A stretch of DNA of 64,000 bases from Thermoleophilum album (GTDB lineage: Bacteria; Actinomycetota; Thermoleophilia; Solirubrobacterales; Thermoleophilaceae). The first letter of the stretch is position 1; each line of letters begins with the position of its first letter. Made by a program: the position numbers and the translations under genes. Under the pieces are notes generated by a model. It was not told where the DNA came from, ran no database searches, and was given only the letters and a program-made list of their open reading frames with translations. The DNA lies in NCBI RefSeq assembly GCF_028867705.1, contig NZ_CP066171.1:806001-870000 (forward strand), given 5' to 3'. Positions 1 through 64,000 of this stretch are shown here, piece by piece.

Positions 1-594
1 GCGGTGCGGATGAACGCCAACGCCTACGGCGGCGAGCTCGCCAGCGTCCTCGTGTGGGTCGAGGTCGCAACGCCCGCGGGCGTACGGCGCCTCGCTCCCG
101 ACCAGCTCGGTTTCGCCTACCGCCGCTCGGCGTTGCGACCGGGCGAGGTGGTCGCCCGCGCTCTCTTCCGCCTGCGCCGTGACGATCCCGCGGCAGTGCG
201 CGCCCGCCTCGAGGCGATGCGCACGGCTAGGCGCGAAGCGCAGCCGTCGGGGATAAAGACCTTCGGATCGACGTTCACCAACCCCGACCCGGCCGACCCC
301 CGTGTCGCTGGGCGCACCGCGGGGATGCTTCTCGACGCCGCAGGTTGCCGCGGCTTGCGTGTGGGCGGGGCGCGCTTCAGCGAAAAGCACGCGAACTTCG
401 TCGAGAACCTCGGGTACGCGACCACGGCCGACATCGTGCGGTTGATGGCAGAGGGACGGCGTCGCGTTTTCGAACGTTTCGGCGTGGTGCTCGAACCGGA
501 AGTGCGCTTCCTGGGCGCAGTCGACACCTCGCCGCTCGCGGCGGCGGTAGGCGCCGTAGGGGGCAGCGAGCCCACCGGCGAGCAGGGCGAGTAG
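1..594 (+). CDS. murB: UDP-N-acetylenolpyruvoylglucosamine reductase, C-terminal part (MurB)
   Basis: The C-terminal 197 residues of MurB, the FAD/NADPH enzyme that reduces UDP-GlcNAc-enolpyruvate to UDP-MurNAc in peptidoglycan precursor synthesis. The 5' part lies before the window. Seen here are the family motif near RMNANAYGGE, the FAYRRS segment that carries a catalytic-region Tyr/Ser, and the C-terminal block from GSTFTNPDP through AGMLLDAAG to GGARFSEKHANFVEN, whose Ser-Glu-Lys-His contains the conserved late active-site region. The gene ends in an Ala/Gly-rich tail. It sits 84 nt before ftsQ, the usual murG-murC-murB-ftsQ order of Gram-positive division clusters. Truncation is due only to the window edge. 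Confidence 0.93.
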   Translation, partial: AVRMNANAYGGELASVLVWVEVATPAGVRRLAPDQLGFAYRRSALRPGEVVARALFRLRRDDPAAVRARLEAMRTARREAQPSGIKTFGSTFTNPDPADPRVAGRTAGMLLDAAGCRGLRVGGARFSEKHANFVENLGYATTADIVRLMAEGRRRVFERFGVVLEPEVRFLGAVDTSPLAAAVGAVGGSEPTGEQGE

Positions 595-678
595 CGCAAA
601 AGCCCTTCTCGGCGGTGCGACCGCCGGGCGAGGGCGCTGGCCGGGCAGGGAGGCGGGCGGCCAGCGCGAACGCTCACT

Positions 679-1581
679 GTGATGCCACGTCTCGCGCGCG
701 CCCGTCGCCAGCCAGCCACAGCTAGCGCTGTGCGCCGTCGGGGCGGTTCGTCCCGGAAGCGCGTGCGTCCAGGTGGCGACCAGCGCTCTGCCTCGGTGAC
801 AGGGGTCGCCCGCGGGCTGCGCCAGCTCGCCGTGTTCGGCTTGGCCGCCGCGGCGGTTGCGCTTGCGCTGTGGGTGGGCCGTGATCTTCCCTTCTGGCGC
901 GTCGAGCGTGTAACGATCGTCGGTCTCGACGCGCGCGAAGCTGCCACCGCCCGCCGCGCCCTCGCGAGCGCTGCGCGGCGGATGACGGTCTTCCACGTCG
1001 ACCACTCGGAGCTGCGGGCGGCGCTCGCTTCCTACCCGGCTGCTGCCGACGTGACGGTCGACCGGCGGCTACCCGACGAGCTCGTTTTGCGCGTCCGCCT
1101 GCGCCGACCGGTCGCAGTGCTCGAAGGAGTGCGCGGACGTGTCGCCGTCGCCAGCGACGGAACCCAGCTCGGCGACCTGCCGACCCCTTCGTCGCTGCCG
1201 ACAATCGCGGTCGGCGATGGCCCCGACCCCGACGTCCGGCTGGCTGCGCCCGTGCGCGCCAAGGTGGCGGTTGCGGCCAGCGCCCCTGCGCCGCTCCGGA
1301 CTGCGCTCGCGCGCATCTCGCTCGACCGCGACCGGGGTCTCGTGGCTGCGCTTCGCTCGGGCCCGCTCCTGATCTTCGGTCGCGCGAATGATCTAAACCT
1401 CAAGTGGAGGTCTATTTCCACAGTGCTCGCACGCGACCCCGAAGCGTCCCGTGCCACGTACATCGACGTGCGCCTTCCTCGCCGACCTGTCGCTGGTGGC
1501 CTAGGGAATCCGGCGAGTGCGGCGCGCCCGTCGAGCGGCAGCACGATCGCAAACCCTCAACTGACACCGCAGTCTTTCTAA
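679..1581 (+). CDS. ftsQ: Cell division protein FtsQ/DivIB
   Basis: A 300-residue bitopic division protein that bridges early and late divisome parts. A basic cytoplasmic tail of about 45 residues is followed by one membrane segment (about 48-66, rich in Ala/Val/Leu). An extracytoplasmic POTRA domain follows (about 74-143, with the typical WRVERVTIVG entry and RRLPDELVLRVRLRRPVAV exit), then the beta domain. The C-terminal 35 residues are low-complexity Pro/Ser/Ala. Start may be GTG 679 or the adjacent ATG 682; both keep the same frame. It lies between murB and ftsZ, which fixes the assignment since FtsQ sequences diverge strongly. No ftsA lies between ftsQ and ftsZ, as in actinobacteria. Confidence 0.87.
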   Translation: MMPRLARARRQPATASAVRRRGGSSRKRVRPGGDQRSASVTGVARGLRQLAVFGLAAAAVALALWVGRDLPFWRVERVTIVGLDAREAATARRALASAARRMTVFHVDHSELRAALASYPAAADVTVDRRLPDELVLRVRLRRPVAVLEGVRGRVAVASDGTQLGDLPTPSSLPTIAVGDGPDPDVRLAAPVRAKVAVAASAPAPLRTALARISLDRDRGLVAALRSGPLLIFGRANDLNLKWRSISTVLARDPEASRATYIDVRLPRRPVAGGLGNPASAARPSSGSTIANPQLTPQSF

Positions 1582-1633
1582 GCCCATAAAGCTCATGTTT
1601 AGATAGAAGGTGCAAAGAACCTTGCAGCTTCGT

Positions 1634-1663
1634 TTGACAGTTGTGCCGATGACTCCCTACAGT
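1634..1663 (+). promoter_or_regulatory. Sigma-70-type promoter for ftsZ
   Basis: A perfect -35 hexamer TTGACA (1634-1639) is followed after 18 nt by TACAGT (1658-1663), a 4 of 6 match to the -10 consensus. It sits in the 219 nt ftsQ-ftsZ gap, in locally AT-richer DNA. Transcription would begin near 1670, about 130 nt upstream of the chosen ftsZ ATG. This excludes the in-frame GTG at 1666 as start. Read from sequence only. Confidence 0.6.
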
Positions 1664-1800
1664 GCGTGGATCGAAGGGCGCAGCGCCAGGCGTGGCGCGC
1701 GCTCGCCGAAGCGGCCGCAGCTCGGAGATCCGCGCGCAAGTCGAACCTTGGGGCCGAGCGCGGCGAAACGAGACGGGAAAGGGAACGGCAACCGGTAGAG

Positions 1801-2913
1801 ATGGAAAGCGGCATCGGCAGCGGTGCAGGCACCGGCAGCTACCTCGCTGTGATCAAGGTCGTCGGTGTCGGTGGGGGCGGTACCAACGCCGTGAACCGGA
1901 TGGTCGACGCGGGCTTGCGTGGCGTCGAGTTCATCGCCGCCAACACCGACGCCCAGGCGCTGCAGATGTGCGACGCCGACGTCAAGCTGCAGATCGGCGC
2001 GCAGCTGACGCGCGGGCTGGGAGCCGGCGCCAATCCGGAGGTGGGGCTGGCGGCGGCGAACGAGAGCCGCGACGAGATCAAGGAAGCGCTGAAGGGCGCG
2101 GACATGGTGTTCGTAACCGCGGGGATGGGCGGCGGCACGGGCACCGGCGCCGCGCCGGTGATCGCCGAGGTCGCCAAGCAAGAGGTTGGGGCGCTGACCG
2201 TCGGCGTGGTCACGAAACCGTTCGAGTTCGAGGGCGCGCAGCGGATGCGCCAGGCCGAGCAAGGCATCGAGCGCCTGCGCGAGGAAGTCGACACGCTGAT
2301 CGTGATCCCGAACGAGAAGCTCCTGGCGGTCGTCGAGCGGCGCACGAGCATCCTCGAGGCGTTCCGCGAGGCCGACAACGTCTTGCGCCAGGGCGTTCAG
2401 GGCATCACCGACCTCATCACCACGCCCGGCTTGATCAACCTCGACTTCGCCGACGTGCGCACGATCATGCAGGACGCCGGATCGGCGCTGATGGGCATCG
2501 GCGAAGCTTCCGGCGAAAACCGCGCCGCCGAAGCGGCCAAGCTGGCGATCTCGAGCCCCTTGCTGGAACAGTCGGTGGAGGGGGCGAAGGGGATCCTCCT
2601 CAACATCACAGGTCCACAGGACCTAGGCCTGTTCGAGGTCAACGAGGCCGCGGAGATCATCCAGCAAGCCGCCGACCGCGAGTCGAACATCATCTTCGGT
2701 GCGGTCGTCGACGAGGAGGCCGGCGACGCCGTGCGCGTCACGGTGATCGCCACCGGTTTCGACGCGCAGCGCGGTGGGCCGCTGTTCAGCGAGGACTCTA
2801 CGGGCCGGCGGCGCGAGCCGCGCCGGCGCGACGTGCGTCTGGACGAGCGCGAGCGCTCGCGTCTCGAGATCTCCGACGACGAGATCGACATCCCCTCGTT
2901 CCTCAAGGACTGA
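1801..2913 (+). CDS. ftsZ: Cell division GTPase FtsZ
   Basis: A tubulin-fold GTPase of 370 residues that polymerises into the Z ring. The N-terminal nucleotide-binding segment [14 protein letters not shown] is at about 21-34, the tubulin signature GGGTGTG at 110-116, and the T7-loop [11 protein letters not shown] near 220. The C-terminal tail ends in [12 protein letters not shown], the conserved peptide that binds SepF and other partners. The open frame extends upstream to GTG 1666, but ATG 1801 gives the normal short N terminus and lies downstream of the promoter at 1634-1663. A short GC stem (2928-2944) follows the stop, without a U tract. Likely transcribed both from its own promoter and by read-through from murB-ftsQ. 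Confidence 0.97.
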
Positions 2914-3022
2914 ACGGTCCTACGTGTCCGCGCCGCCGGCGCGGCTGGTGGGTCGCGGGCGTTCCACTTGTCGCGCGGGCAGGCGCCGTTCGCTCGCCCG
3001 AGCCCGTTAGCCTGGCTGGGCC

Positions 3023-4240
3023 GTGCCGGCCAACGAGAGCACCCTACGCACCACTCCCTTGCGCGACCGCCACGTGGCTGCGGGCGCCAAGCTCGTGCCC
3101 TTCGCCGGCTGGGAGATGCCGCTCCAGTACAGCGGGATCGGCAGCGAGCACCTCGCCGTTCGCCAGCGTGCGGGTGTCTTCGACGTCTCGCACATGGGCC
3201 AGCTCGAGGTGGTCGGTGCTCGCGCCGAAGCGCTCGTCGAGCGGCTTGTCACCGCGCGGATCACGGGGCTCGAGGTGGGAGCGGCCCGTTACGGCGTGGT
3301 CTGCCGCGAGGACGGCGGCTGCCTCGACGACGTCATCGCCTACCGTCTCGCGACCGATCGCTTCTTGGTCGTAACGAACGCCGCCAACCACGAGCGCGAC
3401 CGCGCCTGGTTCGAACGGCACGCCGGCGAGTTCGGCTGCGCGATCGGCGACCGCCGCGACGACTTCGCCATGCTGGCGGTGCAAGGCCCCGCAGCGCGCG
3501 CCCTCGTTGCCTCCCTGGTCGAGGCGGAGGGAGCCAGCGCCGACCCGTCGCCAGCCGCCGCCGACCCGGGGTCAGCCGCTGCCGAGCCGCCGTCGCCACC
3601 TAGTACCGACCCGGTGTCCCTTCTGCCGCCGCGCATGCGTTGCCGCACGCTGCGCGTCGCGGGCGTCACAGCGCTCGCCTGCGGCACCGGGTACACCGGC
3701 GAGGACGGGCTCGAGCTCTTGGTCGCCCCCGGCGCGGCGGCGGCGCTCTGGGATGCCCTCGTGGCGGCCGGGGCGCAACCCTGCGGCCTGGGAGCGCGCG
3801 ACACGCTCAGGATCGAGGCCTGTCTACCGCTGTACGGGAACGAGCTCCGCGAGGAGCGCACGCCGCTCGAGGCCGGGCTCGATTTCTGTGTCGCGTTCGG
3901 TAGCGGCTTCATCGGCGAGGAAGCGCTGCGCGAGCGTGGTGCTCCTAGCGAGCTGTTGGTGCCGCTCGTAGCCGATCGGCGCACGATCCCCCGTGCTGGC
4001 TGCGTCGTGCGCTGTGCTGACAGTGGCGAGGCCGTCGGCGAGGTGACGAGCGGCACCTTTTCGCCACTTTTGCGGCGCGGCATCGCGCTTGCCTACGTCC
4101 CGCGCACCTGCGCCGTGCCTGGCACGACTGTGGACGTCGAGATCCGCGGGCGTGTGCACACCGCCACGGTGGCGCGCAAGCCGCTCCACCGCACGGCCGG
4201 GCCCGTAGCGAGCAGCGACGACGACGGCCGTGCGGGTTAG
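3023..4240 (+). CDS. gcvT: Aminomethyltransferase, glycine cleavage T protein
   Basis: The T protein takes the aminomethyl group from lipoylated H protein and transfers it to tetrahydrofolate, releasing ammonia. At 405 residues it is longer than the usual 360-370. The N-terminal hallmark FAGWEMPLQY, the FDVSHMGQ motif, the NAANHERDRAWF folate-site region and the late GYTGEDGLEL motif are all present. An insertion of about 40 residues rich in Ala, Pro and Ser (about 170-208) separates the AVQGP segment from the second half; its DNA has short internal near-repeats (about 3536-3620). GTG start. It heads the gcv operon, 85 nt before gcvH. I saw no glycine riboswitch in the 109 nt upstream. Confidence 0.95.
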   Translation: MPANESTLRTTPLRDRHVAAGAKLVPFAGWEMPLQYSGIGSEHLAVRQRAGVFDVSHMGQLEVVGARAEALVERLVTARITGLEVGAARYGVVCREDGGCLDDVIAYRLATDRFLVVTNAANHERDRAWFERHAGEFGCAIGDRRDDFAMLAVQGPAARALVASLVEAEGASADPSPAAADPGSAAAEPPSPPSTDPVSLLPPRMRCRTLRVAGVTALACGTGYTGEDGLELLVAPGAAAALWDALVAAGAQPCGLGARDTLRIEACLPLYGNELREERTPLEAGLDFCVAFGSGFIGEEALRERGAPSELLVPLVADRRTIPRAGCVVRCADSGEAVGEVTSGTFSPLLRRGIALAYVPRTCAVPGTTVDVEIRGRVHTATVARKPLHRTAGPVASSDDDGRAG

Positions 4241-4310
4241 CGTTCACACTGCGCTCGTCTCTACGAGCGCCACCGGTGTGGCCGTGCCGCGCCGGCCGAC
4301 CGTACGCGAA

Positions 4311-4319
4311 AAGGAGGAG
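4311..4319 (+). promoter_or_regulatory. Ribosome binding site deciding the gcvH start
   Basis: AAGGAGGAG lies six nucleotides before a TTG codon at 4326. The frame is open upstream to 4230, but this strong Shine-Dalgarno and the family length favour TTG 4326 as the gcvH start. Confidence 0.75.
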
Positions 4320-4325
4320 CCTGCT

Positions 4326-4721
4326 TTGGCCGAAGAGCACTACCCCGACGACCTGCGCTACCACCCCGAGCACGACTGGGCTCGCATCGAAGGCGACACC
4401 GCCACCTTCGGGATCACCTGGTACGCACAGGACTCGCTCGGCGAGGTCGTGTTCTTCGACGCGCCGGAGGTCGGAACCCAGGTGCGCAAAGACGAGCCCT
4501 ACGCCGAAGTCGAGTCGGTGAAGGCCGTCTCCGACGTCTTCGCGCCGTTGTCGGGCGAGGTGATCGCCGTCAACGAGGAGCTCGAGGAGCACCCCGAGCT
4601 GATCAACGAGGACCCCTACGGCCGGGGGTGGCTCGTGCGGGTGCGACTCGCTGACCCGAGCGAGGCCGACGAGCTGATGGACGCCGCCGCCTACCGCGAT
4701 CTGCTGCAATCGCAGGAGTGA
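4326..4721 (+). CDS. gcvH: Glycine cleavage system H protein
   Basis: The small lipoyl carrier that shuttles the aminomethyl intermediate between the P, T and L proteins. With the TTG start it is 131 residues, the normal length. The N-terminal segment is YPDDLRYHPEHDWARIEGD. The lipoylated lysine lies in AEVESVKAVSDVFAP, followed by the SGEV turn and the conserved ELINEDPYGRGWL. The stop overlaps the gcvPA start (GTGA), which implies translational coupling. An upstream in-frame GTG (4230) overlapping the gcvT end would add 32 residues absent from the family, so it was not used. The L protein is not in the window. Confidence 0.95.
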   Translation: MAEEHYPDDLRYHPEHDWARIEGDTATFGITWYAQDSLGEVVFFDAPEVGTQVRKDEPYAEVESVKAVSDVFAPLSGEVIAVNEELEEHPELINEDPYGRGWLVRVRLADPSEADELMDAAAYRDLLQSQE

Positions 4722-6103
4722 CGTCGGTTCGCTACACGTCGCTCGCCGCCGAGGAGCGCCAACGGATGTTGGCTCGTCTCGGCGTGTCGTCGATCGAGGA
4801 GCTCGTCGCCGGCGAGATCCCCGAGGGTGTCAGGCTGCGACGGCCGCTCGACATCGCCCCTGGTCTCTCCGAGCAAGAGGTGTACGACGAGCTGCGCTGT
4901 CTGGCGGAGCGCAACGGCGATGCCGACACCTGGACGGTGTTCGCCGGCGCGGGCATGTACGACCACTACGTGCCGGCGGTGGTCGACGAGATCGTCCGCC
5001 GCTCGGAGTTCCTCACCCCGTACACCCCCTACCAGCCCGAGGTCTCGCAGGGGACGCTGCAGGCGATGTTCGAGTTCCAGACCGCGATCTGCGAGCTGAC
5101 CGGGTTGGAGGTTGCGAACGCCGCCGTCTACGACGGGGCGAGCGCGGTCGCCGCCGCGGCCTACCTCGCAAAGCTCGACAACCGGCGCTCGCGGGTGGTC
5201 GTGTCGCGCGGCGTGCACCCGCACGCACGCGCGGCGCTCGCCACGCACGCGCACGGATTCCGCATGACCGTTGAAGAGGTGCCGCTCGCCGCCGACGGGA
5301 CGACCGACCGCGCGGCGTTGGCTGCCGCGGTCGATGACGACACCGCCTGCGTCGTCGTCCAACAGCCGAACTTCCTCGGCTCGGTCGAGGATCTGGCGGC
5401 GCTCGCCGAGCCAGGGCGCGAGCGCAAGGCCGCGATCGTCTGCGTCGCCGACCCGCTGACGCTCGGGGTGCTCGAGGCCCCCGGCCGCCTCGGCGCCGAC
5501 ATCTGCGTCGGCGAGGGCCAGGCGCTCGGCAACCATCTGCAGTTCGGCGGCCCGAGTTTCGGTTTCTTCGCCGCTCGCGAGCGCTACCTGCGGCGCATGC
5601 CTGGACGGATCGCTGGCCGCACTCGCGATGTCGACGGTCGCCCGGGCTACGTGCTGACGCTGCAAACGCGCGAACAGCACATTCGGCGCGAGCGCGCGAC
5701 GCACAACATCTGCACCGCCCAGCAGCTGAACGCCCTCGCTGGGCTTGTCTACCTATCGTGGCTCGGTCGGCGTGGCATCGTCGAGCTCGGCGAGCTGCTC
5801 GTGCGGCGCACCCACTACGCGCGCGAGCGGCTCGGGCTCGAAGCGATCAACCCTGGCCCGGTGGTGCGCGAGTTCGCCGTCCGCGTGCCCGACCTCGACG
5901 GCCTTTTCGAACGCGCGCTAGCCGAGCGCATCATCCCCGGCGTGCGCCTCGGCCGTTTCTACCCCGAGTATCCCGACGGCCTGCTGGTGGCGATCACCGA
6001 GCGGCGGTCGCGCAGCGACATCGAGCGCCTCGCGCACATCGTCGCCGAGGTACGCGAGCTCGCGCCGGCGGCAGCTCCCGCCCGCGAGGAGGCGCCGGCG
6101 TGA
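4718..6103 (+). CDS. gcvPA: Glycine dehydrogenase (decarboxylating) subunit 1
   Basis: The N-terminal half of the P protein, which as an alpha2beta2 complex with GcvPB decarboxylates glycine and passes the aminomethyl group to the H protein. At 461 residues it has family length and the typical segments MYDHYVPAVV, TPYTPYQPEVSQGTLQ, EFQTAICELTGLEVANAAVYDGASA and, near the C terminus, TREQHIRRERATHNICT. It lacks the PLP lysine, as expected for this subunit. Start and stop overlap with neighbours by 4 nt on both sides (GTGA at 4718 and 6100), so gcvH-gcvPA-gcvPB translation is tightly coupled. Confidence 0.95.
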   Translation: MTSVRYTSLAAEERQRMLARLGVSSIEELVAGEIPEGVRLRRPLDIAPGLSEQEVYDELRCLAERNGDADTWTVFAGAGMYDHYVPAVVDEIVRRSEFLTPYTPYQPEVSQGTLQAMFEFQTAICELTGLEVANAAVYDGASAVAAAAYLAKLDNRRSRVVVSRGVHPHARAALATHAHGFRMTVEEVPLAADGTTDRAALAAAVDDDTACVVVQQPNFLGSVEDLAALAEPGRERKAAIVCVADPLTLGVLEAPGRLGADICVGEGQALGNHLQFGGPSFGFFAARERYLRRMPGRIAGRTRDVDGRPGYVLTLQTREQHIRRERATHNICTAQQLNALAGLVYLSWLGRRGIVELGELLVRRTHYARERLGLEAINPGPVVREFAVRVPDLDGLFERALAERIIPGVRLGRFYPEYPDGLLVAITERRSRSDIERLAHIVAEVRELAPAAAPAREEAPA

Positions 6104-7638
6104 CCGAGGTTCGCGACACTGCGCGCGACCCCCAGCCGTTCGGCGAGGAGCTGACAATCTTCGAGCGCTCGCGACCGGGGCGGCGCGCCGGCACGCTGCC
6201 CGACGACGACGTTCCCGCGCCGCCCGTCGCCGAGCTCCTGCCCGAGCGCTTCCGCCGCAGCGAGGCGCCGCGCCTGCCCGAGGTTTCCGAGCCCGAGCTC
6301 GTGCGCCACTTCGTCGGCCTTTCGCGGCGCAACTTCCACCTCGACCGCGGCTTCTATCCGCTCGGCTCCTGCACGATGAAGTACAACCCGAAACTGCACG
6401 AGCGCCTCGCCGCCCTGCCCGGCTTCGCGCGCCTACACCCGCTCGCGCCAGACGAGCTCGCACAGGGAGCGCTCGAGTTGATGTGGCGGCTCGAGCGGGC
6501 GCTCGCCGAGATCGCGGGCCTGCCCCACGTAACTCTCCACCCTGGTGCCGGCTCGCAAGGAGAGCTGTGCGGCCTCTTGGTGACGCGCGCCTACCACGAG
6601 GAGCGCGGGGAGGAGCGGACCAAGGTGTTGATCCCCGACACCGCCCATGGCACCAACCCGGCGACGGTGACGATGGCCGGTTACGAACCGGTGGCGGTGG
6701 GCACGGCCGCCGACGGCGGCGTCGACGTCGACGACCTGCGCGCCAAGGTCGACGAGCGCACGGCGTGCTTGATGCTCACCAACCCCAACACGCTCGGGCT
6801 GTTCGACCGCAACATCGCCGAGATCGCGCGCATCGTGCGCGGGGTCGGCGCCACGCTCTACTACGACGGCGCCAACCTCAACGCGGTGATGGGCCTCTCG
6901 CGCCCGGGCGACATGGGCTTCGACATCGTCCACTTCAACCTTCACAAAACCTTCACCCAGCCGCACGGCGGCGGCGGGCCGGGGGCGGGACCGGTGGCGG
7001 TCGCCGAGCACCTCGAACCGTTCTTGCCAGTGCCGGTCGTTGTGCGCGAGCGTCGCGACGATCGCTTCTTCTATCGCCTCGACCACGACCGGCCGCGCTC
7101 GATCGGGCGCCTGCGTGGCTTCCAGGGCAACTTCTCGACCTTCGTGCGCGCCTACGCCTACATCCGCGCGCTCGGCGGCGAGGGGCTGCGCGAGGTCTCG
7201 GAAACCGCCGTGCTCAACGCCAACTACCTGCGCGCCCGCCTCGCCGCGGGCCGCGCCGGGCGCTACCTCGAGCCCGCGTTCGACCGCACCTGCATGCACG
7301 AGTTCGTGCTCTCGGCGCGGCGCGCGCGCGACGAGCTGGGGGTGCGGGCGCTCGACATCGCCAAGCGCCTGCTCGACTGGGACGTGCACCCGCCGACCGT
7401 GTACTTCCCGCTGCTGGTCGACGAGGCGCTGATGATCGAACCGACCGAAACCGAGCCGGTCGAGCGCCTCGACCACTTCGCCGAAGCGATCGAGGCGATC
7501 CTCGAGGAGGCCGAGCGCGACCCCGAGATCGCCCGCAACGCCCCTTACGACACCCCGGTGCGCCGCCTCGACGAGGCCTCTGCCGCGCGCCGGCCGGTGG
7601 TGCGGCTCGACCTGGACAGCGTCGCGTCCGTCGGTTAG
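6100..7638 (+). CDS. gcvPB: Glycine dehydrogenase (decarboxylating) subunit 2
   Basis: The PLP-bearing half of the P protein, 512 residues. Seen are the N-terminal FYPLGSCTMKYNPK, the HPGAGSQGELCG loop, the DTAHGTNPATVTMAGY block, and NLHKTFTQPHGGGGPG, whose lysine forms the Schiff base with PLP. The frame is open far upstream, but GTG 6100 overlaps the gcvPA stop by 4 nt and gives the family N terminus. The last 30 residues are acidic/Arg-rich and less conserved. It closes the glycine cleavage operon; the next gene is 42 nt away and has its own Shine-Dalgarno. Confidence 0.95.
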   Translation: MTEVRDTARDPQPFGEELTIFERSRPGRRAGTLPDDDVPAPPVAELLPERFRRSEAPRLPEVSEPELVRHFVGLSRRNFHLDRGFYPLGSCTMKYNPKLHERLAALPGFARLHPLAPDELAQGALELMWRLERALAEIAGLPHVTLHPGAGSQGELCGLLVTRAYHEERGEERTKVLIPDTAHGTNPATVTMAGYEPVAVGTAADGGVDVDDLRAKVDERTACLMLTNPNTLGLFDRNIAEIARIVRGVGATLYYDGANLNAVMGLSRPGDMGFDIVHFNLHKTFTQPHGGGGPGAGPVAVAEHLEPFLPVPVVVRERRDDRFFYRLDHDRPRSIGRLRGFQGNFSTFVRAYAYIRALGGEGLREVSETAVLNANYLRARLAAGRAGRYLEPAFDRTCMHEFVLSARRARDELGVRALDIAKRLLDWDVHPPTVYFPLLVDEALMIEPTETEPVERLDHFAEAIEAILEEAERDPEIARNAPYDTPVRRLDEASAARRPVVRLDLDSVASVG

Positions 7639-7680
7639 TAAGCTCCGAGGACGCTGTTCTTTCAACGAGGGAGGAGTCGA

Positions 7681-9345
7681 ATGATCGAGGGCTTGACGCA
7701 GAACGACTTCCCGCTCACGCTCGACCACGCGCTGCGGCGGATGGCGCGCGTATACCCAGACTCCCAGGTCGCGACGTTCGACGGCAGCGGCGTCGCCCGC
7801 CAGAGCTTCGGCGACACCGTCGAGCGCGCCGAACGGCTGGCAGCGGCGCTGACGCGGCTCGGGATCGGCGCGGGCGATCGGGTCGCGACCTTCGCCTGGA
7901 ACAACGCGCGCCACTTCGAGCTGTACATGGCGGTGCCGTGCATGGGCGCCGTCCTGCACACGCTCAACATCCGCTTGTTTCCCGACCAGCTCGTCTACAT
8001 CGTCAACCACGCACGCGACCGCGTGATCTTCGTCGACGCGTCGCTCGTGCCGGCGTTGGCACGTGTCGCCGAGCGCTTCGAGACCGTCGAGCGCTATGTG
8101 GTGCTCGGCGATCGTGCTGCGGCTGCGACCGCCGAGGGCGAGCTGCCCGGCGAGGTGCTTGGCTACGAGGAGCTCCTCGCCGCCGAGTCGCCTGGCTACG
8201 CGTGGCCCAAACTCGACGAGCGCGCTGCGTGCGGGCTCTGCTACACGAGCGGCACGACTGGCAACCCGAAGGGCGTTCTCTATTCGCACCGCTCGACCGT
8301 GCTGCACGCCCTCGGCAGCGCCGTCGGCGAGGCGATGGGCTACTCGAGCGACGACCGCGTGCTGCCCGTCGTGCCGATGTTCCACGTAAACGCCTGGGGC
8401 ATCCCCTACACGTGCGCGCTCGTGGGCGCCGACCTCGTCTTTCCCGACCGGCACCTGCAGGCCGAGCCCCTCGCGCGGCTCATCGAGGGCGAGCGCGTCA
8501 CCGTAACCGCCGGCGTTCCGACGATCTGGATGGACCTCTTGCGCTATGCCGACGAGCGCCACCCCGACCTCTCGAGCTTGCGCATGGTCATTTGCGGCGG
8601 GGCGGCGGTGCCGCTCGCGCTGATGCAAGCGTTCGAAGAGCGGCACGGCGTGCGCGTCATCCAGGCATGGGGGATGACCGAGATGAGCCCGCTCGGCTCG
8701 GTGGCGCGCCCGCCCGCGGGCCTCCCGGCAGACGAGCACTGGCGTCTGCGTGCCACCCAAGGACGGATCGTGCCGCTCGTCGAGGCGCGGATCGTCGACG
8801 ACGACGGCAACGAGCTGCCCTGGGACGGCCGGTCGGTCGGCGAGCTCGAGGTGCGCGGCCCGTGGATCGCGCGCGACTACTACGAAGACCCGACGGGGCG
8901 CGACAAGTTCCACGACGGTTGGTTGCGCACCGGCGACATCGCAGCGATCGACGAGCGCGGCTTCATCCGTATCACCGACCGCGCCAAGGACGTGATCAAA
9001 TCAGGCGGCGAGTGGATCTCGTCGGTCGAGCTCGAGAACCAGCTGATGGCCCACCCGGCGGTGCGCGAAGCAGCGGTTATCGCGCGGCCCGACGAGCGCT
9101 GGAGCGAGCGGCCGCTGGCGTGCGTGGTGCTCGAGCCCGGTCGCAGCGCCGAGCCGGCGGAGCTGCACGAGTTCCTCGCCGAGCGGGTGGCGAAGTGGTG
9201 GCTGCCCGACGCGTTCGCCTTCGTCGCCGAGATCCCGAAGACCAGCGTCGGCAAGTTCGACAAGAAGGTGCTGCGGGCCATGCTCGAACGCGGCGAGCTG
9301 GCGGTGCAGGAGGCGGTAGCGGCGAGCGAAGTGCGCCGCGGTTGA
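7681..9345 (+). CDS. Fatty-acyl-CoA synthetase (AMP-forming, medium/long chain)
   Basis: ANL-superfamily adenylating enzyme, 554 residues, that activates a carboxylic acid as acyl-AMP and transfers it to CoA. The P-loop-like A3 motif YTSGTTGNPKGV is near 191-202, the VPMFHVNAWG region near 235, the A5 motif AWGMTEMSP near 325, the A7/A8 motifs GWLRTGDIA and RAKDVIKSGGEWIS near 415-445, and the catalytic A10 lysine in PKTSVGKFDKK near 520. The sequence resembles medium-chain/long-chain FadD-like enzymes; the substrate cannot be decided. GAGGGAGGAG lies shortly upstream of the ATG. The gene stands alone between the gcv operon and trpS, so it gives no pathway context. Confidence 0.9.
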   Translation: MIEGLTQNDFPLTLDHALRRMARVYPDSQVATFDGSGVARQSFGDTVERAERLAAALTRLGIGAGDRVATFAWNNARHFELYMAVPCMGAVLHTLNIRLFPDQLVYIVNHARDRVIFVDASLVPALARVAERFETVERYVVLGDRAAAATAEGELPGEVLGYEELLAAESPGYAWPKLDERAACGLCYTSGTTGNPKGVLYSHRSTVLHALGSAVGEAMGYSSDDRVLPVVPMFHVNAWGIPYTCALVGADLVFPDRHLQAEPLARLIEGERVTVTAGVPTIWMDLLRYADERHPDLSSLRMVICGGAAVPLALMQAFEERHGVRVIQAWGMTEMSPLGSVARPPAGLPADEHWRLRATQGRIVPLVEARIVDDDGNELPWDGRSVGELEVRGPWIARDYYEDPTGRDKFHDGWLRTGDIAAIDERGFIRITDRAKDVIKSGGEWISSVELENQLMAHPAVREAAVIARPDERWSERPLACVVLEPGRSAEPAELHEFLAERVAKWWLPDAFAFVAEIPKTSVGKFDKKVLRAMLERGELAVQEAVAASEVRRG

Positions 9346-9385
9346 GGTCGCGCGCACGGCCCGGCGCGTCCCCGGCGCGGCGTAG

Positions 9386-9410
9386 CGCCCGCCGCCGCCA
9401 GCGGCGGGCG
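9386..9410. other. 10-bp GC hairpin between acyl-CoA synthetase gene and trpS
   Basis: CGCCCGCCGC (9386-9395), loop of 5 nt, GCGGCGGGCG (9401-9410). A perfect stem just before the trpS start. There is no U tract on either strand, so it may be a U-less terminator, a trpS leader structure or a chance GC palindrome. Confidence 0.35.
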
Positions 9411-9424
9411 TAGACTGCCGGCCG

Positions 9425-10426
9425 ATGCGCATCTTCAGCGGCATCCAGCCGACCGGGCGCAAGCACCTCGGCAACTACATCGGGGCGATACGCCAGTACG
9501 TCGACGGTCAGGAGCGCGGCGACCCGGCGATCTACTGCATCGTCGACCTGCATGCGATCACCGTTCCGCACGACCCGCAGGCGCTGCGGCGCTCGGTGTA
9601 CGACACGCTCGCCTTGCTGCTCGCTGCCGGTCTCGATCCCGACCGCTGCGTCCTTTTCCGCCAGTCGGACATGCCCGAACACACCGAGCTGTGCTGGCTT
9701 TTGTCGGCGGTCACCGCCTACGGCGACCTCACGCGCATGCACCAGTTCAAGGAGAAGTCGCAGCGCCAGCGCGAGCTCGTGTCCGCCGGGCTGTTCTTCT
9801 ATCCAGTGCTGCAGGCGGCCGACATCCTCCTCTACCGCACCGACGAGGTGCCGGTGGGCGAGGACCAGCGCCAACACCTGGAGCTGGCCCGCGACGTCGC
9901 CGAGCGGTTCAACGCCCGGTTCGGCGAGATCCTCACGGTCCCCCGCCACCGCATCCCCGAGGTGGGGGCGAAGATCATGGATCTTCAGGACCCCACGAGC
10001 AAAATGTCGACCACCACCGAGTCGACGGCCGGTGTGATCTTCATCGACGAGGAGCCCGACGAGATCCGGCGCAAGGTTCGCGCCGCTGTCACCGACCCGG
10101 GGCGGGAAATCGTTCGTAGCTCCGACAAGCCAGGGATCAGCAACCTGATCGAGATCATGGCCGTCGTTCGCGGTGTGAACCCTGCCGACGTCGAGCGCGA
10201 GTTCGCCGGTCGCGGCTACGCCGAGTTCAAGCAGGCCGTAGCCGAGGCGGTGGTCGAGTTCCTGCGACCGGTGCGCGAGCGCTACCGCGAGCTGCGACCC
10301 GACGAGGAGGCGCTCGAGCGCACGCTCGCCGACGGTGCCGAACGAGCGCGCGAGCTCGCCCGGCCGGTGCTCGCCGACGTTCGCCGCGCAATGGGCTTCG
10401 GTCCCGCGGTCCGCCAGCCCGTTTAG
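9425..10426 (+). CDS. trpS: Tryptophanyl-tRNA synthetase
   Basis: Class I aminoacyl-tRNA synthetase charging tRNA-Trp. The 333-residue length and N terminus MRIFSGIQPTG are typical of the bacterial enzyme. The HIGH-like motif is KHLGNY at 15-20 and the KMSKS-like loop is KMSTT near 193. The conserved LLYRTDEVPVGEDQRQH tryptophan/adenylate-site segment lies near 137-153. The C-terminal domain (about 220-320) is helical. ATG start. No T-box or leader was recognised in the 79 nt upstream, only a GC hairpin. scpA follows after 10 nt, so the two are probably cotranscribed. Confidence 0.96.
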   Translation: MRIFSGIQPTGRKHLGNYIGAIRQYVDGQERGDPAIYCIVDLHAITVPHDPQALRRSVYDTLALLLAAGLDPDRCVLFRQSDMPEHTELCWLLSAVTAYGDLTRMHQFKEKSQRQRELVSAGLFFYPVLQAADILLYRTDEVPVGEDQRQHLELARDVAERFNARFGEILTVPRHRIPEVGAKIMDLQDPTSKMSTTTESTAGVIFIDEEPDEIRRKVRAAVTDPGREIVRSSDKPGISNLIEIMAVVRGVNPADVEREFAGRGYAEFKQAVAEAVVEFLRPVRERYRELRPDEEALERTLADGAERARELARPVLADVRRAMGFGPAVRQPV

Positions 10427-10436
10427 GCTCGTCTCG

Positions 10437-11234
10437 ATGCACCTCGCCGCCCTCGACCTCGAGCTCGACGCGTTCGAGGGCCCGTTCGACCTTCTGCTAG
10501 CGCTCGTGCTCAGCGAAGAGGTCGACCTGCGCGACGTCGAGCTCGCCGCCGTCGTCGTCGCATATGTCGACCATCTCGAGCGCCAGCGACGCCTCGATCT
10601 CGAGGCGATCACCGAGTTTCTTGTCCTGATCGCCGCGCTGCTCGAGATCAAGTCGCGCTTGTTGCTGCCCCAGGACGAGAGCGACGACGCGGACGAGCTC
10701 GGCCCGCAGGAGGCGGCCGAGGAGCTTCTGGCGCGGATGGTCGAGTACGCGCGCTTCCGCAAGGCAGGTGCGTGGCTGCGCGAACGGCTCGCCGCCGAGT
10801 CCGCCTACCGCTTCCGGCAAGTGCCGTTGCCGGCATCTCTGCGCCAGGTGGCGCTCGAAACGGCCCGCCCGGTGTACGACCCGGAGCGGCTGGCGCGCGC
10901 GATCGGCGACCTCTTGCGCACGCCGCCGCCGATCGACACCAGCCACGTGCGCCGACCTGTGGTGCCGCTGAGCGACCGCGTCCGCCACCTGCGCGCGCTG
11001 CTCAGCGCGCGCGCCACTTTCTCTTTCGACGACGCTGTTCGCGGCGCCGACCGGCTCACCGAAGCGGTGACGTTGCTGGCGCTGCTCGAGCTCTACAAGG
11101 CCGGCGAGCTCGATTGGGAGCAGAGCGAACCGTTCGGGCCGATCACGGTGCGCCGCGCAGGGCAGCGGCAGCCGCCCGGATCGAGCGCCGTGGCGCCAAT
11201 TGCGACGAGCGCTGTCGGCGAGGCGAAGGCGTGA
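10437..11234 (+). CDS. scpA: Segregation and condensation protein A (kleisin ScpA)
   Basis: Kleisin subunit, 265 residues, that bridges the two Smc heads with ScpB. The N terminus FEGPFDLLLALV is the family signature, followed by the LVLIAALLEIKSRLLLP helix (about 62-78). The C-terminal winged helix (about 190-230) contains FSFDDAV and TVTLLALLELYKAGEL-type helices. The frame extends 34 codons into trpS, but ATG 10437 gives the family start. The stop overlaps the scpB GTG (GTGA). Its ATPase partner smc is at the far end of the window. Confidence 0.93.
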   Translation: MHLAALDLELDAFEGPFDLLLALVLSEEVDLRDVELAAVVVAYVDHLERQRRLDLEAITEFLVLIAALLEIKSRLLLPQDESDDADELGPQEAAEELLARMVEYARFRKAGAWLRERLAAESAYRFRQVPLPASLRQVALETARPVYDPERLARAIGDLLRTPPPIDTSHVRRPVVPLSDRVRHLRALLSARATFSFDDAVRGADRLTEAVTLLALLELYKAGELDWEQSEPFGPITVRRAGQRQPPGSSAVAPIATSAVGEAKA

Positions 11235-11839
11235 CGGTGCCGGGCGACCGCGCTGCGAACCAGCGCCTGTCGGAGCTCGCACGCCGCGCCGAGGCGCTGC
11301 TCTTTCTCGCCAGCGAGCCGCTGCGCCTGGAGGCGTTGGCGGAGGCGCTCGAAGCCGACGAAGAGCAGGTGGCGGCGGCCCTCGGCGAGCTGGAACGGGC
11401 GCTCGCCGACGGCGGCCACGGTCTCGTCGTGCGGCGCTTGGCCGGGGGGTTCGCGCTCGCAACCCACCCCGACGCGGAGGCCGCGGCGCGACGGTTGTTC
11501 GCGCGGCCGCGCACGCCGCCGCTGACGCAGGCCCAGGCCGAGTGCCTGGCGATCGTCGCCTACTTGCAGCCGGTGTCGCGCCCCGAGGTGGCGCGCATCC
11601 GCGGTGTCGCTTCGGAGTCGGCGCTCGCCACGCTCGTCGAGCGCGGGTTGATCGAGGAGGCCGGGCGGTCGCGCTTCGGCGCCGTTATGTACCGCACGAC
11701 GCCGCTGTTCGAGCGTCTGTTCGGGCTCGAGGCGATCGACCAGTTGCCCGATCCGCGCCGCTTCGATCCCTCGCCCGAGGAGGTCGGGGAGCTGCGCGAG
11801 CGGCTTCTGCGCGCCGGCGAACAGCGCGCCAGCGACTAG
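11231..11839 (+). CDS. scpB: Segregation and condensation protein B (ScpB)
   Basis: Condensin accessory protein, 202 residues, with two winged-helix domains: about 15-95, with EALLFLASEPLRLEALAEAL and the GGFALATHP strand; and about 100-175, with QAECLAIVAYLQPVSRPEVARIRG, the strongly conserved family block. It overlaps scpA by 4 nt, consistent with coupled synthesis of a ScpA-ScpB2 complex. Its 3' end overlaps the 3' end of convergent rlmN by 4 nt, leaving no space for a separate terminator. Confidence 0.93.
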   Translation: MTVPGDRAANQRLSELARRAEALLFLASEPLRLEALAEALEADEEQVAAALGELERALADGGHGLVVRRLAGGFALATHPDAEAAARRLFARPRTPPLTQAQAECLAIVAYLQPVSRPEVARIRGVASESALATLVERGLIEEAGRSRFGAVMYRTTPLFERLFGLEAIDQLPDPRRFDPSPEEVGELRERLLRAGEQRASD

Positions 11840-12843
11840 CCGCCCGCCACGGCGGCGAGCGGCTGGCGAGCTGCGAGCTGGCCGCAGGCCGCGGCGATCT
11901 CGCGACCGCGCGTCAACCGCACCGTCGCACGCACGCTGCGCTCCTCGAGCGCGCCGCGGAAGGCGTCGATCGCTCGCCGGCTCGAGCCACGGTAGGGGGC
12001 GTCGGTGGGGTTGTAGGGGATGAGGTTGACGCAGAACGCCTCGCGCGGGCGCAAGAGAGCGGCTAGCTCGAGCGCCTGCTCGTAGCGGTCGTTGACGCCA
12101 GCGAGCATCAGGTACTCGACGAACACCTGGCGCCGGCGGTGCCGCCACCACTCGCGGCAGGCGTCGAGCACGGCAGCGATCGGGTAGCGCTCGTTGATCG
12201 GCATCAGCTCGCTGCGCAGGGCGTCGTTCGGGGCGTGCAGCGAGAGCGCCAAGCGCACCGGTGGGCCCTCGCGGGCGAGCCGTTCGATCCCCGGCAGCCA
12301 ACCGACGGTCGAGATCGCGGTGCGACGGTGGGCGATGCCGATGTCGGGCAACCGCTCGCAGGCCGCGAGCACCGCGTCGAGGTTCATCAACGGTTCGCCC
12401 ATGCCCATGAAGACGGCGTGTGTCGGTCGCTCGTCGCGCCGGAAGTGCAGCGCTTGGTCGAGGATCTCGGATGCCGTCAGGTTGCGGCCGAAACGCATGC
12501 GCCCGGTTTGGCAGAAGGTGCACGTAAGTGGGCACCCCGACTGGCTCGACAAACACAGCGAGCGGCGCCCGTCGCGGTAGCGCATCAACACCGCCTCGAG
12601 CGGCTTGCCGTCGGCGGTGCGGAAAAGCACCTTTTCGGTGCCGTCACGGGCGCGGGCGCTTGCGACCACAGCGAGGGTCGAGATCGGCACACGCGCCGCC
12701 AGCTCGCGGCGCAGCGCGAGCGGCAGGTCGGTCATCTCCTCCCAGCTCGCGGCGCCGCGCGCAAGCCAACGCCACACTTGGCGCACCCGGTAGGCGGGCT
12801 CGCCGAGCTCCTCGATCGTCCGCTCGAGCAACGTCAGATCCAC
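11836..12843 (-). CDS. rlmN: 23S rRNA (adenine2503-C2)/tRNA methyltransferase RlmN
   Basis: Radical-SAM methyltransferase of 335 residues that makes m2A2503 in 23S rRNA and m2A37 in some tRNAs. The cluster-binding motif CPLTCTFC is near 110, followed by QTGRMRFGRNLTASEI. GMGEPLMN and the STVGWLPGI segment match the family. The two mechanistic cysteines should be those near CHRRR-type and the late GREIAAACGQL segment, where a Cys is visible close to the C terminus. The start chosen is GTG 12843; the frame is open much further upstream only because of GC bias. Only 27 bp separate it from divergent rluB. Confidence 0.93.
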   Translation of the reverse strand: MDLTLLERTIEELGEPAYRVRQVWRWLARGAASWEEMTDLPLALRRELAARVPISTLAVVASARARDGTEKVLFRTADGKPLEAVLMRYRDGRRSLCLSSQSGCPLTCTFCQTGRMRFGRNLTASEILDQALHFRRDERPTHAVFMGMGEPLMNLDAVLAACERLPDIGIAHRRTAISTVGWLPGIERLAREGPPVRLALSLHAPNDALRSELMPINERYPIAAVLDACREWWRHRRRQVFVEYLMLAGVNDRYEQALELAALLRPREAFCVNLIPYNPTDAPYRGSSRRAIDAFRGALEERSVRATVRLTRGREIAAACGQLAARQPLAAVAGG

Positions 12844-12870
12844 GGCTGCGAGTGTGGCACTCTCGCGGCC

Positions 12871-13578
12871 GTGCGACTCGCCAAGTACCTCGCCCGCTGT
12901 GGTGTCGCCTCCCGGCGCGCGAGCGAGCAGCTCGTGCGCGCCGGGCGTGTCCAGGTCGCTGGCCAAACGGTCACGGATCCCGCGCGCCACGTCGAGCAGG
13001 GTGTCGAGGTTACGGTCGACGGTCGGGCGGTGCGCCCCGAACCGCTCGAGGTGTGGGTGCTGAACAAGCCGCGCGGGGTCGTTTCGACCGCCCGCGACCC
13101 GCAGGGGCGGCCGACCGTCGTCGATCTTGTGCCTTCGCCGCGGCGCCTGTACCCGGTCGGCCGTCTCGACGCCGACTCGACCGGCCTGCTCGTCCTCACC
13201 AACGATGGGAGGCTCGCCGAGCGCCTGATGCACCCCCGTTACGGCGTCGAGCGCGTGTACCGCGTGCGCGTCGTGCCGCCGCGCGTCGATCGCTCGCTCG
13301 CCGAGCGGCTGGAGCGGGGTGTGCGGCTCGACGACGGTCCGGCGCGGGCGTTGCGGGCGCGCGTCGTCGGTCGCGGCGAGCTCGAGATCGTGATGGGCGA
13401 GGGGCGCAAGCGCGAGGTGCGGCGCATGCTCGACGCGGTCGGTCGCCGCGTCGTCGAGCTCGAACGGATCCGCATAGGCCCCCTCGATCTCGCCGCCCTC
13501 GGGCTCGGGCGCGGCCGGGCACGGCGTCTCGGGGAGCGCGAAATCGCGCTCCTCAAGCGCGCCGCAGGGCTCGTGTAG
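12871..13578 (+). CDS. rluB: 23S rRNA pseudouridine synthase, RsuA/RluB family
   Basis: Pseudouridine synthase of 235 residues. An S4-like RNA-binding domain occupies about 1-55 (VRLAKYLARCGVASRR). The catalytic domain carries VGRLDADSTGLLVLTNDG, whose first Asp is the nucleophilic residue; WVLNKPRGVVST is the other family hallmark, and EGRKREVRRML lies near 175. Most likely it modifies 23S rRNA like RluB, but RsuA/RluE cannot be excluded. GTG 12871 is the first codon matching the S4-domain start. The spacer to divergent rlmN is only 27 bp, so promoters must overlap the opposite coding region or transcripts are leaderless. Confidence 0.9.
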   Translation: MRLAKYLARCGVASRRASEQLVRAGRVQVAGQTVTDPARHVEQGVEVTVDGRAVRPEPLEVWVLNKPRGVVSTARDPQGRPTVVDLVPSPRRLYPVGRLDADSTGLLVLTNDGRLAERLMHPRYGVERVYRVRVVPPRVDRSLAERLERGVRLDDGPARALRARVVGRGELEIVMGEGRKREVRRMLDAVGRRVVELERIRIGPLDLAALGLGRGRARRLGEREIALLKRAAGLV

Positions 13579-13671
13579 CGCGGGGCGCGCTGCAGCGCGC
13601 GGTCGGGTCGCGGCGGGCTGTTGGCACGGACGGGGTGGACCCGAAGCGAAGAGGTCGTACGCTCTCTCACT

Positions 13672-14187
13672 GTGCGCGGCTCCGCCTCGCCACGGATAGG
13701 TCATGTCCACCTCAAGGTGTCCGATCTTGAGCGAGCGGTCGCCTTCTACCGCGACGTGCTGGGCTTCCGGGTGCGCCAGCGTTTCGGCTCCGAGGCTGCT
13801 TTCCTCGCCTCCGACGACTACCACCACCACATCGGCCTGAACACTTGGGAGAGCCGCGGTGGGAGCCCCCCGCCGGCGGGGAGCACGGGCCTCTACCACT
13901 TCGCGATCCTCTATCCGACACGCTCCGCCTTGGCCCGGGCGGTGGAGCGCGTGCTCGCGCTCGGCGTACCGCTGGTCGGTGCCGCCGACCACGGTGTCAG
14001 CGAGGCGGTGTATCTCGAGGATCCCGATCGCAACGGCATCGAGCTGTATTGGGACCGTCCACGCGAGCTCTGGCCGCGTGCTCGCGACGGTGACGGGGTG
14101 GCGATGTACACGCGTCCCCTCGATCTGGCGTCGCTGCTCGCGGAGGCGCACCCTCGCGGCCAGAGCGACAGCAGAGCCGAGCGGTAG
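13672..14187 (+). CDS. VOC/glyoxalase-superfamily protein (catechol-2,3-dioxygenase-like)
   Basis: A single vicinal-oxygen-chelate protein of 171 residues made of two beta-alpha-beta-beta-beta modules. Candidate metal ligands are the His in GHVHLKV, a His in YHHHIGLNTWES and the Glu in NGIELYWDR. The HHIGLNTW plus GLYHFAILYPTR pattern is that of CatE-like dioxygenases of Bacillus and relatives; the substrate is unknown. A longer start (TTG 13621) is possible, but GTG 13672 precedes the first conserved strand closely. It sits between rluB and aroH with 93 and 50 nt gaps, so operon membership is uncertain. Confidence 0.82.
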   Translation: MRGSASPRIGHVHLKVSDLERAVAFYRDVLGFRVRQRFGSEAAFLASDDYHHHIGLNTWESRGGSPPPAGSTGLYHFAILYPTRSALARAVERVLALGVPLVGAADHGVSEAVYLEDPDRNGIELYWDRPRELWPRARDGDGVAMYTRPLDLASLLAEAHPRGQSDSRAER

Positions 14188-14237
14188 GCCCGTGCATCGC
14201 GCGGGTCGTGCGCGGGCTGTCTGGAAGAATCGCGAGC

Positions 14238-14603
14238 GTGCGGCTAAGTGCGCTGCGCGGGGCGACCACCGCGACCGAGAACACGAGCGAAGCGATCCTC
14301 GACGCGACCGAGGAGCTGATGCGCGAGCTGCTCGCGCGCAACGATCTCGCCCCCGACGATCTCGTCAGCTGCATCTTCACGGTCACGCCCGACCTCGACG
14401 CCGAGTTCCCGGCGGTCGCCGCCCGCCGTCTGGGGCTCGACCGCGTTCCGCTTCTTTGTGCGCAAGAGATCGGCGTGCCCGGGTCGCTGCCGCGGACCGT
14501 GCGTGTTCTCGTGCACTGCTACTTGCGGCCGGGCACCGAGCCCCGGCACGTCTACCTGCGCGAGGCCGCGTCGTTGCGAAGCGATCTCAGCGCCGCCCAG
14601 TAG
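14238..14603 (+). CDS. aroH: Chorismate mutase, monofunctional AroH type
   Basis: A 121-residue homotrimeric chorismate mutase of the Bacillus AroH fold (not the helical AroQ fold), converting chorismate to prephenate. LRGATTATENT contains the N-terminal catalytic Arg. SCIFTVTPDLDAEFPA follows, then VPLLCAQEIGV, with the Cys and Glu equivalent to B. subtilis Cys75 and Glu78, and the TVRVLVHCY strand carries the active-site Arg90 equivalent. GTG 14238 gives the family N terminus; GTG 14208 would add ten residues. First gene of an aromatic amino-acid run. Confidence 0.92.
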   Translation: MRLSALRGATTATENTSEAILDATEELMRELLARNDLAPDDLVSCIFTVTPDLDAEFPAVAARRLGLDRVPLLCAQEIGVPGSLPRTVRVLVHCYLRPGTEPRHVYLREAASLRSDLSAAQ

Positions 14604-14619
14604 CGTGGGGGTCGGGTCC

Positions 14620-15741
14620 GTGACGATCGAGTTCAACCGCCGTCTGGAAGCGATTCCCTACTACCCGGCCGCCGACGCCTACGGCGACGGTCGCGATCTC
14701 GTACTGCTGGCCTCCAACGAGACACCGTTCGCACCGCCGCCAGCGGTACGCGAAGCGATCGCCGACCGGCTCGCAACGCTAAACCGCTACCCCGACCCCG
14801 ACAAGAGCGAGCTCCGCCGGCGAATCGCTGCTCGCTGCGGCGTGCCGAGCGAGATGATCGTCGTCGGCAACGGCTCGTGCGAGATCCTGCTCGGCGCCGC
14901 GCAGGCGCTCCTCGAGCCGGGTGCCGAGGTGGTGTTCGCCTGGCCGTCGTTTTCCGTCTACCCCCAGCTCGCTGCGCTCACCGGCGCGCGCGAGATCCGC
15001 GTGCCGCTCGACAGCGACGACCGCCACGACCTCGACGCGCTCGCCCGCGAGGTGACCGCCGCCACGCGCCTGGTTTTGGTTTGCAACCCCAACAATCCCA
15101 CCGGCACCGCGCTGCCGCTCGACGCGATCGACGAGCTCGCCGCTGCGCTGCCGCGCCACGTCTGTTTGCTTGTCGACGAGGCTTACGTCGAGTTCTCGAC
15201 GCTGCAGGATCCTGACGAGTCGCTCGAGCTGGTCCGCCGCTACCCGAACGTAGTGCTGTTGCGGACCTTCTCGAAGGTCTACGGCCTTTGCGGCCTGCGC
15301 TGCGGCTACGCGATCGGGCCCGAGAGCTTCCGCATCGCCTGCGAGAAGGTGCGCCAGCCGTTCACCGTGAACACGTTGGCGCAAGCGGCCGCGGCGGTGG
15401 CGATCGACCTCCAGGACGAGGTCGAGCGCCGCGTCGAGCGCACAGCCGTGGAGCGCGAGCACGTCGTCGGGGAACTGCGCGCGCGCGGCCTGCGCGTCGC
15501 CGACAGCCAGGCCAACTTCTGTTGGGTCGAGCTCGGCGGTCGCGATGACCGCGCTATCTGCGACGAACTGGCGCGCCGCGGGGTGATCGTTCGCGCCGGC
15601 AGCGCGCTCGGCGGCCCTGGCCACCTGCGCGTCACGTTCGGCACGCGCGCCGAGAACGACCGCTTCCTCGCCGCGCTTGACGCGGCGCTCGCTGCTGGCG
15701 GCGGTGATCGTGCAGATCGCCCGGTGTCGCGAAACCGCTAG
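14620..15741 (+). CDS. hisC: Histidinol-phosphate/aromatic aminotransferase
   Basis: PLP aminotransferase fold type I, 373 residues. The motifs are LASNETPFAPPPAV near the N terminus, NRYPDPDKSELR, NPNNPTGTALP, DEAYVEFS, and RTFSKVYGLCGLRCGYA with the PLP lysine. The sequence family is HisC. However, the neighbours (aroH upstream by 16 nt, then aroF, tyrA and aroA) suggest it also, or mainly, transaminates phenylpyruvate and 4-hydroxyphenylpyruvate, as known for B. subtilis HisC in its tyrA-aroA locus. No other his gene is in the window. Start chosen is GTG 14620; GTG 14605 is possible. Confidence 0.88.
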   Translation: MTIEFNRRLEAIPYYPAADAYGDGRDLVLLASNETPFAPPPAVREAIADRLATLNRYPDPDKSELRRRIAARCGVPSEMIVVGNGSCEILLGAAQALLEPGAEVVFAWPSFSVYPQLAALTGAREIRVPLDSDDRHDLDALAREVTAATRLVLVCNPNNPTGTALPLDAIDELAAALPRHVCLLVDEAYVEFSTLQDPDESLELVRRYPNVVLLRTFSKVYGLCGLRCGYAIGPESFRIACEKVRQPFTVNTLAQAAAAVAIDLQDEVERRVERTAVEREHVVGELRARGLRVADSQANFCWVELGGRDDRAICDELARRGVIVRAGSALGGPGHLRVTFGTRAENDRFLAALDAALAAGGGDRADRPVSRNR

Positions 15742-16014
15742 CGCTCTGCTATCTGTACGGCAAGCAATGGGCGACCTTGCGCGACCCCGCGATCGGCGAG
15801 CTCGCACGCCTCGTGCCGGCGAGGCCGCCGCTGCGCGCGTGCCCGGGTCGGCGCGCTACTACCGCTGGTATTGGCGATTTAGCTAGGCGTCCGGCGCCCG
15901 AGAGGTCTCGCCCGCACCCGCCGGACGCCGACCGCGGCCGTCGCCGCGCAGCGGGCCGAAAGTTCACGGCAAGCGAGCCGACGTAGTCTTCCAGGAGGCA
16001 GGAGCGACAGAGCG
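15742..16014. other. 273 nt intergenic region, hisC to aroF
   Basis: The largest gap within the aromatic cluster. I found no tRNA, riboswitch or clear promoter; short readable frames lack family features. It ends with GGAGG (about 15992-15996) a little far from the aroF ATG, plus a nearer GGAG. It could hold a trp/tyr-responsive leader, but nothing specific is visible. Confidence 0.5.
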
Positions 16015-17046
<1,032 letters not shown>

Positions 17047-17062
17047 GGAAGCCTGGCGCGCG

Positions 17063-18136
17063 GTGCGGATCGCGGTTCTCGGCGTCGGCCTGATCGGCGG
17101 TTCGATCGCGCTCGCCGCGCGCCAGCGTGTTCCCGACGCCACGGTCGTCGGTTGGGATCCCGCTCCCGACGCGCTCGCCCGGGCGCGCGAACGGGGGGCG
17201 CTCGACGAGGCCGCGCCGTCGCTCGCCGAGGCGCTAGCAGGCGCCGGGGCGTGCTTTCTTTGTGCGCCGGTGGGGCAGCTCGCCGACCTCGCCGCAGCGG
17301 CGCTCGCGGCGGCGCCGCGCGACTGCGTGGTGAGCGACGTCGGGTCGGCGAAGGCGCCGCTCGCTCGCGCCAGCCGCGACGAGCGGTTCATCGGCGGCCA
17401 TCCGCTGGCGGGCGCAGAGACAGCCGGCGTGGAGCACGCACGCGGCGACCTGTTCGACGGCGCCGTCTGGTACCTTACGCCGACCCCCCACAGCTCGGGC
17501 ATCCTCTACGAGCGGTTGCACCGGCTGATCGTCACGTTCGGTGCGCGGCCAGTGGCGATCGACGCCGACCGCCACGATCGCCTGGTCGCGGCGGTCAGTC
17601 ATCTTCCGCACGTGCTAGCCAACGTGCTCGCGGTGAACGCCGCTTGCGCTGCCGAGCGCGAGCGCGAGCCGGTGCCGCCGCTAGCGCCGAGCTTGCGCGA
17701 CGCCACCCGTGTCGCGGGCGCCAACAGCGACATCTGGACCGACATCTACCTCGCCAACCGCGACGCGATCGCCGACGAGGTCGAGCGTGTACGCGCCGCG
17801 CTCGGCGAGGTGGTGGCGGCGCTGCGGCGCGGCGATCCGGGCTGGGTGCGCGACTGGAACGAGCGGGCGCGCGCGGCTCGCCGCACGCTCGTCGAGCGCG
17901 ACCTCGCCGAGGGGCCGCTGCACGAGCTCGCGTTCGTGGTTCCGAACCGGCCCGGCGTGGTGGCGCAGGTGGCTCTCGGGTTGAGCCGGGCGGGCGTAAA
18001 CATCGCCGACCTCGCGCTGGCGCCCGCGGCCGACATGCGCTCCGGTGCGATCACGGTGTGGGTGGCCGGCGACGAGCAGGCCGACCGGGCGCGCGAGGTG
18101 ATCGAAGGTCTCGGCTTCGCGGTGGCGGAGCGCTGA
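17063..18136 (+). CDS. tyrA: Prephenate dehydrogenase with ACT domain
   Basis: Converts prephenate to 4-hydroxyphenylpyruvate with NAD(P). The 357 residues begin with the Rossmann loop GVGLIGGS (7-14), continue with the prephenate-site FIGGHPLAGAETAGVEHA (around 112-129) and the helical dimerisation domain with AVSHLPHVLA. A C-terminal ACT domain (about 287-355, starting ELAFVVPNRPGVVAQVA) probably allows allosteric control by tyrosine. GTG start. It lies between aroF and aroA (gaps of 16 and 32 nt), so probably one transcript. Confidence 0.94.
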   Translation: MRIAVLGVGLIGGSIALAARQRVPDATVVGWDPAPDALARARERGALDEAAPSLAEALAGAGACFLCAPVGQLADLAAAALAAAPRDCVVSDVGSAKAPLARASRDERFIGGHPLAGAETAGVEHARGDLFDGAVWYLTPTPHSSGILYERLHRLIVTFGARPVAIDADRHDRLVAAVSHLPHVLANVLAVNAACAAEREREPVPPLAPSLRDATRVAGANSDIWTDIYLANRDAIADEVERVRAALGEVVAALRRGDPGWVRDWNERARAARRTLVERDLAEGPLHELAFVVPNRPGVVAQVALGLSRAGVNIADLALAPAADMRSGAITVWVAGDEQADRAREVIEGLGFAVAER

Positions 18137-18168
18137 GAGGCGTACAGCGGTGATGGCGCGGCGCTGAG

Positions 18169-19473
18169 ATGGCGGAACGCAGATTCGAACCGAGCGGCCC
18201 GGTGCGCGGCGAGTACGTGCCGCCCGCCGACAAGTCGATCTCGCACCGCGCCGCCCTGCTGGCGGCGATGTGCGACGAGCCGGTGGCGATCCGCAACTAC
18301 CTCGACGCTGCCGACACCCGCTCGACCCTCGAGGCGCTCGAGCGCTTGGGGGCGGGGGTCGAGCGGCGCGATGGCGAGCTCCTTGTGCGCGGCGTCGGTC
18401 TACGCGGGGCGCTCGAAACCACCGGGGGGCTGCTTGACGTCGGCAACTCGGGCACGTTGATGCGCATGCTGCCCGGATGGCTGGCCGGCCAGCCGGGGCG
18501 CAGTTGGCGTATCGACGGGGACGAGTCGATCCGTCGTCGGCCCGTCGACCGCATAGCGCGTCCGCTCGCTGCGATGGGGGCCGAGATCGAGATGCGCGCC
18601 GGCCGCTTCCCCCCGTTCATGGTCACAGGCGGCCGACTGCACGGCATCCGCTACGAGCTACCGATCGCGAGCGCCCAGGTGAAGTCGTGCGTGCTGATCG
18701 CCGGTCTGCTGGCGGAGGGTGCCACCGAGGTCGTCGAGCCGGTGCCGAGCCGCGACCACACCGAGCGCTTTCTCGCCCGCGCCGGCGTGCCGTTCACGAA
18801 AGACGGACACGCCTTGCGGGTGTGCCCGGTCGACGAGCTCGAGCTCGAAACGGTGGAGGTCCCGGGCGATCCTTCCTCGGCGGCGTTCATGGTGGCGGCC
18901 GCGATCCTCGTGCCCGGGTCGCGGCTCGTGGTGCGCGGTGTTGGGCTCAACTGGACGCGCTGCGGTTTCTTCGCGATCGCCGAGCGGATGGGGGCGGTGC
19001 TGGTCGGCGAGCGTGAAGCGGCCGGGGCGTTCGCCGCCGACGAGCCGATCGGCGAGCTTGACGTGGCGGCAGGGCCGCTGGAAGGCACCACGGTCGGTCC
19101 CGACGAGGTGCCGCTGGCGATCGACGAGCTGCCGCTCGTCGCGCTCCTGGGAGCTTTTGCGGAGGGGGAGACGGTCGTGCGTGGCGCTGGCGAGCTGCGC
19201 GTCAAGGAGTCCGACCGCATCGCCGCTGTTTGCAGCAACCTGCGCGCGCTCGGGGCGGACATCGAGGAGCTCCCCGACGGCTTCGTGGTGCGCGGCAGCG
19301 GCGCGCCGCTGCGCGGCGGGGTGGTCGACGCCCACGGCGACCACCGCTTGGCGATGCTCGGGGCGGTCGCGGGGCTCGCCTCCCGCGAAGGCGTGGTGGT
19401 GCGGGGGATCGAGGCCGCTGCCGTCTCCTACCCGGACTTCGTCGCCGACCTCGCATCTCTGTGCGGGCGCTAG
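18169..19473 (+). CDS. aroA: 3-phosphoshikimate 1-carboxyvinyltransferase (EPSP synthase)
   Basis: Sixth step of the shikimate pathway. The 434 residues form two inverse alpha/beta domains. The N-terminal [16 protein letters not shown] holds the catalytic Lys/Ser/Arg that bind shikimate 3-phosphate. [15 protein letters not shown] is the PEP-loop equivalent, [13 protein letters not shown] follows, and the late [13 protein letters not shown] and [13 protein letters not shown] segments contain conserved Glu, Arg and His. The loop NSGTLMRM has Thr where the classical glyphosate-sensitive class has NAGTA. The class (I or II) was not assigned. cmk-der follows after 40 nt. Confidence 0.95.
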
Positions 19474-19513
19474 CGGCCGCTGTCGGCGCTGTTCGGGCCG
19501 TACCCTTGCGGCG

Positions 19514-21589
19514 ATGATCGTCGCGATCGACGGCCCCGCTGGCGCGGGCAAGAGCACCGTTGCGCGGGCGCTCGCCGAGCGCCTCGGTTTCCGCTACCTC
19601 GACACCGGTGCGATGTACCGCGCGGCGGCGCTCGCCGCGAGCCAGCAGCCCGACCGCGCCCCCGCCGACGTTGCACGCGCGGCGCGGATCGAGTTCGCCC
19701 CCGACGGCCGCGTTCTCCTCGACGGCGTCGACGTCACCGCCGCGATCCGCACTGCCGACGTCGCCGAGGCGGCGTCGCGGATCGCCGCCGACCCGGCGGT
19801 GCGCGAGGCGCTCGTCGCCAAGCAGCGTGAGCTTCTTGCCGATGGAGACTGGGTAGCCGAGGGGCGCGATATCGGCACGGTCGTAGCGCCGAACGCCGAG
19901 ATCAAGGTTTTTCTCGACGCCGACGCGCGCGAGCGCGCGCGCCGCCGTGCCGCCGACACTGGCCGCGACCCCGAGGAGGTTCTGCGCGAGCAGGAGGTGC
20001 GCGACCGCCGCGACAGCGAGCGCCAGCACTCGCCGCTGCGCCCGGCCGGCGACGCGGTCACGATCGACACCACAGCGCTGTCGCTCGACGACGTCGTCGC
20101 GCGGATCGCCGCTCTCGTTGCGCGCAAGAGCGAAGCTGCTGCTGGGGGTGGGGGGCGCAGTCGCGACGGTCGCCCGCGCGTCGCGGTCGTCGGCTTCCCG
20201 AACGTCGGCAAGTCGACGCTCGTGAACCGCCTGGCGGGCGTGCGCGAGGCGGTCGTCGACTCGGCGCCGGGCGTGACGCGCGATCGCAAAGAGGTCACGG
20301 CCGAGTGGGGAGGGCACGAGCTTGTGCTGGTCGACACAGGCGGTGTCGACGAGGCCGACGACGGCGTGATCCAACGCCAGGTACGCGCGCAAGTGGAGCG
20401 TGCCCTCGCCGAAGCCGATGTCGTGCTGCTCGTGTGCGACGCGCGCGCCGGGCTGCGTCCCGGCGACGCCCAGCTTGCGCGACTGGTGGCGCGCGCCGGC
20501 AAGCCGGCGCTCGTCGTCGCCAACAAAATCGACGATGTCCGCCAGGTCGGTCTCGCCCAGGAGTTTTGGCGGCTCGGGCTCGGCGAGCCGCTCGCGGTGT
20601 CGGCGATCCACGGGCTCGGCAGCGGCGATCTGCTCGACCGCATCGTCGCGCTGCTGCCGCCCCCGGCAGCCGCCCCTGATGTCCCGCCACCGGAAACAGC
20701 CGCCGCCGCGCCGCCCCCAGCCGGCGCTGCCACGGCGGCCCCACAGCGCGCACCCGCCTTTGCGCCCGACCGTCTGCCGCAGCTCGCACTGATCGGCCGC
20801 CCGAACGTCGGTAAGTCGTCGCTGCTCAACCGCCTGTTCGGCGACGAGCGGGTGGTCGTGACCCCGATCGCGGGCACCACACGCGACGCGATCGACACCG
20901 AGGTGGAGTTCGCCGGGCGGCGTTTCGTGCTCGTCGACACCGCGGGCATCCGCAGGCGCGGGCGTATCGACCAGCCCGCCGAGTGGTACGCCCGCCTGCG
21001 CTCGGAGCGCGCGGCCGAACGCGCCGACGTGGCGATCGTCGTCTGCGACGCCAGCGAGGGCGTCACGAGCGACGATCTGCGCATCGCCGAGCTGGCGATG
21101 CGCGCCCACTGCGCGACGGTGATCGCCCTCAACAAGTGGGACGCGACGCGCTGCGATATCGAGGAGGCGAAGGCACGCGTGGCCGCGCGCCTGCGCCAGC
21201 GCCCGCCGGTGATCGCCGTCTCGGCCCACACCGGGCGCGGGCTGAAGCGCCTGGTCGCCACCGCGCTCGAGCTCGCGGCACGCGTTCACGAGCGCTTGCC
21301 GACGCCGGTTCTGAACCGGTTCCTCGCCGAGGTCGTCGCGGCGCGCCAGTCGCCAGCGGTGCGGGGCAAGCGCCTGCGTACCTACTACTTCACCCAGTAC
21401 GACACCGCACCGCCGCGCTTCGCCCTGCAGGTCTCCGACCGGTCGCTGGTGGCCCGCGACTGGGTCCTTTTCCTCGAAAACCGCTTGCGCGAGCGGTTCG
21501 CTCTCGAAGGCGTGCCGCTGGTTATCGACCTGCGCGAGCGCTCCGGGCGGCGACCCGCTTCCGCGCGTGGCCGCAGGCGGGTATCTTGA
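19514..21589 (+). CDS. cmk-der: Fused cytidylate kinase and ribosome-assembly GTPase Der
   Basis: One 691-residue reading frame joins two proteins that are usually separate. Residues 1-212 are CMP kinase: P-loop GPAGAGKST at 7-15, [11 protein letters not shown], and [12 protein letters not shown]. After a short Gly-rich linker, residues 220 to the end are Der/EngA, with first G domain GFPNVGKST near 226, [11 protein letters not shown], and NKIDD. An Ala/Pro-rich linker of about 40 residues follows (around 380-422), then the second G domain GRPNVGKSS near 428, DTAGIRRRG and NKWD. The C-terminal KH-like domain has [10 protein letters not shown] and [13 protein letters not shown]. Such fusions are known in some actinobacteria. 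No internal stop or frameshift was seen. Confidence 0.94.
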
Positions 21590-21692
21590 AGGTCGGCGCA
21601 AGCGCGAACCCGCCGCGCTGCCGGACGGATGCTTGCGAGCGGCACCTCTCCCACCTCTGCGTCACTGTCAAGCGGTCAATCACGGAGAACAG

Positions 21693-22937
21693 ATGCGTCT
21701 GAGCGAAAACGAGTTCCTCTTCACCTCCGAGTCGGTCACCGAGGGGCATCCCGACAAGATCGCCGACCAGATCTCCGATTCGGTTCTCGACGCTGTCCTC
21801 GCCGAGGACCCGGACGGGCGCGTGGCGTGCGAGACGCTCGTCAACACCGGCCTTGTGATCATCTCGGGCGAGATCACCACCGACGCCCACATCGACTTCG
21901 TCGAGATCGCGCGCGAACGGATCCGCGAGATCGGCTACACCGACGCCGCCTTCGGCTTCGACTGCCACACCTGCTCGGTGCTGTGCGCAATCGACAAGCA
22001 GTCGCCTGACATCGCGCAGGGGGTGAACAAGGCGCTCGAGGCGCGCAAGGGCGAGGCCGACGAGTTCGACATCGCCGGCGCCGGCGACCAGGGGATGATG
22101 TTCGGCTACGCCACGCGCGAAACACCCGAGCTGATGCCGCTGCCGATCCAGCTCGCGCACACGCTGGCGCGCCGGCTGGCCGAGGTGCGCAAGGACGGCA
22201 CGCTCGACTACCTGCGTCCCGACGGCAAGACACAGGTGACCGTGCGCTACGTCGACGAGCGGCCGGTCGAGATCGTCAAGCTGCTGATCTCGACGCAGCA
22301 TGCCGAGGGCAAGGACGCCGAGCGCGACATCAAGCCCGATCTGTGGGAGCACGTGGTGCTGCCGGTGCTCGGCGAGCGCTACGGCGACATGTTCGACGAG
22401 GCACAGCTCAAGCGCAGCTTCCTCGTCAACCCCACCGGCAAGTTCGAGATCGGCGGCCCGATGGGCGACTGCGGACTGACCGGCCGCAAGATCATCGTCG
22501 ACACCTACGGCGGCATGGCTCGCCACGGCGGCGGTGCCTTCTCGGGCAAGGACCCCTCGAAGGTCGACCGTTCGGCTGCCTACGCGGCGCGCTACGTCGC
22601 TAAGAACGTCGTCGCCGCGGGGCTAGCTGATCGGTGCGAAGTGCAGGTCGCCTACGCGATTGGGGTCGCCCGTCCGGTTTCGCTGATGGTCGAGACGTTC
22701 GGGACCGAGCGCGTGCCGAAGGCACGGATCCTCGAGCTGATCGACGAGAACTTCGACTTGCGGCCGCTCGCGATCCGCAAGCACCTCGACCTGCACCGCC
22801 CGATCTACCGCAAAACGGCAGCGTACGGGCACTTCGGTCGCGAGGAGCCGGAGTTCACCTGGGAGCGCACCGACAAGGCCGAGGCGCTGCGCACCCAGGC
22901 TGGGCTCGAGCGCGACGCAGCGCCGGCGAGCGCCTAG
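21693..22937 (+). CDS. metK: S-adenosylmethionine synthetase
   Basis: Makes SAM from methionine and ATP. The 414 residues include the N-terminal [20 protein letters not shown] block, the hexapeptide [13 protein letters not shown], and the P-loop-like [29 protein letters not shown] and [12 protein letters not shown] close the C-terminal domain. An insertion around [17 protein letters not shown] matches actinobacterial MetK. The upstream frame is open to 21567, but ATG 21693 preceded by CGGAGA fits the family start. The 103 nt leader does not match the SAM riboswitch classes I know. The gene ends against a long convergent hairpin at 22957-22988. Confidence 0.96.
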
Positions 22938-22956
22938 GAAAAGACGTCCGGAAAGA

Positions 22957-22988
22957 GGTGAGCGGCGCGCCGTGGCGCGCCGCTCACC
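22957..22988 (-). terminator. 15-bp perfect hairpin, terminator between metK and the secreted-protein gene
   Basis: GGTGAGCGGCGCGCC (22957-22971), GT, then its exact reverse complement (22974-22988). On the minus strand the stem is followed by TCTTTCC and shortly after by CTTTTCC, so it best terminates the minus gene ending at 23013. It also sits 19 nt after the metK stop and may serve both directions. Confidence 0.7.
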
Positions 22989-23012
22989 GTGCGGTTCCTG
23001 GTCGGCAGCGCC

Positions 23013-23828
23013 TCAGCAGCGGACGCGGGTGCGCGCTACGTAGGAGCGGCCGTTCTCGTCGACCCCGCTCACCTCGACCAGGCGCTGCTTTCGGTTCTGG
23101 CAGGCGATCGACGAGAAGTAGCCGACCTTGCGTGTGCGGCCGGCGACGCGCGCCTTGCCGACGATCCGACGGAAGCGCCCATCGAGTCGCTTGACGAGGA
23201 TTGTGAGCCCGGCGATGTGGCGCAGTTCGGGCGGCACCGTGAACTCGATCCCGCCCGCCGGCTTGCCGCCCAGTCGCGGCGTGATGAAACGCCCTGGCAG
23301 CACGTTCTGGGGCGGCGACTGGACGGGACACGGCGGGTCGGGGCTGACATCAAGCCGGATCGCCAACCCGGTGCCGGTGTTGTAGAAGGTGGTAGCGAGG
23401 TTGCAGGTCGGCGTCGTGGCGACCGGCTCGCCCGGCACCCCATACCACACCTCGATCGTGCCGGTGCCGACCTTGGCCCGTTTGCAGACCTTGGCGTGGT
23501 CTCCGCTCGAGGCTTGCGCCAGCGTGCAGCGCCCGGCGATCTTCGGGAACACGCGCCCCCCCTGGATGACGATGCGGTAGCGCTCGAGCGGGGCGACGAT
23601 CACGCCGCCAGGCGGATGGATCTCGGCGCTGAAGGAGAGATCCTTCGCTAGCGGCTTGGTAGGCGATCCTGACCCGTAGGGGAGACCCCTGCCCTTGACC
23701 GTAATCAGGTTCTGGGCGTCGACGGCGCCGCTCGCCGCTGCGGCGAGGGCCACAGCCGCCAACGCCCCGGCTGACGCCGCGGCGGCGACCACGGACCGCC
23801 GCGGCCGGTGCGATGACGCGCTTGGCAT
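23013..23828 (-). CDS. Secreted six-cysteine protein of unknown function, paralogue A
   Basis: I do not recognise a named family. The 271 residues begin with an Arg-containing n-region and a long Ala/Val hydrophobic stretch (about 12-38), a probable Sec signal peptide. The mature part has six cysteines, the last being the final residue (RTRVRC). Blocks shared with the downstream paralogue are LPYGSGSPTKPLAKDL, VIQGGRVFPK, CKRAKVGTGTI, GIEFTVPPELRH and FSSIACQNRKQR. A beta-rich extracellular protein with three disulfides is plausible. The leader carries a duplicated AAGGAGGA (23831-23838 and 23841-23848), a sign of high translation, and a TTGACA-containing promoter further up. It has its own terminator (22957-22988). 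Confidence 0.8.
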   Translation of the reverse strand: MPSASSHRPRRSVVAAAASAGALAAVALAAAASGAVDAQNLITVKGRGLPYGSGSPTKPLAKDLSFSAEIHPPGGVIVAPLERYRIVIQGGRVFPKIAGRCTLAQASSGDHAKVCKRAKVGTGTIEVWYGVPGEPVATTPTCNLATTFYNTGTGLAIRLDVSPDPPCPVQSPPQNVLPGRFITPRLGGKPAGGIEFTVPPELRHIAGLTILVKRLDGRFRRIVGKARVAGRTRKVGYFSSIACQNRKQRLVEVSGVDENGRSYVARTRVRC

Positions 23829-23951
23829 CGTCCTCCTTCCTCCTCCTTGCGATCACGCCAGCAGAGGTGGCGTATCTCTCGCTCCCTCAAGACGTCGCTC
23901 GCTCCGGCGCGTCCCGCGAAGCGCCGACACGGCAACGTTCGATGTAACAAC

Positions 23952-23978
23952 ATTTCATGACGCATGCGGCGATGTCAA
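23952..23978 (-). promoter_or_regulatory. Candidate promoter of secreted paralogue A
   Basis: Read on the minus strand, TTGACA (complement of 23973-23978) is followed after 15 nt by TGAAAT (complement of 23952-23957), or after 17 nt by AAATGT. The -35 is perfect; the -10 is imperfect and the spacer of the better one is short. The patch is clearly AT-richer than its surroundings. Confidence 0.5.
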
Positions 23979-24046
23979 GGAGGAACCGAGCCGTGGGCGG
24001 TGCGGGCGATCCGGTCGAGAGCGGTCCGGACGCGACGAAAGGCCGG

Positions 24047-24081
24047 AAAAAGCGAGGAGCCCGGACCGTGGTCCGGGCTCC
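24047..24081 (-). terminator. Rho-independent terminator of secreted paralogue B
   Basis: GGAGCCCGGACC (24056-24067), GT, and its exact reverse complement (24070-24081), a perfect 12-bp stem. On the minus strand the stem is followed by TCGCTTTTTCC, a proper U tract. It lies 50 nt beyond the stop of the gene at 24132. Confidence 0.85.
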
Positions 24082-24131
24082 CGCACCCTCCGCCCGCACG
24101 GGAACGAGCGGAGACGACTCGCGCTCGTGCG

Positions 24132-24941
24132 CTAGCAGCGCACGCGCCGCGACACCGTCACCGACTTGCCGTCCTCGCCGGTGAACACCACCTGCGCGTA
24201 GCGGTACTTCTTGCTGTCGCAGGCGATCGAGCCGATGTAGGGGACACGCACGCGCTTACCGCGAATGCGGACCACCCGCGTCTGGCGGAAGATCTCGCTC
24301 TTCACGTAGCGCACCGGCACGTCGAGACCGCCCGGATGCAGCAGCTCCTGCGGCACCGTGAACTTGAGACCGCTCGACGGCTTGCGACGCACGCGCGGCT
24401 TAGTCCACTTGGCGATGATCGACTGGCCGCTGATCGGGCAAGGAATCGTCGCCGGCGCCTGGAACGGCCCTTGCGCCGGGTCGAGACGCAGCGCCACGCG
24501 GCCGCGCGACATGTTGTACATCACCAGATCGATCTGGCAGGTGCCCGCCGCTTGCGCGAGCGGTTGGCCAGCCTTGCCGATCGTCGCGATCACCGTGCCC
24601 TTGCCGACCCGCGCCTTCTTGCACTTCTGGGCGAGGACGTTTGGGTCGGGGTTGTTGACCTGGTTGTCTGGACAGGTCGGGAAGTACTTGGCGAACTGAG
24701 TGCCGCCCTGGATGCGGAACTCGTACGACTTCACCGGCACCGGCACGGTGTTGTCGTCGCTGTCAACCCAGTACTCGATGACGAGGTTCTTGGGAAGCGG
24801 CTTCTTCGGCGAACCCGAGCCGTACGGCTTGCCGAAGCCGTCGGCGCGGTACACGTTCGCCGCGTAGGCAACCGCCGCTACGACGAGACTCGCGACCAAG
24901 GCGAGCGCTGCGCCGAGCGCCAGTCTCCGTTTCGATCGCAT
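24132..24941 (-). CDS. Secreted six-cysteine protein of unknown function, paralogue B
   Basis: Family not recognised. The 269 residues start with RSKRR and a hydrophobic stretch ending in VAYA-AN, a good signal peptidase I site near residue 28. All six cysteines align in order with paralogue A and again the last residue is Cys (SRRVRC). Shared blocks are KPYGSGSPKKPLPKNL, RIQGGTQF, CKKARVGKGTV, GLKFTVPQELLHPGGL and IGSIACDSKKYR. The mature protein is Lys/Arg-rich, so probably basic. AAGGAGGAG lies five nucleotides before the ATG, and a strong terminator follows (24047-24081). The two genes are tandem duplicates with separate promoter and terminator signals rather than one operon. Confidence 0.82.
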   Translation of the reverse strand: MRSKRRLALGAALALVASLVVAAVAYAANVYRADGFGKPYGSGSPKKPLPKNLVIEYWVDSDDNTVPVPVKSYEFRIQGGTQFAKYFPTCPDNQVNNPDPNVLAQKCKKARVGKGTVIATIGKAGQPLAQAAGTCQIDLVMYNMSRGRVALRLDPAQGPFQAPATIPCPISGQSIIAKWTKPRVRRKPSSGLKFTVPQELLHPGGLDVPVRYVKSEIFRQTRVVRIRGKRVRVPYIGSIACDSKKYRYAQVVFTGEDGKSVTVSRRVRC

Positions 24942-25226
24942 CGTTCTCCTCCTTGCGCTGCTGTGGACAAACCGACCAGGGGGCTCTTTCGCTCTACAAC
25001 ACGCGCCCGTCCCGAAAGTCGCGGCGCGGGCGACGCGGTTGCGGACTGTGCCGACGCCCCCGTCGCCGACCGTCCGCTCTCACCTGTTCGCGCATCCTAG
25101 CCCTCCGCCCTGCTGCGACAACCCCGGCAGGTGTCACCGGGCGTCCGGAAGCGCACCAGCGCCTGCGCGCTCACGCTTTTCGGAGTCCCGCGAGCGCCGC
25201 CGCTCGACCGTTTAGCGTCCGCGCCC
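24942..25226. other. 285 nt divergent region between paralogue B and priA
   Basis: Contains the Shine-Dalgarno of paralogue B (complement of 24946-24954) and must hold promoters for both directions. On the minus strand GTGTTGTAGAG may be a weak -10 region. I found no convincing -35/-10 pair on either strand and no RNA gene. Confidence 0.45.
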
Positions 25227-27419
25227 GTGGCGCAGGCGATCGCAAGGGTGTGGCCGCTCGTGACGACGCGCGCTCTCGCCGGCCCCCTCGACTACCGCGT
25301 CGACGACGAGTTCGAGGGAGCGGTGACCCCGGGCGCGTTGCTCGTCGTGCCGCTCGGGCGCCGTCAGGTGGTCGGCGTCGTCGGCGAGCTCGCCGACCAG
25401 AGCGCTGTCCCCGCCGACCGGCTGCGCTCGCCGCGCGCCCTGCTCGCCGAAGCGCTGCCCGAGCATCTCGTCGGCTTCTGTCGGTGGCTAGCCGCACGCT
25501 ACTGCTCGACGCCCGCGCGTGCCTTCGCTCTCGCCTTGCCCCCCGGCATCGGCCGCGGCGGCGGCGCCGAGCGGCGGCGGCGGATCGTCGCCGAGCTCAC
25601 TGCCGCTGGTAGCGAGCTGCTCGCCGCAGCCGACGGGGCGGGCGTCGCCACCCCCCTCGGTGCGCTCCAACGACGGCTGCTCGCGGCGCTAGCCGCAGGG
25701 CCGCAAAGCGCCGAAGCGCTCGACGCCGCCATCGGCCGGCCGGCGCGGCCGAGCTTGCTGCGTCTCGAGCGCCGCGGGCTCGTCCGTGTGCGCCGCAGCG
25801 GAACGGTCGCGCGACCCGCGGCCACGGCCGCGGTCGGGCGCGCACACGAGGCTGCTTCGCGGCTGACCGCCGACCAGGAGCGTGCGCTCGCCGCGATCGA
25901 GCGCGCTCTCGCCGAGCCGGCGCCGGCGCCGCTGCTCTTGCACGGCGTGACCGGCAGCGGCAAGACCGAGGTCTACCTGCGGGCGGCCGCCCGCTGCCTC
26001 GAGCAGGGACGCGACGTGCTCGTCCTTGTTCCCGAGATCGCCCTCGCGCCGCAGACGGTGGCGCGCTTCCGGGCGCGGTTCGGCGACACGGTCGCGTTGC
26101 TTCACTCCGGCCTTTCGGCGGCTGCGCGCCGCGGCGAATGGGAGCGCTTGCGTAGCGGGCGCGCACGGATCTGTGTCGGCGCGCGCTCAGCGCTGTTTGC
26201 GCCCCTCGCGCGGCTCGGCCTCGTCGTTGTCGACGAGGAGCACGACGACGCCTACAAGCAGGACCAGGATCCACGCTACGACGCTCGCCGCGCGGCCGAG
26301 GAGCTCGCGCGCCGCAGCGGCGCGCTACTGCTCGCGGGGAGCGCGACGCCGCGCGTCGACAGCTTCGTGCGGTGGCGAAGGATCGAGCTGTCGCGGCGCG
26401 CCGACGGAAGCGCACTGCCGCCGGTCGAGGTCGTCGCGGCGCCCGCCCCTGGCCGACTCACGCAAACGGCGGTCGACGCGCTCGAGGAGCTCGTGCGCCG
26501 CCGCGGCAAGGCGATCGTGCTCCTCAACCGACGCGGTTTCGCGCCCTATGCAAGTTGTCGCTCCTGCGGCGAGACGCTCGGCTGCCCGAACTGCGACGTC
26601 GCGCTGGTTTACCACCGCGCGCAAGGCGCGCTGCGCTGCCACCACTGCGGCCACGCCGAAGCGCTGCGCGGGCGCTGTCGCAACTGCGGCTCGGTGTCGC
26701 TAGCGCTCGCTGGTGCCGGCACCGAACAGCTCGAAGCGGCGCTCCGAGCGATCGTCGCCCCGCTTCCTGTGTTCCGGCTCGATGCCGACACCGCCACCGG
26801 CGCCAGCGACGAGCTCCTCGCGCGCTTCGAGGCGGCAGACGCCGGGGTGCTGGTCGGCACCCAGCTCGTAGCCAAGGGCCACGACTTCGCCGGGATCGAG
26901 CTAGGGCTGGTGGTCGCCGCCGATGCGGCGCTGGCGATCCCCGACTACCGCGCCCAGGAGCGCGTCTTCCAGCTCGTCACCCAGCTCGCCGGACGCGTCG
27001 GCCGCGGCGGGTGCGGCGGTCGTGTGATCGTGCAGGCGCGCGACCCTAACGCCCGTGCCCTGCGCTACGCAGCCAACCACGACAGCACCGGCTTCGTGCG
27101 CGAGGAGAGCGAGTGGCGGCGGACGCTCGGCTATCCGCCGTTCGTCGAGCTCGTCTACCTCGAGCTGCATAGCACCACGGCGGGTCGCGAGCTCGCCGCG
27201 GCCGACGCTCTGCGCGCCGCGTTGGCCGAGCGCGGCGTGCAGGCGCTGGGCCCGGCGCCCCTCTTTCGGCGCGCCGGCAAGTACCGGGCGCGGCTAGTGG
27301 TGAAAGCCGCGCCGCCGGCCGATGCCGAAATCGGCGCGGTGCGGGAGGCGGTCGACGCTCTCGTCGCGCGGCGCTCGTTCCGCGACGTCGCGGTAGCCGT
27401 AGACGTCGACCCCTGCTAG
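25227..27419 (+). CDS. priA: Primosomal protein N', replication-restart helicase PriA
   Basis: DNA helicase of 730 residues that reloads the replisome at stalled forks. An N-terminal DNA-binding domain (about 1-105) starts PLVTTRALAGPLDYRV. The helicase core has GVTGSGKTEVY near 240-250, VPEIALAPQT, and DEEHDDAYKQ near 335-344. A zinc-binding insert carries CRSC, CPNC, CHHC and CRNC pairs (about 443-492). GTQLVAKGHDF and QLAGRVGRG are helicase motifs V and VI. Actinobacterial PriA is often degenerate, but here the Walker A lysine and DEEH box are intact, so helicase activity is plausible. GTG start. def follows after 53 nt, with fmt beyond aceB, a usual Gram-positive grouping. Confidence 0.94.
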   Translation: MAQAIARVWPLVTTRALAGPLDYRVDDEFEGAVTPGALLVVPLGRRQVVGVVGELADQSAVPADRLRSPRALLAEALPEHLVGFCRWLAARYCSTPARAFALALPPGIGRGGGAERRRRIVAELTAAGSELLAAADGAGVATPLGALQRRLLAALAAGPQSAEALDAAIGRPARPSLLRLERRGLVRVRRSGTVARPAATAAVGRAHEAASRLTADQERALAAIERALAEPAPAPLLLHGVTGSGKTEVYLRAAARCLEQGRDVLVLVPEIALAPQTVARFRARFGDTVALLHSGLSAAARRGEWERLRSGRARICVGARSALFAPLARLGLVVVDEEHDDAYKQDQDPRYDARRAAEELARRSGALLLAGSATPRVDSFVRWRRIELSRRADGSALPPVEVVAAPAPGRLTQTAVDALEELVRRRGKAIVLLNRRGFAPYASCRSCGETLGCPNCDVALVYHRAQGALRCHHCGHAEALRGRCRNCGSVSLALAGAGTEQLEAALRAIVAPLPVFRLDADTATGASDELLARFEAADAGVLVGTQLVAKGHDFAGIELGLVVAADAALAIPDYRAQERVFQLVTQLAGRVGRGGCGGRVIVQARDPNARALRYAANHDSTGFVREESEWRRTLGYPPFVELVYLELHSTTAGRELAAADALRAALAERGVQALGPAPLFRRAGKYRARLVVKAAPPADAEIGAVREAVDALVARRSFRDVAVAVDVDPC

Positions 27420-27472
27420 CGGGAAATGCACGGGGCGCCGGGAGGGGCCAGTCGCGGCGTACACTCGCGTCC

Positions 27473-28135
27473 GTGACGGACGCCGACGAAAGCCGCGAGA
27501 TCGCCGTCGAAGAGACGGTCGAGGGCGAGGTGCGCGAGCCGGTCGGGCTCGATCCCGAAACGGCGGCGCGCCGCGAGCGGGCGCTCGCCGAGATCCGTCA
27601 GTACGGCGATCCGATCCTGCGCGCGCGCGCCACCCCGGTCGCCCGTTTCGACGACGTCCTTAGAGCCGAGGCCGAGCGGATGATCGCGCTGATGCGCGAC
27701 GCTCTCGGCATCGGACTCGCCGGTCCGCAGGCGGGGCTCGCCTTGCGTATCGTCGTCTACCAGATCGACGAAGAGGCAGAACCACGCGTGCTCGTCAACC
27801 CCGAGCTCCTTTGGCGCAGCGAAGAGCTCGAGGTCGCCGAGGAGGGCTGTCTTTCGCTACCTGGCGTTCACGTCGACGTCGAGCGGCCGCTGGCCGTTCG
27901 GGTGCGCGCGTGCGACCTCTCGGGCGAGCCGTTCGAGATCGCAGCCGAGGGGCTCGAGGCGCGCGTCATCCAGCACGAGATCGACCACCTCGACGGTGTT
28001 CTGATCCTCGACCGCGCGCCGCGCGACCAACGGCGGGCGGCGATCCGCCAGCTGCGCGAGCGCGCAGCGGCCGCGCGCGGCGACCAGGGGGGCGGCGTGT
28101 TGGCCGGTCAGGGTGAGCTGGCCAGCAGCTCGTAA
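27473..28135 (+). CDS. def: Peptide deformylase
   Basis: Removes the formyl group from nascent N-terminal Met. Of 220 residues, the catalytic domain spans about 38-195. Motif 1 is GIGLAGPQAG, motif 2 EEGCLSLPG with the metal-binding Cys, and motif 3 QHEIDHLDG with the two metal-binding His and the catalytic Glu. An acidic N-terminal extension of about 35 residues and an Arg/Gly-rich tail are unusual additions. GTG start. The 3' end overlaps the 3' end of convergent aceB by 28 nt. It forms a functional pair with fmt, which lies beyond aceB. Confidence 0.94.
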   Translation: MTDADESREIAVEETVEGEVREPVGLDPETAARRERALAEIRQYGDPILRARATPVARFDDVLRAEAERMIALMRDALGIGLAGPQAGLALRIVVYQIDEEAEPRVLVNPELLWRSEELEVAEEGCLSLPGVHVDVERPLAVRVRACDLSGEPFEIAAEGLEARVIQHEIDHLDGVLILDRAPRDQRRAAIRQLRERAAAARGDQGGGVLAGQGELASSS

Positions 28136-29733
28136 CCAGGCAGCGTCAGAAACTCGCCGAGCTCGTGTGCGAAAACGAGCTCGCGCACGAGACGCGCGGC
28201 GTCCCCGAGGCGACCCAGTGCCGGCCAGTCGGCTGCCGCCTCAAGCCCCTTGCGGGCAAGCTCGTAGGCGTCATCGAAGGCGCCACGCGCCAACGCCGCG
28301 TCGATCGTGCGACCGTCGGCGAGGTCGGCGCGGTGGCGCAGCCACTGCCACACCTGGGCGCGACAGATCTCGGCGGTGGCGGCATCCTCCATCAGACCGT
28401 GGATCGCGACAGCGCCGCGACCCGACAGCCAGGTGGCGACGTAGCGGAGAGCGACCTCGAACGCTCCCACCAACCCCTCCCAGGTGCGCTCGCCCGGTGT
28501 GCGGTCGAGAGCCAGCAGGTCGGCGGCGGTGACCGCAACATCCTCGCGCAAGCGGTGACGTTGGTCGCTGCGCTCGCCGAGCACGCGGTCGAACTCGGCC
28601 CGCGCCGTGGCCACCGTGTCCGGGTGGGCCACCCAGGTGCCGTCGAAGCCGTCGTCGGCCTCGCGGCGCTTGTCGGCGGCCACCGCCGCCAGCGCTCGCT
28701 CACGCGCAGCGGCGTCGGTGCGCGACGGAATCGCAGCGGCCATGCCGCCGATAGCTTGCGCGCGCCGCCGGTGGCAGGTGCGCACGAGCAGCTCGGTGTA
28801 GGCGCGCATGAAGGGAACCGTCATCGTCACCTCGCTGCGGTCGGGCAAGAGCGCCCAGCGGTGCGCGCGCAGGCGCTTGATCGCCGAGAAGATGTAGTCC
28901 CACCGTCCGGCGTTCAGGCCGAGCGCGCGCTCGCGCAACTCCCAGAGGATCTCGTCCATCTCGAACGCCGCCGGCAGCGTTTCGATCAGCACCGTGACGC
29001 GCACCGTGCCGCGCTCGAGCCCGAGCTCGTCCTCGCACAAGCGCAACGCCTCGTTCCAAAGCCGCGCCTCGCGATGGGATTCGAGCTTCGGCAGATAGAG
29101 GTAGGGACCGCTTCCCAGCGCTAGCAGCTCGTCGGCACAGTTGGCGAGAAACAGCGCGGCGTCGACGAACGCGCCTGCCACGGGTTCTCTGGCCCAAGCG
29201 AGATGCCGCTCGGGCAGGTGCAGCCCGCGGACGCGCACGAGCAACGTCGCGGGATCCTCGCGCAGGTGGTAGCTGCGGCCGTCCGGTGCCACGAAGGTGA
29301 TCGTGCGCCGCACGGCGTCGAGGACGTTGGCGTGACCCTCGACGATGTTGCGCCAGGTCGGTGCGGTGGCGTCCTCGAAGTCGGCCATGAAGCAGCTTGC
29401 GCCCGAGTTGAGCGCGTTGATCACCATCTTGCGGTCGGGCGGGCCGGTTATCTCGACGCGGCGATCGCGTAGGTCGGCGGGCGGCTCCGGCACCGACCAC
29501 TCGCCCTGGCGCAGGTCCGCTGTCGCCGGCAGAAAGTCGAAGAGCTCGCCAGCGTCGAGCCGCTCTTGCCGCTCGCGTCGCGCCGCCAAGAGGCGGCGCC
29601 GCTCGCTCTCGAGCTCGTCGTGCAGGCGCTCCACGAGCCGCAACGCCCGCGGGGTGAGCACGTCGCCGTCGCGAGCGCCGCGAGGAGCGCGGATCTCGAC
29701 CCTCGTCGGCTGTTCCGGCACGGCGCGCAACAT
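28108..29733 (-). CDS. aceB: Malate synthase A
   Basis: Glyoxylate-shunt enzyme condensing glyoxylate and acetyl-CoA to malate. The 541 residues match the A isoform (E. coli AceB is about 530). VINALNSGASCFMADFEDA, YLYLPKLESHREARLWN, VLIETLPAAFEMDEIL, GLNAGRWDYIFSAIK and GFDGTWVAHP are family blocks that carry the metal- and acetyl-CoA-binding residues. Start chosen at ATG 29733; the frame extends 21 codons upstream, but those residues are not family-like. It has 98 nt to divergent fmt, which must contain both promoters. Isocitrate lyase is not in the window. It interrupts the def/fmt grouping on the opposite strand. Confidence 0.94.
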   Translation of the reverse strand: MLRAVPEQPTRVEIRAPRGARDGDVLTPRALRLVERLHDELESERRRLLAARRERQERLDAGELFDFLPATADLRQGEWSVPEPPADLRDRRVEITGPPDRKMVINALNSGASCFMADFEDATAPTWRNIVEGHANVLDAVRRTITFVAPDGRSYHLREDPATLLVRVRGLHLPERHLAWAREPVAGAFVDAALFLANCADELLALGSGPYLYLPKLESHREARLWNEALRLCEDELGLERGTVRVTVLIETLPAAFEMDEILWELRERALGLNAGRWDYIFSAIKRLRAHRWALLPDRSEVTMTVPFMRAYTELLVRTCHRRRAQAIGGMAAAIPSRTDAAARERALAAVAADKRREADDGFDGTWVAHPDTVATARAEFDRVLGERSDQRHRLREDVAVTAADLLALDRTPGERTWEGLVGAFEVALRYVATWLSGRGAVAIHGLMEDAATAEICRAQVWQWLRHRADLADGRTIDAALARGAFDDAYELARKGLEAAADWPALGRLGDAARLVRELVFAHELGEFLTLPGYELLASSP

Positions 29734-29831
29734 TAATTGCTGTCCCCGCGCCACGTCCGGGAGTCCTTGTTCGACGCAAGGCGCCCCCCGAGGCACGGGC
29801 GTGCGCGGTTCGTCGCACTACGCTGGCGGCT

Positions 29832-30806
29832 GTGCGAACGGTTTTCCTCGGCACCTCCGAGCTCGCCGCAGCGGTGCTGGAACGCCTGGCTGCGAGCGCC
29901 CACCGCCCGACCCTGGTCGTGACTCGTCCCGACCGGCCGCGGGGCCGTGGTCAGCGGCTCGAGTCCCCACCCGTCGCGCACGCGGCGCGCACGCTAGGGA
30001 TTCCGGTCTACCAGCCCGAGAACGTCAACGCGTCCGACGCGCTTGCGAAGATTGCGGACGAGCAACCGCAGGTGCTGTGCATGTGTGCCTACGGTGCGCT
30101 CCTGGGGGACGAACTGCTCGCTCGCTGGGAGGTGTTGAACGTCCACCCCTCGTTGCTTCCACGCTGGCGCGGCGCGGCGCCGCTCGAACGCGCGCTCGAG
30201 GCGGGCGATCCTGTGACCGGGGTTTCGATCATGCTCACGGCGCGCGAGCTCGACGCCGGGCCGGTGGTGTTGCAAGCCGCCGAGCCGATCCTCGCAAGCG
30301 ACGATTGGGGCAGCCTCTCGGCTCGCATCGCGCCGCTCGCCGGCGATCTCCTCGTCCGCGCGCTCGATCTGCGCCCACCCGCACGGCCCCAGCCCGCCTA
30401 CGGTGTCACCTACGCGCCCCGGATCGAGAGAGAGGAGCGCCGCCTCGACCCGGCGCTCGGCTGCGAACGGCTCGAACGGCGCGTGCGGGCGTTCTCGCCG
30501 CACATCGGCTGCTACGTCGCGCTCGCCAGCGTGGACGAAGAGGCAGATGGCGGCGAGCGACCAGCCGTAGACGGCAAGCGCTCGCAGCAGCGTCTCGGCG
30601 TGCTCGCGGCGCGCGCTCTGCCCGGGGCGCCGAGCGGCGCGCAGCCCGGGTCGCTCGTCGCAAGCGGCGAGCGCCTGTTTTTCGTCGCCGTCGATGGGCT
30701 GCTCGAGCTTCAGCGCGTGAAAGCGCCAGGACGCAGGGCGCTCTCGGCGGCGGAGTTCCTGCGCGGGCACGGGCGCACCGTGCCGCGTGTGGAGGTGACG
30801 GCGTGA
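29832..30806 (+). CDS. fmt: Methionyl-tRNA formyltransferase
   Basis: Formylates initiator Met-tRNA using 10-formyl-THF. The 324 residues start with RTVFLGTSELA. The catalytic block NVHPSLLPRWRGAAPLERAL holds the conserved Asn and His, and the Asp appears in ELDAGPV. The C-terminal OB-like tRNA-binding domain (about 205-320) has an insertion of about 25 polar/Ala-rich residues between CYVALAS and GVLAARAL. GTG start. The stop overlaps the next start by 4 nt (GTGA), so the zinc-ribbon gene is translationally coupled to it. Confidence 0.94.
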   Translation: MRTVFLGTSELAAAVLERLAASAHRPTLVVTRPDRPRGRGQRLESPPVAHAARTLGIPVYQPENVNASDALAKIADEQPQVLCMCAYGALLGDELLARWEVLNVHPSLLPRWRGAAPLERALEAGDPVTGVSIMLTARELDAGPVVLQAAEPILASDDWGSLSARIAPLAGDLLVRALDLRPPARPQPAYGVTYAPRIEREERRLDPALGCERLERRVRAFSPHIGCYVALASVDEEADGGERPAVDGKRSQQRLGVLAARALPGAPSGAQPGSLVASGERLFFVAVDGLLELQRVKAPGRRALSAAEFLRGHGRTVPRVEVTA

Positions 30807-31105
30807 GTGCCAGCGGTCACGGCACCCCCGGATCGCCGCCGCCCGACGGCCAAACAAGGGAACCGCTCGCGCCCGGCGCTCGCACCGACCGCCTGCCGGG
30901 CGCCCCGCGCTGTCCGTCCTGCGGTGCCGGCGCGCTGCACGGCACGAACCTCGCTGGGCGCTACCGCTGCGTCGCCTGTCTGCGCCGCTTTCAGCTGAGT
31001 TCGGCGTGTCCGGCGTGCGGGGCCCACTCGACGATCGCGCGCATGTCAGCTACGGCCGACGTCGCCTGCCCGAGCTGCGGGCAGTCGATGCTCCAGCCTG
31101 TCTGA
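30803..31105 (+). CDS. Small multi-zinc-ribbon protein coupled to fmt
   Basis: A 100-residue protein not assigned to a named family. The first 35 residues are low-complexity Pro/Gly/Arg. Then come four CxxC knuckles: CPSC, CVAC, CPAC and CPSC, spaced like two zinc ribbons or one four-Cys plus one treble-clef pair. It overlaps fmt by 4 nt (GTGA), which supports translation. Its 3' end overlaps the 3' end of the convergent flippase gene by 60 nt, so the last zinc knuckle is encoded antisense to the flippase C terminus. Nucleic-acid or protein binding is likely; the role is unknown. Without the coupling and the CxxC pairs it could pass for a chance frame. Confidence 0.7.
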   Translation: MSASGHGTPGSPPPDGQTREPLAPGARTDRLPGAPRCPSCGAGALHGTNLAGRYRCVACLRRFQLSSACPACGAHSTIARMSATADVACPSCGQSMLQPV

Positions 31106-32485
31106 GCCCCTGGCGGGCGAGCGACGCTGCACCACCAGCCGCGCCAGCAGCACGCATAGGACGGCGGCGCCGAGGCTGTAGGCGCTCGCGACGTGCAGCA
31201 CGCGGTCATCGACGATCGGCACGAGGAGCCCTGTCACGAACGCTGCCAGCCCGGTCAGCCAGCACGCGGCCGCCGCCGCCGCACGCCCCTCGGCGAGCGC
31301 GGCTTGGTTGAGCGTTGCCGCCGACAGGTACACCCCCATGCCGAGCGCCATAACCACTAGCGGCAGCCGTTCGTAGCCGCCCGATCCGAACAGAAGCCGC
31401 ATCAGCGTCGGCCCGGCGACCGCCATCGCGAGCGCCACGCACGAGGCGAAAACAGCGATCGCTGCGACCGTCACGCCGACACTGCGGCGAAAGGAGTCGC
31501 GCTCGCCCGCCGCCCGCAGCCGCGTGAGGTGGGGGAGGATCGAGGTCTGCACGGCCTGGAAAAGCTGGAGCGGCGCGCGCGCGATCAGAAGCACGTTGAA
31601 CGCCTGGCCGGCGAGCGCTGCCCCTGCCGTGCCGTCGGTGACCTTGACGAGCAGCGGGCCTGCGTTCAGGAACGTCTGCTCGCAGGCCATGATCACGATC
31701 ACCGCTCCGGCGAACGTCCCGCCCTGACGCAACCCGCTCGCGAGCTCGCGCGCGCCGCTCGCTGGTGCGCCTCCGCCGGAACTGTGTGGCGCGTTCGCGG
31801 GGCGGTAGGGAGCCAGTCGCGGCAGTCCCCACGGAACGACGGCGAGCGACACGAGCGGCGCTGCCACCATGCCGAGCGCCACCGCAGTCTGTCCGTGCGT
31901 CAGACCGACAACCGCTGCGACAGCGAAGAGACAGCGCGTGGTGGCTTCGATCAGCACGAGCCCGCCGTAGAGGCCGAAGCGCCCGTGCCCGGCAAGAAAG
32001 CCACGGGCGAAGTAGCTCGCCGCGTAGGCGAGCACCGTCCCGACGAGTATCCAGTAAAGGGCCGAGCGCCCGCCGAGAACATGGTCTTCGAGCGGCGTAC
32101 GCAACGCCCAGGCGAGCGCCGTAAAGGCGGCCGCGAGCCCGATCTGGATCGCGGCGGCCGACCGCAGGTGCGCGCTGGCTGGCACGCCCCGCGCGTCGGC
32201 ATCGGCGATCGAGCGCGACAGAAACTGCTCGACGGGGCGCCAGATCACCGACGCGACGATGAACACCAGAGACCAAAGCAGCGCGATGCCGCCGTACTCG
32301 CCGGCGGGGAGGGCGTGGCTCGCGAGCGCGAAGTACCCGAAGGTGACGAGGCCGGTGGTGCCGATCCCGACCGAGAGAACCGCCGCCCCGCGGCCGTAGC
32401 TGGCTCCGCTCTTGTCTGCGCTACGTTCGCCGCCGCTTGTCCTGCCGCTGGGCGGGGCTGCGCCCGCCGCCGAACGCCTATTCAC
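31046..32485 (-). CDS. Polysaccharide flippase (MATE/MOP superfamily, Wzx-like)
   Basis: A polytopic membrane protein of 479 residues with about 12-14 hydrophobic segments, such as VLSVGIGTTGLVTFGYFALAS near the N terminus and AYSLGAAVLCVLLARLVV near the C terminus. Pattern and length fit oligosaccharide/lipopolysaccharide flippases that move lipid-linked glycans across the membrane. GTG 32485 lies 8 nt after the methyltransferase stop, so it belongs to the minus-strand operon GT2-methyltransferase-flippase. The N terminus of about 30 residues is hydrophilic, rich in Gly/Ser/Arg. The 3' end overlaps the zinc-ribbon gene by 60 nt. Substrate unknown. Confidence 0.83.
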   Translation of the reverse strand: MNRRSAAGAAPPSGRTSGGERSADKSGASYGRGAAVLSVGIGTTGLVTFGYFALASHALPAGEYGGIALLWSLVFIVASVIWRPVEQFLSRSIADADARGVPASAHLRSAAAIQIGLAAAFTALAWALRTPLEDHVLGGRSALYWILVGTVLAYAASYFARGFLAGHGRFGLYGGLVLIEATTRCLFAVAAVVGLTHGQTAVALGMVAAPLVSLAVVPWGLPRLAPYRPANAPHSSGGGAPASGARELASGLRQGGTFAGAVIVIMACEQTFLNAGPLLVKVTDGTAGAALAGQAFNVLLIARAPLQLFQAVQTSILPHLTRLRAAGERDSFRRSVGVTVAAIAVFASCVALAMAVAGPTLMRLLFGSGGYERLPLVVMALGMGVYLSAATLNQAALAEGRAAAAAACWLTGLAAFVTGLLVPIVDDRVLHVASAYSLGAAVLCVLLARLVVQRRSPARGSDRLEHRLPAARAGDVGRS

Positions 32486-32493
32486 GGCGCCGT

Positions 32494-33126
32494 TCAGCTC
32501 AGGCGCACGAGCGCCATCGTCCAAGGCAGCGGTGTGCGCACCTCTTCGACCGTGCCGAAACGCGACAGCAGCGCGACGAAGCCGCGTTTCGACCAGTGGT
32601 TGATGTGCCCCGGGGTGTTGCCCAGGTCGCGGAGGTAGGCGCCGCGCGCGACGTTCAGCGCACGCCACAGCGGTTCGCGCGGCACCGAGCAGACGAGGTA
32701 CCGCTGGGCGACGCGCGCCATCTCGGCCAGCGTCGCCTCCGGGTCGGGTACGTGTTCGAGCACCTCGATCGCGCTCGCGCAGTCGAACTCGTCGTCGGCG
32801 AAGGGGAGCGCGCCGCCGTCGCCGACCACGAACTCGAGGTTCGGCGCGCTGCGCTTGCGCCAGTGCGCCTTGAGTTTCGGGTCGTCGAGATCGAGCCCGA
32901 CGACGCGGCAGCGGTGCACGCGCGCGATGCGCTCGCTGACGATCCCCTCGCCGCAGCCGACATCGACGAGGGAGCTCGGCGCCGCACGGCGCAAGAGCGC
33001 GTCGAGGTCGCGCTCGAAGCGCTCCATCAGCCTCCGCACCAGCGGGTTGCGTGAGCCGTACTTGTCGAACGTGTTGCCGGTCGGGACCGCCGTTTCGATG
33101 GCTGTGTGCGATCGTGCCTGTCCCAT
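32494..33126 (-). CDS. SAM-dependent methyltransferase, class I
   Basis: A 210-residue Rossmann methyltransferase. Motif I is LVDVGCGEGIVSERIA (about 52-67), the acidic end of beta 2 is VVGLDLDDPK, and VVGDGGALPFADDEFD and AIEVLEHVPDPEATL follow the Methyltransf_11/ubiE-like pattern. NKYG-type entry FDKYGSRNPLVRRLMERF resembles methyltransferases found in glycan clusters next to GT2 and flippase genes. It lies 3 nt after the GT2 stop and 8 nt before the flippase start, so it is the middle gene of the operon. It probably methylates a sugar or lipid-linked intermediate; the acceptor cannot be read. Confidence 0.85.
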   Translation of the reverse strand: MGQARSHTAIETAVPTGNTFDKYGSRNPLVRRLMERFERDLDALLRRAAPSSLVDVGCGEGIVSERIARVHRCRVVGLDLDDPKLKAHWRKRSAPNLEFVVGDGGALPFADDEFDCASAIEVLEHVPDPEATLAEMARVAQRYLVCSVPREPLWRALNVARGAYLRDLGNTPGHINHWSKRGFVALLSRFGTVEEVRTPLPWTMALVRLS

Positions 33127-33129
33127 CGC

Positions 33130-34218
33130 TCACGCCTCTCCGCTGTGGTCGCTCGCACTGCGAGCTGCTGCTTGCGCGGCCGCCACGCCAGGAGCGACCG
33201 CCTGCCGGTTAGCGGGGTCGCGCTGCTCGGAGTCGTCAGCCGGCGCGGCACCCGGTTCGTAGTTCGACGGCGGAACCCCGAGCTTCAGCTCCAGCCGGCG
33301 AACGCGTTCGAGCGTGCGCTGCTGGAGCACACGCATCCCGGCTAGGACGTCGCCGATCACGCCGAGGGCGGCGAGCTGCGTGGCGACGATGAAGAGGGTC
33401 GCGCCGAGGATCAGCGACTGGACGTGGCCGCTGCCCTCGCCGATAGCGAAGAAGTAGAGGAAGCGCGCCCAGATCACGAGCGCCACCAGCGCGACCGCCG
33501 CGGCCGCGATCATGAACGCCCGCAACGGCTCGTAGAGCGTGTAAACGCGCAAGATCGCCGCCGCGCTACGCCGCACGTACGCCCACATCGACGGAAAGAG
33601 GCGCGACTCGCGCGTCTTGGGGTTCGTCCTGATCGGGACGTGGTCGAGCGCGATCGCCATCTTGCCCGCTTGGATGATCGTCTCGAGCGTGTAGGTGAAG
33701 CGCGAGACGACCTGCACCTGCAGCGCCGCTTCGCGCGTGTAGGCGCGGAACCCGGACGTGGTGTCGGGCACGGTCGTACCCGAGGCGCGGCGCACCACCG
33801 CGCTGCCGAGCCGCTGCAGACGCTTCTTCAGCGGAGAGAAGTGTTCGATGGAGTCGACCTGGCGGTCGCCGATCACCATGTCGGCCTCGCCGCGCAGGAT
33901 CGGTTCGACCAGCTTCGGAATGTCGGCGGCGCAGTACTGGTTGTCGGCGTCGGTGTTGACGATCACGTCGGCGCCGAGCTTCAGGCAGGCGTCGAGGCCG
34001 GCTTGGAACGCGGTCGCGAGGCCCTTGTTGCGCGTGAGGCGCACGATGTGATCGACGCCGTGGGCGCGCGCCACCTCGACCGTTCGATCAGTCGACCCGT
34101 CGTCGATGACAAGCCACTCGACACGGTCGAAGCCCGGGACCTCGCGCGGCAGCTCGCGCAGCGTCAACGGCAGCGTGTGCTCCTCGTTGTAACAGGGGAT
34201 TTGGATGATCAGCTTCAT
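33130..34218 (-). CDS. GT2 glycosyltransferase with C-terminal membrane anchor
   Basis: A family 2 (GT-A) glycosyltransferase of 362 residues, similar to dolichyl/polyprenyl-phosphate hexose synthases. The nucleotide-binding DDGSTD is at 39-44 and the DxD region NTDADNQY around 88-95. Two membrane segments (about 232-258 and 268-298) follow the catalytic domain. After them comes a short Arg/Leu-rich helical stretch (RTLERVRRLELKL), then a disordered Ala/Pro/Glu tail. It likely transfers a sugar from a nucleotide donor to polyprenyl phosphate. First gene of the minus operon; it diverges from the YIDPxSG gene across 148 nt. Confidence 0.88.
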   Translation of the reverse strand: MKLIIQIPCYNEEHTLPLTLRELPREVPGFDRVEWLVIDDGSTDRTVEVARAHGVDHIVRLTRNKGLATAFQAGLDACLKLGADVIVNTDADNQYCAADIPKLVEPILRGEADMVIGDRQVDSIEHFSPLKKRLQRLGSAVVRRASGTTVPDTTSGFRAYTREAALQVQVVSRFTYTLETIIQAGKMAIALDHVPIRTNPKTRESRLFPSMWAYVRRSAAAILRVYTLYEPLRAFMIAAAAVALVALVIWARFLYFFAIGEGSGHVQSLILGATLFIVATQLAALGVIGDVLAGMRVLQQRTLERVRRLELKLGVPPSNYEPGAAPADDSEQRDPANRQAVAPGVAAAQAAARSASDHSGEA

Positions 34219-34254
34219 CTTGCCGGGGCGCTGGTCGTTAGCCTGTAGCGACGT

Positions 34255-34284
34255 TTGACCCCTGAGCGCCCGGGTGGGTAGCTT
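34255..34284 (+). promoter_or_regulatory. Weak candidate promoter upstream of the YIDPxSG gene
   Basis: TTGACC (34255-34260), 18 nt, TAGCTT (34279-34284). A second option nearer the gene is TCGACC (34310-34315), 18 nt, TAAAGT (34334-34339). Neither -10 is strong; at least one should serve the plus-strand cassette, since the upstream gene is divergent. Confidence 0.35.
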
Positions 34285-34302
34285 GCCCGGAAGGCGGGCA
34301 AG
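34282..34302. other. 8-bp hairpin in the divergent GT2/YIDPxSG spacer
   Basis: CTTGCCCG (34282-34289), 5 nt loop, CGGGCAAG (34295-34302). It lies between the two divergent starts. Without a U tract it is more likely a leader structure or operator-like palindrome than a terminator. Confidence 0.35.
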
Positions 34303-34366
34303 CGCGCGCTCGACCGGAGTGCGCTGCGGAGTCTAAAGTCTCGCGACCGGGAGAACGGAGAAGCGC

Positions 34367-34573
34367 ATGCACGAACTGATCGCTTACATCGATCCTTCGA
34401 GCGGTGGGCAGATCTTGACGATCATCGCCGGCGGTCTCGCCGCGGTGGCGGTCACGATCCGCATGTACTGGCACCGCCTGCTCGTACTGCTACGCATCCG
34501 CAAGCCCGACGAGGACCGCAACCCGACGGACCAGAGCAACGCCGCCAAGCAGCGAGCGGAGACCGGCGCTTAA
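34367..34573 (+). CDS. Small membrane protein with YIDPxSG motif
   Basis: A 68-residue protein with N terminus MHELIAYIDPSSGGQIL, one membrane segment (about 15-35, ILTIIAGGLAAVAVTIRMYW), then RLLVLLRIRK and a hydrophilic acidic/Gln tail. Small proteins with a YIDPGSG-like motif followed by one helix are recurrent in bacterial exopolysaccharide loci, usually next to methyltransferase and sulfatase-like genes, as here. Function is not known to me; an assembly or partner role for the membrane sulfatase is plausible. GGAGAAGCGC precedes the ATG, supporting a real gene despite its size. Confidence 0.8.
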   Translation: MHELIAYIDPSSGGQILTIIAGGLAAVAVTIRMYWHRLLVLLRIRKPDEDRNPTDQSNAAKQRAETGA

Positions 34574-34621
34574 GGTCCCGTCCTGACGGTCGCGCGAGCC
34601 CGAAAGCTCGCGACGGTGTGT

Positions 34622-34651
34622 CGGCAGCGGTGCAGCCGCCGCACGCTGCCG
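34622..34651. other. Bulged hairpin upstream of the NoeA-like gene
   Basis: CGGCAGC-g-GTGC (34622-34633), loop of 7 nt, GCAC-GCTGCCG (34641-34651): 11 pairs with a single bulged G, ending 19 nt before the ATG at 34671. A second, smaller stem lies at about 34591-34616. It could affect translation of the downstream gene or be a U-less terminator of the small upstream gene. Confidence 0.4.
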
Positions 34652-34670
34652 CTAGTCGCGAATCCGGCAG

Positions 34671-36167
34671 ATGCCCGCAGAAGACATCCGACGACCTGAG
34701 CTAGCCGCTGCGCGCCTCGACAGCGGCTCTTTCCGCGACCCCGAAAGCCGTGTCTTTTACGCCGACGGCGAGGTGCTGCGTGCGCTCAGCGCCGAGGGGC
34801 TAGCTGATTTCGAGGCGTTGGCGCAGAGCGCTCTCTTCGCGCGCGCGCAAGCGGAGGGCAGGATCGTCCGCACCGAGCGCGTCGACGACTGGCGGGCGCT
34901 CGACCTGCCACTTGTAAAGGAGCCGGCCGCGGTTTTGCGGCACGAGCGCGTGCCGTTCGTCTCGTATCCGTACGAGTGGCCCTTCTCGATGCTCAAGGAC
35001 GCTGCCCTGCTGCAGCTCGATCTCTTGCGCGACGCGCTCGCCGAGGCCCTCGTTCTCAAGGACGCCTCGCCTTACAACGTCCAGTTCGTCGGGGCGCGGG
35101 CGACGTTCGTCGACGTCGGGTCGTTCGAGCGTCTGCGTCCGGGCGAGACTTGGACCGCTTACCGCCAGTTCTGCATGTTGTTCCTGTACCCGCTGCTTCT
35201 GCAAGCACTGCGGGGTGTCGACTACCAGCCGCTGTTGCGCGGTCAGATCGACGGCATCGACCCGTTCGCGATGCGCGCACTCTTGCCGCTGCGCGACCGT
35301 CTGCGGCGAGGCGTGTTCACCCACGTGACGCTGCACGCCCGCCTGCAACAGCGCTACGCCGACCGCGCCGGCGAGATCCGCTCGAGCCTCAGTCGCCAGC
35401 TCGCCGATCCCGCGCTGCAGCGCCGCCTGCTCGACGCCAACGTGCGCAAGATGCGCAAGCTCGTCGAACGCCTGCGTTGGCAGCCGGCGTCGGGAGTGTG
35501 GGTGTCGTACGGCGAGCGCAACACCTACAGCGACGAAGACACTCGCCTCAAGGAGCAGTTCGTCGAAGAGGCCGCGGCGGGTGCGCGCCGGCGCCTGGTC
35601 TGGGACCTGGGCTGCAACAACGGTCGCTACGCACGCATCGCCGCGCGCCACGCCGACTACGTGGTCGCCGTCGACGCCGACCAGGGTCCCGTCGAGCTGC
35701 TCTACCGGGATCTGCGCGAAGAAGGCAACGATCGCATCCTGCCGCTCGTGATGAACCTCGCCGACCCCTCGCCAGGGCTCGGCTGGCGCGGCGCCGAGCG
35801 GCGTCCGTTGTGGGAGCGCGGGCGGCCCGACCTCGTGCTAGCGCTCGCGCTGATCCACCACATCGCGATCAGCGCCAACGTCCCGGTGCGCGAGTTCCTC
35901 GACTGGCTGCACAGCCTCGGCAGCGAGCTCGTGATCGAGTTCCCGACGCGCGACGATCCGATGGTGCAGAAACTGCTGGCCGGCAAGCGTGCCGGGCTTC
36001 ACCCCGACTACGAGCGCGAGCGTTTCGAACGCGAGCTGCGCGAGCTGTTCGAAATTCGCAAGTCCGTCGAGCTGCCGTCGGGAACGCGCATTCTCTACCA
36101 CGCGTATCCGCGCGGCTCGGGCGCTGGCTCGGCCGCCGCGGCGTCGGGCACGCGCGCCGGCGGCTGA
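34671..36167 (+). CDS. NoeA-like protein with SAM-dependent methyltransferase domain
   Basis: A 498-residue protein in two parts. The N-terminal 270 residues carry LVLKDASPYNVQF, ATFVDVGSFERLRPG and YRQFCMLFLYPLLLQA, blocks I associate with NoeA-type host-specificity proteins of rhizobia and their relatives in surface-glycan loci. The C-terminal Rossmann domain has motif I LVWDLGCNNGRYARIAA (about 309-325), VVAVDADQGPVELLY, and LVLALALIHHIAISANVP. It probably methylates a glycan or lipid-linked acceptor; the N-terminal part may recognise it. It sits between the YIDPxSG gene and the membrane sulfatase, whose ATG overlaps its stop (TGATG), so the two are coupled. Confidence 0.8.
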   Translation: MPAEDIRRPELAAARLDSGSFRDPESRVFYADGEVLRALSAEGLADFEALAQSALFARAQAEGRIVRTERVDDWRALDLPLVKEPAAVLRHERVPFVSYPYEWPFSMLKDAALLQLDLLRDALAEALVLKDASPYNVQFVGARATFVDVGSFERLRPGETWTAYRQFCMLFLYPLLLQALRGVDYQPLLRGQIDGIDPFAMRALLPLRDRLRRGVFTHVTLHARLQQRYADRAGEIRSSLSRQLADPALQRRLLDANVRKMRKLVERLRWQPASGVWVSYGERNTYSDEDTRLKEQFVEEAAAGARRRLVWDLGCNNGRYARIAARHADYVVAVDADQGPVELLYRDLREEGNDRILPLVMNLADPSPGLGWRGAERRPLWERGRPDLVLALALIHHIAISANVPVREFLDWLHSLGSELVIEFPTRDDPMVQKLLAGKRAGLHPDYERERFERELRELFEIRKSVELPSGTRILYHAYPRGSGAGSAAAASGTRAGG

Positions 36168-38332
36168 TGGAGCGAGCGGCAGCGCCGAACACGAACGAGG
36201 AGGGCGGTCGCACGCGTGCACGCGCGCTGTTCGCTTCCTTCCTGCGGCTTCTCGCTTTGTCGTCGCTCGCTTTCGCCGGGCCGCTCTTCGACCTATTGCG
36301 CGAAAACCCCGAGTTTTTCGCCGCTCGCGGATCGCCGCCGCTCGACATCGTCACCTTCGCGCTCGGGTGGGTGCTCGTGCCGCCGCTCCTGCTTGTGGCG
36401 CTCGAAGCGATCGTCACTGTCGCCTCGCGACGGGCCGGTCGGGCCGTGCACCTTGCGAGCGTCGTGGTGCTCGTCGCCTTGATCGTGTCGCCGACGCTTA
36501 AGCGCGTCGGGACGCTGAGCGACGGCGTGCACGTTGCTGTGGCGCTCGCACTCGGCGTGGCTGTGGCGGCGCTGTACGTGCGCGCTCGAGCGGTGCGCTC
36601 CTTCGTCTCGGCGCTGGCTTTCGCGCCGGCTCTGTTTCTGGCGCTGCTGCTCGTTTTCTCGCCGGTGTCGAAACTCGTCTTCCCGAGCGAGGCGAGTGCG
36701 CGTGCAGTAGGCGGGGTACCGCGCGCGCCGGTGGTCGTTGTTCTCTTCGACGAGTTTCCCGTCGCGTCGCTTCTCGACCGCAACGGCCGCATCGACGCCC
36801 GCCGCTATCCGAACTTCGCAGCCCTCGCGCGTGACGCCACCTGGTACCGCAACACCTACACCGTGTACGACTCGACCGAGCGTGCCCAGCCGGCGATCAT
36901 GGACGGCAACTATCCGCGCAAGGACACGCTTCCGACCGCGTCCGACCATCCCAACAGCATCTTCACGCTGCTCGGGCGCACGTACACGATGAACGTCTCG
37001 GAGGAGGCGACCAGCGTCTGTCCGACCAGTCTCTGCCGTGACGAGCGCACCGAGGAGCCGTTCGCCGAGCGGATGCGCTCGATCGTCGGCGACCTGGCGC
37101 TCGTTTGGGCACACGTGGTCGCGCCTGCGCACGCCGAGGACCGGTTGCCGTCGGTGTCGCAAACATGGGGCAACTTCGGCGCCGGCGAAGGGGCCGAATC
37201 GAGCCGCCGCGCCACCGTCGGTGCCGGCGAGCGGCCCAACACCCGTGCCAACCTCAACGCAAACCGCAACCACCGTTTCCTCGAGTGGGTCGCGCGCATC
37301 CGCCCGGGCTCGCGGCCGTCGCTCAACTTCAAGCACACGCTGCTGCCGCACATCCCGTGGCAGTACCTGCCGACCGGGCAGCAGTACCGACGGGTGGCGA
37401 GCGATCCGATCCCCGGCATCAACCGCTACGCCTACCGCGACCCCGGCCAGGTCGCTGTTCTCTGGCAGCGCCACCTCTTGCAGGTCGGGTTCGCGGACTA
37501 CCTGATCGGGCGCCTCATCCGCCACCTGAAGCGCGAAGGTCTGTACGACCGGGCGCTGATCGCGATCGCCGCCGATCACGGCGTCGCGTTCGATGTCGGC
37601 GCCTACGACCGCCGGCGCCTGACGCGGCGCAACGCGGCCGCGGTCGGAGCAGTGCCTTTCCTGCTCAAGGCGCCTTTCCAGCGGCGCGGGCGGATCGACG
37701 ACGCGTACGTCGAGACGGTCGACATCCTGCCCACGATCCTCCACGTGCTCGGCGTCGATCCGCGCGTGCGCATGGACGGCAAGCCCGCCTCGAGCCCCGC
37801 CGTGCGCGCGCGACGACGGGTGCGCATTTTCGAACGTGGCAGCTTCCGTCCGATCGTCTTCTCGGCGGCGGACTGGCAGAGCCGCAAGCGGGCGCTGCTC
37901 GCGCGCCAGCTAGCGCTGTTCGGCGACGGCGCCGAAGGGCCGTGGCGGATCTTCGAGATCGGACCGCGAACCGACCTGTTGCGCCGCTCGGTGGCGACGC
38001 TGCGCACGACCGTCGCGCACGGCGTGCGGGCACGCTTCGTCGAGGCCGGTGAGTACCGCAACGTCGATCCGCGCTCGACGACTGTGCCGGTGTGGGTGAC
38101 AGGCTGGATCGAGGGCTCGCCGCGCGGCGCCACCCGCGACGTCGCCGTCGCGGTGAACGGGACGATCGTCGGCGTCGGGCGCACGTTCCACCTGGTGCGC
38201 GACCAGGGCGAGAACTTCTCGATCGTGGTTCCCTGGTGGGTGTTCCGGCGCGGCCGCAACGACGTCGCGCTGTACGAGGTGCGGGGTAACGGCGCGGGCA
38301 CCGAACTTGCGCTGATCGGGCGCGCACCCTAG
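36167..38332 (+). CDS. Membrane-anchored sulfatase/phosphotransferase (alkaline-phosphatase superfamily)
   Basis: A 721-residue protein. About four or five membrane segments lie within residues 20-165; a large extracytoplasmic domain follows. VVVVLFDEFPVASLL places a metal-binding Asp near 195, YDSTERAQPAI puts the likely Thr nucleophile near 237, and IAIAADHGVAF gives the Asp-His metal pair near 470-471. The nucleophile is Thr, not the Cys/Ser of the sulfatase C/SxPxR motif, so transfer of a phospho-alcohol group (as in phosphoethanolamine or phosphoglycerol transferases) is more likely than sulfate hydrolysis. The last 130 residues form an extra beta-rich domain. Coupled to the NoeA-like gene by TGATG. 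Confidence 0.8.
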   Translation: MERAAAPNTNEEGGRTRARALFASFLRLLALSSLAFAGPLFDLLRENPEFFAARGSPPLDIVTFALGWVLVPPLLLVALEAIVTVASRRAGRAVHLASVVVLVALIVSPTLKRVGTLSDGVHVAVALALGVAVAALYVRARAVRSFVSALAFAPALFLALLLVFSPVSKLVFPSEASARAVGGVPRAPVVVVLFDEFPVASLLDRNGRIDARRYPNFAALARDATWYRNTYTVYDSTERAQPAIMDGNYPRKDTLPTASDHPNSIFTLLGRTYTMNVSEEATSVCPTSLCRDERTEEPFAERMRSIVGDLALVWAHVVAPAHAEDRLPSVSQTWGNFGAGEGAESSRRATVGAGERPNTRANLNANRNHRFLEWVARIRPGSRPSLNFKHTLLPHIPWQYLPTGQQYRRVASDPIPGINRYAYRDPGQVAVLWQRHLLQVGFADYLIGRLIRHLKREGLYDRALIAIAADHGVAFDVGAYDRRRLTRRNAAAVGAVPFLLKAPFQRRGRIDDAYVETVDILPTILHVLGVDPRVRMDGKPASSPAVRARRRVRIFERGSFRPIVFSAADWQSRKRALLARQLALFGDGAEGPWRIFEIGPRTDLLRRSVATLRTTVAHGVRARFVEAGEYRNVDPRSTTVPVWVTGWIEGSPRGATRDVAVAVNGTIVGVGRTFHLVRDQGENFSIVVPWWVFRRGRNDVALYEVRGNGAGTELALIGRAP

Positions 38333-38357
38333 CGCCGCGCGTCGACGACGCTGCGAG

Positions 38358-38379
38358 AGCGACCGCAGCGGTCGCTTTA
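38358..38379 (+). terminator. Weak terminator after the membrane sulfatase gene
   Basis: AGCGACCG (38358-38365), loop CAG, CGGTCGCT (38369-38376), followed by TTA. A perfect 8-bp stem 25 nt after the stop, but with only three T. It abuts the 3' end of the convergent lipoprotein gene. Confidence 0.45.
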
Positions 38380-38748
38380 CGGGACCTCGTTCAAGCAGCT
38401 CTCGATCTCGTCGAGGAGTTTGTCGCTGCCGCGTTTCACCCAGAGGAGAGCGTTACCGATCTGTTCCGCGCCCTCGGCCCCGCCTTCGAACTGCAGCGCT
38501 TCGGCTTCGCCGCTGGTCGTGAAGTAGCGGATCCGCGGCGCGCCCGGCCCCCCGCCGACGACGATCTCGCGCTCGCCCACGGCGCGCGCCGGCAAGCGCT
38601 TCGCGGTGAGGCAAGCGAGCGCTTGCCCGCGCTTGTCGTTGGGGTTGGGGCCACCGCCACCGGTGGCGGCACCGGAGGAGCAGCCAGCGAGCAGCGCGGC
38701 ACCGAGGGCGGCGGTGACAGCGAGCGAGCTTGCAGCGTGTCGACGCAC
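38377..38748 (-). CDS. Small putative lipoprotein
   Basis: A 123-residue protein with a lipoprotein signal: hydrophobic segment followed by the lipobox LLAGC with the acylated Cys at 23, then a Ser/Gly/Pro-rich spacer. The mature part is about 85 residues with two further cysteines (ACLTAK and ESCLNE) that may pair, and a mixed alpha/beta pattern (EIVVGGG, RIRYFTTSGEAEAL). No family recognised. GTG start. It shares the strand with the GH2 gene, whose stop is 36 nt upstream of it, so the two may be cotranscribed. Confidence 0.72.
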   Translation of the reverse strand: MRRHAASSLAVTAALGAALLAGCSSGAATGGGGPNPNDKRGQALACLTAKRLPARAVGEREIVVGGGPGAPRIRYFTTSGEAEALQFEGGAEGAEQIGNALLWVKRGSDKLLDEIESCLNEVP

Positions 38749-38784
38749 CGCAGGCAGGCTAGTGGCTTGCGCGGAAGCGTGCGG

Positions 38785-41055
38785 TCAGCGGAACGGCGCG
38801 GTGGCGCGGAAGCGCTTGCGCAGCTCCCAGTAGGCAGGTTTCGGCGTACCGGTTTCGTCGATCAGGCCCTTGTTGTTCCACGGCGGGGTCGGGCGGTTCG
38901 GGTTTCCCCCGCGCCACAGCGGGGTGACGCGGAAGTCGCGCAAGATCCACACGATCGACGCCGCCACCCACGGGCGACGCTCGTGGATCGCCAGGTGGTC
39001 GAGCAGGAAGCGGGTCTGGAAGGCGAACGTGCCTTTCGTGTCGGCCGGCCCGTCATGCGTCGCCTCGGCACCGAACTCGGTCACGAAGATCGGTTTGTCG
39101 GGATACGCCAGGTGGAACTGCCCGAGGATCGTGTTGAGGTCCTCGGTGCGGCCGCTGTACCAGCCGAAGTACTCGTTGACGCCGATCGCGTCCAGCTCGT
39201 CGAACGCCGGGTGCCAGACCCGTGTTGGGTCGAGCGGCGCGGCGCGGTCGATCGTCACGAGTCGTGTGGGGTCGAGCTCGCGCACAAGCCGCGCGGTTGC
39301 GCGCAGGTAAAGCTCGTAACCCGGACCGACGGTGCCGGCGTAACGGTTGTCGCCGAGAGCGAACTCGTTGCCGAGCGACCAGGCGATGACCGACGGGTTG
39401 TTGATCTCGGCGTCGACCATCTGCCGCACGCTGCGCTGTGCGGCGACACGAACCGAGCGCAAGTTGAGAGCGCCGTTGGTGAGCTGGTAGACGGGCGGCT
39501 GCGCCCAGTAGAGGATGCCGGCGCGATCGAGCGCCTCGAGGATCGCCGGGTGGGGGGGATAGTGCGAGCGCGTGATCGTCGCCCCGAGATCGCGCAAGCG
39601 GTCGACGATCCAGCGGCGCTCGCGGGGACCGAGAGCCGCGCCGAGCTTGGGGTCGTCCTCGTGGAAGCTGGCCCCAACGAGCCGCACCGGCCGGCCGTTC
39701 AAGAGCAGCACGCCGCCGGGGCGGACCTCGATCAGGCGCACACCGCTGTAGAGCACGTAACTGGCGCGGTAGCGCGGGCGCGTAGAACTTGGGCTGCGCG
39801 TCGACTCGCTGTCGCGGTCCTGGTCCCGGAGCCGTGTGGCCTCCTCGCCGGTGGCGCTGAGAAGGAGCCGGTAGAGCGCCGGTCGCCGTGGCTGCCAGAG
39901 CACGGGACGTCCGATGCGAAGCGGCAGCGTCACCGCAGCGCGCCCGGCAGGCGCGATGGTGAGCGCGAGCGAGCTGCTCCCGGCCGGACGGCGGCGCGGA
40001 TCGCGAGCGCTCGCGGCGATGACGACGCGCAGGGCGCGAGCGGTCGCATTGCGGACGACGGCACGCACGCGGAAGGTGGCGCTGCACGTCGGGCAGCGCA
40101 GCTCCGGCAGGGCGCTGACGCGCTCGATATCGATCCCGTAGACAGGGCGGATCTCGACCTCGCGGGCTATCCCGCCGAAGTTCCACCAGCCGCCGCGCCC
40201 GTAGCGACACGCGTTCGTCTCGAAACGGCTGTGCGAGAGGTCGTAGGGGCCGCGCATCGTCGACGCGCGCACCACCAACCGGTTGGTGGCGCGCGGATCG
40301 AGTCCCCGCGCATCGAGCTCGAACGGTGTGTATCCGCCGCTGTGCTCGCCGAGCTTGCGACCGTTGAGCCACACGGTGGCGCGTTCGCGCACGCCGAGGA
40401 AGCGCAGTCGCCAGAGCGTCGGACGCTCGGTGGCATCGGCCGTGCGGGGAAGGCGAAACTCCTTCCGGTACCAGCCCCAGCCGCTGCGATTGCGGACGGT
40501 GTCGGTGGCGTTCCAGACGTGCGGCACGGTCACGGCTTGCCAGCCGTCGAGCGTGGTCTGGGTCGGCAGGCCGCGCGCTTCGCCGGTGCGCTCCTCGTCG
40601 AGCTGGAAGTACCAGCGGCCGCCGAGCAAGAGCCGCCCGGTCGGCCCGTTGCGCTCCGGCACGCCGCGCGTCGGCACGTCGACGACGAGCGGCGGCGTGG
40701 CCTGCGGCTGCGTCGCCGGGAGCGGGACCGGGACGCAGCGCGTGGGCGGTGTGCCGGACGAGCCGTCGCCCTCGCCTTCGCCCGGCTGCGGCTGCGGCGC
40801 CGGCGCGGCCCCCGTCTGCGCGGCGCGCGCGTCGACCGAGTAGAGGTCGCGGCCCGGCGCGCTCGATCGCGACGCTGCGCTAGCGGCGGGGTCGAGGGCA
40901 GCGATGGTGGCTGCGCCTAGGACCGCAAGCAGCGCGATTCCCCGCGCGATCGGCGCAGCCCGCAGCGAGCGGCGCGCGGGCGGGCCGAGGCTTGTCGCCG
41001 CTGCTTTCGCGTGGCGCGGCGCCGTGGGACGAGCGTCTCTGTCGAGCGACTGCAC
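38785..41055 (-). CDS. Secreted or membrane-anchored GH2 glycoside hydrolase
   Basis: A GH2-family beta-glycosidase (beta-galactosidase/glucuronidase/mannosidase type). Counted from GTG 41055 it has 756 residues. A hydrophobic stretch (about 36-60) is a signal or anchor, then a Pro/Gly-rich linker (around 75-120). The jelly-roll domain follows with LLLGGRWYFQLDEE and WYRKEFRLP, then an Ig-like domain, then the TIM barrel with NPSVIAWSLGNE (acid/base Glu 564) and VTEFGAEA (nucleophile Glu 660). Both catalytic acids are present. The start is uncertain: GTG 41061 and GTG 41166 are also in frame. It probably trims or remodels an extracellular glycan; the substrate is undecided. Confidence 0.85.
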   Translation of the reverse strand: MQSLDRDARPTAPRHAKAAATSLGPPARRSLRAAPIARGIALLAVLGAATIAALDPAASAASRSSAPGRDLYSVDARAAQTGAAPAPQPQPGEGEGDGSSGTPPTRCVPVPLPATQPQATPPLVVDVPTRGVPERNGPTGRLLLGGRWYFQLDEERTGEARGLPTQTTLDGWQAVTVPHVWNATDTVRNRSGWGWYRKEFRLPRTADATERPTLWRLRFLGVRERATVWLNGRKLGEHSGGYTPFELDARGLDPRATNRLVVRASTMRGPYDLSHSRFETNACRYGRGGWWNFGGIAREVEIRPVYGIDIERVSALPELRCPTCSATFRVRAVVRNATARALRVVIAASARDPRRRPAGSSSLALTIAPAGRAAVTLPLRIGRPVLWQPRRPALYRLLLSATGEEATRLRDQDRDSESTRSPSSTRPRYRASYVLYSGVRLIEVRPGGVLLLNGRPVRLVGASFHEDDPKLGAALGPRERRWIVDRLRDLGATITRSHYPPHPAILEALDRAGILYWAQPPVYQLTNGALNLRSVRVAAQRSVRQMVDAEINNPSVIAWSLGNEFALGDNRYAGTVGPGYELYLRATARLVRELDPTRLVTIDRAAPLDPTRVWHPAFDELDAIGVNEYFGWYSGRTEDLNTILGQFHLAYPDKPIFVTEFGAEATHDGPADTKGTFAFQTRFLLDHLAIHERRPWVAASIVWILRDFRVTPLWRGGNPNRPTPPWNNKGLIDETGTPKPAYWELRKRFRATAPFR

Positions 41056-41509
41056 AGGCACGGCTTGGAACCAACTCGTGGCGAATGCACGAACACGCCG
41101 CTCGGCGAAGCGCTGCGCCCGGCTCCGCGCCGCGTCCCGGCAGCCGCTGGTGGCGCGGCAGGGCACGACGCGAAGCGCTCGGCGCGTTCGTGGTCGCGGT
41201 CGCGGCGCAGGCTAGCCGGTCGCTTCGCAACGTGCGCCGGTCAGGGGCGGTCGCGGCGCACGTCTCGTCGGACTGTCCTTGGGCCGGTGCGTCGGGAGCG
41301 CATATTGGCGAGAGCGACCCGGGCGCCAGCTCACGCGCGACCAGGATTCGCACGACCAGGTTTCGCGCTCGCTCACGACCAGGACTCGCGCTCGCAGAGT
41401 GACACTGCTACCGTGCCAGCGCATAGCGCGGACGTGCGGGACGTGCCCGCGTTCCGCTCGGCGCTCTCGTTCAAGGTCCGAGCAGGCGTCGCTCGGCTCT
41501 CTTCCGGCG
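41056..41509. other. 454 nt divergent region between GH2 and LPG-synthase-like genes
   Basis: The longest apparently non-coding stretch in the window (about 340 nt if the GH2 gene starts at 41166). It should hold promoters for both directions. The only ordered structure I see is a set of three 15-bp direct repeats at 41337-41389, on the side of the plus-strand gene. There is no RNA gene and no convincing coding frame. Confidence 0.55.
41337..41389 (+). repeat. Three 15-bp direct repeats, consensus RCGACCAGGNYTCGC
   Basis: GCGACCAGGATTCGC (41337-41351), ACGACCAGGTTTCGC (41352-41366) and ACGACCAGGACTCGC (41375-41389). The first two abut and the third follows after 8 nt, so repeat starts are 15 and 23 nt apart. 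They lie 120-170 nt upstream of the membrane-protein gene at 41510. They look like iterated binding sites; only three units, so not a CRISPR array. Confidence 0.6.
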
Positions 41510-42469
41510 ATGAACAGACGCTTCGCGTTCCTGCAAATAGCAATCTCGGTCACGGCCCTCGCCGCCGTCGTGTGGTGGGCGTCGCGCCAGGAGGCACCCC
41601 AGTTCCCGCACTCGGCCGGGGCGCTCGCGTGGCTCGTCGCGGCGCTTGCGATCTACGCCGTCGCGACGCTCTTGCGCGCCGAGCGCTGGCAGCGGATCAT
41701 CGCCGTGAGCGGCCTCGAGGCGCGGCGGCGCGATGTCGTCGGCCTGACGCTCGTCGGCTACATGGGCAACAACGTGCTCCCGGCGCGCGCCGGCGAGATG
41801 TTGCGGGTGGTGCTTTTGTCGCGGCGCTCGGCGGCGGGAAAGAGGCAGCTGCTCGGAACGGTGGTGTGCGAGCGCGTCCTCGACGCGCTGGCGCTCGGGG
41901 TGATCCTGGTCGTCGTCGCGTACGGGCTGCTGCACGGCGCGCGCCTGCCGAGCGAGCGGCCGCTGGTAGTCGCAGGCGCCGGGATCGTCCTGGTCGCGCT
42001 GGCGATCGCAGCGCTGCAGCTCGTGCGCCGGCACCCGGCGCTCGGGCGCGTCCGCGAGGTCGTGCGGCCGCTGGCGCAAGCGCCCCGCGCCCTGGTGGGA
42101 CCGCAGGGGATCACGCCCTTTTTCGCCTCGCTCGCTATCTGGGCGCTCGAGGCCAGCGTGTACTTCGCCGTAGCGGAAGCTGTGGGGCTCGGCATCGATC
42201 CCATCGATTCGCTGTACATCGTCGCGATCACCAACCTGTTCGCGATGCTCCCCGCCGCTCCCGGCTACGTCGGTACCTTCGACGCGGCGGTCTTATTCGG
42301 CGTAAAAGCCGTCGGCGGCACTGCCGGGCTCGCGCTGTCGTACCTGGTGCTCTTGCGGTTCGTGCTGTTCGTGCCGATCACGCTCGTCGGGCTCGTTGTG
42401 CTGGTGGCGCGCTACGGCGGCTGGGCGGCGCTGCGCGCCGCCCTGCGGGTCGAGGCGTCGAAGGCTTGA
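41510..42469 (+). CDS. LPG-synthase-TM-family membrane protein (flippase-like)
   Basis: A 319-residue integral membrane protein of the lysylphosphatidylglycerol synthase transmembrane family (UPF0104/AglD-like). About seven or eight hydrophobic helices; the hallmark is LVGYMGNNVLPARAGEMLRV (about 82-101), with VVCERVLDALALGVILVV and APGYVGTFDAAVLFGVKAVG as later family blocks. It lacks the soluble lysyl-transferase domain, so lysinylation of lipids is not expected. Members often sit in glycan loci next to GT genes, as here, and are thought to help lipid-linked sugar transport. ATG 41510 was chosen; the long N-terminal extension in frame is not family-like. The next gene starts 7 nt later. Confidence 0.82.
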   Translation: MNRRFAFLQIAISVTALAAVVWWASRQEAPQFPHSAGALAWLVAALAIYAVATLLRAERWQRIIAVSGLEARRRDVVGLTLVGYMGNNVLPARAGEMLRVVLLSRRSAAGKRQLLGTVVCERVLDALALGVILVVVAYGLLHGARLPSERPLVVAGAGIVLVALAIAALQLVRRHPALGRVREVVRPLAQAPRALVGPQGITPFFASLAIWALEASVYFAVAEAVGLGIDPIDSLYIVAITNLFAMLPAAPGYVGTFDAAVLFGVKAVGGTAGLALSYLVLLRFVLFVPITLVGLVVLVARYGGWAALRAALRVEASKA

Positions 42470-42476
42470 GCTGGCC

Positions 42477-44144
42477 GTGCCGCTAGTCGCCGAGAGCGCA
42501 CACGCGCCCGCCACGGCCGCGCCCGGCGCAGCCGGGCTCGCACCCGGGCGCTTCCTGGTCACGGGCCTCGCCGGGGTCTCGCTGGTCCTCGCTGCGCTCA
42601 CGCTGCTCTTGCCTTCCACACCCACCTACGACCCCTGGGCGTGGCTCTTATGGGGACGCGAGATCCTCCATCTCGATCTCGTGACCACCGGTGGGCCGTC
42701 GTGGAAACCCCTGCCGGTGTTCTTCACCACTCTTTTTGCCGTCTTCGGCGCGAACGTGGCCCCCTACCTCTGGCTCCTGGTTGCGCGCGCCGGCGGCATC
42801 TTCGCCTGCCTGATGGCTTGGCGTCTGGCGCGGCGCCTCGTCGGTGGCGGGATCGCGGGAGCGGCGGCAGGCGCGGTGGCTGCTGGCGCGCTCGCCTCGA
42901 GCTACAACTTCGCGCGCGACGCGGCGCTCGGCAACTCGGAGCCGCTGCTCGCCGGTCTCTTGCTGCTCGCGGTAGAGCGGCACCTCGACGGCCGGCGCGA
43001 CCACGCCCTCTACCTCGGTGTCGCAGCGGCCTTGTTGCGTCCCGAGGTGTGGCCGTTCCTCGGGCTCTACGGCCTTTACTTGTGGCTGCGCGAGCCACAA
43101 CTGCGGCTGCGGCTCGTCGCGTTCGCGCTGCTCGTGCCCGCGCTCTGGATCTTGCCCGAGTGGTGGGGATCCGGCGATCCGCTGCGGGCGTCGGAACGGG
43201 CCACGAACCCTAACCGGGGCAGCGTCGCCTTCGCCGACCATCCGGCGCTCGAGCTCGCGCGGCGCACCGGCGAGCGCACGCCCGAGCCGGTGTTCGCGGC
43301 GGCGGCGGTGGCGGTGCTCGCCGCTCTCGCCGGCCTGGGCCAGGTCCGGCGGCTGCGCCACGCCGCTGGCGCTGCACGCGGCCAGCGGGTAGCGGAAATG
43401 CCGCGTGCGGTCGCCGGCGACGCTGCGCTGCTCGTGCTAGCTGCGCTCGGCGCGGCGTGGTTCGGGCTCGTCGCGGCGATGGCCGAGCGCGGCTATGCAG
43501 GCAACCAGCGTTACTTGATCGGTACCACCGCTGTGCTGTGCGTACTGGCCGGTGTCGGCGTGGGACGCATTCTGCACCTGGTCGGCCGCGTGGGTGCTGG
43601 CCGCTCGTCGCGCCGCGCCGCCGTGGTGCAGGCTGCGACGGTCGCGGTCATCGCCGCGATCGCCGCACCGGTGGTGGTCGCCAAGGCCGATAACGTCGGC
43701 CGCGTCACCGATCGGCTGCGCTACGAAGCACAGCTCTGGGCCGACCTCAAGCGGCTGATCGCCCGCGCGGGAGGCAAGGAGCGTCTGCTCGCCTGCGGCG
43801 GGGTGTTCTCGGGACCGTTCCAGACACAGATGGTGGCCTACGAGCTCGGCCTGCACGGCCGCGACGTCGGGTGGCCCGGAACGCCGCCGCCCGGCGTGCT
43901 CTTCCGCACCCGCACCGTCCCGGGCGGCCCGCTCGTCGGGATACCCCGCGACCGGCGCTACCGCGAGGTCCTGCGCGTGGGCCTATGGCGCATCTGGACC
44001 GTTCCCCCGCAGGGCCAACCGCCCGGCCCGCGCTCTTGCCCGCGCCGGCCGGGGCAGCCGACCGCGCCGCCGCCACCGGGCGGCCTGCCGTTCGCTCGTC
44101 GCACCGCGACCGCGACTACCACTACGCTGCGCGCGTGGCAGTAG
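42477..44144 (+). CDS. Polytopic membrane protein, GT39/PMT-like
   Basis: A 555-residue protein with roughly nine or ten membrane segments up to about residue 410, then an extracytoplasmic C-terminal part ending in a Pro/Arg/Thr-rich tail. The first loop after helix 1 reads TYDPWAWLLWGREILHLDL, and GPSWKPLPVFFTTLFA follows. This resembles the acidic first loop of GT-C transferases (PMT/ArnT type), but the usual DE pair is not obvious, so a sugar-transferase role is tentative. GTG 42477 sits 7 nt after the upstream stop, and the next gene overlaps its end by 10 nt, so the three are one operon. Confidence 0.72.
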   Translation: MPLVAESAHAPATAAPGAAGLAPGRFLVTGLAGVSLVLAALTLLLPSTPTYDPWAWLLWGREILHLDLVTTGGPSWKPLPVFFTTLFAVFGANVAPYLWLLVARAGGIFACLMAWRLARRLVGGGIAGAAAGAVAAGALASSYNFARDAALGNSEPLLAGLLLLAVERHLDGRRDHALYLGVAAALLRPEVWPFLGLYGLYLWLREPQLRLRLVAFALLVPALWILPEWWGSGDPLRASERATNPNRGSVAFADHPALELARRTGERTPEPVFAAAAVAVLAALAGLGQVRRLRHAAGAARGQRVAEMPRAVAGDAALLVLAALGAAWFGLVAAMAERGYAGNQRYLIGTTAVLCVLAGVGVGRILHLVGRVGAGRSSRRAAVVQAATVAVIAAIAAPVVVAKADNVGRVTDRLRYEAQLWADLKRLIARAGGKERLLACGGVFSGPFQTQMVAYELGLHGRDVGWPGTPPPGVLFRTRTVPGGPLVGIPRDRRYREVLRVGLWRIWTVPPQGQPPGPRSCPRRPGQPTAPPPPGGLPFARRTATATTTTLRAWQ

Positions 44145-45715
44145 CGGCCCCGCGCACCAGTCGAGGCACAGCGGCGCGCATCGACAATCGCGTCGCGATC
44201 GGCTTGTTCGTCGTCGCTGCGGTCGCCGTTTCGTGGTTCTTGCGCACGCGCGCGCTCGGCGCATCGCTGTGGATGGACGAGGGTCTCTCTGTCGGCATCG
44301 CCTCGCAGCCGCTCGACGAGATCCCGACCGTGCTCCGCCAGGACGGTTCGCCGCCGCTCTACTACCTGCTGCTTGGCCTTTGGGTGCGGCTGATCGGCAA
44401 CGGGCCGGCCGAGACGCAAGCGCTGTCGGTGCTGATCGCTGTTGCCTCGATCCCGATCGGGCTGTGGGCCGGCTGGAGCTTGTTCGGGCGACGCGCCGGC
44501 ATCTACCTCGCTGCCATGTGCGCCGTCAACCCGTTCCTCACCACTTACGCGCAAGAGGTGCGGATGTACTCGCTGATGTTGACGCTGTCGCTGGCGACAA
44601 GCGCCGCCTTCCTCAACGCCTTCGTGCTGCGTCGCCGGGCCTACCTCGCGCCGTTCGCCGTACTGCTGGCGGCGATGCTCTACACCCACAACTGGGCGCT
44701 GTTCGTGTCGATCGGTCTGGTGACGGCGCTCCTGTGGCTGTTGGTCGAAAGCGCTCCCAGCGAGCGACGCGCGCTCGTGCGCGACGCCGGGATGACGTTC
44801 GGTGCGGCCGGCGTCCTCTACTTGCCGTGGCTTCCGACTTTGCTCTTCCAGGTCCAGCACACCGGCGCGCCGTGGCTGAACCCGCCCCGCCTAGGCGCCC
44901 CGGTGCAGATCTCGAAGTATCTGCTCGGCGGGGGTACCGCCACCTGCGCGCTGGCGCTCGCGGGCGGCAGCGGCATCGCCGAAGTCTTCCGGCGTGGCCG
45001 CGACGATCCCGAGCGCAGGACGCTCTTCGCCACCGCCCTCGTCGTCGTGGCGATGCTCGCTTCGGCGTGGCTCGTCTCGCAGGTCTCGCCGGCGTGGACG
45101 ACGCGCTACTTGGGCGCATCGCTCGGTCCGCTGATGCTGATCTTCGCTGCCGGGCTCGCCCGCGCCGGCAAGCTCGGGATCGTGGCGCTGTGCATCGTGC
45201 TCGCGATCTGGTCGCTGCCGCGCCTCTACGACCTGCGGAACAAGAGCAACGCCGCCGACTTGGCGCAGGCGGCTGTGAGCCAGCTGCGACCGGGCGATCT
45301 TGTGATCTCGCTGCAACCCGAGCAGGCGCCGCTTCTCGCCTACCACCTCGAAACCTTGCGCGGTGAGCGCGGCCTGCGCTACGCGACGCCGCTCGGGCCC
45401 GTAGCGAACCGCTTCGTGATGGATTGGCGCGACTCGCAGGAACGGCTCGAGCGGGCGACTGTCGCCAAAAATCTTGAGCCCCTGCTTGCTAGCCTTCCGC
45501 GCCGCGCCCGGGTGCTTTTGGTGCACCCGATAACGGCGCGCCGCGACGACTGGGATGCGCCCTGGACGGCGCTCGTCCGACGCAGGGCCGCTCAATGGGG
45601 GGCAGCGCTCGCGACGGACCGGCGCTTCCGCCGCTTGGGGACGGTGCCGCCGTTCTATCGGCGAGCGACCAGGATCGGGGTGCGAGCCGTGCTCTACGAG
45701 AAGACCGGAGCGTGA
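44135..45715 (+). CDS. GT39-family (PMT/ArnT-like) glycosyltransferase
   Basis: A 526-residue GT-C fold membrane protein. Helix 1 (about 17-33) is followed by SLWMDEGLSVGIASQPLDEI, whose Asp-Glu is the metal/donor motif of PMT-like enzymes that use polyprenyl-phosphate sugars. QDGSPPLYYLLLGLWVRL is the second typical loop. About nine to eleven membrane helices precede a soluble C-terminal region (about 390-526). It overlaps the upstream gene by 10 nt and its stop overlaps an in-frame GTG of the next gene, so the operon is tight. It probably transfers a lipid-linked sugar to a surface acceptor; which sugar is unknown. Confidence 0.82.
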   Translation: MAVAAPRTSRGTAARIDNRVAIGLFVVAAVAVSWFLRTRALGASLWMDEGLSVGIASQPLDEIPTVLRQDGSPPLYYLLLGLWVRLIGNGPAETQALSVLIAVASIPIGLWAGWSLFGRRAGIYLAAMCAVNPFLTTYAQEVRMYSLMLTLSLATSAAFLNAFVLRRRAYLAPFAVLLAAMLYTHNWALFVSIGLVTALLWLLVESAPSERRALVRDAGMTFGAAGVLYLPWLPTLLFQVQHTGAPWLNPPRLGAPVQISKYLLGGGTATCALALAGGSGIAEVFRRGRDDPERRTLFATALVVVAMLASAWLVSQVSPAWTTRYLGASLGPLMLIFAAGLARAGKLGIVALCIVLAIWSLPRLYDLRNKSNAADLAQAAVSQLRPGDLVISLQPEQAPLLAYHLETLRGERGLRYATPLGPVANRFVMDWRDSQERLERATVAKNLEPLLASLPRRARVLLVHPITARRDDWDAPWTALVRRRAAQWGAALATDRRFRRLGTVPPFYRRATRIGVRAVLYEKTGA

Positions 45716-45720
45716 CAGCG

Positions 45721-47319
45721 ATGGCCAACCAGAACATGCCCACCAACAACGACGACGCGCGCGGCCGTCACGTGCCGGCGCCGAAGCCCAAGAAAGAGCT
45801 CGTCAAGACACCCCCGCCCGGCAACCTCGCGCACCCCGAGATGCTCGAGAAGCCGACCCTGGTACTGGGTGCGGGGCCCGCGGGCTTGACCGCCGGCTAC
45901 CTGCTCGCCAAGCAGAGCCTTCCTGTCGTTGTGCTCGAAGCGGAGGACCAGGTCGGTGGCATCGCCAAGACCGTCGTGCGCGACGGTTACCGCTTCGACC
46001 TCGGCGGCCACCGCTTCTTCACCAAGGTGCGCGAGGTCGACGAGCTCTGGCACGAGATCATGCGCGAGGAGTTCCTGCTGCGGCCCCGCATGTCGCGCAT
46101 CTACTGGCGCGACGGTCGCGGCCGCACGAAGTTCCTCGACTATCCGCTGCGCGGCCCCGACGTCATCCGCAAGCTCGGCCCCGTCGACCTCACCAAGGCG
46201 CTGCTCTCGTACCTCTGGGCGACGATCAAACCGAAGGGCAAGGAGGAGACCTTCGAACAGTGGGTCTCCAACCGCTTCGGGCGCTGGCTGTTCAACCAGT
46301 TCTTCAAGTCCTACACCGAGAAGGTGTGGGGAGTGTCGACGTCGGAGATCCGCTCCGAGTGGGCCGCACAGCGCATCAAGGGGCTCTCCTTCTTCAGCGC
46401 GGCGAAGTCGGCGTTCTTTGGCAACAAGGGCAACAAGGTCAAGTCGCTGATCTCCGAGTTCCACTACCCGCGCTACGGCCCCGGCCAGATGTGGGAGACG
46501 ATGACCGACGACATCGAAAAGCTCGGCGGGAAGGTTCTGCTCAACCACAAGGTCACCAAGCTCGAGCTCGACGGAAACCGTGTCGTACGCGTGCACGCCG
46601 GCGGCGAGGTGTTCGAGCCCTCGCAGGTGATCTCGTCGCTGCCGCTGCGCAACGTCGTCGGCATCGTCGACCCGCCGGCGCCGGGCGAGGTGCGCGCCGC
46701 CGCCAAGGGGCTGCGCTACCGCGACTTCCTCACCGTTGCGCTCGTTCTCGACGGCGAGGACCTCTTCCCCGACAACTGGATCTACATCCACGACCCGCAC
46801 GTCAAGGTCGGCCGCATCCAGAACTACCGCTCGTGGAGCCCGTGGATGGTGCCCGACCCCACCAAGGCGTGCGTCGGGCTCGAGTACTTCTGTTTCGCAG
46901 GTGACGAGCTGTGGTCGATGGACGACGACGATCTCGTCGACCTGGCGATGAGCGAGCTCGAACAGCTCGGCCTGGCGACTCGCGACAAGCTCCAGTTCGG
47001 GTTCGTCGTGCGCGTGCCGAAGGCCTACCCGATGTACGACCAGGACTACGCCGACCGGGTGGCGACGATCCGCGCTTGGCTCGAGGGGATCGAAAACCTC
47101 GTGCAGGTCGGGCGCAACGGTCTGCACCGCTACAACAACTCCGACCACTCGATGCTGACAGCCATGCGTGCGGTCGAGAACCTGGTGCACGGCACCGACC
47201 ACGACATCTGGGCTGTCAACGCCGAGTCCGTCTACCACGAAGAACAGACCCAGGACGAGGAGCAGCCCTACATCCGCGCTCCCGAGACCGAGGCGATGAA
47301 GGAGCCGCTCGCCTCCTAG
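45721..47319 (+). CDS. FAD-dependent oxidoreductase, UDP-galactopyranose-mutase-like
   Basis: A 532-residue flavoprotein. After a hydrophilic 40-residue N terminus comes the FAD Rossmann loop LVLGAGPAGLTAGYLL (G50-x-G52-x-x-G55), VVLEAEDQVGGIAKTV, and DLGGHRFFTK. The GGHRFFTK and FFKSYTEKVWGVSTSEI blocks relate it to the Glf/amine-oxidase group rather than to true UDP-galactopyranose mutase. It may alter a nucleotide sugar or act on an isoprenoid. The upstream neighbours are membrane glycosyltransferases, which favours a sugar role. GTG 45712 (GTGA overlap) is an alternative start; ATG 45721 has better Shine-Dalgarno spacing. Confidence 0.78.
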   Translation: MANQNMPTNNDDARGRHVPAPKPKKELVKTPPPGNLAHPEMLEKPTLVLGAGPAGLTAGYLLAKQSLPVVVLEAEDQVGGIAKTVVRDGYRFDLGGHRFFTKVREVDELWHEIMREEFLLRPRMSRIYWRDGRGRTKFLDYPLRGPDVIRKLGPVDLTKALLSYLWATIKPKGKEETFEQWVSNRFGRWLFNQFFKSYTEKVWGVSTSEIRSEWAAQRIKGLSFFSAAKSAFFGNKGNKVKSLISEFHYPRYGPGQMWETMTDDIEKLGGKVLLNHKVTKLELDGNRVVRVHAGGEVFEPSQVISSLPLRNVVGIVDPPAPGEVRAAAKGLRYRDFLTVALVLDGEDLFPDNWIYIHDPHVKVGRIQNYRSWSPWMVPDPTKACVGLEYFCFAGDELWSMDDDDLVDLAMSELEQLGLATRDKLQFGFVVRVPKAYPMYDQDYADRVATIRAWLEGIENLVQVGRNGLHRYNNSDHSMLTAMRAVENLVHGTDHDIWAVNAESVYHEEQTQDEEQPYIRAPETEAMKEPLAS

Positions 47320-47349
47320 CCACCGCGGAGGCGGCCCCGCCCGGCCGGG

Positions 47350-49287
47350 CTAGACCTCGTTGCCCGGAGCGGGGCGGTCGTCGGGAGCGATCGGCAGACG
47401 CACGATCGGCAAGCCGCGGCGCTGCTCGCAGCGTCGCAACCTGCGCACTTCGATCAGCGGACCTGGCCGCGCGTAGGCACGCGGGTAGTAGAGGTAGGAG
47501 TGGTCGAAGTGGAAGGGTACGGGCCGGGCGCCGCGCCGGTAAGGACTGAAGCGGCGGATGACGGTCGACTCGCTGTCGAGGCGGCGGTAGTAGGCGCGCG
47601 CTGCCGCCGACGCGCGCTCGGCGCGGTCGCGCACGAGGCTCATCGTTATCACCGTGCAGTAGCCGTAGAAGCGGTACTGGTCGATCAGCCGCGGATATAG
47701 CGCGCGGTAGTAGTTGGTCGCCGCAAGTGCCCCGTCGGGGCGAGCGAGGATCGCCGGTTTCCCGCGCGCACAGCGCTCGTAGCCGGGAAGCTGCACGCGC
47801 CAGCCCGGGTGTCCGAAGCCGCCCTCGTCGGCGCAGCGCCCCACCCACCGGGGAAGCACGCCGGTGGGATCGACGACATACCAACGCTCCGGCACCGCCG
47901 GCTCGACGACCGCCCGCAGCTCGACGTTGCCGCTGCGCACGAGCCACTCGCGCAGAAGCTCGCGCGTGTCGGCGGCCGCGGCGACGCGCAGCTGATGGAG
48001 GTCGGCGGTGAGAGGCTGCAGCAGAGCGATCGCGGCAAGCGCGACCGTCGCGAGCTGTGGCGCCGAGCTCGCCCCTGCCGCGGCGCGGCTGCCGGTTACC
48101 GCCATCGGCGCGTCGCCACGGCGACGTAGCGCGCGCACGCGCGCCGCGAGGACGCCTGCGCTGTGGACGATCCCGACCCCGGCCAGCAGCGCAAGCTGCG
48201 GGTAGGCCGGTAGCAGCCAGCGCGCGAAGGCACGCGACTGCACCGACAGCCAGAGGAAGAGGAGGAGCGGAAAAACCGCTACGACAAGTGCCAGCCGGCG
48301 ATCCCGTCGCCACAGAGCGATCGCGCCGACGACGGCGAAGCCGCTGGCGACGAGGCCGAACCCCCAGCGCAGGCTGTCGAGGTAGTAGATCGGTGGTTGC
48401 TGCGTCTGTCCCGCCTTGCGCGCCAGGCCAGCGACGGCTGCCTGCTCGCGCAGGTCCCGCCAGGCTGTCACGAAGTTCACGAACAGGTACGGGTTGGCGG
48501 CGGCGAAAAGGAGCGCGCCGAGAGCGAGGCCGGCGGCGGCCGCTGCCAAGCCGCGGCGTACCGCATCACGGCGCAGCAGCGCGGCCGCAAGCACCGGCAC
48601 GGCGAGCAGCCCAGCGGTGTACTTGAACGCGCAGGCGATCCCGACCGCGGCTCCGGCCGTGACGAGCCAGCGCGCCCGCCCGTGGGCGAGCCACGCGGCG
48701 GCGCCCCCGACCGCCAACGCAGAGCCGGCGAGCGCGCCGCTGTCGGTGACGGCGATCCGCCCGTAGGCGACCGGCAGGAACGCGAAACAGAGCAGGGCCG
48801 CCGCCACGAGGGCGACAGCGCGACCAAAGGTGCGCCGCGCCACGAAGTAGAGCGCGGCCACCCCCGCCAGCGAGAGCAGCGCTGCCAGAGCGCGGGCCGC
48901 GAGCCAGATCTCGGTCGGGTCGCGACTGAATTGGCGGGGAACGGTGCCCCACTCGAGTGGGAACCAGAAGCCCAGCCCGCCGTAGAGGAAGCGCAGCCAC
49001 AGGTAGGCGAGGTAGATGAAGGCAGCGGGGTTCTGGTAGTAGCCGGGGTCGAAGTCGCCGTTGAACATCTGCACGGTCCGGTTCACGAAGTGCGTGCGTT
49101 CGTCGAGGTTCCAGACGAACGGCAAGCCGTACCGGGCGTGCGCAAGCCGCAAGGCGAGGCCGAGGGCGAGCAGTACCGCGAGCGGCAGCAGTTGCAGCGA
49201 CCGGCGCAGGGGCGTCAGCCCCCGCGAGCGCTCGGGCGTGCGCGCCGAGCGCACTCCCGCCCATTGTCCTTGCGACTCGGCTGCCAC
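47350..49287 (-). CDS. GT39-family (PMT/ArnT-like) membrane glycosyltransferase
   Basis: A 645-residue GT-C protein transcribed toward the FAD oxidoreductase gene. A basic N terminus, then helix 1 (about 31-50, LLPLAVLLALGLALRLAHA) and the loop FVWNLDERTHFVNRTV with the Asp-Glu motif. YYQNPAAFIYLAYLWLRFLYG follows. About eleven or twelve membrane segments reach residue 420 and a large extracytoplasmic C-terminal domain completes the protein; it has several Tyr-rich stretches and four Cys. GTG start. It is separated from the plus-strand ribD by 148 nt and by a 30 nt gap from the converging oxidoreductase gene. It probably glycosylates a surface polymer or protein. Confidence 0.82.
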   Translation of the reverse strand: MAAESQGQWAGVRSARTPERSRGLTPLRRSLQLLPLAVLLALGLALRLAHARYGLPFVWNLDERTHFVNRTVQMFNGDFDPGYYQNPAAFIYLAYLWLRFLYGGLGFWFPLEWGTVPRQFSRDPTEIWLAARALAALLSLAGVAALYFVARRTFGRAVALVAAALLCFAFLPVAYGRIAVTDSGALAGSALAVGGAAAWLAHGRARWLVTAGAAVGIACAFKYTAGLLAVPVLAAALLRRDAVRRGLAAAAAGLALGALLFAAANPYLFVNFVTAWRDLREQAAVAGLARKAGQTQQPPIYYLDSLRWGFGLVASGFAVVGAIALWRRDRRLALVVAVFPLLLFLWLSVQSRAFARWLLPAYPQLALLAGVGIVHSAGVLAARVRALRRRGDAPMAVTGSRAAAGASSAPQLATVALAAIALLQPLTADLHQLRVAAAADTRELLREWLVRSGNVELRAVVEPAVPERWYVVDPTGVLPRWVGRCADEGGFGHPGWRVQLPGYERCARGKPAILARPDGALAATNYYRALYPRLIDQYRFYGYCTVITMSLVRDRAERASAAARAYYRRLDSESTVIRRFSPYRRGARPVPFHFDHSYLYYPRAYARPGPLIEVRRLRRCEQRRGLPIVRLPIAPDDRPAPGNEV

Positions 49288-49435
49288 GGCGGGGCAGGCT
49301 AGTTAGTGGCTGCCGCTACCACGGCGGAGCACCGTGCCCACGGGGCGCCCCTCCTGGCGCGCTCGCCGGCGCGAGCTGGCCGGGTGAGCGCGGCGGCTCG
49401 CACCGCGGACCCCGCTCTGCCACCATCAAGAAACA

Positions 49436-50596
49436 GTGCGCTGCGCCCCAGACGACCGCAACGGTGTGGGCACCGCGGAAAGCGGCCTCGGCGAGCGTGA
49501 CGAGCGCTTCCTGCGCCGCGCGATCGCGCTGGCGCGCAACGGTGTCGGCAAGACCAGTCCCAATCCCGCTGTCGGCGCGGTGGTCGCGCGCGGCGACCGC
49601 GTTCTCGGCGAGGGCTGGCACCGGCGCGCGGGGGAGCCGCACGCCGAGCGGGAGGCGCTGGCCGCCTGCACAGCCGATCCACGTGGCGCGACGCTATACG
49701 TGTCGCTCGAACCGTGCTGCCACCACGGTCGCACGCCGCCGTGCACCGACGCGATCGTCGCGGCCGGCATCAGGCGTGTGGTGGTCGCCTCCGACGATCC
49801 CAGCGACAAGGCGTCGGGGCGAGGGTTGGCGGTGCTGCGCGACGAGGGCATCGAAGTCGTGGTCGCCGGGGGCGAGCTCGCACGCGAGGCTCGCCTCCTC
49901 AACCAGCCGTTCCGCAAGCACGCACGCAGCGGCCGGCCGCACGTCGTCCTCAAGTACGCGATGACCCTCGACGGCGCCGTCGCCACGCGCAGCGGCGACT
50001 CGCGCTGGATCTCGAGCGAGCGCAGCCGCGAGCTGGTCCACCGCTGGCGCGCCGCCGCCGACGCCGTGGCGGTAGGGATCGGCACCGCGCTGGCCGACGA
50101 TCCGCTGCTCACCGCGCGCCTGCCGGACGTCGAGCGCCAGCCCCTGCGAGTCGTTTTCGATTCCGAGGCGCGACTGCCGCCGGCGGGCAAACTTGCGCGC
50201 ACCGTCGCCGAAGCGCCGGTGCTGGTGTTCGCTTCGCGGGCAGCACCGCGGCCGGCGCTCGAGCGGCTCGAGGCGGCCGGCGTCGAGGTGGTCGTTGTCG
50301 GGGGACCGACCGCGGAGGCGCGTGTTGCGAACGCCCTCGACGAGCTCGGGCAGCGCGGTGTGCAGTCGCTGCTGTTGGAGGGCGGGCCGCGCCTCGCCGC
50401 AGCGTTCCTGGCCGCCGGCGAAGTCGACGAGCTGCGGGTCTTCGTGGCGCCGATCCTCGTCGCCGACCGTGACGCTCCGCGCCCCCTCGCCGGCAGCGGG
50501 CCCGAGGCGATCGCCGACGCGCTGCGCGCCCAGGTCGAGTGCGTCGAGCGCATCGACGACGATGTGCTCGTCCACGCCCGCTTGCGAGAGTGGTAG
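49436..50596 (+). CDS. ribD: Bifunctional riboflavin deaminase/reductase RibD
   Basis: Performs the second and third steps of riboflavin synthesis. Of 386 residues, the N-terminal cytidine-deaminase-like half (about 20-165) has GEPHAEREAL and EPCCHHGRTPPC with the zinc ligands and catalytic Glu. The C-terminal half (about 165-386) is the DHFR-like reductase: LKYAMTLDGAVATRSGDSRWIS, VGIGTALADDPLLTARL and LLLEGGPRLAAAFL. GTG start. First gene of a rib operon; the 148 nt upstream does not contain the RFN (FMN riboswitch) conserved blocks as I know them. Confidence 0.95.
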   Translation: MRCAPDDRNGVGTAESGLGERDERFLRRAIALARNGVGKTSPNPAVGAVVARGDRVLGEGWHRRAGEPHAEREALAACTADPRGATLYVSLEPCCHHGRTPPCTDAIVAAGIRRVVVASDDPSDKASGRGLAVLRDEGIEVVVAGGELAREARLLNQPFRKHARSGRPHVVLKYAMTLDGAVATRSGDSRWISSERSRELVHRWRAAADAVAVGIGTALADDPLLTARLPDVERQPLRVVFDSEARLPPAGKLARTVAEAPVLVFASRAAPRPALERLEAAGVEVVVVGGPTAEARVANALDELGQRGVQSLLLEGGPRLAAAFLAAGEVDELRVFVAPILVADRDAPRPLAGSGPEAIADALRAQVECVERIDDDVLVHARLREW

Positions 50597-50668
50597 ACAC
50601 GGGCGCTGGAAGCGCCCAGCGCGCGGGCGGCGGCAGAACCGGAAAACGGACGGCGAGGTAGCGAGAGC

Positions 50669-51298
50669 GTGTTCACGGGACTGGTGCGCGAGGTCGGTCG
50701 GGTAGAGGCCGTGGAGCGAAGCGGCGAGGGGGCCGAGATCGTCGTCGCCGCAGAGCTCGCGCGCGAGCTCGGGCCGGGCGACTCGATCGCGGTGGACGGT
50801 GTCTGCCTCACCGCCGTCGACACCGCTCCCTCCCGTTTCCGTGCCCAGGCGATGGCCGAGACGCTGCGCCGCTCGACGCTTGGCGAGCTCGCCGCCGGCG
50901 CTCGCGTCAACCTCGAGCCCGCGCTGGCGGTGGGCGACCGCCTGGGGGGCCACATCGTGCAGGGCCACGTCGACGGTGTCGCCGAGGTCGTCGGGTTAGC
51001 AGCCGAGGGGTTCGCCCGGCGCGTCGAGGTGCGCCCACCCGCCCGACTGCTGCGCTACATAGTCGAGAAGGGGTCGGTCGCGCTCGCCGGGGTCTCGCTC
51101 ACCGTCGCGGCGGTCGCCGAGAGTACCTTCTCGGTGGCGTTGATCCCCGAGACGCAGGAGCGCACGACGCTCGGCGAGCTCGCCGCTGGGTCGCGCGTAA
51201 ACATCGAGGTCGACGTGCTCGCCAAGCACGTCGAGCGCCTCGTGCGCGAATACGTGCACAATTTGCCTGCGGCCGGAGCTGGCGAAGCGGGCCGCTAG
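50669..51298 (+). CDS. ribE: Riboflavin synthase alpha subunit
   Basis: Dismutates two 6,7-dimethyl-8-ribityllumazine molecules to riboflavin. The 209 residues are two lumazine-binding repeats, each with a beta barrel: [12 protein letters not shown] at the start, [23 protein letters not shown] near 91-104, and the second repeat GVSLTVAAV with [14 protein letters not shown]. The C-terminal helix aligns with [17 protein letters not shown] start. It lies 72 nt after ribD and 34 nt before ribBA; not close enough for coupling, but same order as in other actinobacterial and Bacillus rib operons. Confidence 0.95.
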
Positions 51299-51332
51299 GC
51301 GAGAGCCGCGCGACCGCGGCAAGGAGCGCAAG

Positions 51333-52709
51333 ATGGGCGAGCGAAAGTCACCGTTCAGCACGATCGAGGAAGCGATCGAGGAGATCCGCGCCGGACGCAT
51401 GGTCGTCGTCTGCGACGCCGAAGACCGCGAGAACGAGGGCGACCTGACGCTAGCGGCGCAGTTCGTGACGCCCGAGGCGATCAACTTCATGGCTAAGTAC
51501 GGTCGCGGGCTGATCTGCCTCGCCCTCACGCCCGAGCGCTGCGAAGAGCTCGGCCTCGAGTTGATGACAGCCAAGAACGAGTCGCCGTTCGAGACGGCGT
51601 TCACGGTCTCGATCGAGGCGCGTGAAGGGGTGACCACCGGCATATCGGCGCACGATCGCGCGCGCACGATCCAGGTCGCGATCGACCCGCGCACGAAACC
51701 GAGCGACCTCGTCCAGCCGGGCCACGTCTTCCCGCTGAAGGCCAAGCCCGGTGGCGTGCTCGAACGTGCAGGCCAAACCGAGGCGGCGGTCGACCTGGCC
51801 CGCCTCGCCGGCCTCACTCCGGCCGGCGTGATCTGCGAGATCATGAACGACGACGGCACGATGGCGCGGGTGCCCGACCTCGAGCGGTTCTGCCAGCGCC
51901 ACGGCCTCAAGATGATCACGATCGCCGACCTGATCGCTTACAGGCGGCGGACCGAGAAGCTGGTCGAGCGCGTCGCCGAGGCCAGCCTGCCCACCCGCTA
52001 CGGCGACTTCACGGTGATCGGCTACCGCTCGCTGGTCGACGGCAAGCACCACGTCGCGCTCGTCAAGGGCGACGTCGCCGGCCGCGAGAACGTGCTCGTG
52101 CGCGTGCACTCCGAGTGTTTGACCGGCGACGTCTTCCACTCGCTGCGCTGCGATTGCGGCGAGCAGCTCGAGTCGGCGCTGGCGATGATCGAGCGCGAGG
52201 GGCTGGGTGTGCTGCTCTACCTATCGCAGGAAGGGCGCGGCATCGGGCTGCTCAACAAGCTCAAGGCGTACAAGCTGCAGGAGGAGGGGCTCGACACCGT
52301 CGACGCCAACCTCGAGCTCGGGCTGCCCGCCGACCTGCGCGACTACGGCATCGGGGCACAGATCCTCGTCGATCTCGGGCTGACTTCGATCCGCCTGCTC
52401 ACGAACAACCCCAAGAAGATCATCGGGCTCGAGGGTTACGGCCTGCGCGTTGCCGACCAGATCCCGATCCAGCACCCGCCGAACGAGCACAACCGCGAGT
52501 ACTTGCGCGCGAAGCGCGAGAAGCTCGGGCACCTGTTGCACCACCAAGGTCTCGCGCTTGACGAAGAGATGATCCACGCCGAGCGCTTGCAGGACCGGCG
52601 CCTCGGCCGCGCGGCAGTGGAGACCGATCTCTACGGCGAGGGGCCAGCGCCCGCGCGTCGCAAAACGAGCGGCCCCGGCCACGTGACGAGCGGAGCCGAG
52701 GGTGGCTGA
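51333..52709 (+). CDS. ribBA: Bifunctional DHBP synthase / GTP cyclohydrolase II
   Basis: Supplies both riboflavin precursors. Of 458 residues, about 1-205 are 3,4-dihydroxy-2-butanone 4-phosphate synthase ([46 protein letters not shown]). About 206-405 are GTP cyclohydrolase II ([21 protein letters not shown] with zinc ligands; [14 protein letters not shown] with catalytic residues; [14 protein letters not shown]). A C-terminal extension of about 55 residues, Arg/Gly-rich at the end, lies beyond the usual terminus. ATG start after AAGGAGCGC. It overlaps ribH by 8 nt. Confidence 0.96.
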
Positions 52710-53160
52710 CAGCAGCGGCCGCGGAGTCGTCGCGATCTGCGCGGCGCGCTTTTACCCCGATCTTGCCGACCGGCTGGTCGCGGGCGCCCAGCGGGTGCTT
52801 GCGGACGCCGGCTACGAGCACGCCACCTTCGACGTGCCGGGCGCGTTCGAGCTCCCGCTCGCCGCGCAGTGGTGCGCCGAGAGCGGACGCTTCGTCGCCG
52901 TTGTCTGCCTGGGGGTGGTGATCCGCGGCGAGACCGACCACTACGACTTCGTCTGCCAGGAGGCGGCGCGCGGTATCGGCGCCGTGCAGCGGGCGACGGG
53001 TGTGCCCTGCGGTTTCGGCGTGATCACGTGCGCGAACCGTGAGCAGGCGCTGGCGCGCGCGGGCGAAGGGCGTCGGCACGTCGGCGAGGACGCTGCCCGC
53101 GCCGTCGTCGCGATGCTCGACCTGCGCGCGCGGCTCGCGCCGGCGGGCGCCGTGCGCTAG
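52702..53160 (+). CDS. ribH: 6,7-dimethyl-8-ribityllumazine synthase
   Basis: Condenses the two RibBA/RibD products to lumazine; assembles into icosahedral or pentameric shells. The 152 residues contain [31 protein letters not shown] (substrate-binding loop), [17 protein letters not shown] with the conserved catalytic His, and [19 protein letters not shown] 52702 overlaps the end of ribBA by 8 nt, so translation is coupled. Last enzyme gene of the operon; rpmB follows after 10 nt. Confidence 0.95.
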
Positions 53161-53170
53161 CCTGTCGCGC

Positions 53171-53362
53171 GTGTCCAGGGTGTGCTTCGTCTGCGGCAAG
53201 CGACCGGGCTTCGGGCATAACCGCAGCCACTCGATGGTCGCTACCAAGCGCCGCTTCAACCCCAACTTGCAAAAGATCAGGATCGTCGTCAACGGCAGTC
53301 CGCGGCGCGAGTACGTCTGTACGCGCTGCATCAAGGCGGGCAAGGTTCTGAAAGCGGCCTGA
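53171..53362 (+). CDS. rpmB: Ribosomal protein L28
   Basis: A 63-residue large-subunit protein. [20 protein letters not shown] and [13 protein letters not shown] are the L28 hallmarks. It keeps a zinc pair: CFVC at the N terminus and CTRC near the end, so it is the zinc-binding (C+) paralogue type. GTG start 10 nt after ribH. Here it stands upstream of yloV and recG, the usual Gram-positive arrangement. Confidence 0.95.
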
Positions 53363-53396
53363 CGCGACCGGCGGCGTCGCTCGCCGCAGCGCTCCG

Positions 53397-55025
53397 GTGT
53401 CCGAGCCGATCCTCGTTCGCTTTCGCAGGGTCGTGGCGGGCGCGCTCGCCGAGCTCGAGCGCCGTCGCGCCGAGGTCAACGATCTAAACGTCTTCCCGGT
53501 CCCCGACGGCGACACGGGCGACAACATGAGCTTGACGCTGCGCGCCGTGCTCGCCGAGCTGGACCGCCTCGCTGATGCCGATCTCGACCAGGTCGGTCGC
53601 GAGGAGGTGGTGGCCGCGGTGGCGCGCGCCGCGCTGCTCGGTGCGCGCGGCAACAGCGGCGTGATCCTCTCGCAGATCGTGCGCGGAGCCGCCGAGGAGC
53701 TCGCTTCACGCCGCGGCCAACCGATCGACCCGGCACTGATCTCCGCTGCGCTGGCGCGCGCAGCCGACGCCGCCTACTCATCGGTGCGCGAGCCGGCGGA
53801 AGGGACGATGCTCACCGTCGTGCGGGCGATGGCGACAGCTGTCGCGCACGAGGTCGCACGCATGCCCGCGTCGCGTCTCGATCGCGGGGTCGCGGCGGCC
53901 GAACAGGATCGCCTGCTTGCTGACGTTCTCGAGACCGCGCTCGATGCCGCGCGGCGAGCCGTCGCCGACAGCCCCTCGCAGCTCGCGGTGCTGCGCGAAG
54001 CGGGCGTCGTCGACGCCGGCGCCTACGGTCTGTGCGCGCTGCTGGCTGGTGCTGTCGCGGTGCTGCGCGGCGTGCCCGTCGAGCTCGAGCACCATGCCCC
54101 CTCGTCGCGGCCGGCGATCCACTCGCCGGCGCACACCTCCACCCGCTACCGCTACTGCACCAACTTCGCGGTCAGCGGCCGGGATTTGAACCCCAACCAG
54201 CTGCGTCTGCGACTCGAGCAGCTCGGCGACAGCGTTCTCGTCGTCGGCGACGCGCGCACGGTGCGCGTCCACCTGCACACCAACGACCCCGAGGCAGCGG
54301 TCGCTCTCTGCGGCAAGGAGGGCGAGGTTTCGCGGCTCGACGTAGCGGACATGTGGCAGCAGGTCGAGGAGCGGAGGGTGCGCGTCGAGGGCGCGGTGCG
54401 CCAACGGCCGCGCTGCGGTGTCGTGGCGGTGGCATCGGGTAGCGGTCTCGAACGCCTGCTCGAGGAGCTCGGTGCTGTCGTCGTCGGTGGCGACGGTCCT
54501 GTCCGCGCCCGCGAGCTTTTGGCTGCGATCAACGCCACCGGCGCAGAAACGGTCGTGATCGTTCCCACCGATGAAGCGGCGGCAGGTGCAGCGCGCGACG
54601 CAGCCGAGCTCGCCGAGCGCCCGGTCGTCGCGCTCGACGCTCTCGCGCCCCAGCAGCTCCTCGCCGCGCTCGTCGAGTTCGACGACGCCCGTCCCGCCGA
54701 CGACAACGCGGCTCGCATCCGCGCGCGCGCCGAGGCTGTCGCGCACGGCGGCGTGCGGCCCGTAGCGGTGGGCGACAGCGCCGCGAGCAGCGAGGAAGCG
54801 GTAGCTGTCGTCGGCGACGACGAGGTGGCGCGCGGCCGCCCGCGCGAGGCGCTCGCCGCGCTGGCCGACCAGCTGGCCGCAGGCGCAGAGCTCCTGACCG
54901 TGCTAGTCGGCCGCGACGCGCCGCTCGGCGAAGACGAGCTGCGCGAGTGCCTGCCGAAACACCTCGAGGTCGAGGTTCTGCCCGGCGGCCAGCGCGACTG
55001 GTGGTGGCTGCTCGCAGCCGAATAG
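53397..55025 (+). CDS. DAK-phosphatase/FakA-like kinase (YloV family)
   Basis: A 542-residue protein. The N-terminal DhaL/Dak2 domain (about 1-205) has NVFPVPDGDTGDNMSLTLRA, whose Asp residues bind Mg-ATP, then LLGARGNSGVILSQIVRG, PAEGTMLTVVRAMA and VVDAGAYGLCALLAG. The remainder, about 225-542, is the Dak1-like/DegV-associated region (YCTNFAVSG, VHLHTNDPEAAV). The family includes FakA, the ATP-dependent fatty acid kinase that works with DegV-type FakB; no fakB is in the window. Placement before recG matches B. subtilis yloV. GTG start. Confidence 0.88.
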   Translation: MSEPILVRFRRVVAGALAELERRRAEVNDLNVFPVPDGDTGDNMSLTLRAVLAELDRLADADLDQVGREEVVAAVARAALLGARGNSGVILSQIVRGAAEELASRRGQPIDPALISAALARAADAAYSSVREPAEGTMLTVVRAMATAVAHEVARMPASRLDRGVAAAEQDRLLADVLETALDAARRAVADSPSQLAVLREAGVVDAGAYGLCALLAGAVAVLRGVPVELEHHAPSSRPAIHSPAHTSTRYRYCTNFAVSGRDLNPNQLRLRLEQLGDSVLVVGDARTVRVHLHTNDPEAAVALCGKEGEVSRLDVADMWQQVEERRVRVEGAVRQRPRCGVVAVASGSGLERLLEELGAVVVGGDGPVRARELLAAINATGAETVVIVPTDEAAAGAARDAAELAERPVVALDALAPQQLLAALVEFDDARPADDNAARIRARAEAVAHGGVRPVAVGDSAASSEEAVAVVGDDEVARGRPREALAALADQLAAGAELLTVLVGRDAPLGEDELRECLPKHLEVEVLPGGQRDWWWLLAAE

Positions 55026-55166
55026 CTGAGCGCTGGCGCTGACTGAGCGCTCGCGTTGACACGCGGTTTCGCTGCACCGGCGCCGCCACCTTCCCCGCCG
55101 CGGTCGGTGCGCTCCGCTGCCGGCGCCGCTGCCGCGACGTCTACCCGCGCGTCCACCATTAGCGCT

Positions 55167-57383
55167 GTGCTCGGCCAGCGACCGCACTTCGAATCCCTTC
55201 CGGCGCCCGCGCAGCTGCGCTCGGGGCCGTGGCCCTCGGTGCTCGCGCGCGCGGTTCGTGCACCCGGTTTGCGGCGAGAAGCGCTCGCAGCGCTCGGGAT
55301 CGAGACGGTCCGCGACCTGCTCGAACACCTGCCCCACGCGCACCGCGCGCCCGGAGAAGTGCGCGCGATCGCCTCGCTCGCGGTCGGGGAGCGAGCGGTC
55401 GTGGTGGGGGTGGTCGAGTCCGTCGAGGTTCGCGACGGCCGTCCCCCCGCTTCCCGGTGGGGGGCCGAAGCGCAGAGGCGACGAAGCCCGCGCCGCATCG
55501 AGGCGCGGCTAAGCGACGGCAGCGGCGCCCTCGTCGCTGTGTGGTTCAACCAGCTCTGGTTGCGCGAGCGGCTGCGCCCTGGACAGGTGCTGCGGCTCGA
55601 GGGCGTGATGCGCCGCCGCGGGCACTTCTGGGTGCGGGAGCACGAGTGGCTCGAAGAGAGCGGGGGAGGGGTGTGGCCGGTGGGGGTGCAGGAGACGTCG
55701 GCGGCGACACCCGCCTCGCCGGCGACGTCCGCCCCGGCGGACGGGCGCGACGACGCGCTCGTACCCGTGCACCCGGCCGGCAGCGGCGTCAGCGCCCGCC
55801 GGCTGCGCAAGCTCGTCGAGCGGGCATGCCCGGCGGCGCTCGCCGAGCCCGATCCGCTGCCGCCGCGGCTGCGTGCGCGCGAGCGGCTGCCCGATCGCGC
55901 GGCGGCGCTGGTGTCGGTGCACTTCCCGCGCTCCCCTGACGAGGCCGAGCGCGCCCGCGCCCGGCTCGCTTTCGAGGAGCTTTTGTTGCTGCAGCTAGCG
56001 CTCGGGCGACGCCGGCGGGCGCGCCGCGAGCGCGCGCGGGCGCCGCGCCTGCAGCCGCCGACCGACGCCGTCGAGAACTGGCTGCGCTCGCTCCCGTTCG
56101 CTCCCACCGGCGACCAGCAGCGCGCGATCGCGACGGTCCGTGCCGAACTCGCCAGCGAAGTGCCGATGAACCGCTTGCTGATGGGCGAGGTCGGTTCCGG
56201 CAAAACGCTCGTCGCGGCGGCCGCCCTGCTGCACACCGCGGCCGCGGGCTACCAGGCTGTGCTGATGGCGCCAACAGAGACGCTCGCCGAACAACACCAC
56301 CGAACCCTCGACCGGCTGCTCGGCGGTCACTTGCCGCTGTCGCTGCTCACCGCCAGCATCGGCCGACGCGCGCGCGAGCGTGTGCTGCGCCAGCTTGCCA
56401 CCGGCGAACTCCTGCTCGTCGTCGGCACGCACGCACTGATCGAGCCGACGGTGACGTTTCGCCGGCTCGGGCTCGCGGTGATCGACGAGCAGCACCGCTT
56501 CGGTGTGCGCCAGCGTGCCACCCTGGAAACCAAAGGTCCCGATGGCCGTGTGCCGCACGTCCTGCACATGACCGCGACACCGATCCCGCGCACTTTGGCG
56601 CTCACCGCCTACGGCGATCTCGATGTCACCGTGCTGCGCGAGCTGCCGAGGGGCCGCCAGCCGGTCGAGACGCTCGTGCTGGCTGGCGAGCGCGGGAGAC
56701 GCGAGGCGCTCGCCCGCGTCCGCGCCGAGGTGGCGCGTGGCCACCAAGCGTTCATCGTCTGTCCCCTGGTCGAGGAGTCCGAGGCGCTCGCGGTGCGCGC
56801 AGCGACCGCCGAGTTCGAACGACTCGCCGGCGGCGAGCTGAGCGGGTTGCGTCTCGGACTGGTGCACGGCCAACTTCCCGCCGCCGAGCGCCAACGCACG
56901 ATGGGCGCGTTCGCTCGCGGCGAACTCGACGTGCTGGTGGCGACGAGCGTGATCGAGGTCGGCATCGACGTCCCGAACGCCACGGTGATGGTGGTAGAGG
57001 CGGCCGAGCGCTGGGGGATCGCGCAGCTGCACCAGCTGCGCGGCCGGGTCGGCCGCGGCGCGGCACCAGGGGTCTGCATCCTGCTCGGCGATCCGCAGCG
57101 CCCGCGTCTGCGCGCGCTCGCCGAGCACGCCGACGGCTTCCGGCTCGCCGAGATCGATCTCGTGCTGCGCGGCGCCGGCGATGTGCTTGGCACCCGCCAA
57201 CACGGGCTGCCCGAGCTGCGTTTCGCGCGCCTGCCGGGCGACAGCCACCTGCTCGAGCGTGCGCGGGCGATCGCCGCCGACATGCTCGCTCGCGACCCGG
57301 ACCTCGCCGCGCCCGAACACGTGCTGCTGGCGACAGCGACCGCCGAGCGCTTCGGGACGCTCGACCGACCGATCCCCGCCTAG
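55167..57383 (+). CDS. recG: ATP-dependent DNA helicase RecG
   Basis: Branch-migration helicase of 738 residues acting on stalled forks and Holliday junctions. The N-terminal wedge/OB domain (about 55-165) has DLLEHLPHAHRAPGEVRAI and VAVWFNQLWLRERLRPG. Next comes a Pro/Ala/Ser-rich linker (around 168-205) that is not usual. The helicase core has MGEVGSGKTLVAAAA (about 340), the DEQH box near 440, MTATPIPRTLALTAYGDLD and TSVIEVGIDVPNATVMV, and the C-terminal QLRGRVGRG. GTG 55167 was chosen; the frame stays open up to 55056 (TTG), which would add a low-complexity N terminus. rsmD follows after 14 nt. Confidence 0.94.
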   Translation: MLGQRPHFESLPAPAQLRSGPWPSVLARAVRAPGLRREALAALGIETVRDLLEHLPHAHRAPGEVRAIASLAVGERAVVVGVVESVEVRDGRPPASRWGAEAQRRRSPRRIEARLSDGSGALVAVWFNQLWLRERLRPGQVLRLEGVMRRRGHFWVREHEWLEESGGGVWPVGVQETSAATPASPATSAPADGRDDALVPVHPAGSGVSARRLRKLVERACPAALAEPDPLPPRLRARERLPDRAAALVSVHFPRSPDEAERARARLAFEELLLLQLALGRRRRARRERARAPRLQPPTDAVENWLRSLPFAPTGDQQRAIATVRAELASEVPMNRLLMGEVGSGKTLVAAAALLHTAAAGYQAVLMAPTETLAEQHHRTLDRLLGGHLPLSLLTASIGRRARERVLRQLATGELLLVVGTHALIEPTVTFRRLGLAVIDEQHRFGVRQRATLETKGPDGRVPHVLHMTATPIPRTLALTAYGDLDVTVLRELPRGRQPVETLVLAGERGRREALARVRAEVARGHQAFIVCPLVEESEALAVRAATAEFERLAGGELSGLRLGLVHGQLPAAERQRTMGAFARGELDVLVATSVIEVGIDVPNATVMVVEAAERWGIAQLHQLRGRVGRGAAPGVCILLGDPQRPRLRALAEHADGFRLAEIDLVLRGAGDVLGTRQHGLPELRFARLPGDSHLLERARAIAADMLARDPDLAAPEHVLLATATAERFGTLDRPIPA

Positions 57384-57397
57384 CGCCGCCCTGCGTT

Positions 57398-57991
57398 ATG
57401 GCGCAGCTGCGAGTGATCGCGGGAGAGTTCGGCGGGCGCCGCTTACGCATGCCTGCCGGCGCGGCGCGACCTACACAGGAGCGTGTGCGCGAGGCGCTGT
57501 TCTCGATCCTCGGACCGATCGAAGGAGCGCGCGTGCTCGATCTTTTCGCCGGCAGCGGCGCGCTCGCGATCGAGGCGCTGTCGCGCGGCGCGGCCCGTGC
57601 GGTGCTCGTCGAGCGCGACGCGCGCGCCGCCGCGGCGATCGCCGACAACGTGCGCGAGCTCGGGCTTGGGGCCCGCGCACGCCTCTTTCGGGGCGACGCC
57701 GTCCGCTACCTGGGTTCGTCGCGGGCCGCACGCGACGCACCGTTCGACATCGTGTTCGTCGACCCGCCATATGATTCCGCCGTCCGTATCGCACCACTGC
57801 TTGCGCAGCGGCTGCCGCCGCTGCTCAGCGAGAACGCAGTGATCGTCACCGAATCGCACACCAAGGCACCGCTCTTGCTGCCGTTCACGCTGTTGCGCGA
57901 GCGCCGCTACGGCGAGACGCGGCTCGCGCTCTACAGCGGCACGTCCGGAACCGTCCGCGCGGACGGCGACGCGAGCGAGGAGGACGCCTGA
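57398..57991 (+). CDS. rsmD: 16S rRNA (guanine966-N2)-methyltransferase RsmD
   Basis: A 197-residue Rossmann methyltransferase for G966 in 16S rRNA. LRVIAGEFGGRRLRMP and the RPTQERVREALFSIL segment form the N-terminal RNA-binding part. SAM motif I is VLDLFAGSGALAIEALSRGA (about 46-65) and motif IV is FVDPPYDS near 121, the N-methyltransferase DPPY type. The stop overlaps the coaD start by 1 nt (TGATG), so the pair is coupled, the same arrangement as in many Gram-positives. Confidence 0.93.
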   Translation: MAQLRVIAGEFGGRRLRMPAGAARPTQERVREALFSILGPIEGARVLDLFAGSGALAIEALSRGAARAVLVERDARAAAAIADNVRELGLGARARLFRGDAVRYLGSSRAARDAPFDIVFVDPPYDSAVRIAPLLAQRLPPLLSENAVIVTESHTKAPLLLPFTLLRERRYGETRLALYSGTSGTVRADGDASEEDA

Positions 57992-58491
57992 TGCCGCCGC
58001 GCAACCCAGCGACTGCGATCTGCCCTGGCTCCTACGATCCCGTCACGCTTGGCCATCTCGACATCATCCGGCGCGCCGCGCGCGTCTTCGAACGGGTCGT
58101 GGTCGCCGTCGTGCGTCAGCCGGTTCGCAAACAGAAGACCGTCTTCAGCGCCGAGGAGCGCGTCGACTTCATCCGCGCCGAGGTCGCCGATATCGGCAAC
58201 GTCGAGGTCGAGTCGTTTGATACGTTGCTCGTGGACTTCGCCCGCCGGCACGGCGCCACCGCGATCGTCAAGGGGTTGCGGGCGATCTCGGACTTCGAGT
58301 ACGAGTTCGAAATGAACCAGCTCAACCGCAAGATGGCGCCGGACATCGAGTCGATCTACCTGATGGCGGCGCCCCAGTACAGCTTCTTGAGCTCGAGCGG
58401 GGTCAAGGAGCTGGCGATGTTCGGCGGCGATCTCGCCGGCCTCGTTCCCGAACGCGTGGCGCAGCGCTTGCAGGAGGAGCTGCGCCGCTAG
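57991..58491 (+). CDS. coaD: Phosphopantetheine adenylyltransferase
   Basis: Fourth step of CoA synthesis: adenylates 4'-phosphopantetheine. The 166 residues show the nucleotidyltransferase motif AICPGSYDPVTLGHLDII (TxGH) at the start, QKTVFSAEERVDFI, VKGLRAISDFEYEFEMNQLN, and YSFLSSSGVKELA. Full length, ATG start overlapping the rsmD stop. It is followed after 14 nt by the coiled-coil gene. Confidence 0.96.
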   Translation: MPPRNPATAICPGSYDPVTLGHLDIIRRAARVFERVVVAVVRQPVRKQKTVFSAEERVDFIRAEVADIGNVEVESFDTLLVDFARRHGATAIVKGLRAISDFEYEFEMNQLNRKMAPDIESIYLMAAPQYSFLSSSGVKELAMFGGDLAGLVPERVAQRLQEELRR

Positions 58492-58505
58492 CGAACAGAG
58501 CTGCG

Positions 58506-58967
58506 ATGGACGTCCTCGCGCTGATAAGCAAGCTCGACGACCTGATCCACAACGCCAAGCCTGTGCCCTTCTCCGACCAGGTGCGGGTGGATCGCGAGGC
58601 GATCTTCGAGATCCTCGATCAGATGCGCGCCACCTTCCCCGAGGAGGTCAAGCAGGCGCGCTGGATCGTCAAGGAGCGGCAGGAGATGCTCGCCGAAGCG
58701 AAGCGCGAGGCCGAGCGCATCATCCGCGAGGCGCGCGAAGAGCAGGAGCGCCTGATCTCCGAACAAGAGGTCGTCAAACAGGCGCAACGCCAGGCCGAGG
58801 AGATCATCGAAGAGGCACGGGCGCGCGAGCGCGAGATCCGTCTCGGCGCCGAGGACTACGCCGACGACATCCTCAACACGCTCGAGGTCAACCTCGAGAA
58901 GTTCATCGCCGCCGTGCGGCGCGGCCGCGAGCGTCTGCAAGGGCGCGAAGAGGCCGAGGTCGGGTAG
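58506..58967 (+). CDS. DivIVA-like coiled-coil protein
   Basis: A 153-residue protein with no enzymatic motif. Residues 1-45 (DVLALISKLDDLIHNAKPVP) resemble the N-terminal part of actinobacterial proteins such as Mycobacterium Rv2927c, which also sits next to the DUF177 and rnc genes. Residues 50-125 are a long heptad-repeat helix, very rich in Glu, Arg and Lys. The final 25 residues are basic/acidic and probably unfolded. No membrane segment. Function is unclear; a scaffolding or cell-envelope role like that of DivIVA/Wag31 relatives is only an inference. Confidence 0.75.
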   Translation: MDVLALISKLDDLIHNAKPVPFSDQVRVDREAIFEILDQMRATFPEEVKQARWIVKERQEMLAEAKREAERIIREAREEQERLISEQEVVKQAQRQAEEIIEEARAREREIRLGAEDYADDILNTLEVNLEKFIAAVRRGRERLQGREEAEVG

Positions 58968-59020
58968 CGCCCGTGCGTGAACCGCGCGGCGCCCGAGCGT
59001 CTGCGCGGTAATCTCGTGGC

Positions 59021-59536
59021 GTGCCCCAGCGCACCGACACGCTCGACGTCGGGCGTCTCGGTTTGGCGAGCGGCGAGGGCCGGCGGTTCGAGCTCGCCGT
59101 TCCGATCGAGCCGCTGGTTCTCGGCGGCCACGACTACGTCGTCGGCGGGGGGTGCGTAACGGCCGTGCTCGACGCTTCGCGCACCACGCGCGGCTTCGCC
59201 TTCCGCTTGCGCTACGAGGCGACCGTCGAGGGTCCGTGCATGCGCTGCCTCGAGCTCGCGCGGCGCACCTACGCGATCGACGTGCGCGAGGTCGACCAGC
59301 CACAGGGGGGCGAGGAGCTGCGCTCGCCCTACCTCGTCGAAGACGTTCTCGACCTCGCAGCCTGGGCGCGCGACGCCCTCGCGCTGGCGCTGCCCCATCG
59401 GATCGTGTGTCGTGACGACTGCCGTGGCCTCTGTCCCGAGTGCGGGGTCGACCTGAACCTCGCCGGGCCGGACCACCGCCACGAGCGTCCACCCGACCCG
59501 CGCTGGGCGAAGTTGCGCGAGCTGCGGCTCGGCTGA
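59021..59536 (+). CDS. DUF177/YceD-family protein
   Basis: A 171-residue protein of the YceD family, conserved with rpmF across bacteria and linked in E. coli and plants to 23S rRNA accumulation. VEGPCMRCLELARR and CRDDCRGLCPECGVDLN give four or more cysteines that may bind a metal, the usual actinobacterial form. The long variable region between (about 85-115) is acidic. GTG start, 53 nt after the coiled-coil gene and 29 nt before rpmF; synteny is strong support. Confidence 0.9.
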   Translation: MPQRTDTLDVGRLGLASGEGRRFELAVPIEPLVLGGHDYVVGGGCVTAVLDASRTTRGFAFRLRYEATVEGPCMRCLELARRTYAIDVREVDQPQGGEELRSPYLVEDVLDLAAWARDALALALPHRIVCRDDCRGLCPECGVDLNLAGPDHRHERPPDPRWAKLRELRLG

Positions 59537-59565
59537 ACGGCCGACCGGCTACACTGCCTGCGCTC

Positions 59566-59760
59566 ATGGCCGTTCCCAAGCAGCGCCAGTCCCACTCGCG
59601 CACGCACAAGCGGCGCTCGCAGCACCGCATCACGCCGCCCAACCTCGGCGCCTGCCCGCGCTGCGGCACGTCGAAGCGGCCGCACCGCGTCTGCCCGACG
59701 TGCGGCACCTACGGCGGGCGCGTCGTGGTCGTTCCCTCCGACGAGGCCTCCGACGCGTAG
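59566..59760 (+). CDS. rpmF: Ribosomal protein L32
   Basis: A 64-residue basic large-subunit protein. AVPKQRQSHSRTHKRRSQH is the typical N terminus; CPRCGTSKRPHRVCPTCG supplies the four zinc ligands of the C+ type. The tail is acidic. ATG start. In its usual yceD-rpmF-plsX order; likely cotranscribed with plsX. Confidence 0.96.
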   Translation: MAVPKQRQSHSRTHKRRSQHRITPPNLGACPRCGTSKRPHRVCPTCGTYGGRVVVVPSDEASDA

Positions 59761-59790
59761 CGCCGCCACGGGAACGCCAGCGCTGCCGCG

Positions 59791-60804
59791 ATGATCGCCG
59801 TCGACGCCAACGGTGCCGATCGCGGGCCGCGGGCGGTCGCCGAGGGGGTCGCGCGGAGCGAGGTGGCGTGCGTGGTATTCGGGCCCGCGCGCGAACTCGA
59901 CGCGTGTGCCGGTGCTGCCGAAATCGTCGACGCCCCCGAGTACATCACGGGCGACGAGGAGCCCGCGCTCGCGGTGCGCTCGCGCCCGGCGGCCTCGATC
60001 GTCCAAGCCGCCGACGCTGTCGCGAGCGGTAGAGCGAGCGCGCTCGTGTCGGCTGGTGCCACCGGCGCCGTGCTCGCCGCCGCGCTGCTGCGCATCAAGC
60101 GCCTGCGCGGCGTGCACCGGCCGGCTCTGGCGGTCGTGCTGCCGACGCTCGAGCGGCCGTCGGTGCTGGTCGACGCCGGTGCCAACGCCGACGTGCGGCC
60201 CGAGCACCTCGTCCAGTTCGCCTATCTCGGGGCCTGTTTCGCCCGTGCCTGTCTCGGCGTCGAGCGTCCGCGGGTGGGGTTGCTGTCGGTGGGGGAGGAG
60301 CGCGCCAAGGGCAACGCCGACGTCCTCGAAGCGCACGCTCGCCTCGCCGAGCGTGCCGAGGCGGGCGAGCGCGCGTTCGACTTCCACGGCAACGTCGAGG
60401 GTTTCGACGTCCCGCGCGCGACGGTCGACGTCGTCGTGACCGACGGGTTCACCGGCAACGTCGCGCTGAAGGTGATGGAGAGCACGGCGGCCGAGCTGGG
60501 GCGCGCGATCCGGCGCGAGATCGCGGCCGGGCCGCTGGCGCGGTTCGGCGGGCTGCTCGTGCGCGGTCGCTTGCGGCGGTTGCGCGAGCGGATCGATCCC
60601 GAGCGCATCGGTGGCGCGATCCTGCTCGGCCTGCGCCGGCCCGTGATCGTCGCCCACGGCAGCTTCGGTCCGGCGGGGATCGCCAGCGCCGTGCGGCTCG
60701 CGCAGCGGGCCGTCGACGAGCGGATGGTCGAGCGCACCGCCGACGCGCTGGCGAGCGCCGGAGTGTTGCGGTCCGCCGCGGGTGCTAGCGTCGCCGCGAA
60801 GTGA
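59791..60804 (+). CDS. plsX: Phosphate acyltransferase PlsX
   Basis: Makes acyl-phosphate from acyl-ACP for phospholipid synthesis (with PlsY, not in the window). The 337 residues start with AVDANGADRGPRAVAEGV. SAGATGAVLAAALL, VLVDAGANADVRPEHLVQFA, NVEGFDVPRA and VVTDGFTGNVALKVME are family blocks. The N terminus has AVDANGADRGP where most PlsX have the MDxMGGDxxP motif, so the catalytic-region loop is slightly different. The stop overlaps the acpP start (TGATG). Confidence 0.93.
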   Translation: MIAVDANGADRGPRAVAEGVARSEVACVVFGPARELDACAGAAEIVDAPEYITGDEEPALAVRSRPAASIVQAADAVASGRASALVSAGATGAVLAAALLRIKRLRGVHRPALAVVLPTLERPSVLVDAGANADVRPEHLVQFAYLGACFARACLGVERPRVGLLSVGEERAKGNADVLEAHARLAERAEAGERAFDFHGNVEGFDVPRATVDVVVTDGFTGNVALKVMESTAAELGRAIRREIAAGPLARFGGLLVRGRLRRLRERIDPERIGGAILLGLRRPVIVAHGSFGPAGIASAVRLAQRAVDERMVERTADALASAGVLRSAAGASVAAK

Positions 60805-61058
60805 TGACGCGCGACGAGATCCTCGAGCGGATCCGCGAGCACCTCGCCGAGGAGCTCGAGCTGCCGCTCGAGCGGATCACCGAGGATGCGCGCTTCCGCG
60901 AGGACCTCGATGCCGACTCGCTCGACCTGGTCGCGCTGGTCGTCGAGCTCGAGGACCGCTACGGCATCCGCATCCCCGACGAGGAGGCCGCCAAGATCGA
61001 AACGGTCGGCCAGGCCGCCGACTACGTGGCTCGCCATGCCGCCGCGCTCGGCCGGTGA
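60804..61058 (+). CDS. acpP: Acyl carrier protein
   Basis: An 84-residue acidic four-helix carrier. The 4'-phosphopantetheine attachment Ser is in DADSLDLVALVVELE. It follows the standard ACP pattern with I-T-E-D and an acidic helix II; the C-terminal helix is ETVGQAADYVARH. ATG 60804 (overlapping the plsX stop) or GTG 60801 may be the start. The rnc start lies inside its 3' end. Confidence 0.95.
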   Translation: MTRDEILERIREHLAEELELPLERITEDARFREDLDADSLDLVALVVELEDRYGIRIPDEEAAKIETVGQAADYVARHAAALGR

Positions 61059-61863
61059 CCGAGCCGCCGCGCCGGCTTCGAGCCGCGCCCGGAAAGACGA
61101 TCGGCGCCAGCACGAGACGTCCGAACATCCGCTCGCCGCTCTGCTCGACGAGCTCCCGCGCGACCTCTACCGCCAGGTTTTCACGCACGCCTCCTGGGCG
61201 CCGACGCGCGCCGACTCCTACGAACGCCTTGCTTTTCTCGGCGACGTCGTCCTCAGCCTCGCCGTGTCGACGAATCTGCTGCCGCGATTCGGCGAGTACG
61301 GCGCGGGGCGGCTCACCAAGCTCCGCGCCCAAGCGGTGAGCGGTAGCGCCTGCGCGCGCGTGGCGCGGGCATTCGCAGCCGACGAGCGACTGCGCGCCGA
61401 AGCCCCTGCCGAGCAGCAGCGTGCCGTCGCGGCGCTGATCGAGTCCGAGCGCGTGCTCGCGTCGATCTGCGAAGCGGCGATCGGGGCTTGCTACCTGGCG
61501 TTCGGGCTCGAGCGCACGCGCGCGGCCGTGCTCGCGGCGTTCGCCGAAGAGATCGAGCGTGCGATCGAACAGCCCTTCGACTTCAAGTCGTTGCTTCAGG
61601 AGCGCCTGGCGCGCCGCGCCGAGACCGTCGAGTACCGAATCGAGGAGGAAGAGGGGCCGCCCCACCGGCGGCGCTTCCGTGTCGCCGCCACCGCCGGGGG
61701 GCGCGTGCTCGGGCGCGGCAGCGGGCGAAGCAAGAAGGCGGCCGAGCAGGAAGCCGCACTGGCAGCACTGGAGCAGCTCGAGCGCGAGGAGGAGCTCGCG
61801 GCCTGGGGGCGTGGCGATGACGACCGTCTGGCGGCCTGCGCTCGGGGCGACGACCAGAGCTGA
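61036..61863 (+). CDS. rnc: RNase III-family protein with substituted active-site residues
   Basis: By position (acpP-rnc-smc), length (275) and fold this is RNase III: an endonuclease-fold domain (about 30-165) followed by a double-stranded-RNA-binding domain (about 178-250, LLQERLARRAETVEYRI, and GSGRSKKAAEQEAALAALEQL). Yet the catalytic signature reads YERLAFLGDVV. Relative to the usual ERLEFLGD the second Glu is Ala66, the EGxLT Glu is Ala90, and the DxxE Asp is Ser143. Glu63, Asp70 and Glu146 remain. Three of six conserved acids, including two ligands of the catalytic Mg, are therefore missing (alignment from memory). Start ATG 61036 overlaps acpP by 23 nt; no other start codon precedes the domain. 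Confidence 0.85.
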   Translation: MPPRSAGDRAAAPASSRARKDDRRQHETSEHPLAALLDELPRDLYRQVFTHASWAPTRADSYERLAFLGDVVLSLAVSTNLLPRFGEYGAGRLTKLRAQAVSGSACARVARAFAADERLRAEAPAEQQRAVAALIESERVLASICEAAIGACYLAFGLERTRAAVLAAFAEEIERAIEQPFDFKSLLQERLARRAETVEYRIEEEEGPPHRRRFRVAATAGGRVLGRGSGRSKKAAEQEAALAALEQLEREEELAAWGRGDDDRLAACARGDDQS

Positions 61864-61884
61864 TCTGTCGGGGGCCGACCCGCG

Positions 61885-64000
61885 ATGTACCTGCGCTCGC
61901 TCACGCTCAAAGGGTTCAAGTCGTTCCCGCACCGCACCCGCCTCGAGTTCGGACCGGGCATCTCGGTGATCGTCGGGCCCAACGGGTCGGGCAAGTCGAA
62001 CATCACCGACGCCGTGCTGTGGGCACTTGGCGAACAGAGCCCGCTCGCGGTGCGCGGCCAGACGATGCGTGACGTGCTCTTCGCCGGCGGGGCGGGGGTT
62101 CCGTCGGCGTCGGTGGCCGAGGTCGAGGTCGTGATCGACAACTCCGACGGGCGGCTCCAATCCGATTTCAGCGAGATCTCGATCGTGCGCCGGCTCCACC
62201 GCTCCGGCGAGGGCGAGTACCGCCTCAACGGCGCTCGCTGTCGACTCGCCGACGTCCTCGAGGTGCTTTCCGACACCGGTCTCGGCAAAGAGATGCACTC
62301 CGTGGTCTCGCAGGGCCGCGTCGAGCAGATCGTGATGTCGCGACCGCGCGAACGCCGGCTGGTGATCGAGGAGGCTGCGGGGCTCGGCAAGCACCGCAAG
62401 CGCCGCCACCGCGCCCAGCTGAAGCTCGAGCGCACGCGCGCCAACCTCGAGCGCTTGCTCGACATCGAGCGCGAGGCACGGACGCGGCTGCGACCGCTGC
62501 GCCGGCAGGCGGAGGCGGCGGAGCAGCACGCGCGCCTGGAGCGCCAGGAGCTCGAGGTGCGCTACGAGCTCGCTCGCGACGCGCTCCGCGCCGCGGAAGA
62601 GCGGGCAGCCCGCGCTAGCGAGCGCGAGCGCGCGGCGCGGGCGGCGCTCGAGCGCGTCGAGCAGGAGCTTGCGGCGATCGGCGAGCAGCGCTCCCGCTGC
62701 GAGCGCGAGCTCGCTGCACGCGCCCAAAGACGCGAGGCGGCGCAGGCGAGCGTCCACGCTCTCGAGGGGGCGGCCGAGCGCGTCGCGATGCGTGTCGAGC
62801 TGTTGCGCGAGCGCGAGCGCGTGGCCCGCGAGCGGCGCGAGCTGACCGCGGTGCGGATCGGCGAGCTCGAGGAGGAGCTACGCGACCTCGCCCGGCGCAG
62901 CGGCGCCGAGACCGAGCAGCGCATCGCCGAACTCGAGCGCGAGCTCGCCGAACTCGACGCCCGGCGCGAGGAGCGCAAGCGCGAGCAGCTCGCCGAGCTC
63001 GAACGCGAGCTCGACAAAGCGCGCGAGCAGCTTGCCGCTGCCGAGCGGGCGTTCGCCGTCCTCGACGAGCAGCGCCGGGCGCTCGTAGCCGAGCGTGACC
63101 GAGCGCGCGAGCGGCTGCGAGCGACCGAGCGCGAGCTGTCAGCGGCGCGGCGCGAGTCGGCACGGATCGGGAGCGAGCTCGCCGCGGTCAATCAGTTCCT
63201 CGCACGCGCCGGCGCACCGCTCGCCGGTCGCGCCACCGTGATCGAGGGCATCACTTGTGCACCCGGGTTCGAGCTAGCGCTAGCGGCCGCGCTAGGCGCG
63301 CTGCTCGATGCCGCCGTTGTGCCCACGCTCGACGACGCGCGCGCGCTGCTCGCCGGAGAGCGCACCCCGGCGGGAGCGCAGGCGGTCGTCGCCGGTCGCG
63401 CGCGCCGCGCGGCCGCGCGCGAGCACCCGCCCTGTCCGGGCGCTGTCGCGCTCCGCGAGCGAGTCGAGGCGAAGCCCGAGCTGGCCGCCTTCGTCGACGC
63501 TGCCCTTGCCGACGTGTGGGTCGTCGACACGCTCGCCGTCGTCCCTGCCGATTTCGGCGGGCTCGCTGTGACCCGCGAGGGAGAGTCGCTCGATGGCCGC
63601 ACCGGCGCGGTCGCCCGGGTGGTGCGCGGCGGCGCCGAGCGAGTGCTCGAAGAGCGCCGCCGTCGCGACGATCTGGCGCGCTCCGCGCAAGCCGCGGCCG
63701 AGCGTGAACACGCTGTCGCCAAGGCCGTGGAAGCCGCCGCTCGTGCCGTCGACGAGATCGAGCGGCGGCGGGACGAGCTGGAGCTCGAGCTGCGCGAGCG
63801 CGACCGCGCTCGCAGCGTCGAGCGGGAACACGTGCGGCGGCTCGAGTGGGCGCTCGAGGAACGGCGGCGCGCGCCCGCCGACGAAGGACCTGACGGCGTG
63901 CGCCGCGCCGAGATCGCGGCCGAGCTGAAGGCGTTGCGGGTGGAGCTAGAGCAGCGCGCGGCAGCGCAGCGGCGTGCCGCACGCGAGCTCGAGACGGCGC
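61885..64000 (+). CDS. smc: Chromosome segregation protein Smc, N-terminal part
   Basis: Condensin ATPase, the partner of ScpA and ScpB encoded near 11 kb. The window holds the first 705 codons without a stop. MYLRSLTLKGFKSF is the family N terminus; Walker A GPNGSGKSN is at 31-39. QGRVEQIVMSRPRERRLVIEEAAGLGKHRKRR ends the first head part in the window. A Glu/Arg-rich coiled coil (about 175-435) follows, then the hinge (about 440-570, VIEGITCAPGFELALAAALGALLDAAVV), then the returning coil. Walker B and signature motifs lie beyond the window. ATG start, 21 nt after rnc. Confidence 0.95.
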   Translation, partial: MYLRSLTLKGFKSFPHRTRLEFGPGISVIVGPNGSGKSNITDAVLWALGEQSPLAVRGQTMRDVLFAGGAGVPSASVAEVEVVIDNSDGRLQSDFSEISIVRRLHRSGEGEYRLNGARCRLADVLEVLSDTGLGKEMHSVVSQGRVEQIVMSRPRERRLVIEEAAGLGKHRKRRHRAQLKLERTRANLERLLDIEREARTRLRPLRRQAEAAEQHARLERQELEVRYELARDALRAAEERAARASERERAARAALERVEQELAAIGEQRSRCERELAARAQRREAAQASVHALEGAAERVAMRVELLRERERVARERRELTAVRIGELEEELRDLARRSGAETEQRIAELERELAELDARREERKREQLAELERELDKAREQLAAAERAFAVLDEQRRALVAERDRARERLRATERELSAARRESARIGSELAAVNQFLARAGAPLAGRATVIEGITCAPGFELALAAALGALLDAAVVPTLDDARALLAGERTPAGAQAVVAGRARRAAAREHPPCPGAVALRERVEAKPELAAFVDAALADVWVVDTLAVVPADFGGLAVTREGESLDGRTGAVARVVRGGAERVLEERRRRDDLARSAQAAAEREHAVAKAVEAAARAVDEIERRRDELELELRERDRARSVEREHVRRLEWALEERRRAPADEGPDGVRRAEIAAELKALRVELEQRAAAQRRAARELETA

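Follow-up and report, generated by a model that had tools for sequence, protein, structure and literature searches.

What are the two six-cysteine proteins encoded between priA and metK in Thermoleophilum album, and what would they be for? A preliminary description of the locus had reported two tandem minus-strand genes for secreted paralogues of 271 and 269 residues, here called P0001 and P0002. Their coordinates, strand and lengths are exact (Table 1; positions refer to the window, that is, the whole analysed stretch of 64,000 nucleotides). Aligned with BLASTP, the two chains are 36% identical across 238 amino acids (E 5e-42). All six of their cysteines align, as had been described, and the terminal residue is a cysteine in both.

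Table 1. Features of the P0001-P0002 locus and a distant paralogue in the same genome.
Feature	Position	Strand	Basis or remark
P0002 CDS, predicted exported six-cysteine beta-sandwich protein, 269 aa	24132..24941	(-)	
P0001 CDS, tandem paralogue of P0002, 36% identical, 271 aa	23013..23828	(-)	
P0002 putative signal peptide, residues 1-27, cut between AYA and AN	24861..24941	(-)	sequence and conserved columns A25/A27
P0001 putative signal peptide, residues 1-38, cut between VDA and QN	23715..23828	(-)	hydrophobic run and A-x-A-type site
P0002 Shine-Dalgarno, AAGGAGGAG	24946..24954	(-)	
P0001 Shine-Dalgarno, AAGGAGGAGGAAGGAGGA	23831..23848	(-)	doubled
P0002 terminator, hairpin and U run	24047..24082	(-)	
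Hairpin 3' of P0001, perfect 14 bp, weak U tract	22957..22988	(-)	
metK, convergent neighbour	21693..22937	(+)	
priA, divergent neighbour	25260..27419	(+)	longest ORF begins 25131
Third paralogue, strongly diverged	about G000:C1:1575096-1575956 (L079, L106)		long branch in tree

Each gene had been credited with a hairpin terminator of its own, and a hairpin does follow each of them. That of P0002 has 12 bp and a U run (fold z -5.8). The perfect stem after P0001 (fold z -4.3) is followed only by CUCUUUCC, so that this terminator, which sits between the convergent metK and P0001, is less canonical than that of P0002. It is possibly shared by both convergent genes. Given the two hairpins, P0001 and P0002 probably form two separate transcription units, flanked by the divergent priA on one side and the convergent metK on the other. 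The neighbouring MetK matches that of Bacterium HR41 at 100% identity and PriA does so at 99.6%; this bacterium has been placed with Thermoleophilum album (PMC6544083). Elsewhere in the window, at 19514-21589, cytidylate kinase and GTPase Der are apparently fused, as their translation reads as one 691-aa frame.

The genes had also been called strongly expressed by design, a claim that is half supported. Each has a strong Shine-Dalgarno sequence, as described, and such sites are rare: at least five Shine-Dalgarno bases precede 9 of the 46 called genes of the window. The same threshold is reached by 53 of 78 family members, whose starts were picked without regard to this signal; the corresponding Fisher p of 2.8e-7 is only indicative, as the relatives' sequences from other genomes share descent. 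Codon usage gives no backing. In its adaptation to ribosomal protein genes the P0002 gene is ordinary (63rd percentile) and the P0001 gene the lowest of the window, by an index that set ribosomal genes poorly apart from others; we thus set this index aside as an argument for high expression. Strong expression is suggested by the ribosome-binding sites only.

No named family had been recognized in the pair, and this holds. At curated cut-offs neither protein falls into a family of the Pfam or NCBIfam profiles, and sequence searches of Pfam, NCBIfam, PHROGs and the PDB return no relatives of either. Among 21 relatives, likewise, no Pfam or NCBIfam family matched two or more. A first search, with a single sequence against 299 genomes of the class, gave matches in 26, one of them outside the order, weak and interrupted by stops. 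With the profile built from the 21 sequences, 125 of 399 class genomes prove to contain relatives, every one of them belonging to the family or order of the window, and among 296 genomes of the phylum its matches are confined to the same order and occur in no other. Both the class and the phylum profile scans scored just the best candidates per genome, so a genome without a match may still have a member. A search of plasmids for the family found none.

Many genomes carry several copies, often in tandem, for example five in L081 and five in L085, and the paralogues are divergent in sequence. In a sister species the pair likewise lies between priA and metK; by our tree, the P0001/P0002 duplication predates the split from this species, and other tandem pairs cluster by lineage. 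Proteins exclusive to the class Thermoleophilia and of no assigned function have been catalogued, one of them, WP_093117523.1, with 269 aa (PMC6544083). The P0002 family could be this signature protein, the likeness being one of equal length only.

How would the proteins leave the cell? Signal peptides had been proposed, and family alignments agree: after a hydrophobic N-terminus, A25 is conserved in 84% and A27 in 93% of 58 members (alignment columns), so the export signal extends to the relatives. We read the signal peptides directly from the sequences, and the conserved A-x-A fits signal peptidase I cleavage, which would leave mature chains of about 233-242 aa. There is no lipobox in P0001 or P0002 and no cysteine directly after the signal peptide, as the first cysteine (residue 90 in P0002, 101 in P0001) is far from the cut site. 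Nor did we see a cell-wall attachment signal: a sortase motif of LPXTG type with a C-terminal membrane segment is absent from both translations as read. Both chains finish instead in the last beta strand, at the cysteine, according to the translations and the P0002 model.

The cysteines follow a simple frame. Four of them (C90, C107, C241 and C269 in P0002) are present in P0001, P0002 and nearly all of the 58 aligned relatives; C90 and C107 are never missing, C241 hardly ever, and the last core cysteine is usually a few residues or less from the chain end. A cysteine at the very end had been pointed out in both proteins. It is present in both, yet of 78 relatives no more than 27 have it as the exact last residue; a cysteine lies among the last eight residues in 66. 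We rejected a special C-terminal tag or anchor, as many relatives extend a few residues past the cysteine, which is the last core cysteine and the probable partner of C241. The remaining two, C135 and C168, occur together in 27 of the 58 relatives, are both missing from 31 and never occur singly. Their joint presence amounts to a single change on the tree, the only one available to a test of independent gain or loss, and is therefore weak evidence for pairing. Hence the six-cysteine pattern, correct for the two proteins, marks a subfamily by its alignment, and the wider family has a four-cysteine core. We infer that C90 pairs with C107 and C241 with C269 as core bridges, with an additional C135-C168 bridge in the six-cysteine subfamily.

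Apart from cysteines, the conserved columns contain almost only glycine, proline and one asparagine. Asn143 is the sole polar column of the mature chain above 64% identity, and no histidine is conserved. With no catalytic residues among these columns, the family members are probably not enzymes.

An AlphaFold model of P0002, computed from the 58-sequence alignment, is confident (pLDDT 89.9, pTM 0.85) and nearly all beta, arranged as a sandwich. The disulfides would hold this single-domain fold together, the terminal cysteine closing its last strand. Compared with the PDB, the model reaches at best Z 6.6 (ACE19), and no Foldseek match has an E below 0.01; such similarity is weak and, at the level of the model, indicates no more than a common arrangement.

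A more informative relative is found in the same genome. At G000:C1:216673-219912 (L078), an open frame of 1,080 codons encodes a protein of four modules with the same cysteine frame and no Pfam or NCBIfam match. A two-module member of this group lies at G000:C1:1582411-1583685 (within L106:11460-13073). Searching with part of the four-module protein, we obtained many relatives, including single frames of 4,643-7,223 codons in one family of the order. In the longest (G127:C7:253703-275371; L108, L109), the N-terminus bears a hydrophobic segment and the four-cysteine pattern is complete in 30 modules; the same module recurs in frames of 4,643-6,523 codons in three other genomes of that family (G172, G124 and G382). 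Each module is about 207 aa long, and none matches Pfam. Outside the class, two genomes (G503 and G561) gave weak matches to the module profile, with no recognisable cysteine frame in the frames inspected.

Profile comparison indicates that the P0001/P0002 family is homologous to these modules. An alignment of 34 module rows matches the single-domain family with an hhalign probability of 95.5 (E 1.6e-8, 165 columns). Against a score of 59.8, the highest of 60 column shuffles reaches 17.1; the score is still 45.0 with every cysteine masked, and one protein (from G017) is matched by both profiles. Both groups share the core C-C...C-C frame, a predicted beta sandwich and an N-terminal hydrophobic, export-like segment. 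They differ in inter-cysteine spacing and in architecture: the giant proteins repeat four-cysteine modules 2 to 30 times per chain, whereas P0001 and P0002 each consist of one six-cysteine domain. The fold of P0001 and P0002 would thus be the same kind of module that the large secreted proteins of the order carry in series.

From the A-x-A export signal, the confident sandwich model, the missing catalytic residues, the expansion of paralogues and the homology to giant-protein modules, we lean towards P0001 and P0002 being exported, disulfide-braced, non-enzymatic structural bricks of the extracellular space or cell surface. Strong Shine-Dalgarno sites across the family, tandem arrays and the PDB look-alikes of both the P0002 and module models, mostly extracellular Ig-like domains, count in favour; ordinary to low codon usage, the lack of a visible cell-wall attachment signal, the weak PDB similarity of P0002 and the single change behind C135/C168 count against. 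Abundant structural or cell-surface proteins had been guessed before: the role is the best supported of the readings but, like the abundance, stays an inference.

Could the sandwich rather be surface-active? The Bacillus hydrophobin BslA, secreted by the Sec route, is surface-active and forms films, on an Ig-like scaffold (PMC4551309). Proteins of this type in Thermoleophilum would move to an interface and coat cells or biofilm, a fitting role in a thermophile that uses alkanes. Among the best matches of the giant-protein module model (pLDDT 94.5, pTM 0.88) are indeed BslA (Z 9.1 and rmsd 2.5, with 114 positions aligned) and YweA (also Z 9.1), which would resemble the window proteins in Sec secretion and scaffold. 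The matches listed for P0002 itself, however, do not include BslA, neither it nor YweA has a sequence match to the window proteins, and a common fold shows no function; we deem a film former unlikely.

Gene neighbourhoods in other genomes bring in a second alternative, a secreted disulfide protein with a redox- or stress-linked role, co-regulated with a thioredoxin-like gene. Twelve genomes, from six genera and two families, have a gene of the secreted family transcribed away from one for an AhpC/TSA-like thioredoxin-fold protein; the two starts are 92-151 bp apart, and ispH lies near several of these pairs. Such a neighbour hints at a specific, regulated role and not at bulk structure. Against it, CxxC is absent at the expected place from all 18 thioredoxin-like sequences read, no export signal was seen in the thioredoxin-like protein, and the intergenic region, once aligned, reveals recurring promoter-like pieces only and no clear shared operator. 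The window pair, moreover, is not adjacent to the thioredoxin-like gene, and we give a redox partner a small chance.

The arrangement does bear on the history of the pair. One genome (G282) has the order SpoIIM-like gene, family gene, thioredoxin-like gene and ispH, and T. album keeps it around the third paralogue, with two genes inserted. The G282-type site is probably ancestral, and the window pair would then consist of relocated, retained copies. We found no Shine-Dalgarno sequence ahead of the likely start of the third paralogue, which overlaps the end of a haem-oxygenase/TENA-like gene. A thioredoxin/AhpC-like gene without CxxC lies at L106:6674-7477 of the same genome.

Another reading, a ligand-specific adhesin, inhibitor or effector that diversified through duplication, seems just as improbable as a redox partner. 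The paralogues are divergent, and collagen-binding and pilin domains are the best P0002 matches (Z 6.0-6.6); the Gram-positive Ig-like domains of ACE19, CNA, SdrD and RrgB, all extracellular sandwiches, are among the best listed, at Z 5.7-6.6. This likeness is weak and non-specific, the values being at the background level of beta sandwiches; we identified no conserved binding surface, and the window proteins have no sortase or other attachment motif. Finally, a chaperone for copper or another metal like YcnI (DUF1775) is very improbable: this extracellular sandwich domain heads the matches of the module model (Z 9.8 with rmsd 2.5) and comes second for P0002 (Z 6.4), but it shares no sequence or Pfam match with the window proteins, whose predicted mature termini, A-N or Q-N, lack the N-terminal histidine of the YcnI monohistidine brace, its defining copper ligand, and YcnI has a membrane helix at its C-terminus as a tether (PMC8424229).

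Ig-like bricks of the extracellular space are a known kind of protein. The databases and papers searched appear to contain no description of the family, of its confinement to a single order among the sampled genomes or of its presence in giant chains; our literature search likewise gave nothing on surface proteins or giant proteins from the order. As structural bricks, P0001 and P0002 would serve as building blocks of an envelope coat or matrix, the tandem paralogues being variant bricks. A broader proposal is possible, though we would sooner doubt than assert it: that a single actinobacterial order has its cell surface or extracellular matrix defined by an undescribed disulfide-braced beta-sandwich brick, which occurs singly in small secreted paralogues and in series, up to 30 modules long, in giant proteins. 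An unnamed, tandem-expanded family whose module recurs in giant modular proteins provides concrete candidate genes for a bacterial coat or matrix in this order. The small protein, from a thermophile lineage, also lends itself well to structure determination, and the family as a whole is a lead to giant secreted proteins left unnamed in current family databases.
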